Virus record (IMG/VR): IMGVR_UViG_3300032323_003775
Span: 1 to 29,657 of that record
Source: a virus
Strand: one strand, 5' to 3'
Length of the DNA stretch: 29,657 nt
The notes beneath the pieces are model-generated. The model saw nothing but the letters and a program-made list of their open reading frames with translations, ran no database searches and was not told where the DNA came from. Positions 1 through 29,657 of this stretch are shown piece by piece (positions within the stretch are counted from its first letter, which is position 1; each line of letters starts with the position of its first letter). The translations under genes were made by a program, and so were the position numbers.

Positions 1-1
1 A

Positions 2-439
2 AACGAAACAGTACTAGTTGAAAATCCTAAAGGTAAGCAAGCTCGAGTAGAAATAGAAAAACTCATTAACATTATAGAAACACAAAAATGGACCATTTCA
101 GCTAATGGATCTATGTTTAAAACTGATCGCGAATCTACTTTAGCAACTATATTGAAAAAGTGGTTCCAAGAACGAGTTGACTATAAAAACTTAATGAAAA
201 AAGCATACAAATCAGGAGATAAAGAAAAAGGTGAGTATTACCATTTGATGCAATACACAATGAAAATTCTACTTAACTCACTCTATGGTGCTACTGCTTT
301 ACCTTCATTTAGATATGGAATGAGCTTTTCTATCTTAAGTGAAGCTATTACATTAAGTGGATGGAGAATTATTCAAGAATCTGCTTTAGCAGCAAATCGT
401 CACATGAACAAAGTAATTAAAGGACAAATAACGCTATGA
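2..439 (+). CDS. 43: Family B DNA polymerase, split N-terminal part (3' end only; 5' end outside window)
   Basis: The reading frame is open from the left edge, so the exonuclease domain and palm motif A lie outside the window. The visible 145 residues hold the fingers helices and polymerase motif B: Lys, then LLNSLYGA, with K at nt 263 and NSLYG from nt 275, which contacts the incoming dNTP in family B enzymes. The order matches T4/RB69 gp43. The protein stops about 50 residues after motif B, just before the strand that should carry motif C; motif C is found in the separate gene at 804. The stop codon overlaps the next start as ATGA. The two halves presumably assemble into one replicative polymerase. 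The family is certain; that the enzyme works as two chains is inferred. Confidence 0.88.
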   Translation, partial: NETVLVENPKGKQARVEIEKLINIIETQKWTISANGSMFKTDRESTLATILKKWFQERVDYKNLMKKAYKSGDKEKGEYYHLMQYTMKILLNSLYGATALPSFRYGMSFSILSEAITLSGWRIIQESALAANRHMNKVIKGQITL

Positions 440-807
440 AAAAACCTGATAATGTAGCAGATAATCCAAGTCTTTTACCCTATGCCAGTAATGTTGGTGC
501 CCCTGCTATCCGTCCTGAAAACACAGATGATTGGAAATTTAGAGGTATTTCTAAAGTAAATAAACAAATTAATACTAAATTCAATGAGCTTAAAGAAGAA
601 TATTTTAAGTTGATAGAAGAATATAAATGGAATGAATTAGTTTATCAATCTAAATTTTCTTATGAACCTATAATAGGTGAAACTTATCATCTTTATATGG
701 GGAAAGATGGAAATCTTTTTTTATCTTTAATAGCACCTAATGAGTGGAATAAAGAACATATTGGTTCTTTTAAATTAAACAGTGAATTAAAATGGATTAA
801 AGTATGA
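436..807 (+). CDS. DUF2452-like protein inserted between the polymerase halves
   Basis: This 123-aa protein has the features I recall for DUF2452: an N-terminal PYASNVGAPAIRPE segment (residues 15-28), a central helical stretch (about 45-70), and a C-terminal EPIIGETYHLY segment (about 77-87) followed by SLIAPNEW. The function of that family is not known. The gene sits between the polymerase parts with ATGA overlaps on both sides, in a reading frame different from both, so it is neither an intein nor a read-through domain. I see no homing-endonuclease motif. The sequence TATGAAA occurs at both junctions (435-441 and 803-809). Translational coupling with both polymerase halves is likely. Confidence 0.7.
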   Translation: MKKPDNVADNPSLLPYASNVGAPAIRPENTDDWKFRGISKVNKQINTKFNELKEEYFKLIEEYKWNELVYQSKFSYEPIIGETYHLYMGKDGNLFLSLIAPNEWNKEHIGSFKLNSELKWIKV

Positions 808-1763
808 AACATTTAGAGGAAACACCTTGGTTTGTTTGTGATGAAGGAGATACTAACTTTTGTGCCTACATTGACACAGATTCTAATTACTTTAATGCCG
901 AACCACTTTTAAAATATCTATACCCTGATTTTGAATCTTTTGATGACGGAAAAAAAGATGAAATACTAGAGGAAATAGCACTTAAATATCAAAATATTAT
1001 AACTGAACATTATAATGTTTTAGCTAAAGAATGTTTTAATGTGCCTGACTTTATTGGAGAGGAAGAGCATAAACACCGTTTAGAAATGAAAACTGAGTGT
1101 GTTATTCGCTCAGCTTACTTCAGAGCCACAAGACGATACGCTCAGTGGATTACTAAAAAGGAAGGTATTACTAAAGAGGAACTAGACATTAAAGGTCTAG
1201 AGTTTATGAAAGCTAATTTCCCTCCTATCTTTGGAGAGTTCTTTAATAGCATATTAGAACAAGTACTAAAAGGTGCACAACATAAAGATATTTTAAATCA
1301 AATTAAAACCTTTAAAAAGCAAGTACTTAACGGAGAAATATCTATTAACAAATTAGGTAACCCTACTTCAGTTAAAAAGTTAGAAAAATACACAACTAAA
1401 AAACCTAGAGCAGGAGAAGTATTTACGCAAATAGAAAAAGGAGCACCTGCTCCCGTTCGAGCAGCAACTCGATACAATGACTTATTAAGATTATGGGGTT
1501 TAGATAAAAAACACAATTTAATAACTATGTCTGATAAAGTTAAATGGATCTATCTAAAAGATAATTCATACAAAATAGAGGCTCTAGCATTTCTAGATTA
1601 CGATATGCCAGATAAAATTAAACAGTTTCTAGATGCCTACGCTGATAAACAACAAGTGTTTGATAGCATCTTGTTAAATAAACTTGAAGGTTTCTTTTCT
1701 GACTTAGGGTGGTCTTTAGATTTGAATCCCCATCTAAATTCATTATCTTCATTTGAAATTTAA
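804..1763 (+). CDS. 43: Family B DNA polymerase, split C-terminal part (motif C, palm and thumb)
   Basis: Residues 22-30 are the motif C strand-turn-strand YIDTDSNYF, whose two aspartates (D24, D26) bind the catalytic metals. Further on, KTECVIRSAYFRATRRYAQ (about 95-113) resembles the conserved lysine-containing segment after motif C in T4-like gp43, and KKPRAGEVFTQIEKGAPAPVRAA lies in the thumb region. The gene ends with LEGFFSDLGW, a hydrophobic tail that could serve as a clamp-binding peptide as in RB69 polymerase; that is a guess. It starts at the ATG overlapping the previous stop, and the residues before motif C replace the loop that precedes it in intact gp43, so little or no polymerase sequence seems lost. 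The sliding clamp follows 5 nt later. Confidence 0.88.
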   Translation: MKHLEETPWFVCDEGDTNFCAYIDTDSNYFNAEPLLKYLYPDFESFDDGKKDEILEEIALKYQNIITEHYNVLAKECFNVPDFIGEEEHKHRLEMKTECVIRSAYFRATRRYAQWITKKEGITKEELDIKGLEFMKANFPPIFGEFFNSILEQVLKGAQHKDILNQIKTFKKQVLNGEISINKLGNPTSVKKLEKYTTKKPRAGEVFTQIEKGAPAPVRAATRYNDLLRLWGLDKKHNLITMSDKVKWIYLKDNSYKIEALAFLDYDMPDKIKQFLDAYADKQQVFDSILLNKLEGFFSDLGWSLDLNPHLNSLSSFEI

Positions 1764-1768
1764 AATAT

Positions 1769-2494
1769 ATGATACACAAAAATAAGTTACTAAGTTTTAT
1801 CTCTAAGTATTATCTTAATGGTTTAAATAACCAAGTCAAATGGAGAATTAAGGACAGTAAACTAATAGTTTACGGAGGAACAGCAGGTAGGGTTTGCAAG
1901 GTTGAACTAGACAATTTTCCACTAGAGGATGGAGAACTAGGGATATTTGATACTCATAAACTAAGTAAGTTAGTTTCTATTACTAGTGGTGAATTAATGA
2001 TTTTAACTGAAAAGATTAAATCTATATTTACCAAATTACACCTCCAAGATGCAAATTTTAACTTAACGTATTCTTTAGCTGATGTTTTAATCTTAGGAAA
2101 AAACACTTATTACAATGATCCTGAAAAATGGATTGTAGAAATTGATTTAGCAACTGAAGATGTTGATAATTTAATTAAGGCTAAAAATGCGTTAGCTGAC
2201 GTAGATAACATGCTAATTGCCACTAATAAAGATTTGGATGGCAATTATACGTGTGAATTTATCTTTGGAGATAACACGGGATTCTCAAATAAAATCACGT
2301 ATCAAATTACGTTGGGCTCAAACCCAATTGAAGAATTTCAAATCCCATTTGATTCAAATGTTTTAAGAGATATTTTATCTGCCAACAAAGATCAAGACAG
2401 ATGTACACTAAAGTTATCTCCTGAAGGTATTTTGAAACTAAACTTCTATTCAGATGATCTAAATAGTGAATATTTTGTAGCAAGAAATGAATAA
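1769..2494 (+). CDS. 45: Sliding clamp, T4 gp45-like
   Basis: This 241-aa protein has the usual length of a gp45 protomer (T4: 228 aa), which forms a trimeric ring tethering the polymerase to DNA. Alternating short strands and loops fit the two-domain clamp fold. Segments such as LGIFDTHKLSKLVSITSGELMI resemble the gp45 stretch where the first domain ends, and an ITYQITLG segment lies in the second domain. Sequence identity is low, so the call leans on length, pattern and position directly after the polymerase and upstream of the gp44/gp62 loader genes. A promoter for the downstream genes begins 2 nt after its stop. Confidence 0.75.
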   Translation: MIHKNKLLSFISKYYLNGLNNQVKWRIKDSKLIVYGGTAGRVCKVELDNFPLEDGELGIFDTHKLSKLVSITSGELMILTEKIKSIFTKLHLQDANFNLTYSLADVLILGKNTYYNDPEKWIVEIDLATEDVDNLIKAKNALADVDNMLIATNKDLDGNYTCEFIFGDNTGFSNKITYQITLGSNPIEEFQIPFDSNVLRDILSANKDQDRCTLKLSPEGILKLNFYSDDLNSEYFVARNE

Positions 2495-2495
2495 C

Positions 2496-2527
2496 TTGGC
2501 TTTCTACAATATCTTTATTATATTTAG
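2496..2527 (+). promoter_or_regulatory. Predicted Bacteroidota-type promoter ahead of the groES-groEL unit
   Basis: TTG at 2496-2498 is followed by exactly 20 nt and then TATATTTAG at 2519-2527. This matches the spacing and boxes of the repeated promoters later in the window and the known -33/-7 pattern of Bacteroidota. It lies in the 56-nt gap between the clamp and the next gene, so it would allow separate expression of the small gene at 2551 and of groES-groEL. Confidence 0.55.
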
Positions 2528-2550
2528 GCTGTATTTAAAAATAAGTTATA

Positions 2551-2868
2551 ATGATCAGAAAACGTAAAACTCTCCAAACACTTAAGGATTCAAAACTGGA
2601 ACCCTTTTTCATTACTGTAGACGACTATTGTTTTACAATAAAGGAAACGGTAACACCAGATACTACCCACTTTAAATCAAATGGTGGAACTAAAGAATAT
2701 GAGCGATCTTTATTCTATTATCCTAGCTTAGATACAGCTTTGGTTAAAATTTCTGAATTGAAGGCAGGTATGGGAGATTTTAATTCTATGGATGAATACT
2801 TAAAAAATTATGAAACTATTAAAAACGAAATAAAAGAATACACACATGAACTTAGAAGCATTATTTGA
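2551..2868 (+). CDS. Small phage protein of unknown function
   Basis: 105 aa, not recognised with certainty. The N-terminal half is strand-rich (PFFITVDDYCFTIKET) and the middle has YYPSLDTALVKISEL followed by a charged helix at the C terminus. A layout of this kind, with an aromatic strand and then a YY-S-L..AL segment, occurs in small phage proteins I cannot name. It is the first gene after the predicted promoter at 2496. Its last 23 nt overlap the groES start in another frame, which suggests coupled translation with the chaperonin genes. Confidence 0.6.
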   Translation: MIRKRKTLQTLKDSKLEPFFITVDDYCFTIKETVTPDTTHFKSNGGTKEYERSLFYYPSLDTALVKISELKAGMGDFNSMDEYLKNYETIKNEIKEYTHELRSII

Positions 2869-3142
2869 TGCCGTTATAGTTAAACCACAGGAAACTGAGG
2901 AAACTACATTTGGAAACATCATTGTACCAGATTTGGGCAAAGAAAAAAACGAAACCGCTATTGTTATAGCAGCAGGACCCGGTAAGTATTCAGTTACAGG
3001 TAATTTTATCCCCAGCACTGTAAAAGTGGGAGATATAGTAGTATTGCCTACTATGGGATTTACAAAATTCCCATTTGATAACGAAGAATATTATGTAGGA
3101 CCAGAAAGTCAAATTTTAGCAAGAATTAAAACCGAAGGATAA
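2846..3142 (+). CDS. groES: GroES-like co-chaperonin (Cpn10)
   Basis: 98 aa, the usual GroES length. The N-terminal strand carries DAVIVKPQETEETT, followed by a mobile-loop segment with GNIIVPD (residues 23-29), corresponding to the GGIVL hydrophobic tripeptide that docks onto GroEL. AIVIAAGPGK (about 38-47) is the conserved strand-turn, and VKVGDIVVLP (about 60-69) is the second core strand. The lid would close the chaperonin cage made by the next gene, whose start overlaps this stop by 1 nt (TAATG). T4 gp31 and RB49 CocO are known phage co-chaperonins, but those phages use host GroEL, whereas this one brings both partners. Confidence 0.9.
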   Translation: MNLEALFDAVIVKPQETEETTFGNIIVPDLGKEKNETAIVIAAGPGKYSVTGNFIPSTVKVGDIVVLPTMGFTKFPFDNEEYYVGPESQILARIKTEG

Positions 3143-4752
3143 TGGGAAAAGAAATAAATTTTGGAAACACAGCTCGTACCGAGCTAATGAAAGGAATTGA
3201 TGTTTTAGCAGATGCGGTTGTAACCACTTTAGGTCCTAATGGGCGAAATGTTGTAATCGCAAATAATGGTATTCCACAATCTACTAAAGATGGTGTTACT
3301 GTAGCTAAATCTATTACTCTTAAAAACGCTACTCAAGAAGTAGGTGTACAACTAGTTAAACAAGCTGCTATTAAAACTGCAGAAAAAGCAGGAGATGGTA
3401 CAACTACCTCTACTCTTTTAGCTAGAGAAATGGTTAGAGCGGGTTTGCAAGCTTTAAACAATGGAGAAAATGCTGTTGAAATCAAAAGAGAAATTGATAA
3501 AGCAGTTGACGCTATTGTAAGAAATCTAAGAGAAAATATCTCCGAAGATATTTCCTCTGAAGAACAACTAGAGCAAATTGCTACTATTTCCTCTAACAAC
3601 GATCCTGAAACTGGAAAATTGATTGCAACTGCAATTGAAAAAGTAGGTATGGAAGGAGTAGTTCACATTGAAGAATCTAGAACTGGAGAAACATATCTTG
3701 AAACTGTAGAAGGTATGCAATTTGACAGAGGATACAAATCTCCATACTTTGTAACTAACAACAACAACATGACTGCAGTTTTAGAAAATGCTGTAGTGTT
3801 GATTGCAGATCAAAAGTTTACACAAGTAAAAGAATTGCTACCTATTCTAGAGGCAGTATCTTCACAAGGTAAATCACTTTTGATTATTGCTGAAGATGTA
3901 GATGGTGAAGCGTTAGCTACTCTCATTGTAAACAAAATGAGAGGTATTATGAAAGTATGTGCTGTTAAAGCACCTGACTTTGGAGACAGAAGAAAATTAA
4001 TTTTAGAAGATATTGCAGTTACAACTGGTGGTCAAGTATTCTCTAAAGAAAAAGGAATGAAACTTGAGAAATTCAGTTGGGACTGGTTCGGAGAAGCAAG
4101 AACAATTACTATAGATAAAGAAACAACCACGATCGTCGATGGAAAAGGAAGAGCTGAATCAATTGAAGCACGTATTGAAGAATTACAACAACAAATCAAC
4201 AAAGCACAAACCCCGTTTGAAATTGAAAAACTCCAAGAAAGACTGGCAAAGTTCGTCGGAGGAGTAGCTATTATTCACGTAGGTGGAGCTACTGAAACCG
4301 AAATGAAGGAACTTAAGGATAGGGTAGATGATGCACTTCATGCAACAAAAGCCGCTATTGAAGAAGGTATTGTACCTGGTGGTGGAGCTGCTTTATGGTA
4401 TGCTCGAGAAGCTCTTATGTATCCTACCACAACAGGAGCAAAAATTGTTTACAAAGCATGTGGTAAACCATTTGAACAAATTCTAGTAAATGCTGGATTC
4501 AGTTCAACTGAAGCCCAAATGGTAGGTTTACAACTTGATCCTTCTAACACCTGGTTAGGCTATAACATTAAGGAAGAAAAATGTGTAGACATGAAAGAAG
4601 CAGGTATTATTGATCCTACCAAAGTAACTAGAACAGCTTTACAAAATGCGGCCTCAGTTGCGGGTACTATTCTTTTAACCGAATGTACAGTTGTAGATGA
4701 ACCAGAAGAAGAAAAATCAACTCAAATGGACCCTATGATGGGCATGATGTAA
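3142..4752 (+). CDS. groEL: GroEL chaperonin (Cpn60)
   Basis: Full-length 536-aa chaperonin (E. coli 548). ATP-site motifs are intact: TTLGPNGRNVVI (28-39), D50 in KDGVTVAK, D85 in AGDGTTT, and D397 in DDALHATKAAIEEGIVPGGG, the position of the E. coli D398 needed for ATP hydrolysis. The apical domain has the usual substrate/GroES-binding region near residues 195-265 and an APDFGDRRK segment near 277. Unusual is FSWDWFGEARTITIDKE near 311-327, where GroEL normally has LGxAKR. The C terminus ends MDPMMGMM, like the GGM-type tail. Together with groES it could fold phage proteins, such as the capsid, independently of the host chaperonin. Confidence 0.96.
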   Translation: MGKEINFGNTARTELMKGIDVLADAVVTTLGPNGRNVVIANNGIPQSTKDGVTVAKSITLKNATQEVGVQLVKQAAIKTAEKAGDGTTTSTLLAREMVRAGLQALNNGENAVEIKREIDKAVDAIVRNLRENISEDISSEEQLEQIATISSNNDPETGKLIATAIEKVGMEGVVHIEESRTGETYLETVEGMQFDRGYKSPYFVTNNNNMTAVLENAVVLIADQKFTQVKELLPILEAVSSQGKSLLIIAEDVDGEALATLIVNKMRGIMKVCAVKAPDFGDRRKLILEDIAVTTGGQVFSKEKGMKLEKFSWDWFGEARTITIDKETTTIVDGKGRAESIEARIEELQQQINKAQTPFEIEKLQERLAKFVGGVAIIHVGGATETEMKELKDRVDDALHATKAAIEEGIVPGGGAALWYAREALMYPTTTGAKIVYKACGKPFEQILVNAGFSSTEAQMVGLQLDPSNTWLGYNIKEEKCVDMKEAGIIDPTKVTRTALQNAASVAGTILLTECTVVDEPEEEKSTQMDPMMGMM

Positions 4753-4755
4753 GTT

Positions 4756-5019
4756 ATGGAAAAAAAGGTTGTTGAAAAAAACATCTTAATCGCTCGGAGA
4801 ATGCCTCCGGGCGATAGATGGAAACTAGAAATAGAGGAAGGAAAGGAAAAAATCCACGGTTCTTTAACTGAAGCTTTAGAAGCGTATATGGTACTAACTG
4901 GCTTTAGAGGTGAATATAGGCTTGCTCCCATGAAAAGTGAGTTGTATATTATACAAAGTGAAGAACAAGAAATAAAACCTGTACCTGAAAAGAAATACTC
5001 TATTTATGGCGAATACTAA
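4756..5019 (+). CDS. Small phage protein of unknown function
   Basis: 87 aa, not recognised. The N-terminal half has NILIARRMPPGDRWKLEIEE, followed by a helix (SLTEALEAYMVLTGF) and a short strand-rich tail ending KKYSIYGEY. It starts 3 nt after groEL, and its last 14 nt overlap the clamp loader gene in another frame, so it belongs to the same transcription unit. The codons for residues 12-20 form a GC-rich hairpin (listed separately). Confidence 0.6.
   Translation: MEKKVVEKNILIARRMPPGDRWKLEIEEGKEKIHGSLTEALEAYMVLTGFRGEYRLAPMKSELYIIQSEEQEIKPVPEKKYSIYGEY
4791..4813 (+). other. GC-rich hairpin inside the gene downstream of groEL
   Basis: CGCTCGGAG at 4791-4799 pairs with CTCCGGGCG at 4805-4813 over nine positions, one of them a G-U pair, around a 5-nt loop. 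It stands out in very AT-rich surroundings. No T-run follows, so it is not a standard terminator. It may be an RNA processing or stability element just after groEL, or a by-product of the coded ARRMPPGD segment. Confidence 0.4.
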
Positions 5020-5947
5020 AGAACATAGTTTATTTGTAGAAAAATATCGTCCTTCTAAACTAGAAAATTATGTGGGTAATGAGCACCTCAAATCCACAAT
5101 TTCTAAATACCTGGAACAAAACGATATTCAAAATCTTATATTTTATGGTCAAGCAGGAGGTGGCAAAACAACCTTAGCTAAATTAATCGTTCAAAATCTT
5201 AATTGCGATTACCTATACATCAATGCTTCAGATGAAAGAGGTATTGAAACAATACGAGACAAAGTATCAGGGTTTGCAAGTGTTGCTTCTTTTAAACCAT
5301 TAAAAGTGGTTATATTGGATGAGGCAGATTTCTTAACTATTAACGCCCAAGCCTCACTTCGTAATGTAATCGAAACATTCTCTCGTACTACACGTTTTAT
5401 AATGACTTGTAACTTTGTAGAGCGTATTATAGATCCTCTACAATCAAGGTGTCAGGTAATTAAAATTGTGCCACCATCTAAAGGTGAAGTAGCTGCTCAT
5501 ATTGCAGATATTATGGAGAAAGAAGGTGTTTCATTTGAACGTGAAGATCTAAAAACTATTGTAAATCAATTCTATCCCGATCTACGTAAATGTCTTAATA
5601 CTATTCAGTTATCAATTGCACATGATAAAGTAAAAGGTGAAGATGATAAATGGCTTAGAATAGATAAATCAATACTTGTATCTTCTAACTACATAGATAA
5701 AGTAATTGATGAATTAAAAAAACCAAAACCATATTTTAACAACATTCGACAAACGATTGCGAATTCAAATGTGGAAGATTTTGATGAATTATTTAGAGCA
5801 TTATACGAAAAAGCTTCCGAATATTTACCTAATAAGGAAGGAACAGTAGCTATGCTAGTAAATGATCACCAATACAAAGCTAATTTTCGTATTGATAAGG
5901 AAATTAACGTCATGAGTTTAATACAAAATTTAATAAACAACAAATAA
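5006..5947 (+). CDS. 44: Clamp loader large subunit, gp44/RFC-like AAA+ ATPase
   Basis: 313 aa, close to T4 gp44 (319). It opens with the loader signature LFVEKYRPSKLENYVGNE (9-26). Walker A is GQAGGGKTT (48-56), Walker B is VVILDEAD (101-108), sensor 1 is TCN (134-136), and SRC (147-149) is the arginine-finger motif of RFC-type loaders. Residues after about 160 form the lid and collar. The ATPase opens the gp45 clamp and places it on primer-template DNA as part of a gp44(4):gp62(1) complex. The gene for the gp62-like partner is two genes downstream. Confidence 0.93.
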   Translation: MANTKEHSLFVEKYRPSKLENYVGNEHLKSTISKYLEQNDIQNLIFYGQAGGGKTTLAKLIVQNLNCDYLYINASDERGIETIRDKVSGFASVASFKPLKVVILDEADFLTINAQASLRNVIETFSRTTRFIMTCNFVERIIDPLQSRCQVIKIVPPSKGEVAAHIADIMEKEGVSFEREDLKTIVNQFYPDLRKCLNTIQLSIAHDKVKGEDDKWLRIDKSILVSSNYIDKVIDELKKPKPYFNNIRQTIANSNVEDFDELFRALYEKASEYLPNKEGTVAMLVNDHQYKANFRIDKEINVMSLIQNLINNK

Positions 5948-5949
5948 AA

Positions 5950-6186
5950 ATGGAACAACCACAACTTAACATCGATTTAAAAAATACCACAGGAATTCAG
6001 AATTCTGAAGGTGGGAGTGTATTTCAACAAGGTCTTATCCTAAGAAAAATCTCTAAATTTATTGCAGGTACACCTGAAGATGCAATTCTTCCAATCCCTG
6101 TATTTTATGATCCTCATACATTTAAAATCTTTGGAGAAGCATTACCTAAAGAATTGCGTGAAGAACTTAAAGACGAAAGTATTTAA
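5950..6186 (+). CDS. Small conserved-looking phage protein between the clamp loader genes
   Basis: 78 aa. The first 25 residues are polar and look flexible. The remainder, GLILRKISKFIAGTPEDAILPIPVFYDP (28-55) followed by FGEALPKELREEL, looks compact and conserved. I believe similar small proteins occur next to replication genes in other T4-like phages, but I cannot name a function. It starts 2 nt after gp44, and its stop overlaps the gp62-like start by 1 nt, so the three are probably co-translated. Confidence 0.65.
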   Translation: MEQPQLNIDLKNTTGIQNSEGGSVFQQGLILRKISKFIAGTPEDAILPIPVFYDPHTFKIFGEALPKELREELKDESI

Positions 6187-6599
6187 TGAAAAACGTTTTT
6201 GATTGGTTAAAGGAAATCAATTCTATAAAATCCCATCCTGATACATTTACTAATCAGGATTGGGATATTTGGAATTCTTACATGGTACACCGATTCCTAA
6301 GTATGAATCCAGAATATATAGAATTAGTAAATGAAGTTCAATCACTACCTCCATCCAACAAAAAGCAAATATATTCAATCTATAGAGAATATATCCCTAA
6401 AAACAATAAATGGTCTAAGTACGTTAAATCTAGCAGTAAAGAATTTGATAAAGATCTAGTTTTACAGCTAAAAAAACACTTTAATGTTTCTGCTCGAGAA
6501 ATAAAAGACTATTTAAAAATTTTAGATAAAAAAGAAGTACAAAGTATTTTAAATAAACAAGGTTTAGAAGAAAAAGAAATTAAAAAATTATTAAAATGA
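6186..6599 (+). CDS. 62: Clamp loader small subunit, gp62-like
   Basis: 137 aa, all helical, shorter than T4 gp62 (187). The best match to my recollection of gp62 is the segment PKNNKWSKYVK followed by FDKDLVLQLKKHFNVSAREIKDYLKIL (about 72-113). This parallels the T4 stretch with YGKWAK, then LIIKLLAKRYQV and NDAINYKSIL. In T4, gp62 clamps the gp44 ATPase ring and bridges its ends. Position just after the gp44-like gene supports the call. Confidence 0.75.
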   Translation: MKNVFDWLKEINSIKSHPDTFTNQDWDIWNSYMVHRFLSMNPEYIELVNEVQSLPPSNKKQIYSIYREYIPKNNKWSKYVKSSSKEFDKDLVLQLKKHFNVSAREIKDYLKILDKKEVQSILNKQGLEEKEIKKLLK

Positions 6600-6823
6600 A
6601 ACCAGAATTGTACGACATGCTCCTTACCCAAGCAATGGCCGAAAGAAGCAAAGCAATGTTAACTCTTAATCTATTATCAGAACATCCTGCAGGTATTGGA
6701 GATCATTCAACTAAAGATTTTTATAGTAATGCTGAAGAAGCTCTAACTATGTTAGTAGATGCAGATGATAAAATTGAAGCATTGCAAAAATATTTTAAAT
6801 CTAAATCTAAATCTATAATCTAA
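6596..6823 (+). CDS. Small phage protein with a GIGDHST motif
   Basis: 75 aa, helical. It contains LLSEHPAGIGDHSTKDFYSNAEEAL (27-51), then MLVDADDKIEALQKYF. A pattern of HP-x-GIG-x-HS followed by two acidic helices occurs in many T4-like phage proteins of unknown function. The gene overlaps the gp62-like gene by ATGA and the next gene by TAATG. Confidence 0.65.
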   Translation: MKPELYDMLLTQAMAERSKAMLTLNLLSEHPAGIGDHSTKDFYSNAEEALTMLVDADDKIEALQKYFKSKSKSII

Positions 6824-7059
6824 TGAGCGATTCTATAACTGCTTACTACGATAGAGAAAGAGATAGACAGGACAAATACGTTCAGTCTGTAAAAGAAAAA
6901 TTTGAACAGCGTTCACAAACTGGAATTAGAAAATATAATACTACTCTAGAAAGAGAAGATCTAGATTTTCTAGATTGGTTAAACCATCTCCAGGAAGAAC
7001 TAATGGATGCTACTTTGTACATAGAAAAACTAAAAGATTTTGCCCAAAAAACTTCCTAA
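6823..7059 (+). CDS. Small helical phage protein with an EELMDA motif
   Basis: 78 aa. The segment FEQRSQTGIRKYNTTLEREDLDFLDWLNHLQEELMDATLYIEKLK (27-71) matches a widespread small phage family with a central YGTTL-like motif and a C-terminal HLQEELMDA helix. The EE..D arrangement recalls one metal-binding helix of all-alpha NTP pyrophosphatases (MazG/dUTPase type), but a second acidic helix is not evident, so an enzyme activity is only a possibility. Its last 20 nt overlap the nuclease gene. Confidence 0.65.
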   Translation: MSDSITAYYDRERDRQDKYVQSVKEKFEQRSQTGIRKYNTTLEREDLDFLDWLNHLQEELMDATLYIEKLKDFAQKTS

Positions 7060-8008
7060 AATAGTTAAAGAAATCCAAAAAGCTACTCCACCACCTGTGA
7101 ACTATGCTTATCAAAAAGGAATTTCTTTCTCTCAACTAACCATATTCAACAACTGTCCCCACAGATGGAAACTGCAGTATAAGGATAGAATTAAAGCATT
7201 TACTTCTTCTATCCATACTGTATTTGGTACTGCAATGCACGAGGCTATCCAAAAATATTTGGATGTAATGTATGCTAGTAGTGGGGCTGAAGCCGATAGA
7301 CTAGACCTAGTAGAAATATTTCAGGAAAAGTTTGTTGGAGAATATAAAACCCAATACACATCAAACAACAAACAACATTTTTCCTCAGCAGAGGAAATGA
7401 GAGAATTTTTTGATGATGGAGTAGAAATTCTAAACTGGTTAAAGAAAAAACGAAACAAGTACTTTTCTAGAAGAGGATGGTATCTAGTAGGTTGTGAAAT
7501 ACCCATCGTAATTCAGCCAAATAAAATGTATAATAACGTATTATACAATGGATTTTTGGATGTTGTGATGTACCACGAACCAACTAATACATTTAAAATT
7601 CTCGACATAAAAACAAGTACTAGTGGATGGAGAGATAAGGAAAAGAAGGACGAAAACAAACAATTTCAACTAATATTATACAAACATTTCTTTTCAGAAC
7701 AATACAATGTCCCTATTGATAACATTGAAGTAGAATTCTTTATTGTTAAACGGAAAGTAATGGATTGGGACGACGAGAAAATTTTATCTCCACATCAAGC
7801 TTACAGAGTACAAACATTTGTTCCTGCTAGTGGGAAAATTAAAGTAACTAAGGCTAAAGAAGCTTTAAATAACTTTATAAAAAAATGTTTTAACACCTCT
7901 GGAGAGATAAGGGAAGAAGAATATCCAAAAGTTGTAAGCAAATGGAATTGTTTGTATTGTCCTTTTAAAGAAGATAAGGATAATTGTGGAGAAGGAATTA
8001 TTTTCTAA
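7040..8008 (+). CDS. PD-(D/E)XK nuclease of the RecB/Cas4 type, probable Fe-S protein
   Basis: 322 aa. Core motifs are visible: H67 in FGTAMHEAI, D174 in NGFLDVVMY, D189-I-K191 in KILDIKTS, and Q210 with Y214 in QFQLILY. Cysteines C39 (NNCPHRW), C304, C307 (NCLYCPF) and C316 match the one-plus-three cysteine pattern that holds a 4Fe-4S cluster in AddB and Cas4 proteins. A DNA-end-processing exonuclease in replication or recombination is the likely role. The start is TTG at 7040, the only common start codon between the in-frame stop at 7031 and the first motif. The gene ends the replication block; a 62-nt AT-only-like gap with TATATTTATAA at 8018, but no partner -33 box, follows. Confidence 0.85.
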   Translation: MPKKLPKIVKEIQKATPPPVNYAYQKGISFSQLTIFNNCPHRWKLQYKDRIKAFTSSIHTVFGTAMHEAIQKYLDVMYASSGAEADRLDLVEIFQEKFVGEYKTQYTSNNKQHFSSAEEMREFFDDGVEILNWLKKKRNKYFSRRGWYLVGCEIPIVIQPNKMYNNVLYNGFLDVVMYHEPTNTFKILDIKTSTSGWRDKEKKDENKQFQLILYKHFFSEQYNVPIDNIEVEFFIVKRKVMDWDDEKILSPHQAYRVQTFVPASGKIKVTKAKEALNNFIKKCFNTSGEIREEEYPKVVSKWNCLYCPFKEDKDNCGEGIIF

Positions 8009-8070
8009 CCTTTAGTATATATTTATAATATATAAGTATATTAATATTCACTAAAACAATTATTTAAATT

Positions 8071-8253
8071 ATGGCTAAAGACCTAACTTTAACAAGTGTA
8101 AAGATTCAAACAGATTTGTTTGAAAATTTCAAAATCGAGTGTGTAAAACGAAAATTTAGTTTTCAAAAGCTTGCTGATCGAGCAGTTTATTTGTATCTTA
8201 CGGATGAAGATTTTCGTAAAAAAATTACAAACCAAAACCTTACTGAACTTTAA
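8071..8253 (+). CDS. Ribbon-helix-helix-like small protein
   Basis: 60 aa. TLTSVKIQTDLFENFKIECVKRKFSFQKLADRAVYLYL (6-43) fits a short N-terminal strand followed by two helices, as in CopG/Arc/ParD-type DNA-binding proteins, with a final TDEDFRKKI. It could be a transcriptional regulator of the glycan genes that follow 9 nt later, or a widely carried phage protein of other function. A leader of 62 nt precedes it, but no promoter of the family described elsewhere in the window is evident. Confidence 0.7.
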   Translation: MAKDLTLTSVKIQTDLFENFKIECVKRKFSFQKLADRAVYLYLTDEDFRKKITNQNLTEL

Positions 8254-8262
8254 AAATAAAAT

Positions 8263-9699
8263 ATGAATAAAAGTTTTGATTATATCCCAAAGGATAAAAG
8301 AAAAAAAATCGTTTTAATTTGTGATGACATTAGAGTTCATTCTGGAGTAGCAACAGTTGCTAGAGAAATTGTTACTCATACTTGTCATCACTTTAATTGG
8401 GTTAATATTGGGGGTGCTATTAATCACCCAGATCAAGGTAAAAAATTAGATCTAAGTGCGGATAGTAATCAAATAGCAGGTATTGATGATGCTTATGTTA
8501 TGATGTATCCTATTAATGGATATGGTGATGCTGATTTTTTACGTCAGGTAATTAAAATGGAAAAACCTGATGCTATAATGTTAATTACGGATCCCAGATA
8601 TTTTGTATGGTTATTTAACATTGAGCAAGAAATTAGAAAAAATATTCCAATTGCATATTTGAATATTTGGGATGACTACCCTGCTCCTATGTACAACAAA
8701 CCTTATTATGAGGCTTGTGATTTGTTAATGGGGATTTCAAAACAAACTGTTAATATTAATCAACTAGTTTTAGGTGATAAAGGTAAAAACAAACTGTTTA
8801 GATATATTCCTCATGGTTTAAATCACAATGTTTATAGACCAATAGAGGAAAATGATCCCGAACTAAAGAAATTTAAAAAGGAATTCTTTGGAAAAGATGA
8901 TCCAGATTTTGTTCTATTCTTCAATTCCCGTAACATTAGAAGAAAACAAATCCCAGATGCCATGTTGGCATTTAGAGCATTTTTAGATAGTTTACCTAAA
9001 GAAAAAGCTGATAAATGTAAAATGGTATTGCATACTGAAGAAGTAAGTGATCATGGTACGGATTTGAGAAAAGTTAAAGAATATTTCTTTGATGAAAGTT
9101 ACCCTAATGCCGTTAAATTTTCCACTCAAAAGTTATCTTCAATCCAACTCAACTACTTGTACAATATTGCAGATGCTCAAATATTGTTAACTTCTAATGA
9201 AGGGTGGGGTTTAACCCTTACAGAAGCAATTTTAGCAGGTACTCCAATTATCGCTAACGTTACAGGTGGAATGCAAGATCAAATGAGATTTGAAGATAAA
9301 GATGGAAAATGGTTTACCCCAACTGCAGACTTCCCTTCAAACCATAATGGAACGCTAACTAAACATGGTGAGTGGACATTCCCAGTTTTTCCAACCTCTA
9401 GATCAATTCAAGGTTCTCCTCAAACACCTTATATCTTTGATGATAGATGTAAATGGGAAGATGCAACTGAAAGAATTAAGGAACTTTATAACTTACCTAG
9501 AGTTGAACGTAAAGCAAGAGGATTAAAAGGTAGAGAATGGGCAATTGGGGAAGGGGGATTTACTTCAGAAAAACAAGCTGAAAGAGTTATGGAAGCGTTT
9601 AATGAGTTATTTTCCACTTGGAAACCTAAAGAAAAGTACGAGATTACCAATGCTACAGAATACAAAGGAAAGTTTTTACCACATAAAATTTATTATTAA
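8263..9699 (+). CDS. Glycosyltransferase, GT-B fold, family 4-like
   Basis: 478 aa. The N-terminal Rossmann half opens KIVLICDDIRVHSGVATVAREIV (15-37), typical of the acceptor-side domain. The C-terminal half has FFNSRNIRRKQIPDAMLAF (219-237) and the donor-binding E-x7-E motif EGWGLTLTE (313-321), followed by AGTPIIANVTGG. It should transfer a sugar from a nucleotide-activated donor; donor and acceptor cannot be read from sequence. No membrane segment or signal is seen, so it acts in the cytoplasm. Its stop overlaps the next start (TAATG), and the next gene is a second GT4, so they probably act in sequence on the same glycan. Confidence 0.9.
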   Translation: MNKSFDYIPKDKRKKIVLICDDIRVHSGVATVAREIVTHTCHHFNWVNIGGAINHPDQGKKLDLSADSNQIAGIDDAYVMMYPINGYGDADFLRQVIKMEKPDAIMLITDPRYFVWLFNIEQEIRKNIPIAYLNIWDDYPAPMYNKPYYEACDLLMGISKQTVNINQLVLGDKGKNKLFRYIPHGLNHNVYRPIEENDPELKKFKKEFFGKDDPDFVLFFNSRNIRRKQIPDAMLAFRAFLDSLPKEKADKCKMVLHTEEVSDHGTDLRKVKEYFFDESYPNAVKFSTQKLSSIQLNYLYNIADAQILLTSNEGWGLTLTEAILAGTPIIANVTGGMQDQMRFEDKDGKWFTPTADFPSNHNGTLTKHGEWTFPVFPTSRSIQGSPQTPYIFDDRCKWEDATERIKELYNLPRVERKARGLKGREWAIGEGGFTSEKQAERVMEAFNELFSTWKPKEKYEITNATEYKGKFLPHKIYY

Positions 9700-10991
9700 T
9701 GAGCAAACCAGTTTTTGTAATTAGCAGCCCATACGACACTTATTCAGGGTATGGGGCTAGAGCTAGAGATATTATTCAAGCAATTTTAAATCTAGACAAA
9801 TATGATGTAAAACTTTTACCTCAAAGATGGGGGAGTACTGCATGGGGATTTTGTGAAGATAACCCTGAATGGAGCCATCTTCATCAATATAGATTAGATT
9901 CTCCTAATTTAAATGCTAAACCTGATATTTGGATGCAAATTACCATACCAAATGAATTCCAACCAGTTGGAAAATATAATATTGGGGTAACAGCTGGGAT
10001 TGAATCTGATTTGTGTAAAGCTGAATGGATTGAGGGTTTAAATAGAATGGACATGAATTGGGTTTCTTCTAATTTTGCTAAACAAACCTTTGAAAATAGT
10101 AAATTTGAAAAACGAAATAAACAAACCAATGCTGTTGAGGGGTATGTTCAATTGGAAAAACCAGTTGAAGTAGTATTTGAAGGAGCCAATTTAGATGTTT
10201 ACAAACATATTGAGCCTAAAGAAATTAAAACTATTAATTTAGATGAAATTAAAGAATCTTTTTGTTACTTATTTGTAGGTCATTGGATGGGTGGAGATTT
10301 TGGGCACGATAGAAAAAATGTGTCTCTATTAGTTAAATCCTTCTATGAAGTATTTAAAGACAAACCCCAAAAACCAGCTTTAATTTTAAAAGCTTCAATT
10401 GGTATTGCCTCTTATATTAGCAGAGATGAAATTTTAGATAGAATTAAAGTTATTAGAGAGTCTGTAAATTCTACTAATTTACCTAACATTTATGTTCTAA
10501 ACGGAGAATTTAGTGACGGGGAAATGAATGAATTGTATAACCACCCTAAAGTAAAAGCTATGTTATCCTTTACTAAAGGAGAAGGATATGGAAGACCTTT
10601 ACTAGAATTTAGCTTAACAGGTAAACCTATTATAGCCTCAGGATGGTCGGGTCATACAGATTTTCTAAAACAAAACCTAAGTACCCTAATCCCAGGAGAA
10701 CTAGAAAATGTTCATCCTAGTGCGGCTAACGATTGGTTAATTAAAGAAAGTAAATGGTTTAAACCTAGTACAGTTGAAATTGGAAGACACCTAAAAGATT
10801 CATATGCCAAATACAAGCAATATGTTTTAGGTGGAAAGCAACAAAAACAATATTCTAAAAGTAACTTTAGTTTTGGAAAAATGCAAGAACTAATTTCTAC
10901 TATTTTAGAAAAAAATGTTCCTGACTTTCCAAAACAAGTAGAATTAGTTTTACCTAAACTTTCTTTACCTAAACTTAAAAAAATAGAATAA
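9699..10991 (+). CDS. Glycosyltransferase, GT-B fold, family 4-like
   Basis: 430 aa. It starts VFVISSPYDTYSGYGARARDII, a GT-B N-terminal strand and glycine loop. VTAGIESDLCKAEWIEGLNRMD and WVSSNFAKQTF (about 97-131) mark the end of the first domain. The second domain has LFVGHWMGGDFGHDRKN (191-207) and the E-x7-E donor motif EGYGRPLLE (295-303) followed by SLTGKPIIASGWSGH. The last 60 residues are lysine-rich and probably lie outside the catalytic domain. It differs clearly from the preceding GT4, so this is not a simple tandem duplication. Confidence 0.9.
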   Translation: MSKPVFVISSPYDTYSGYGARARDIIQAILNLDKYDVKLLPQRWGSTAWGFCEDNPEWSHLHQYRLDSPNLNAKPDIWMQITIPNEFQPVGKYNIGVTAGIESDLCKAEWIEGLNRMDMNWVSSNFAKQTFENSKFEKRNKQTNAVEGYVQLEKPVEVVFEGANLDVYKHIEPKEIKTINLDEIKESFCYLFVGHWMGGDFGHDRKNVSLLVKSFYEVFKDKPQKPALILKASIGIASYISRDEILDRIKVIRESVNSTNLPNIYVLNGEFSDGEMNELYNHPKVKAMLSFTKGEGYGRPLLEFSLTGKPIIASGWSGHTDFLKQNLSTLIPGELENVHPSAANDWLIKESKWFKPSTVEIGRHLKDSYAKYKQYVLGGKQQKQYSKSNFSFGKMQELISTILEKNVPDFPKQVELVLPKLSLPKLKKIE

Positions 10992-10992
10992 T

Positions 10993-11436
10993 ATGAGCTA
11001 TGATAATTTAATTGAATGTGGGCGTTGTGGAAGTGATGCTTGCTACACCCAAGAAATTACTCCTGAAGTAAAACTAGAATTTTGTTATGGATGTGGATTT
11101 CAATCTCATTCACTTATGAAACCAGGAACTGAATTCTTTACTGAACAATTATCTCTACTTCCAGATTTATACAAATCTTTACTAGAGGAAGAAGAAGAAA
11201 CAGGTAAAGTTTGGATGCCATCTTTTATCAATGTAGCAGAAAAAGGAATGGTATTTGCAGATGGAACAGGTAGAAATAATTGGAGATGGGCAGGAGTAAA
11301 ATCTGTACCTGTTTCTAAAGAAGAAAAGAAAAAATACAAAGACTCAAAGTATAGAGCAGACATGACTACAATAAAACACTTTGAAGAACGTGACTTTATG
11401 GAAGCTTTATCGTATATTGGGGTGTTACCTGAATAA
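10993..11436 (+). CDS. Zinc-ribbon protein of unknown function
   Basis: 147 aa. The N-terminal zinc ribbon has C9-x2-C12 and C31-x2-C34, with the knuckles ECGRCG and FCYGCG. The remainder is a mixed domain with an acidic turn (LLEEEEETGKVWMPSF) and DGTGRNNWRWAGVK. I recall similar ribbon proteins in large T4-like marine phages, but no function is known to me. It interrupts the run of glycosyltransferases and may be a phage core gene around which the cassette grew. Confidence 0.75.
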   Translation: MSYDNLIECGRCGSDACYTQEITPEVKLEFCYGCGFQSHSLMKPGTEFFTEQLSLLPDLYKSLLEEEEETGKVWMPSFINVAEKGMVFADGTGRNNWRWAGVKSVPVSKEEKKKYKDSKYRADMTTIKHFEERDFMEALSYIGVLPE

Positions 11437-11443
11437 AATAAAA

Positions 11444-11782
11444 ATGCAAAGATTCTTAGAAAAAATATCTTGGAAATTTAGAAGAATTAATATATCTTTT
11501 TCCCTCCTCCATATTGACTGGAGTGGGGGATCAAGCTATTTTGGTTTTAGTATTTTTAAAATAGTGTATAATCTTAGAGCTTACTCATTATTTGAAGTAG
11601 TTTTTTTATTACCAAATAAAACAACACATAAATATTTTCATGTATATTCTTGGGATTTTTTGTTCCTACGAGGATATTTGGGTATGTTAGCTGAAAAATT
11701 ATCTGATAGGGAGATTTGGAATAGAAATAAATTGACTAGTTGGGATAAGTTTAGATTAAAAATTTTAAATAAAATACTATGA
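11444..11782 (+). CDS. Hypothetical protein in the glycan cassette
   Basis: 112 aa from the ATG at 11444, which follows the previous stop by 7 nt. An in-frame TTG at 11381 would overlap the previous gene by 56 nt and is less likely. The protein is basic and aromatic (KISWKFRRINISFSLLHIDW, then FFKIV-like and FEVVFLLPNKTTHKYFHVY) and looks strand-rich. No family was recognised. It overlaps the next glycosyltransferase by ATGA, so it is part of the operon. Confidence 0.6.
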   Translation: MQRFLEKISWKFRRINISFSLLHIDWSGGSSYFGFSIFKIVYNLRAYSLFEVVFLLPNKTTHKYFHVYSWDFLFLRGYLGMLAEKLSDREIWNRNKLTSWDKFRLKILNKIL

Positions 11783-12405
11783 AGATAAGTTATGCTATAA
11801 CAGTTAAGGATGAATTAATTGAGTTAGATAAACTTTTATTTAAACTTGAAAATCATAAAAGAGATGAGGATGAAATTGTAGTTGTGTACGATAGTGCAAA
11901 TGGGGGAGAAAATGTAAATCAATATTTAAGAGCTAAAACCGTTAACAAAAGTTTTTTTAGATGGCATGCATTTGAATTCAAAAATGATTTTTCAGAGTTA
12001 AAGAATTATTTAACTAAACAATGTACTGGTGATTATATTTTTCAAATAGATGCCGATGAATTTCCTCATGAATATCTAATTTCCATATTACCTACCATAC
12101 TAGAGTCAAACGCGGAAACTGAAGTATATCTAACGCCAAGAGTTAACACTGTAGAAGGTATTACTCAAGATCATATTCAAAAATGGGGATGGAAAATAGA
12201 TGAAAATGGTTGGATTAACTACCCTGATTACCAGTGGAGAATTTGGAAAAACAAACCTGAAATAAAGTGGATAAATAAAGTTCATGAAAGGTTGGATGGG
12301 TTTAAAACTTATGTTACCTTACCACCACAAGAAGAATTTTCTTTATATCATCCTAAAGATATAGAAAGACAAGAAAAACAAAATAATTACTACAATCAAT
12401 TATAA
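11779..12405 (+). CDS. Glycosyltransferase, GT-A fold, family 2-like
   Basis: 208 aa. The N terminus is KISYAITVKDELIELDKLL, the usual first strand and helix of GT2 enzymes. FKNDFSELKNYLTKQCTGDYIFQIDADEF (67-95) carries the metal-binding DxD at 91-93. A later WINKVHERLDGF segment resembles the acceptor/product region of the Waa-type subfamily. It is shorter than many GT2 enzymes but the domain looks complete. Donor and acceptor are unknown. Confidence 0.85.
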   Translation: MKISYAITVKDELIELDKLLFKLENHKRDEDEIVVVYDSANGGENVNQYLRAKTVNKSFFRWHAFEFKNDFSELKNYLTKQCTGDYIFQIDADEFPHEYLISILPTILESNAETEVYLTPRVNTVEGITQDHIQKWGWKIDENGWINYPDYQWRIWKNKPEIKWINKVHERLDGFKTYVTLPPQEEFSLYHPKDIERQEKQNNYYNQL

Positions 12406-12408
12406 ATT

Positions 12409-13059
12409 ATGGCAAACGGAATATATAAGATAACCGAAGACTTTGAAAAAGCTCTTTCAGATTATACAGGAGCTCCGTATACAGTAACACTTGATAATAT
12501 GAGTAATGCTTTATTTTTAGCATTATATTACGAAAAAAATATTAAAAAAAGTATTACAGTAGATAAAATTACAATTCCCAATAGAACATACCCTTCAGTT
12601 CCTTGTGAAATTATCCATGCTGGACTTCAGGTTGATTTTGAGCAAGTTAAAGGGAAAACAATTAAAGGAATGTATCCTCTAAAAGGCAGTAATGTTTGGG
12701 ATTCTGCTTTAAGTTTTACAGCAGGAATGTATAAACCTAATCAACATCTTTGTATTTCTTTTACGGGTCCATATAAACACTTTAAATTATCTAAGGGTGG
12801 AGCAATTTTAACAGATAATCATGAAGCATATTTATGGTTTAAAAGAGCTCGTTATAGTGGTAGAAGAGAATGTTCATACCATGATGATAATTTTGATATG
12901 TTAGGTTGGAATTTTTATATGATGCCTGAATTAGCAGCTCGTGGGTTACTTCTTATGAATCAATTTTATAAGGGTGAAACTCCCAAACATAATGAAGATT
13001 TAGAAATGCCATATCCTGATTTATCCAAATTTCCTATATACACCAAGTCGAATGGATAA
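12409..13059 (+). CDS. DegT/DnrJ/EryC1-type PLP sugar aminotransferase, half length
   Basis: 216 aa, against about 370 for the family. The N-terminal YTVTLDNMSNALFLALYY (24-41) corresponds to the cofactor-phosphate loop, D98 in VWDSA to the aspartate that pairs with the pyridine nitrogen, and K123 in SFTGPYKHFKLSKGGAILT to the Schiff-base lysine. The large domain continues through DNFDMLGWNFYMMPELAARGLLLMNQ, which matches the LGyNyRm...AA..l..QL block, and then the protein ends where the small domain should begin. The next gene starts 8 nt before the stop, in another frame. It may be a minimal form, a degraded enzyme or a sugar-binding relative; amino-sugar synthesis is therefore possible but not secure. 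Confidence 0.8.
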   Translation: MANGIYKITEDFEKALSDYTGAPYTVTLDNMSNALFLALYYEKNIKKSITVDKITIPNRTYPSVPCEIIHAGLQVDFEQVKGKTIKGMYPLKGSNVWDSALSFTAGMYKPNQHLCISFTGPYKHFKLSKGGAILTDNHEAYLWFKRARYSGRRECSYHDDNFDMLGWNFYMMPELAARGLLLMNQFYKGETPKHNEDLEMPYPDLSKFPIYTKSNG

Positions 13060-13759
13060 AAAAGTAGCAATTATGCAGCCCTATTTCTTCCCATATATAG
13101 GGTACTTCCAATTAATTAATTCAGTTGATGAATTTGTTATATATGATAACATACAATATACTAGAAAAGGATGGATAAATAGAAATCGTATTTTAGTTAA
13201 TGGTAAAGATCAATTATTTACTTTACCTATAAAAAAAGATTCTGATTATTTAAATGTTGTAGAAAGAACAATATCTGATACTTGGGTTAAAGAAAGAAAT
13301 AAGTTATTTAAAATAATCCAAACATCATATATTAAAGCTCCATATTTTGAAGTAGTAAACAAATTAATTGAAGATTGTCTTTTAGATAATGAACTTAATT
13401 TATTTAAGTTTTTATTAAATAATCTTAATAAAATTAATACATATTTAAATATCCAAACACCTATTGTAGTATCTTCAAGTGTTGAAATTGATCATTCTTT
13501 AAAATCTCAAGATAAAGTTTTATCTATATGTAAAAAACAAAAAGCAAATACTTACATTAATGCTATTGGGGGGGTAAAATTATATTGTAAAGAAACTTTT
13601 TTAAATCAAAATATTAATTTAAATTTTATAAAATCTGGAAATATAGAATATAAACAATTTACTAGTAATTTTATTCCATGGTTATCTATTATAGATGTAA
13701 TGATGTTTAATTCTGTGGATGATATTAAAAAATACTTAAATAACTATACTTTAGTATGA
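13052..13759 (+). CDS. WbqC-like family protein
   Basis: 235 aa, near the family length. The opening VAIMQPYFFPYIGYFQLI (5-22), then DEFVIYDNIQYTRKGWINRNRI (26-47) and LFTLPIKK (56-63), is the signature of WbqC-like proteins encoded in O-antigen and other surface polysaccharide clusters. The biochemical role is not settled to my knowledge; they often sit beside DegT aminotransferase, acetyltransferase and methyltransferase genes, as here. It starts at the ATG overlapping the aminotransferase end and overlaps the next gene by ATGA. Base composition is even more AT-rich than the neighbours by eye. Confidence 0.88.
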   Translation: MDKKVAIMQPYFFPYIGYFQLINSVDEFVIYDNIQYTRKGWINRNRILVNGKDQLFTLPIKKDSDYLNVVERTISDTWVKERNKLFKIIQTSYIKAPYFEVVNKLIEDCLLDNELNLFKFLLNNLNKINTYLNIQTPIVVSSSVEIDHSLKSQDKVLSICKKQKANTYINAIGGVKLYCKETFLNQNINLNFIKSGNIEYKQFTSNFIPWLSIIDVMMFNSVDDIKKYLNNYTLV

Positions 13760-14712
13760 AATGGAAAAAATTAGGTCAAATATTTGACCCTACAGTTTGG
13801 AATGATGGAATAGAAAGATCTTGGATGAAAAGTCATTCCCAAAGCCCTAGTACAATTGTATTTGATAATTTTATACGAGTGTTCTTTTCATGTCGACCTT
13901 ACCCATCAGATAATGGCCAGTATGTTAGTTATACTACTTACTTAGATTTAGATAAAAAGGATTTAACTCAAATTATTAATGTAGCAAATCAACCTGTAAT
14001 GGAATTGGGAGAGTTGGGAACATTTGATGAATTTGCTATTTACCCTACATCAGTTATTGAAAATGATGATAAATTGTTATTATACTATGCAGGGTGGACT
14101 AGATTGCAATCAATTCCTTATACTGTTTCAATTGGGTTAGCAATTAGTGATAATAAGGGTAAAAGTTTTACTCGTTATGGTAAAGGACCTATCTTAACTA
14201 ATTCTCCTTTGGAGCCATTTGAATTAAGTGGACCTAAGATAAGAAAGATAAATAATAAATGGTTTATGTATTACTTAGCTGGTGAAAAATGGCATATCCC
14301 CACAGATCGTCCTGAATCATTATACAAAATTAGATTAGCATTATCTGATGATGGGATAAATTGGGTTAAACTTAATAAAGATATTATTCCTAGTAAATTA
14401 GAAGAAGGAGAGTGTCAAGCAGGACCTGATGTGTTTTTTAAGGATAACCAATATCATATGTATTTTTCATACAGGCATAGTTTTGATTATAGAAATAAAA
14501 ATAGGGGTTATAGAATAGGATATGCTTACTCTGATAACGCAATTGATTGGGTTCGTGATGATCTTAAAGCAGGAATAGGATTATCAGATGAAGGATGGGA
14601 TTCAGAAATGCAACATTATCCTCATGTGTTTGAAGTAGAAGGACAACATTATATGGTGTATAATGGTAATGATTTTGGGAGATACGGGTTAGGTTTAGCT
14701 AAATTAATTTAA
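13756..14712 (+). CDS. Five-bladed beta-propeller protein, GH43/GH32-like
   Basis: 318 aa. Repeated blade motifs are visible: SPSTIVFDNFIRVFFSCR, then IYPTSVIENDDKLLLYYAGW, SGPKIRKINNKWFMYYLAG, CQAGPDVFFKDNQYHMYFSYR and HYPHVFEVEGQHYMVYNGND. Each pairs a strand ending in a Y-rich segment with a preceding acidic or proline position, and IGLAISDNKGKSF / IGYAYSDNAIDWV segments lie between. This is the furanosidase/levansucrase propeller pattern. In surface polysaccharide operons such proteins may trim or transfer sugars; catalytic acids cannot be assigned with confidence here. No signal peptide is present, so it would act in the cytoplasm. Confidence 0.75.
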   Translation: MKWKKLGQIFDPTVWNDGIERSWMKSHSQSPSTIVFDNFIRVFFSCRPYPSDNGQYVSYTTYLDLDKKDLTQIINVANQPVMELGELGTFDEFAIYPTSVIENDDKLLLYYAGWTRLQSIPYTVSIGLAISDNKGKSFTRYGKGPILTNSPLEPFELSGPKIRKINNKWFMYYLAGEKWHIPTDRPESLYKIRLALSDDGINWVKLNKDIIPSKLEEGECQAGPDVFFKDNQYHMYFSYRHSFDYRNKNRGYRIGYAYSDNAIDWVRDDLKAGIGLSDEGWDSEMQHYPHVFEVEGQHYMVYNGNDFGRYGLGLAKLI

Positions 14713-14715
14713 ATA

Positions 14716-15279
14716 ATGAATATACAAGGAAATAAAGTAATTTTAAAAGCAATTGAAGAATCTGATTTAGAACTATTACATCAGTGGGCAAATGATCCTG
14801 CAACCCAAGATATTATTGGTAATATTCATTTTCCTAGTTCAATAAATTATCAAAAACAATGGTTAGATAAATTGCAAAAAGATGAATTAAACCAACGTTT
14901 AGCTATTCATACCGAGGATGATGGAATTATTGGGTTATCTAGCATTATGAATATTGACTGGAGGAATAATCATGCTTGGCATGGAATTGTATTAGGAAAT
15001 AAAGATATACGTGGAAAAGGATATGGAATTGATACAGTTATGGCTACTATGAGATATGCTTTTGATGAAATGCATATGGAAAGATTAGATGGTTCAATTA
15101 TTGAATATAATTTAGTTTCCTATTCATTATATTGTAACAAATTGGGTTGGAAAGAAGAAGGTAGAAAGAAAAACTATTATTTTAGAAAAGGTAAATATTG
15201 GGACCAGATTATAGTAGGTATTACAAAAGAAGATTATTATAATTTAGTTGCTAAAAATAATTATTGGAATGAAAAATAG
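14716..15279 (+). CDS. GNAT-family N-acetyltransferase
   Basis: 187 aa. The layout is that of the RimJ/RimL/SpeG-like Acetyltransf_3 group: VILKAIEESDLELLHQWANDP at the start, GIVLGNKDIRGKGYGIDTVM (90-109) with the acetyl-CoA pyrophosphate loop RGKGYG, then MERLDGSIIEYNLVSYSLYCNKLGWKEEG, the helix-strand pair that completes the fold. Within a cluster holding a DegT aminotransferase, the natural substrate would be an amino sugar (PseH- or FdtC-like role), which is an inference from context. Confidence 0.9.
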   Translation: MNIQGNKVILKAIEESDLELLHQWANDPATQDIIGNIHFPSSINYQKQWLDKLQKDELNQRLAIHTEDDGIIGLSSIMNIDWRNNHAWHGIVLGNKDIRGKGYGIDTVMATMRYAFDEMHMERLDGSIIEYNLVSYSLYCNKLGWKEEGRKKNYYFRKGKYWDQIIVGITKEDYYNLVAKNNYWNEK

Positions 15280-16012
15280 AGATTATAACCTAGAATTGAA
15301 AGATACTTTAGACCACAAATATGCTTACAATTTTGATATAGATGTAATGCATCCTTATATGATAAAATCATTTGGATCTTTTTATGTATCAGGTAGTGTC
15401 TTAGAATTAGGGAGTTCTAAAGGTGATTTTACAAAACATTTATTACCTCATTTCGATGATATAACATGTGTTGAAGCATCTAATGAAGCAATAGAAATTG
15501 CAAAAGAAGCAATTGGGGATAAAGTTAAATATATTAATGGCTTGTTTGAAGATATATCTTTAACTAACAAATACGATAATATTGTATTAACACATGTTTT
15601 AGAACATATTACAGACCCAGTTTCTGTGCTGAAAAAAATTAATGATGAATGGTTATCTGATACTGGAGTGTTCTTTTTAGTGTGCCCAAATGCTAATGCT
15701 CCATCTAGACAAATTGCAGTTAAGATGGGTTTAATTACTCATAACAGTGCTGTAACACCCGCAGAAAAAGAACATGGTCATCAAATTACTTATACTTTAG
15801 ATACCCTAGAAAGAGATGCACGATTAGCTGGCTTGAATGTTGTTCATAGATCAGGTATATTTTTTAAAGCACTAGCAAATTACCAATGGGACCAGTTATT
15901 AAATACTGATATAATCTCAAAAGAATACTTGGATGGATGTTATAAATTAGGCCAACAATACCCAGATTTATGTTCAAGTATAATGTTAGTTTGTAAAAAG
16001 GGTTCAATATGA
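15269..16012 (+). CDS. Class I SAM-dependent methyltransferase
   Basis: 247 aa from the ATG at 15269, which overlaps the previous gene by 11 nt; a TTG at 15248 would add seven residues and is less likely. SAM-binding motif I is VLELGSSKGDFTKHL (44-58). The acidic end of strand 2 is TCVEAS, and NIVLTHVLEHITDPVSVLKKI is the post-motif II segment of Methyltransf_11/23 enzymes. The C-terminal part should bind the substrate. Cluster context suggests methylation of a sugar or glycan end. It overlaps the next gene by 4 nt. Confidence 0.9.
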   Translation: MKNRDYNLELKDTLDHKYAYNFDIDVMHPYMIKSFGSFYVSGSVLELGSSKGDFTKHLLPHFDDITCVEASNEAIEIAKEAIGDKVKYINGLFEDISLTNKYDNIVLTHVLEHITDPVSVLKKINDEWLSDTGVFFLVCPNANAPSRQIAVKMGLITHNSAVTPAEKEHGHQITYTLDTLERDARLAGLNVVHRSGIFFKALANYQWDQLLNTDIISKEYLDGCYKLGQQYPDLCSSIMLVCKKGSI

Positions 16013-16695
16013 AAATTAACATTTACTATCGCCACGCTGTAACTAATAATTCTGGGAGATATAGACCATCATGGTTTAGTTACGAAAAATGTTTTAAAAA
16101 CCTTCTTAGGACTATAGAAGGATATGATAGCATTAATTTAACTCTGGCTATGGATGGAGATATTAATCAAGATTTTACTAAAAATTATCAAGATAAATTT
16201 ACTCTGTTTTCTACCAATTATAAATCAAGTTTATTCTCATACCGTGCTCTTTTAAAACATATTAAAGAACAACCTATGGAATCTGATGAGTTAATATACT
16301 TTCTTGAAAATGATTATTTACATACCGATAATTGGGTAGATAAAATAATTAATTTATTTTCTACATACTCAGGATTAGATTACATTTCATTATATGATCA
16401 CAATGATAAATATTTTTTACCGATGTACGATAATTTAGTTTCTAAAATTATAACTACTAAGACTCATCATTGGCGAACTACACCTAGTACTTGTGGCTCA
16501 TTTATTATAAATAGAAAAATATTTGAAGAAGATTATGATGTGCAATCTACTCACGTAGGGGATCATAATACTTTTTTATGGTTAAATGAAAACAGACAAA
16601 GATTTGTGTTTACTCCTATTCCAGGATTATCTACACACTGTATGGAGGGTTTAATGTCTCCTACTATTGATTGGGAAAAAATAAATAACAAATAA
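16009..16695 (+). CDS. Glycosyltransferase-like protein, probable GT-A fold
   Basis: 228 aa. It starts KINIYYRHAVTNNSGRYRPSWFSYEKC, resembling the first strand of GT-A enzymes. ELIYFLENDYLHTDNWVDKI (about 94-113) has an acidic LENDY in the place of the DxD motif. TPSTCGSFIINRKIFEED and GDHNTFLWLNENRQRFVFTPIPGLSTH follow as acceptor-side segments. I do not recognise the exact family. Position in an unbroken row of glycan genes supports the call. It is followed by an 10-nt spacer and the TylF-like gene. Confidence 0.7.
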   Translation: MKINIYYRHAVTNNSGRYRPSWFSYEKCFKNLLRTIEGYDSINLTLAMDGDINQDFTKNYQDKFTLFSTNYKSSLFSYRALLKHIKEQPMESDELIYFLENDYLHTDNWVDKIINLFSTYSGLDYISLYDHNDKYFLPMYDNLVSKIITTKTHHWRTTPSTCGSFIINRKIFEEDYDVQSTHVGDHNTFLWLNENRQRFVFTPIPGLSTHCMEGLMSPTIDWEKINNK

Positions 16696-16705
16696 TAAAT
16701 AACAA

Positions 16706-17401
16706 ATGAAAACAATTACTACTTTTGAAGAATTATCATCTGATTTAATTAATTCTGGAATTACTATGGTATGGAAAGAATTATTTGACATGCCCTTAAG
16801 ACACTTTGAAAAGATAGATAGTGTAGAAGGAGATATTGTGGAATGCGGAGTATGGAGAGGAGGATACCTAATTTATCTCAGCCATATGTTCCCAGATAAA
16901 AATGTTTGGGCGTGTGACTCATATGAGGGATTTCAACCACTAGATAAAACTAATTATAAATTTGAGGGTGAAAGACATACACCTACATTTACTCATGGGG
17001 CTAAGGGTCCTTTAGCTATTAGTTTAGAAGAAGTAAAACAAAATTTTAAAAATTATGATTTAGAAACTCCACGAATTAAATTTTTAAAAGGTTTTGTTAA
17101 TGAAACTCTTCCCACTTCAGGAATTGAAAAGATATCTTTATTAAGGGTGGATGTTGATGCATACTCAGCTACTTTAGAAGTATTAGATAATTTATATAAT
17201 AAAGTCCAACCTGGAGGGTATATCATATTTGATGATGCTAATTTAAAAGAATCATTAGAAGCTATTAAATTTTTCCTAAAAAGAGAAAATTTACCTCTAG
17301 AATTAATTAATCCTTACACCGATCAACCTTATTCACTAGATTACCCAATATGTTCTTCAGACTCTGGATTTGAGGCCGGGTCATATATAGTAAAAAAATA
17401 A
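16706..17401 (+). CDS. TylF/MycF-type O-methyltransferase
   Basis: 231 aa, family length. Motifs in order: GDIVECGVWRGG (42-53, SAM loop), WACDSYEGFQP (68-78), IKFLKGFVNETLP (124-136), LLRVDVDAYSAT (145-156) and GGYIIFDDA (170-178). The aspartates in DVDAY and FDD are the Mg-binding residues of this SAM- and metal-dependent family, which methylates sugar hydroxyls in macrolides and in many surface glycans. A sugar hydroxyl on the cassette's product is the likely target. Confidence 0.92.
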   Translation: MKTITTFEELSSDLINSGITMVWKELFDMPLRHFEKIDSVEGDIVECGVWRGGYLIYLSHMFPDKNVWACDSYEGFQPLDKTNYKFEGERHTPTFTHGAKGPLAISLEEVKQNFKNYDLETPRIKFLKGFVNETLPTSGIEKISLLRVDVDAYSATLEVLDNLYNKVQPGGYIIFDDANLKESLEAIKFFLKRENLPLELINPYTDQPYSLDYPICSSDSGFEAGSYIVKK

Positions 17402-17404
17402 ATC

Positions 17405-18157
17405 ATGATTTCAGTTATAATCCCAACTTACAAATCACCAGAAGTTCTTGATTTATGTCTAAAATCAGCTATTGAAGGGCAGGTCAATAAAAACCAAATA
17501 ATAGTTGTTGTAGATGGTTTTTATGATATAAATAAAGAAGTACTTGAAAAATACGGTGAATATATTAGTATTCTCAATTTGGAACAGAATGTCGGCCTGT
17601 GTCGAGGAACAAACTTAGGCGTGTATAATGCCGAGTATGACCGTGTACTTATCGTTAATGATGACAATGTGTTTCCAAAAGCCTGGGATATAATTTTAGA
17701 AGTAGCATATAATCCAAACTCTGTTATTTCACCCAACCAAATCGAACCACGTCCAAGTATGTTCCCACAGTTTATTATTACGGACTTAGGTACAGACTCT
17801 AAAACATTTGATTTAAGAGGATTTTGGGATTATTCATATCAGATATCTCAAAACCTAACGGAAGATAATGGTTCCACACTTCCTATCTTTATGTCAAAAC
17901 AAAAATATATAGCTTTAGGAGGGTGGGATGAGAATTATGAGCAGGGTATGGTTGCGGATTGGGACTTCTTCCTAAAATGTCAGTTAATGGGTTTATCTAT
18001 GATGAGAACTTATAACTGCCATTTCTACCATTTTGCTTCAGTATCTGTAAATGGAGAGAAAAGAAATCAGGCTGAAATGCAAGGACATGAATATGCCCGA
18101 TATAAGTGGGGCAGCTATATAAAACATAATCCTCAAAATAATTTAAAATATTTGTAA
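17405..18157 (+). CDS. Glycosyltransferase, GT-A fold, family 2
   Basis: 250 aa. It starts ISVIIPTYKSPEVLDLCLKS, a textbook GT2 beginning. NVGLCRGTNLGV (62-73) and VLIVNDDNVFP (80-90) give the nucleotide and metal site (DD in place of DxD). GGWDENYEQGMVADWDFFLKCQLMG (about 173-197) holds the catalytic-base ED-like region. Codons such as GGC, CTG, CGA and GCG appear more often than in neighbours by eye, hinting at a separate origin. It closes the glycan cassette; a predicted promoter for the next block begins 5 nt downstream. Confidence 0.93.
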   Translation: MISVIIPTYKSPEVLDLCLKSAIEGQVNKNQIIVVVDGFYDINKEVLEKYGEYISILNLEQNVGLCRGTNLGVYNAEYDRVLIVNDDNVFPKAWDIILEVAYNPNSVISPNQIEPRPSMFPQFIITDLGTDSKTFDLRGFWDYSYQISQNLTEDNGSTLPIFMSKQKYIALGGWDENYEQGMVADWDFFLKCQLMGLSMMRTYNCHFYHFASVSVNGEKRNQAEMQGHEYARYKWGSYIKHNPQNNLKYL

Positions 18158-18162
18158 TATAA

Positions 18163-18194
18163 TTTGGATTCCTGAGTTTTTCCTTTTATATTTA
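18163..18194 (+). promoter_or_regulatory. Predicted promoter after the glycan cassette
   Basis: TTTG at 18163-18166 is followed by exactly 20 nt and TATATTTA at 18187-18194, the same grammar as the repeated promoters. It falls in the 59-nt gap before the gene at 18217, leaving a leader of roughly 15 nt. It would drive the zinc-protein block separately from the glycan genes. Confidence 0.5.
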
Positions 18195-18216
18195 TAAAAA
18201 GTTAAAAAGGTTACAT

Positions 18217-18573
18217 ATGAATCTAACAATTAAAAAAACAAAAACAATGGAAATGATCCCTTGTTCTAAATGTGGCAACGACATGCCTGAACTTAGAAAA
18301 ATGAAATTTGGATACGACTTTTGTATCCAATGTTCAGACAAATATAATCTAATAGGTAAAAAAAGAGCAATTACTGTTCAAATGGGAGAAGGTGACCATA
18401 CTTGGAATGAAACTATTATCATGAGTGAGAAAGATTTTCTAGAGTATGAAAAGCAAGAAGAATTAGCTTTACAATTAATAGGAAAAAAGAAAGCTCATAA
18501 AGCTGAATTTCTTTCTTTTGATGGGGAAACTCCTATTTCAGATAAATTAGTTGTCAATTCTAGAGAAGACTAA
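18217..18573 (+). CDS. DksA/TraR-type zinc-finger protein
   Basis: 118 aa. A four-cysteine finger, C16-x2-C19 and C36-x2-C39, encloses GNDMPELRKMKFGYDF, the CG-x-(I/M)P-x-x-R layout of the DksA/TraR finger. DksA-type proteins bind the RNA polymerase secondary channel through a coiled coil before the finger, but here the finger is N-terminal and no coiled coil precedes it, so that role should not be assumed. The rest has VQMGEGDHTWNETIIMSEKDFLEYE, a conserved-looking segment of unknown role. An alternative start is the ATG at 18247. Confidence 0.8.
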   Translation: MNLTIKKTKTMEMIPCSKCGNDMPELRKMKFGYDFCIQCSDKYNLIGKKRAITVQMGEGDHTWNETIIMSEKDFLEYEKQEELALQLIGKKKAHKAEFLSFDGETPISDKLVVNSRED

Positions 18574-18575
18574 AA

Positions 18576-19211
18576 GTGCCTCAACCTAAACCACTAAGCA
18601 AAGCCATGATTGTGGCTGCGCATGCTAAAACCCAATCTAATTTGGCAGCAGCGCGTTATTTGCATGTTTCATATCAACATTACCGAAAGTTTGCTAAAAT
18701 ATACACAGATGAGGCAACAGGTAAAAGTTTATTTGATTTACACAAAAATCAATGTGGTAAGGGTATTCCTAAATTTCTAAAACAAAGTAAAAAAGAACCT
18801 GCACTTCTAGACATTATAGAAGGAAGAGTAGCATCATCTCACTTCCAACCTGCTAAACTTAAGTATAGAATGATAGAGCAGGGATATTTATCAGAGGAAT
18901 GTACTCAATGCAAATTTAAAGAACGTAGGGTTCTTGATTATAAAATACCTTTACTTTTACATTTTAAAGACGGAAATAATTCAAACTGGTCTTTAGAAAA
19001 TGTAGAGTTACTTTGTTATAATCATTATTTCCTACTAGTTGGGGATATATTCAACGAAAAAGATCTTAAATATATTGAATCACATCAAGAACAGTACGGA
19101 ATTTCGGATGCTGTGAGTTGGGAAGTGGATGATTACCACCTCCAAAGATTAAAAGAATTAGGTTTACATGATGACGAAGATGATGTTAACCAGTATATTT
19201 CAAGAATATGA
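18576..19211 (+). CDS. Helix-turn-helix plus HNH-like zinc protein
   Basis: 211 aa, GTG start 2 nt after the previous stop. Residues 18-41 (KTQSNLAAARYLHVSYQHYRKFAK) read as a helix-turn-helix. The second half has C109-x2-C112 and C147-x2-H150 around IPLLLHFKDGNNSNWSLENVELL, the HNH layout in which H129, the asparagines and the last knuckle form the metal site. The usual DH of HNH nucleases is LH here and the last knuckle is CYNH rather than CxxC, so nuclease activity is doubtful; it may be a DNA-binding relative. I recall similar proteins in other large phages of Bacteroidota. Confidence 0.7.
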   Translation: MPQPKPLSKAMIVAAHAKTQSNLAAARYLHVSYQHYRKFAKIYTDEATGKSLFDLHKNQCGKGIPKFLKQSKKEPALLDIIEGRVASSHFQPAKLKYRMIEQGYLSEECTQCKFKERRVLDYKIPLLLHFKDGNNSNWSLENVELLCYNHYFLLVGDIFNEKDLKYIESHQEQYGISDAVSWEVDDYHLQRLKELGLHDDEDDVNQYISRI

Positions 19212-19366
19212 ATTTAGATGATAAACATAAAAGAATAAAAGAAGACTATGGTAAAATAAAATCCTCCCACCTTGAAAGATTAGGAACAACAATGTTGAAA
19301 AACGAAGAAAAGTTCCGTAAATTAAAAGACAAAAAAATTAATAGCAACTTTCTTAAACATTTTTGA
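19208..19366 (+). CDS. Small charged protein, 52 aa
   Basis: The ATG overlaps the previous stop as ATGA and the frame runs to the TGA at 19364, one base before the next gene. The protein is lysine-rich and helical (KHKRIKEDYGKIKSSHLERL, then KNEEKFRKLKDKKIN). The tight fit between neighbours is the main evidence that it is a real gene. Function unknown. Confidence 0.6.
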   Translation: MNLDDKHKRIKEDYGKIKSSHLERLGTTMLKNEEKFRKLKDKKINSNFLKHF

Positions 19367-19367
19367 T

Positions 19368-19706
19368 ATGAAATTTAAACATCATTTAGTTTACGATAAT
19401 TCGCAAGAAATTGAATATATGTTGAGTGGGGGAGATTATAATTTATCACGTTTAGTAGTAGACACCACTCTTGAAAATCTTACAACAAGAAAAAAAGTAA
19501 TACCCATAGTTTCAATATACGCACAGGAAGAAGAAATGTTTTGGGATCTTACATTAGATAGAGAGGATATGGAAGAGACCTTAAGCAAAAACCTCAGCAT
19601 AATGGAAAAATTTGAAGATTATGAGAGATGTCAAGAAATAGTTAATGGTATAAAGTTTATTCAAAGTAAAAAAAGTAATGGCAACAAAACAAAAAGTAAG
19701 CGTTAG
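19368..19706 (+). CDS. Hypothetical protein with a UVR-like C-terminal helix pair
   Basis: 112 aa. The N-terminal part (KHHLVYDNSQEIEYMLSGG, then VIPIVSIYAQEEEMFWDLTL) looks strand-rich. The C-terminal LSIMEKFEDYERCQEIVNGIKFI (76-98) resembles the UVR motif, two helices with a central D/E-Y-E, found in UvrB/UvrC and in many phage proteins. The last residues are lysine- and serine-rich. Its final 29 nt overlap the start of the small basic protein in another frame. No function is assigned. Confidence 0.65.
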   Translation: MKFKHHLVYDNSQEIEYMLSGGDYNLSRLVVDTTLENLTTRKKVIPIVSIYAQEEEMFWDLTLDREDMEETLSKNLSIMEKFEDYERCQEIVNGIKFIQSKKSNGNKTKSKR

Positions 19707-19824
19707 CTCGTTTGCACCCAAAAGAACTAAAGTTTCAAGACCTGGAGTGCATGCTAAGACCAAAAATTCTGGTACTAAGCATAACAAAAACTACGCTAAA
19801 GCTTATAGAGGACAAGGAAGATAA
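19678..19824 (+). CDS. Small basic protein, 48 aa
   Basis: The ATG lies inside the end of the previous gene and the frame runs to TAA at 19822. The protein is highly basic and rich in K, S, R and G, with RPGVHAKTKNSGTKHNKNY and the ending KAYRGQGR. I recall short proteins with this kind of PGVHAKTK / YRGQGR ending in other large phages, which supports it as a real gene. Nucleic-acid or nucleoprotein binding is plausible from charge alone. A terminator and promoter follow. Confidence 0.65.
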   Translation: MATKQKVSVSSFAPKRTKVSRPGVHAKTKNSGTKHNKNYAKAYRGQGR

Positions 19825-19866
19825 TATTTAAACATCTTTTTGTTTTCTTTGCAGTTTTTTAATAAT

Positions 19867-19885
19867 CTTTTTGCAGAAAGCCTCT
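19867..19885 (+). repeat. 19-nt direct repeat, copy 1 of 2
   Basis: CTTTTTGCAGAAAGCCTCT is identical to 21425-21443. In both copies it ends exactly 33 nt before the -7 box of a promoter. Here it also forms the left arm of the terminator hairpin. Confidence 0.9.
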
Positions 19886-19913
19886 CGCGAAATGGTAGGC
19901 TTTCTGCTTTTTT
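19873..19913 (+). terminator. Rho-independent-type terminator after the small basic protein
   Basis: GCAGAAAGCCT (19873-19883) pairs perfectly with AGGCTTTCTGC (19897-19907) over 11 bp around a 13-nt loop, followed at once by six T (19908-19913). It ends the block that begins at 18217 and overlaps the promoter for the next one. Confidence 0.85.
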
Positions 19914-19927
19914 GTTCGTAAATTTAC
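19896..19927 (+). promoter_or_regulatory. Repeated phage promoter, copy 1
   Basis: The -7 box TAAATTTAC is at 19919-19927, preceded by GTTCG and followed by ATTGTTGA, as in copies 2 and 3. The -33 position holds TAG rather than TTG (19896-19898), so this is the weakest -33 box of the set. Transcription should start near 19933, about 25 nt before the gene at 19958. Confidence 0.75.
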
Positions 19928-19957
19928 ATTGTTGAAAAATTAAGAAATATCAAAACT

Positions 19958-20239
19958 ATGAGAAATAAAAATCAATCAATTTATAGAGCAATAGAAGAAT
20001 TGCGTAAAATGAGTAACGCCGGACTAATTGACGGAGATGATTTTTTGCTTATATTCCTTAGACTAAAGAATCAACTCCAACCAGAACAATCACTTCCTTC
20101 TTCACTAACATTAGCAGATTTGGAATGTTATGATTTCCAATATTATGTAGGTCACATTGCTGATATGGATGGAGACGGATGGGTTAACCAAGAAACAGCA
20201 GAATTAGTTTTGTTAGAATATAATGCAGGTGTAAGATGA
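19958..20239 (+). CDS. Small protein with an EF-hand/dockerin-like loop
   Basis: 93 aa, the first gene after promoter copy 1. Two N-terminal helices (IYRAIEELRKMSNAG, GDDFLLIFLRLKNQL) lead to HIADMDGDGWVNQETAELVLLEY. DMDGDGWVN there matches the first nine positions of an EF-hand or dockerin calcium loop, and the following helix fits, but position 12 is Thr instead of an acid. Calcium binding is possible, not secure. It overlaps the next gene by ATGA. Confidence 0.65.
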   Translation: MRNKNQSIYRAIEELRKMSNAGLIDGDDFLLIFLRLKNQLQPEQSLPSSLTLADLECYDFQYYVGHIADMDGDGWVNQETAELVLLEYNAGVR

Positions 20240-20565
20240 TAAAATATAAACATACACATTCACATTTACCCCCAGTTTTATTTACTTCCATTTTTAATGG
20301 TAAAAAATATATTGTACCTGGATGGAAAGAAGTACACCCCAATACTACAATGGAAAACATTGAATGGGTAAAAGAAAAAGTAGTAGTTAAAAAAACAGAA
20401 ATTGAAACATTCGAGTTCCCATCCTCAAGTGGTAGTGAAGTTTATATTGCTAAAAAATATACTAACCCCAATGGATCTATTAAATTCAGTTGCAATTGTC
20501 CTGGTGTATGGCGTTCAGCTGATAGAAGATGTAAACATATAAAATCATTAGAAATAAATGGCTAG
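20236..20565 (+). CDS. SWIM zinc-finger protein
   Basis: 109 aa. The C-terminal FSCNCPGVWRSADRRCKHI has C86-x-C88, then C99-x-H101, which is the SWIM pattern CxC-xn-CxH. SWIM domains occur in DNA- and protein-binding contexts (SWI2/SNF2-associated, MuDR transposases, plant kinases) and in many small phage proteins. The N-terminal part (PVLFTSIFNGKKYIVPGWKEV) is strand-rich and unknown. It overlaps the gene before (ATGA) and after (8 nt). Confidence 0.8.
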   Translation: MIKYKHTHSHLPPVLFTSIFNGKKYIVPGWKEVHPNTTMENIEWVKEKVVVKKTEIETFEFPSSSGSEVYIAKKYTNPNGSIKFSCNCPGVWRSADRRCKHIKSLEING

Positions 20566-20791
20566 ATCAAGCGAAAGACTTAAAGCATCAGTTGGAGTAG
20601 TATTTACAACTTCTACCCAAGCAAACCCTAAATATAAAATTAAGGTATTCAAAAATAAAACAGTAGATGAATTGTTAGACTGCAATTTTGATACACCTGG
20701 TATCCCTCTAAAAGCGGATATTAAAGAAATGGTAGTGGGAGATAATCTTATAAATATGCTAAAAACAAAGTATAAGATTAAAGCTTCTTAG
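20558..20791 (+). CDS. Small hypothetical protein, 77 aa
   Basis: Not recognised. It opens with a basic ARSSERLKASVGVVFTTSTQ segment, then KYKIKVFKNKTVDELLDCNFDTPGIPLKADIKEMVVG. It overlaps the SWIM gene and is followed by a 13-nt gap and a small membrane peptide. Expression is probably from promoter copy 1. Confidence 0.55.
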   Translation: MARSSERLKASVGVVFTTSTQANPKYKIKVFKNKTVDELLDCNFDTPGIPLKADIKEMVVGDNLINMLKTKYKIKAS

Positions 20792-20804
20792 TATTTATTA
20801 TAAA

Positions 20805-20894
20805 ATGTTTGCTTCTACTCTCATCTCACTTTTATGTCTTATTGTAGTAATATCTATAATAAAAAAAAGACAAGAAAAACGAATTAATTGGTAA
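20805..20894 (+). CDS. Small single-span membrane peptide, 29 aa
   Basis: The ATG at 20805 opens a frame encoding FASTLISLLCLIVVISII (residues 2-19), an uninterrupted hydrophobic stretch, followed by the positive tail KKRQEKRINW. That is a classic N-out, C-in single-span layout. It fills the gap between two clear genes and ends 4 nt before the next start. Phages carry such peptides as holins, antiholins or superinfection factors, but no role can be assigned. Confidence 0.6.
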   Translation: MFASTLISLLCLIVVISIIKKRQEKRINW

Positions 20895-20898
20895 TCTC

Positions 20899-21423
20899 AT
20901 GAGTAAACTATCAACAAATCTAGTACCTATTTTAGAACAATTACTTGTAAAAGAAATTGGTGAAGCAAGCATTCCTCCTTTAAAATGGGAACAACTAACC
21001 CCTACTAGATTTAGATTTGAAATTTACATTGAAGATGAATTTAACTATGTACAAGTAGAATTTGAAAGAGGTGGGGACGCTGCAAAAGAATTTTTTCTCC
21101 CACCTGCTTACAGAAATGTAAGATCTTTTTATAATGTAGGTTTTGATATTGATGGAACTGAAACCCAATACGCAAAAACTAAACTAAAAACCCTATTACA
21201 AATTATGTCTACAATGGTAGATATAGTGAAGTTTTTTATAAAAACTAGACAACCTGATGCCTTATCTTTTATGGCTACAGAAAAAAATAGGGATAGTAAT
21301 AATATGCAAAAATCAAACTTATATCAGGCATTTATAAAAAAAGGAATAAGCTCTATACCAGGTTATACTAGTGATACTTATAGAGATTCTTATCTTGTTG
21401 TAAAAAATTCAATATCCCGCTAA
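20899..21423 (+). CDS. Phage protein of unknown function
   Basis: 174 aa. FRFEIYIEDEFNYVQVEFE is a pair of strands near residues 38-56. YNVGFDIDGTETQYAKTKLKTLLQIMSTMVDIVKFFIKTRQPDALSFMA (83-131) is a strand and long helix that looks conserved. SIPGYTSDTYRDSYLVV closes the domain. I recall relatives in other large phages without known function. It ends the unit driven by promoter copy 1, with promoter copy 2 directly downstream. Confidence 0.7.
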   Translation: MSKLSTNLVPILEQLLVKEIGEASIPPLKWEQLTPTRFRFEIYIEDEFNYVQVEFERGGDAAKEFFLPPAYRNVRSFYNVGFDIDGTETQYAKTKLKTLLQIMSTMVDIVKFFIKTRQPDALSFMATEKNRDSNNMQKSNLYQAFIKKGISSIPGYTSDTYRDSYLVVKNSISR

Positions 21424-21424
21424 A

Positions 21425-21443
21425 CTTTTTGCAGAAAGCCTCT
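21425..21443 (+). repeat. 19-nt direct repeat, copy 2 of 2
   Basis: CTTTTTGCAGAAAGCCTCT is identical to 19867-19885 and lies at the same distance from its promoter. Here the right arm of the hairpin is not conserved, so no perfect terminator stem forms. Confidence 0.9.
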
Positions 21444-21452
21444 TGCTAAAAA

Positions 21453-21485
21453 TTTGGCTACCCGAGAAACCGTTCGTAAATTTAC
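21453..21485 (+). promoter_or_regulatory. Repeated phage promoter, copy 2
   Basis: TTTG at 21453-21456 (written TTTGG), 20 nt, then TAAATTTAC at 21477-21485, followed by ATTGTTGATTTAAAA, the same as copy 3. Transcription should start near 21491. The leader carries ATGGTTATG, in which the second ATG (21532) is the likely start. Confidence 0.85.
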
Positions 21486-21531
21486 ATTGTTGATTTAAAA
21501 CGGATACAAAAACAAAAAAAAAATAATGGTT

Positions 21532-21753
21532 ATGGAAAAGCAATTACTACACACCTGTCTTTACAAAGCAAAGCAGTCTTTCAAATTAGGAAATGAAGAA
21601 TCAGCTCGTGATTTTTGCGACTTAGGAATCGCTTATATTGCTGACAAGAGATTAGACGGATATGGTCCTGAAGATTTGATTGAGGGAATTAAAGTGGATT
21701 TGTGGTTGGAAAGATTTTGGATGTTTTTGGAAAATAAAAATTTGTTAATGTGA
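21532..21753 (+). CDS. Small hypothetical protein, 73 aa
   Basis: First gene after promoter copy 2. I chose the ATG at 21532 over 21526 because GGTTATG precedes or includes the start of at least four other genes here. The protein is all-helical (LLHTCLYKAKQSFKLGNEES, then ARDFCDLGIAYIADKRLDGY), with spacing that suggests one TPR-like helix pair, not provable from one copy. It ends in an aromatic WLERFWMFLE helix. Its stop overlaps the next ATG by one base (TGATG). Confidence 0.6.
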   Translation: MEKQLLHTCLYKAKQSFKLGNEESARDFCDLGIAYIADKRLDGYGPEDLIEGIKVDLWLERFWMFLENKNLLM

Positions 21754-22058
21754 TGGGAGAAAAGAGAGGTAATACCGGAAAATTAGAAAATCCGTATAAC
21801 GATAATGGTGTTCTAGAAGTATACCATGAAGAAATAGAACAGTGGATTAGAGTAACTTCTCGAGAATTTAGATCTTGGGGAGGAAAAAGAAGAATAACAG
21901 AGTATAGATATCCCTATAGACAACCTACGGAGATAAATATTTATGAATATACGGGTCCCGTATTTGAATATCTTACAAATAAAATTATAAATAAACCAAG
22001 TAAGGGAGTGAATGGATCTCGTCCCCAAACTAAATCTACATACAGTGAAAGAATTTGA
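21753..22058 (+). CDS. Hypothetical protein, 101 aa
   Basis: The ATG at 21753 follows the previous stop (TGATG overlap); a GTG at 21750 would add one residue. The protein has VLEVYHEEIEQWIRVTSREFRSWGGKRRITEYRYPYRQPTEI (about 19-60), a strand-rich segment with many aromatic and arginine residues, then a helix and a basic tail. A polar, nucleic-acid- or protein-binding role is possible; no family was recognised. Confidence 0.6.
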   Translation: MGEKRGNTGKLENPYNDNGVLEVYHEEIEQWIRVTSREFRSWGGKRRITEYRYPYRQPTEINIYEYTGPVFEYLTNKIINKPSKGVNGSRPQTKSTYSERI

Positions 22059-22062
22059 ATTT

Positions 22063-22302
22063 ATGAAAGGTGAAATAGAAGTAAGCAAAAGAAAAGCTGC
22101 ATTCACTGAACTAAGAGACTGGTGTGTAATGTCTGTTGGTTCTAAAACAGAAGATAGAGGGGATTTTATTGAAGTAACTGAATGGTCTAATGGAGAAGGA
22201 TATGATATTTTCATTTCAGATGGTTCAGGAGAAAGACAATTTAATCTAACCTGGGGTCAATTTGAAGCGCTTAAAGCATGTATAAAAAAAATAGATAAAT
22301 AA
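22063..22302 (+). CDS. Small phage protein, 79 aa
   Basis: I prefer the ATG at 22063, 4 nt after the previous stop; an in-frame ATG at 22012 would add 17 residues and overlap the previous gene by 47 nt. The C-terminal half, DFIEVTEWSNGEGYDIFIS followed by FNLTWGQFEALKACIKKI, has the look of a small alpha/beta phage protein family (EW-x-NGEGYD then an F-L-x-x-x-x-F-x-A-I/L helix). Function unknown. Confidence 0.65.
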   Translation: MKGEIEVSKRKAAFTELRDWCVMSVGSKTEDRGDFIEVTEWSNGEGYDIFISDGSGERQFNLTWGQFEALKACIKKIDK

Positions 22303-22303
22303 A

Positions 22304-22453
22304 ATGGAAGTCAGAACATTAGAATCAGACACACGAATGCGATTTTTATTAGGAAATAATCCTATGGGGGAGATGATAAAAATTGTATCAAAAGAGTGTA
22401 AAAAAATTGAAAAAAAGAAAGGTTATGGAAAACAAACCCAAAACAAAGGATAA
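22304..22453 (+). CDS. Small hypothetical protein, 49 aa
   Basis: The ATG at 22304 follows the previous stop by 1 nt and the frame runs to TAA at 22451, overlapping the next gene by 29 nt. The sequence starts EVRTLESDTRMRFLLGNNP and ends with a lysine-rich helix. It fills what would otherwise be a 122-nt gap in a tightly packed region. Real-gene status is likely but not certain. Confidence 0.5.
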   Translation: MEVRTLESDTRMRFLLGNNPMGEMIKIVSKECKKIEKKKGYGKQTQNKG

Positions 22454-23105
22454 TAGACCTTTGAGTCAAAAAGTAGGATATTTTTTAGAAGGACTACTAT
22501 TTTGGAAAGGTAGACCTAAGGGAATGATTTATACTAGAGATATAGATTTGGATGATATTCGTGGAATATTTCTTCCAGATGGTTTTGAGGAAAAGTATAG
22601 TTATTTAGGATCTGTTCCTTATAATGAAGATAGTGAGGTATTTAAAGCTATGTATCCACTTGTTTTGGCTATGGATTATGAAGCTAAACCTAAATGGTGT
22701 CCAAGGTGGTTTTTGAGATTCTTACATTTGTTTGGTAACGATAAATCAATTGTTAGAGTTAGAAACTTTACCTTACATAAACTGCATAGAAAGTTAACTA
22801 AAGGCATTATGTTGATTGATTATAAGACTAAATGGGAATGGTATGATTTAAGAATTTCTATTTCAGCTCCTAAACATTTACAAGATCTAGCAAGCGCAAT
22901 TGAAAACGATTTCTACTCTAGGGGTAGACAAGAGGAGATTGCTGAAAAGATATTAGAGCTAGATCCTAAAGCAAGTATTATTTGGGGGAGTGTTGATAGA
23001 CTTATTAAGAAGTATAATGAACTTGTAGATAAGAAATCAAAGCAGAATAAATCTCTCAAAAAAATGATGGAAGAAGATGAAGACCTGGGTTTATATGATA
23101 ATTAA
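22425..23105 (+). CDS. Phage protein of unknown function, 226 aa
   Basis: The start is the ATG at 22425 within the GGTTATG context; an upstream in-frame TTG (22383) would add 14 lysine-rich residues and is unlikely. The central region, KPKWCPRWFLRFLHLFGNDKSIVRVRNFTLHKLHRKLTKGI (about 88-128), is aromatic and basic; IDYKTKWEWYDLRISISAP follows. The C-terminal third is a charged helix ending in acidic residues. I recall similar proteins in other phages without a known role. Confidence 0.65.
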   Translation: MENKPKTKDNRPLSQKVGYFLEGLLFWKGRPKGMIYTRDIDLDDIRGIFLPDGFEEKYSYLGSVPYNEDSEVFKAMYPLVLAMDYEAKPKWCPRWFLRFLHLFGNDKSIVRVRNFTLHKLHRKLTKGIMLIDYKTKWEWYDLRISISAPKHLQDLASAIENDFYSRGRQEEIAEKILELDPKASIIWGSVDRLIKKYNELVDKKSKQNKSLKKMMEEDEDLGLYDN

Positions 23106-23390
23106 ATGGAATATTATTTATTAGTTTTAATCTTTCAGATATTATTTAATATTTTCAAAGTATTAGAAATAAAATATACTTATGAGAATAAACTTAGGTT
23201 ATTATTATTTAATTCTGTTTATATAAATTTAATTTCTTTAGCATCCGTTTATTGGTCACTTGACCTGTTATTTGCGGGAGATTGGTGGGTTATTCCTTTT
23301 TATATAGGAGGTAGTGTATTAGGAAAGTGGATTGCAATGACACAGGTAGAAAACATAAGACATAACATTTATAAATTATTTGGAAAATAA
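23106..23390 (+). CDS. Small multi-span membrane protein
   Basis: 94 aa starting directly after the previous stop. Hydrophobic stretches at about residues 3-20 (YYLLVLIFQILFNIFKVL), 32-50 (LLLFNSVYINLISLASVYW) and 55-72 predict two or three membrane helices. The tail IAMTQVENIRHNIYKLFGK is polar. The spacing resembles small phage membrane proteins of the DUF5698 kind, but I cannot confirm that. It lies just upstream of thymidylate synthase and two genes before the lysozyme. Confidence 0.65.
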   Translation: MEYYLLVLIFQILFNIFKVLEIKYTYENKLRLLLFNSVYINLISLASVYWSLDLLFAGDWWVIPFYIGGSVLGKWIAMTQVENIRHNIYKLFGK

Positions 23391-23394
23391 AAAT

Positions 23395-24375
23395 ATGAAC
23401 AATATCGATAGACAGTATCAAAATCTCCTAAAAGACATCTTAGATAATGGTGTAGAAAAAAAAGATAGAACTGGAACAGGCACTATCTCAGTATTTGGTA
23501 GACAAATTCGCCATAAAATGAGTGAAGGATTTCCTTTACTTACAACAAAGAAAATGGCATGGAAAACAATGGTAACAGAATTGATTTGGTTCTTGCGTGG
23601 AGATACCAATATCAAATACTTAGTTGACAATGGTTGCCATATTTGGGATGGGGATGCTTATAAAAACTACGCAGCCAAAACATCTCTTGATGCAGATGGA
23701 CAATTTACAAAAGAAGAGTTTATCAAAGAAATTAAAACCAATAATGAATTTGCTAAACAATGGGGTGAATTAGGTCCTATCTATGGTAAACAATGGAGAA
23801 AATGGAATTACCAAAGTAAAAAGAATCATTATGTTATGGCAGGTCAACCTACTCATTATAACATTAACATTGATCAAATTATAAATCTAATTTCTGAACT
23901 TAAATCAAATCCTGATAGTAGAAGATTGATGGTGTCAGCTTGGAATGTTGGGGAAGTGGAGAAAATGGTTCTTCCACCTTGCCATTATGGGTTTCAAGTT
24001 TATACTAAAGAAAAAGAAGGTAAACGGTATATTTCTCTAATGTGGAACCAACGTTCAGTAGATACATTCTTAGGATTACCATTTAATATTGCTTCCTATG
24101 CTTTGCTATTAGAGATTATAGCTAAGGAAGTAAATATGATACCTGATGAAATAATTGGGAATTTAGGGGATGTTCACTTATATTTAGATCATATTGAACA
24201 AGCAAAAGAACAAATCAGTAGAAAACCATTTGATTTACCTAAATTAAAAATGAATCCTATATTCTTAGCTAATTTGGAACATAAATCATTTGATGAAGCT
24301 ATTAATGGAGAAGTTAATTTTGAATTAGAAAATTATCAATCACATCCTGCTATTAAAGCACCTTTATCTAACTAA
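23395..24375 (+). CDS. thyA: Thymidylate synthase
   Basis: 326 aa from the ATG at 23395, preferred over the in-frame TTG at 23380. It methylates dUMP to dTMP using methylene-tetrahydrofolate. Visible residues: R25 in DRTGTGT, LIWFLRGDTN (63-72), catalytic C196 in LPPCHYGFQVY, the paired arginines SRR (175-177), and N231 in FLGLPFNIASYALL. That Asn selects dUMP, whereas dCMP hydroxymethylases carry Asp there, so this enzyme makes ordinary dTMP rather than a modified base. Two insertions, near 95-120 and 138-155, make it longer than the E. coli enzyme (264 aa). It serves DNA synthesis along with the replisome. Confidence 0.96.
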   Translation: MNNIDRQYQNLLKDILDNGVEKKDRTGTGTISVFGRQIRHKMSEGFPLLTTKKMAWKTMVTELIWFLRGDTNIKYLVDNGCHIWDGDAYKNYAAKTSLDADGQFTKEEFIKEIKTNNEFAKQWGELGPIYGKQWRKWNYQSKKNHYVMAGQPTHYNINIDQIINLISELKSNPDSRRLMVSAWNVGEVEKMVLPPCHYGFQVYTKEKEGKRYISLMWNQRSVDTFLGLPFNIASYALLLEIIAKEVNMIPDEIIGNLGDVHLYLDHIEQAKEQISRKPFDLPKLKMNPIFLANLEHKSFDEAINGEVNFELENYQSHPAIKAPLSN

Positions 24376-24378
24376 ATT

Positions 24379-24675
24379 ATGACATACGAAAATTTTTCAA
24401 ATATAGTAGAAACATTACAAAAACAAAGTGATTTGATAAGTGATTTGTATACTAAGAAGGTAGACCTACTTGAGTTTTCAGATCCTTATGATGCTATCAT
24501 TCGTATTCTATTAACAGAAGTTTATACTGCAGAAGGTTATGATTGGTTTACTTGGTTCTGTTATGAAAATGATTTTGGAACAGGTACACTAGATGCTAAT
24601 GATGAAAATGGACCTATCTGCTATGATGTAAAATCTCTTTGGGAATTCTTAGAAACTAACTATAATAAATCATGA
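24379..24675 (+). CDS. Conserved-looking phage protein, 98 aa
   Basis: The C-terminal half is acidic and aromatic: VYTAEGYDWFTWFCYENDFGTG, then NGPICYDVKSLWEFLE. The motif order W-WF-YE-D ... PICYD-SLWE-LE occurs in many phage proteins of unknown role. It overlaps the lysozyme gene by ATGA. Confidence 0.65.
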   Translation: MTYENFSNIVETLQKQSDLISDLYTKKVDLLEFSDPYDAIIRILLTEVYTAEGYDWFTWFCYENDFGTGTLDANDENGPICYDVKSLWEFLETNYNKS

Positions 24676-25211
24676 GAAGATTCTTAATTTTACTTACACT
24701 ACTTACTTTTATTACAGGTACTATAGGTGTCTCTAAATCTACAGAAGATAATCTTAGACTCTTAATAGAAGAGTTTGAAGGTATTAAGTTGAAAGCTTAT
24801 AGATGTCCTAAAGGAATACCTACTATAGGAATTGGATCTACTAGATATGATGATGGAAGTAGAGTTAAATTAGGAGATGAAATATCTCTTGACTATGCTG
24901 AAGTGTTGTATGAAAGAGAAGTAGATAAAGTAAGAAAGGAAGTTGATCAATTAGTTATTCCTAATCTAAATAAAAACCAAGAAGATGCTTTAGTTAGTTT
25001 TGCTTACAATGTAGGTATTACTGCTTTTAAATCTTCAACTTTATTAGAAAAAGTGAATAAAGATCCAAGAAGTAATTCCATAAAAAGAGAATTTATGAAA
25101 TGGACAACTTCAGGTGGTAGAAAACTTCAAGGACTTGTTAAAAGAAGAAAAGCAGAAGTTGATTTATATTTCTTAAAAACACCAAACTATGCAAGTAGTT
25201 CTAACTCTTAG
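24672..25211 (+). CDS. Endolysin, GH24 (T4-type) lysozyme with N-terminal signal
   Basis: 179 aa. Residues 1-20 (MRRFLILLTLLTFITGTIGV) form a positive start and hydrophobic stretch, a signal peptide or signal-arrest-release anchor. The catalytic region LLIEEFEGIKLKAYRCPKGIPTIGIG gives E36, C45 and T51 with spacings of 9 and 6, the same as T4 lysozyme E11/D20/T26 but with Cys for Asp. The T4 D20C mutant is known to stay active, and natural E-C-T enzymes exist. NQEDALVSFAYNVG (about 96-109) is the conserved second block. It cuts peptidoglycan for host lysis; export through the host Sec system would make it holin-independent or holin-triggered. The C terminus overlaps the next gene by 23 nt. Confidence 0.93.
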   Translation: MRRFLILLTLLTFITGTIGVSKSTEDNLRLLIEEFEGIKLKAYRCPKGIPTIGIGSTRYDDGSRVKLGDEISLDYAEVLYEREVDKVRKEVDQLVIPNLNKNQEDALVSFAYNVGITAFKSSTLLEKVNKDPRSNSIKREFMKWTTSGGRKLQGLVKRRKAEVDLYFLKTPNYASSSNS

Positions 25212-25425
25212 TAAAGATATTGTCCCACACATAGCAGATTTGATACTTGGTGGAAAACTTGAGGGAGGTTATTCAATTGACTATGCTCTAAATGCACTTG
25301 TATCATCTCTAAACGGAAAAGAAATTGTTATTTACAATTTCACAAAATATTTTTGGTTGGACAATAGATGGAGTGGATATAAGATTGATAATTATGGAAC
25401 AAAAATAGTAATAAACTTTATTTAA
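25189..25425 (+). CDS. Small hypothetical protein, 78 aa
   Basis: It overlaps the lysozyme end by 23 nt in another frame. The sequence starts QVVLTLSKDIVPHIADLILGG, then a helix (SIDYALNALVSSL) and a strand-rich half with YFWLDNRWSGYKIDNYG. No family was recognised. A role beside lysis is possible from position only. Confidence 0.55.
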   Translation: MQVVLTLSKDIVPHIADLILGGKLEGGYSIDYALNALVSSLNGKEIVIYNFTKYFWLDNRWSGYKIDNYGTKIVINFI

Positions 25426-25428
25426 TAA

Positions 25429-25665
25429 ATGCTACACTTAGAAGAAAAAGTAAAAGATCAAATTTACAATATAATTTTAAAATCAAATGGTATTATAGTA
25501 GGTGAGTTTGTTAAAGTAGACGGGTTCTATTATTTTGCTGAAAATGATAGTAGAACTTGGGGATTGTGGTCAGAAGAGTTTTTAAAGAGTTTGGTATCTG
25601 AATTAGAATTACTAAACAAAGAAGCAAATGATGTCATAAAAGCAGATTACATAAATTTTCAATAA
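25429..25665 (+). CDS. Small hypothetical protein, 78 aa
   Basis: It starts 3 nt after the previous stop. A strand-rich core (NGIIVGEFVKVDGFYYFAEND) is flanked by an N-terminal helix and a longer C-terminal helix (EEFLKSLVSELELLNKEA). Not recognised. It ends this unit; a 37-nt gap precedes the phosphoesterase. Confidence 0.55.
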   Translation: MLHLEEKVKDQIYNIILKSNGIIVGEFVKVDGFYYFAENDSRTWGLWSEEFLKSLVSELELLNKEANDVIKADYINFQ

Positions 25666-25702
25666 ATGATAATCTACTAAATTCATATTTATTAGAAAAA
25701 AT

Positions 25703-26398
25703 ATGAAAAAAATTGAAGCGTTATTTTTATCAGATATTCATTTAGGTACTAAGGGTTCAAATGCTGACGGAGTAGTAGATATTCTAAAGCAATTTAATCC
25801 TAAGTACCTATTTTTAGTAGGGGATATTATAGATGGGTGGATGCTAAAAAGAAAATTTAGATGGTCTCAATCTCATACTAATGTTATAAGAAAAATGTTA
25901 TCATACTCTAAAAATGGAACCAAAATAATTTATATTCCCGGGAATCATGATGAATTTATGAGAAATTATATTGGGTTAACTTTTGGCAGTGTAGAAATAC
26001 ATAATGAATATATTTGGAAAGATACTCTAATAACTCATGGGGATTTATATGATGGGGTAGTTCAGTTAAAGTGGTTAGGTATACTTGGATCTATAGGATA
26101 TGATTTAGCTATTTCAATAGATAGATTTTTAAAAAAATGGGGTGTTAGAAGATCATTATCTAAATACTTAAAATCAAAAGTAAAAGAAGCAATGAAATTT
26201 ATAACACAATATGAAATGGAATTAGTGAGGCAAGCTAAAAATAATAAATGTTCAAATGTAATATCGGGTCACATTCATTATCCTGAAGATAAAATGATAG
26301 ATGGGATAAGATATTTGAATTGTGGAGATTGGATAGAAAATAATTCTTATATAATTTACAATAAAGGAAAATATAATGTTCACAAGTTTAAAGGATAA
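25703..26398 (+). CDS. Metallophosphoesterase, UDP-2,3-diacylglucosamine diphosphatase (LpxH)-like
   Basis: 231 aa. The five calcineurin-type motifs are in order: D11 and H13 (LSDIHLG), D41 (VGDIID), N81 and H82 (PGNHDEF), H112 (THGD), and H190 with H192 (SGHIHYP). The helical insert (about 120-175) and the closing NCGDWIENNS match the LpxH/LpxH2 group, which removes UMP from UDP-2,3-diacylglucosamine in lipid A synthesis. Related phosphoesterases also sit beside glycosyltransferases with other substrates. The next gene overlaps by 23 nt and is a GT2, so the two probably form one surface-glycolipid module. ATA codons are very frequent by eye, suggesting a different origin from the replication genes. 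Confidence 0.85.
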   Translation: MKKIEALFLSDIHLGTKGSNADGVVDILKQFNPKYLFLVGDIIDGWMLKRKFRWSQSHTNVIRKMLSYSKNGTKIIYIPGNHDEFMRNYIGLTFGSVEIHNEYIWKDTLITHGDLYDGVVQLKWLGILGSIGYDLAISIDRFLKKWGVRRSLSKYLKSKVKEAMKFITQYEMELVRQAKNNKCSNVISGHIHYPEDKMIDGIRYLNCGDWIENNSYIIYNKGKYNVHKFKG

Positions 26399-27101
26399 AG
26401 TAACTATTGTAATTCCTACCTACAACGAAGAAAAGTATATAGGAAAAACTATAGAAAGTATAAATTCCCAAGAAGGAATAGAAGGAATTAATGTGGTAAT
26501 AGCAGATGGAGATAGTACAGATGATACTATAAAAATTATTAAATATTATCAATTCCAATGTAAAAAACTAAAAATAAAAATTATTAAAGGGGGGAAGGTA
26601 GCTAGAGGAAGAAATAATGGATCAAATTATGTAAAAACTAAATATACTCTATTTCTAGATGCAGATAGTACACTAATAGAAAAAGATAATATAAAATACA
26701 ATATAGAAAAAATGGAAAGAGATAACTTAGATCTCTTAACATGTCAAATAAAAGATACATCTGGGGATATAAAATCAAAAGTAGTTTTTAGTTTATTTAA
26801 TATAATTAACAGAATATTATCATCCAAAACTCCATTTGCCATAGGGGGATATTTTTTAACAGATACTTATAGATTTAGAGGAAATGGAATGTTTAATGAG
26901 CAAGTAACTACTTCTGAAGATTATTTGTTGTCAAAAAAATATAGCAAAGATAAATTCCATATCAGTAAAAAATACTATGGGCAGGATAACAGAAGATTTA
27001 AAAAAATGGGATATTTCAAAATGATAAAACTTTTGTTAGATAATTACAAAAATAGAAATAATATAGAACATTTTAAAAAAGAAGTTGGATATTGGGACTA
27101 A
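26376..27101 (+). CDS. Glycosyltransferase, GT-A fold, family 2
   Basis: 241 aa. VTIVIPTYNEEKYIGKTIESI (9-29), VVIADGDSTDDT (40-51) and YTLFLDADSTL (90-100), with DADS as the metal site, are standard GT2 motifs. NEQVTTSEDYLLSKKY (about 174-189) holds the catalytic-base ED region. No membrane anchor is evident. The start lies inside the end of the LpxH-like gene, so translation is coupled. Like its partner it is extremely AT-rich. A terminator/promoter element follows. Confidence 0.92.
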   Translation: MFTSLKDKVTIVIPTYNEEKYIGKTIESINSQEGIEGINVVIADGDSTDDTIKIIKYYQFQCKKLKIKIIKGGKVARGRNNGSNYVKTKYTLFLDADSTLIEKDNIKYNIEKMERDNLDLLTCQIKDTSGDIKSKVVFSLFNIINRILSSKTPFAIGGYFLTDTYRFRGNGMFNEQVTTSEDYLLSKKYSKDKFHISKKYYGQDNRRFKKMGYFKMIKLLLDNYKNRNNIEHFKKEVGYWD

Positions 27102-27123
27102 ATTGAAGTATTTTCAAAAAATG

Positions 27124-27139
27124 CGCGAACTGTTTAGCG
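27124..27139 (+). promoter_or_regulatory. Inverted repeat upstream of promoter copy 3 (operator-like)
   Basis: CGCGAA-CTGT-TTAGCG, an inverted repeat with one mismatch. It ends 19 nt before the -33 TTG, the same distance as the matching elements at 28004 and 29598. Confidence 0.6.
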
Positions 27140-27149
27140 AAAGTTCCCT

Positions 27150-27176
27150 GCCGAAAGCTTGGCTTTCGGCTTTCTT
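27150..27176 (+). terminator. Terminator hairpin overlapping promoter copy 3
   Basis: GCCGAAAGC (27150-27158) pairs with GCTTTCGGC (27162-27170), 9 bp around the 3-nt loop TTG, followed by TTTCTT. It ends the LpxH/GT2 transcript. The loop is the -33 box of the promoter, so both signals share sequence. Confidence 0.75.
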
Positions 27177-27190
27177 GTTCGTAAATTTAC
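27159..27190 (+). promoter_or_regulatory. Repeated phage promoter, copy 3
   Basis: TTG at 27159-27161, 20 nt, TAAATTTAC at 27182-27190, then ATTGTTGATTTAAAAA. The segment from GGCTTTC to GTTGA differs from copy 1 at only two or three positions. Transcription should start near 27196, with GGTTATG of the next gene about 15 nt on. Confidence 0.87.
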
Positions 27191-27214
27191 ATTGTTGATT
27201 TAAAAATAACGGTT

Positions 27215-27403
27215 ATGAAAAAATTAGATGAATTAGTAAAGGGTAAGAGTTATATACACGTTAGTTACTATGGTAATGTTAGAACTACATTTAGGTATAT
27301 AGGTAAAACGGATTCAAAAACACACACTATCGTTATATTAGATGGTAAAGAAGAAGGAGTTAAATCATTCCTTATTCCAACAGATCAAATTATTGAATAT
27401 TAA
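27215..27403 (+). CDS. Small hypothetical protein, 62 aa
   Basis: First gene after promoter copy 3, with GGTTATG at the start. The sequence is strand-rich: SYIHVSYYGNVRTTFRYIGK, then THTIVILDGKEEGVKSFLIP, resembling a small SH3-like or barrel fold. Not recognised. Confidence 0.6.
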   Translation: MKKLDELVKGKSYIHVSYYGNVRTTFRYIGKTDSKTHTIVILDGKEEGVKSFLIPTDQIIEY

Positions 27404-27421
27404 TATAAAAAAATAAAGGTT

Positions 27422-27706
27422 ATGAACAAAACTGAAATTAAAAGACAAATCAATTATCGATTCTATCAGTACGTAAATAATAATTTTCCGGAATATGAAA
27501 TTGATGGTGGGGAAGGAAATGGAAGAATATATTTAGTACCAAAAGAAGGTGATAATAGAGGTGATAATTCGATTGAATATCATCAATCCAGACATGATTT
27601 AGTTTGTTTTAATTGGGCATCTAAAAAAACACATGAAGACGTAGCTAAAATGCAATCTTATGTCTCAAATAATATTATTCCATTTATAACCTTATGTCTT
27701 AAATAA
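27422..27706 (+). CDS. Small hypothetical protein, 94 aa
   Basis: It carries AAAGGTTATG at the start, like the first genes of the promoter-led units. The protein has a basic N-terminal helix (KTEIKRQINYRFYQYVNNNF), then YEIDGGEGNGRIYLVPKEGD and a C-terminal helix. Not recognised. It shares the unit of promoter copy 3. Confidence 0.6.
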   Translation: MNKTEIKRQINYRFYQYVNNNFPEYEIDGGEGNGRIYLVPKEGDNRGDNSIEYHQSRHDLVCFNWASKKTHEDVAKMQSYVSNNIIPFITLCLK

Positions 27707-27710
27707 TATT

Positions 27711-27974
27711 ATGACACAACAAACAGCAGTAAATAACTTACATGAATGGTTTTGGTTATTCAAACACAAACTTGTAGATGATTATCCTGAATATAGTAAA
27801 ACATTTGATTATATAATAGGGAATGCAGATGGAGATGGTGTATTGTACGAAGTAATGGAATTTGCTTATAGATACTTGCAAGTAGAAGCAGCATTGAGAG
27901 GTGGAGAAGATAATCTAACCATCACTAACTATTTGAAAGCTTTAGATTATGGGTATGACGAATGGAAAAAATAA
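27711..27974 (+). CDS. Small hypothetical protein, 87 aa
   Basis: All-helical and aromatic: NNLHEWFWLFKHKLVDDYPEY, then GNADGDGVLYEVMEFAYRYLQVEAALRGG. The DADGDG-like stretch (NADGDGVLYE) is acidic and glycine-rich, similar in look to a calcium loop but without the full pattern. It ends the unit; promoter copy 4 follows. Confidence 0.55.
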   Translation: MTQQTAVNNLHEWFWLFKHKLVDDYPEYSKTFDYIIGNADGDGVLYEVMEFAYRYLQVEAALRGGEDNLTITNYLKALDYGYDEWKK

Positions 27975-28003
27975 AATTCTGTTTGAAAAACCTGCAAAGA
28001 GCG

Positions 28004-28019
28004 CGCGAACTGTTTCGCG
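28004..28019 (+). promoter_or_regulatory. Perfect inverted repeat upstream of promoter copy 4 (operator-like)
   Basis: CGCGAA-CTGT-TTCGCG, 6-bp arms with a 4-nt centre and no mismatch. It ends 19 nt before the -33 TTG. GC-rich against its AT-rich surroundings. Confidence 0.65.
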
Positions 28020-28038
28020 AATGCTCCTTGCGTCTTGC

Positions 28039-28070
28039 TTGGTTTCCTGAGGGATTCAGCGTAGATTTAC
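28039..28070 (+). promoter_or_regulatory. Repeated phage promoter, copy 4 (diverged)
   Basis: TTG at 28039-28041, 20 nt, TAGATTTAC at 28062-28070, then AGTGTTGA. The boxes and spacing are kept while the spacer sequence differs from copies 1-3. Transcription should start near 28076, giving a leader of about 70 nt before 28145. Confidence 0.8.
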
Positions 28071-28096
28071 AGTGTTGAGTGTTTAAGGTTCAATTG

Positions 28097-28115
28097 ATAT
28101 AACACGGTGTTATAT
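28097..28115 (+). promoter_or_regulatory. 19-bp palindrome in the leader of promoter copy 4
   Basis: ATATAACAC-G-GTGTTATAT, perfect 9-bp arms around one base, about 20 nt after the predicted transcription start. It could be an operator for a dimeric repressor or an RNA hairpin. No T-run follows directly, so it is not a clear terminator. Confidence 0.65.
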
Positions 28116-28144
28116 TATATAATAAAAAATAAATAATAATGGTT

Positions 28145-28912
28145 ATGAAAAGTGTAATTAAAAATCAAATCAAAGAAGTAGAACAAAAATTATCATTTTT
28201 AGATCAAAAAAGAGAGGGTATTGATAAAGTTTATCAAGATCTAGAAGTAGCATTTATTACTCCATTTCTAGAACAATATAATATCTTATCTGAAGAATAT
28301 TTTTTGAAATATTCATATAACTCATTTAGTATCAATGCTCTAAGAGATGGTATCTATAGAGAAGAGTTAGTTAGTTTTAGAATTCATGAACCATCCTATT
28401 CTTTTGGAGAAGAAAAAGAGAAAGTTATTTCAACTTCTTTCTATTCTACAAATTCAAATAGTGATTTTGAATTAAATAGAATGGTTATTGTTGGTAAAAT
28501 AGGTCAAATGTTACTTGATAATAAAAGTAATATTATTGCAGGATGGAATGAATTGAATAAAAAATATGGTTCTGAAATAAAAGAAACTAATAATGAAGTA
28601 TATGCTCTAGAAAAGGAACTAAGAGAACTAAAATTATCTCTAAGAGAAATTGAAAAAGAAGAAATGTATAATATCCTTAGTGAAGGAGTACATTTCAAAA
28701 TGGATGATTTTGTAACATTAGATATTAATAATAAAGAATCTAGATATCTCTCTTATATTAAATTGTTATCTACTAAAAATAAATCAGTAGTTGTAAAATA
28801 TATTGGTCATAGAAATGAAGATTTTACTACAGCAACTGTTAGATTGATGCATTTAGAAAGATTTATTATTAGATATTCTAATCTACTAGCTCCAAAAGAA
28901 GTATTAGCTTAA
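28145..28912 (+). CDS. Coiled-coil protein of unknown function, 255 aa
   Basis: I chose the ATG at 28145, the second in ATGGTTATG, to match the other GGTTATG starts; 28139 would add two residues. Coiled-coil helices are predicted at about 3-30 (IKNQIKEVEQKLSFLDQKRE) and 150-180 (NEVYALEKELRELKLSLREIEK), with a strand-rich domain between and another at the end (SVVVKYIGHRNEDFTTATVRLMHL). No enzyme motif is seen. The single larger gene of the early region. Confidence 0.65.
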   Translation: MKSVIKNQIKEVEQKLSFLDQKREGIDKVYQDLEVAFITPFLEQYNILSEEYFLKYSYNSFSINALRDGIYREELVSFRIHEPSYSFGEEKEKVISTSFYSTNSNSDFELNRMVIVGKIGQMLLDNKSNIIAGWNELNKKYGSEIKETNNEVYALEKELRELKLSLREIEKEEMYNILSEGVHFKMDDFVTLDINNKESRYLSYIKLLSTKNKSVVVKYIGHRNEDFTTATVRLMHLERFIIRYSNLLAPKEVLA

Positions 28913-28941
28913 TATATTATAAAACTTAAATATAAAAAACT

Positions 28942-29100
28942 ATGGTTACTGAAATTATTCGAAAAGTATTTAATATTAATTCTGAAAGAATTAATCGTGA
29001 TGGTGATCTAAAACCTACAGGTGTAAAATATACTATTAGGGGGGATTATGGGTTTAATGAAACATTTGAACATATTTTTAGGGAACGACTAAAGAGCTAA
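28942..29100 (+). CDS. Small hypothetical protein, 52 aa
   Basis: The frame runs from ATG at 28942 (TATGGTTACT context) to TAA at 29098. It reads VTEIIRKVFNINSERINRDG, then PTGVKYTIRGDYGFNETFEHIF. Position, spacing (29-nt gap before, 2-nt gap after) and amphipathic pattern support a real gene. Not recognised. Confidence 0.55.
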   Translation: MVTEIIRKVFNINSERINRDGDLKPTGVKYTIRGDYGFNETFEHIFRERLKS

Positions 29101-29102
29101 AT

Positions 29103-29255
29103 ATGAAAACTGAAAGAGATATTCTAGTATTAATTTCCGAGTTGGAAATGTGGATTTCACGTATTAAAAGAGAAAATCCTATTGAAGGCGCTAATGCTAT
29201 ATTGATAGTAAATGAAAAAATTAATGTGCTAAAATGGGTGCTAGATGATATTTAA
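29103..29255 (+). CDS. Small helical protein, 50 aa
   Basis: ATG at 29103 to TAA at 29253. Two helices, ERDILVLISELEMWISRIKR and ANAILIVNEKINVLKWVLDD, form a likely helical hairpin. It overlaps the next start by 11 nt. Not recognised. Confidence 0.55.
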   Translation: MKTERDILVLISELEMWISRIKRENPIEGANAILIVNEKINVLKWVLDDI

Positions 29256-29385
29256 AGAATATGATCAAGCAGTTATATACGCTGCTCTAAATGATATAAA
29301 AGGTTATCATGTAGCAGGGAATAAAAAAGGTGGTTGGTTAATACTAAAAGGGAATAAAGTAGTAAAAATAAAATGTCTAAACTAA
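29245..29385 (+). CDS. Small hypothetical protein, 46 aa
   Basis: ATG at 29245 inside the end of the previous gene, to TAA at 29383. It reads YDQAVIYAALNDIKGYHVAG, then GGWLILKGNKVVKIKCLN, a helix followed by two strands. It overlaps the next start by 13 nt. Confidence 0.5.
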   Translation: MIFKEYDQAVIYAALNDIKGYHVAGNKKGGWLILKGNKVVKIKCLN

Positions 29386-29552
29386 AAAAGGGAGATACAG
29401 TACGATTTCCATTTGCTGGGACTATTCATATAGGTATATTTGAAGGTATTACAGAGGTAGAATATGGTTCAGTAAAGAGAACTTACTATAAATGCAAAAC
29501 AGCAGAAGGTACTGTGTATCCTGTTGACAAGTCTTTAGTAAGTAAAATTTAA
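29373..29552 (+). CDS. Small SH3-like protein, 59 aa
   Basis: ATG at 29373 to TAA at 29550. The pattern KKGDTVRFPFAGTIHIGIFEGI, then RTYYKCKTAEGTVYPVDKS is that of a small five-stranded barrel (KOW or SH3-like), where GD-V-F/W opens strand 1. Similar proteins are common in phage early regions. Function unknown. Confidence 0.6.
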   Translation: MSKLKKGDTVRFPFAGTIHIGIFEGITEVEYGSVKRTYYKCKTAEGTVYPVDKSLVSKI

Positions 29553-29597
29553 ACTAACAATTTTTTTAAATTTTTTTTGAAGCAATTTCAAGAAACA

Positions 29598-29657
29598 CAC
29601 AAACTGTTTCGCGAAAATTCCATGTAATTTTGTTGGAGAACTGAGGAAGCGTTCGTA
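29598..29657 (+). promoter_or_regulatory. Repeated phage promoter, copy 5, cut by the window edge
   Basis: CACAAA-CTGT-TTCGCG (29598-29613) keeps the right arm of the upstream inverted repeat. TTG is at 29633-29635, exactly 19 nt on, and GTTCGTA at the window end places the first two bases of the -7 box 20 nt after TTG. The rest of the -7 box lies outside the window. Confidence 0.75.

Follow-up and report, generated by a model that had tools for sequence, protein, structure and literature searches.

A stretch of viral DNA of 29,657 bp (IMG/VR virus record IMGVR_UViG_3300032323_003775, here called the window) probably carries early promoters in mobile, insulating cassettes of a large T4-type Bacteroidota phage, as judged from sequence comparison. 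The sites are conserved in sequence, spacing, strand, position and copy number, the genes around them are reshuffled among relatives, and cassettes and genes are discordant. We infer that the sites are active as promoters, that they act early, and that host RNA polymerase, possibly in a modified form, is their reader. In the proposed mechanism, copies of a promoter cassette of about 100 bp would have spread through a variable region made up of small genes. The upstream transcription unit would end at the cassette, where a minority of copies have a terminator-like hairpin with its right arm and T-run between -33 and -7, and a new transcript would begin 4-5 nt past the -7 box of TTG-N20-TANATTTA. 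In many copies, hairpins would form near the 5' end of the mRNA, ahead of a GGTTATG start. The likeness of the cassettes would allow homologous recombination to swap the small genes and keep their expression.

The window has a G+C content of 30%, is intergenic over 4% of its length, and has almost all of its coding sequence on the + strand, on which all features described below lie. It encodes the end of a family B DNA polymerase, a T4-type clamp loader, GroEL, glycosyltransferase-type genes and an endolysin, and, according to translations and synteny with the phage immuto, also GroES and thymidylate synthase. Neither Rfam families nor tRNAs were found in it, a megablast search of its first 25 kb against phages matched nothing, and the search for phrog_12791 gave no match, with the controls equally silent. 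The GroEL of a 112,983-bp contig (G001) is 99% identical to that of the window, and two distant relatives of 119 and 139 kb (G010 and G011) have 77-79% identity in this protein. Among cultured phages, the closest GroEL (58.6%) is that of Flavobacterium phage immuto (Immutovirus), a distant relative annotated with Gp20 and Gp23. The gene order of immuto resembles that of the window, with a PD-(D/E)XK nuclease, glycosyltransferases, a DnaK-suppressor-like gene and HNH followed by numerous small ORFs.

As the first-pass annotation had claimed, the pattern TTG-N20-TA(A/G)ATTTAC is found exactly at 21454 (TTG-N20-TAAATTTAC ATTGTTGA, 21454..21493), 27159 (the same elements, 27159..27198) and 28039 (TTG-N20-TAGATTTAC AGTGTTGA, 28039..28078). 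A further copy (TTGGAGAACTGAGGAAGCGTTCGTA, 29633..29657) is cut by the end of the contig after GTTCGTA; its complete counterparts are present in relatives (G004 38511, G005 1884, G006 3281, G007 11172). The copy at 19896 (TAGG at -33, then GTTCG, TAAATTTA at -7, C and ATTGTTGA; 19896..19934) has the weaker -33 element, with TAG replacing TTG, and its orthologues in four contigs likewise have TAGG. All four complete sites are intergenic, a spurious 38-aa ORF over 28039 being set aside. The sequence after the box had been described as shared, and ATTGTTGA is indeed common to the copies at 19896, 21454 and 27159, whereas 28039 carries AGTGTTGA. Transcription in F. johnsoniae starts 4-5 nt past the -7 element (PMC6847099). 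By this geometry, the predicted starts are 19931-19932, 21489-21490, 27194-27195 and 28074-28075, which is 1-2 nt upstream of the positions originally proposed (19933, 21491, 27196 and 28076).

The window also contains two single-copy relatives of these sites, both with a TATATTTA box. The first (TTG-N20-TATATTTAG, 2496..2527) lies in the 56-bp gap before ORF 2551, after which come the GroES and GroEL genes. The second (TTG-N20-TATATTTAT, 18164..18195) is located upstream of a DksA-like zinc-finger gene (18217), and the G010 member of this gene family has TTGG..TTCGTATATTTAC upstream. The initial description had included neither these relatives nor the full cassette (about 100 bp), and it had mentioned no leader hairpins and no reshuffling of genes.

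Searched with 3 mismatches, the loose consensus gives 174 matches compared to 168 expected, a weak and chance-like result. A matrix of 44 columns was built from the contigs of the relatives, with the window excluded; since these relatives include orthologues, the test is not fully independent, and scores of 56.4 (21454), 52.5 (28039), 48.6 (27159) and 42.4 bits (19896) indicate family membership rather than independent surprise. The next-best site in the window reaches 5.0 bits, and the maximum in 15 shuffled windows is 4.4. A chance origin of the sites is ruled out by the matrix and the shuffles. Independent support comes from the count: the specific form of the pattern is present in 14 IMG/VR stretches from nine contigs, nearly all of them multi-copy.

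Nine related IMG/VR contigs add 66 sites to the four of the window, so that the ten clade contigs together have 70 sites, 63 of them with TAA or TAG boxes. All 70 are on the coding strand and none on the opposite strand, and 68 of 69 lie at most 80 nt upstream of an ORF start. The claim that every TTG copy has the same spacing extends to the whole clade, where all 46 TTG-bearing boxes have their TTG at exactly 20 nt; the rule is broken by two coding matches and by those orthologues of 19896 that read TAGG. There are 9-10 copies in G001 and up to nine in shorter contigs, and multi-copy versions are also present in contigs L207, L220 and L269. The control scan with a spacing of 21 (17 N) found single-copy matches only.

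The conserved unit extends over about 100 bp; counted from the TTG, 26 nonredundant cassettes align without gaps between about -60 and +40. It consists of a dyad TTGNAA-N3-TTNCAA at -56..-42 (TTG = 0), an upstream block CGCGNAACTGTTTNGCGAAAGNTCC..GC at about -37..-9, and a core with TTGG at 0, TTCGTARATTTAC at 19-31 and ATTGTTGA at 32-39. In the window, the alignment of copies places the dyad, at its fixed position, at 21398..21412 (TTGTAAAAAATTCAA), 27103..27117 (TTGAAGTATTTTCAA), 27983..27997 (TTGAAAAACCTGCAA) and, for the cut copy, 29577..29591 (TTGAAGCAATTTCAA). The upstream block, ungapped across the 26 copies, is found at 27122..27150 (GCGCGAACTGTTTAGCGAAAGTTCC) and 28002..28030 (GCGCGCGAACTGTTTCGCGAATGCTCC). 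Upstream distances are constant, and leader length is variable. The profile is retained within the ten G001 copies alone and is thus not a matter of orthology only. The earlier notion of a promoter family whose geometry is fixed and whose constant bases go further than a minimal consensus is well supported. Most sites beyond the variable region have the TATATTTA box and lack the upstream block.

Recent duplication alone, with the sequence not under selection, is scarcely credible as the source of the likeness. As duplication would predict, the copies of one genome resemble each other closely over 100 bp and have leaders in common, but the spacer is partly diverged while TTGG, CGTANATTTA and GTTGA are fixed, and core and spacing recur in immuto, where the cassettes are otherwise different. 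It is also very unlikely that, instead of being promoters, the repeats serve chiefly in recombination or replication or as operators for a phage regulator. The strict orientation with transcription, the location of sites directly ahead of start codons, and the bipartite TTG-N20-TA form with its poorly conserved spacer argue against such roles, as does the identical core in single-copy sites that lack an upstream dyad and precede operons. The perfect palindrome GTAAATTTAC in many copies, the upstream dyads and the gene swapping at the repeats would nevertheless suit them.

The hairpins of the cassettes may terminate transcription or stabilise transcripts. Strong terminator-like hairpins overlap two copies in the window. 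At 19873..19913, the hairpin is GCAGAAAGCC..GGCTTTCTGC followed by T6 (-19.3 kcal/mol, z -4.3; none of 200 shuffles was as stable), and in the 19896 promoter its right arm and T-run fall between the -33 position and the -7 box. At 27150..27177, GCCGAAAGC-TTG-GCTTTCGGC followed by TTTCTTG (-14.6 kcal/mol, z -4.0) has the -33 TTG of the 27159 promoter in its loop. Full hairpins with the -33 element in arm or loop and a T-run reaching the -7 box are also found in L287, L295 and L240. In the wider IMG/VR scan, spacer hairpins with z < -2 are present at 19% of 156 sites versus 7% of control windows located 80 nt upstream of the sites (p 0.002), and 9 of the 23 immuto cassettes have a hairpin with z < -1. 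Averaged over the clade cassettes, z is only -0.7, and most copies are without a strong hairpin and T-run. A universal intrinsic terminator in the cassette is unsupported, since the strong hairpin is present in a minority of copies.

The leader frequently folds into one or two hairpins. The second leader hairpin of the 28039 copy (TGATATAACA-CGG-TGTTATATTA, 28095..28117) has 10 pairs. In two of these, relatives have changes on both sides, and the leader covaries in no further pair. The 28039 leader fold in the window is no more stable than shuffles, and the case for leader structure is therefore based on the relatives.

One to about nine small ORFs are found downstream of each cassette, and the matrix scan that the first-pass annotation had proposed confirmed the enrichment of sites ahead of small gene clusters. 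The window contains the beginning of the region served by the cassettes (27215..29552, families f5-f7 and f0-f4). Both flanks of the region are conserved, with ThyA, f30, f31, f5-f7 and f0-f4 on the left and f57, f17, f37 and f18-f22 on the right. Between the flanks, in what may be termed a hyperplastic region, families differ in order and in cassette among contigs. In 29 cassette pairs, leaders with at least 90% identity precede genes for unrelated first proteins; some loci are shared between pairs, which do not represent 29 independent events. At G004 4401 and G007 13199 (oriented coordinates), the same gene and upstream block are combined with different leaders, which places the switch in or near the promoter core. 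Taken as sequence evidence, these findings suggest that related viruses have exchanged genes at the cassettes, which would be plug-in expression units. Recombination at the cassettes would have produced the shuffling.

The first-pass annotation had assigned the boxes to the Bacteroidota housekeeping consensus (-33 TTTG / -7 TANNTTTG, sigma-ABfr type). The likeness comprises a TTG near -33, TA..TTT at -7, compatible spacing and an AT-rich sequence. Promoters of F. johnsoniae almost always have G-5, virtually lack G at -10/-9 and have a weak -33 element (PMC6847099). In contrast to the G-5 of TANNTTTG, the phage class has A-5: this base is present in all 63 intergenic clade matches to a pattern with -5 left open, and in 35 of 39 plus-strand immuto matches. 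Moreover, G-10 is common (33 of 70 clade sites), the spacing is strict, and the -33 element is strict and strong, unlike that of F. johnsoniae. At the two tested positions, -5 and -10, the cassette sites appear by sequence to be outside the host consensus class, and the assignment fails there. The TTTGC and TTTAC forms were compared at the level of the phylum: in 99 Bacteroidota genomes, drawn from the phylum of one genome in a set of five, TTG-N20-TANATTTGC is enriched 2.6-fold (521 vs 201 in the control), whereas TTG-N20-TANATTTAC is not enriched (359 vs 343). In the five genomes, mostly Bacteroidota MAGs, the counts are 220 vs 25 for the TTTGC form and 76 vs 107 for the TTTAC form. Host RNA polymerase may still be what reads the cassette promoters.

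A second motif, TATTTATAA, is found a few to about 40 nt before ATG, without a -33 element, and has a strand bias of 23:1 in G010, 14:4 in G001 and 22:6 in G011. It precedes other genes, among them structural genes of immuto, which leaves the TTG class as the non-late class. The idea that the TTG cassettes are late promoters was rejected, because a different motif precedes the structural genes. Only the type of genes and the separate late-type motif suggest an early timing of the TTG class.

The relatives encode a sigma-like protein of 233 aa, f21, with a weak match to phrog_234 and to Sigma70_r2 (E 0.038). All 50 Foldseek matches listed are sigma factors or RNA polymerase-sigma complexes, none of them significant (E at least 0.095), and the underlying model has low confidence (pLDDT 55). 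The comparison of f21 with a T4 gp55 profile gave no match, the gp55 sequence used having apparently been misread. It is conceivable, if rather improbable, that the TTG class is read by a phage-specified form of the polymerase, either f21 with the host core or a host sigma factor that a phage factor has retargeted. The signature of this form would then be A-5 together with the strict TTGG, and the sites would be middle rather than early promoters. The uniformity of A-5 in the clade and its prevalence in immuto, the frequency of G-10, the TTTAC form without genome-wide excess in the 99 genomes and the sigma-like character of f21 fit this alternative. Against it, a gp55-like factor would be better suited to the late-type motif, the model of f21 is of low confidence, and f21 itself is in the unit downstream of the TTGG promoter at G001 105856, so that another factor must read that promoter first. 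With the TTG class as early promoters, we infer a T4-like order, in which this class is the first to act and has f21 among its genes, and the TATTTATAA motif is served by f21.

A more far-reaching interpretation can be offered only tentatively. The sites (TTGG-N19-TANATTTA with A-5) might form a promoter class of their own, disfavoured by the host primary sigma factor and read by way of a phage-specified change of the polymerase, and this class would reside in spreading, self-insulating cassettes with a terminator inside the promoter, which would enable the exchange of small genes.

A search of the available literature found no described promoter family of such kind in Bacteroidota phages. Compared by description, the closest known kind appears to be the PeSL cassettes of T4, which are reportedly composite promoter-terminator motifs of T4-like phages. 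As far as the available accounts of PeSLs go, the likeness lies in repeated intergenic promoter units, some with a stem-loop, that are dense among small variable genes of a T4-type phage and at which genes are shuffled between relatives. The many near-identical intergenic copies per genome have their counterpart in the 9-10 copies of G001, the hyperplastic small-gene location is found here as well, and gene exchange with breakpoints at cassettes is seen in the 29 non-independent discordant pairs. As for a stem-loop terminator joined to a promoter in each copy, the hairpins here are strong at 19896 and 27159 and in a minority elsewhere, and weak in most copies. The available descriptions also indicate differences: the cassettes here have a TTG-N20-TANATTTA promoter, unlike the E. 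coli sigma-70 type, their hairpin lies over the promoter spacer and is a strong one in a minority only, and there are leader hairpins in addition.

An analogous intergenic family of 23 copies is present in immuto, with TTG at 20 nt in 23 of 23 and a TATATTTA or TATCTTTA box. Its copies precede small genes, and the gene order is similar. It differs in the downstream constant bases, which are mostly GGTATCAATAATTAAAAC, and it lacks ATTGTTGA. This family was identified in the present analysis and is absent from the annotation of the immuto record. The early/middle/late cascade of T4 resembles the present case in its two classes of promoter, its sigma-like phage protein and its short late-type motif, which is separate. 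It differs in that the late-type motif here is TATTTATAA and the sigma-like protein is a weak gp55 match only.

If the interpretation is true, modular cassettes similar to PeSLs arose or persisted in T4-type phages whose hosts belong to a phylum that uses other transcription signals. The cassette signature would be a precise and testable marker for a gene class in uncultured Bacteroidota phages. The consistent A-5 poses the question of how these phages redirect host RNA polymerase. With cultured immuto and its Flavobacterium host, testing would be practical.

Sites of the same class as the repeated putative promoters, with TTG exactly 20 nt before the -7 box, also occur as single copies in the window, where TTG-N20-TATATTTA is found at 2496-2527 and 18164-18195. 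A DksA-like zinc-finger gene lies downstream of the latter site. The phage also encodes GroES and GroEL (2846-4752), which closely resemble those from many aquatic viral contigs. In other viral contigs (L207, L220, L269, L261 and L238) the putative promoter is multi-copy in a form particular to them, TTGGAGAAGC..TTCGTATATTTAC, with GGGGTAAATGAGGCGCGAAGCC often following.

The relatives share a conserved 233-aa protein, f21, with weak similarity to sigma factors, which is encoded 3' of the variable region (8300-9001 in contig L007, equivalent to 109104-109805 in the close relative G001). GGTTATG is a common start context at genes of the window and its relatives, and in G001 the coding strand has 66 instances of GTTATG, versus 7 on the opposite strand.

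A second motif, TATTTATAA(T/C)AAA, is located a short distance 5' of ATG in G001, in the distant relatives G010 and G011, and in Flavobacterium phage immuto. It is present in the window at 8020 and 18189, the late-type TATTTATAA of the latter being overlapped by the 18164-18195 site. The motif is strand-biased, lacks a -33 box, and is a candidate late promoter.
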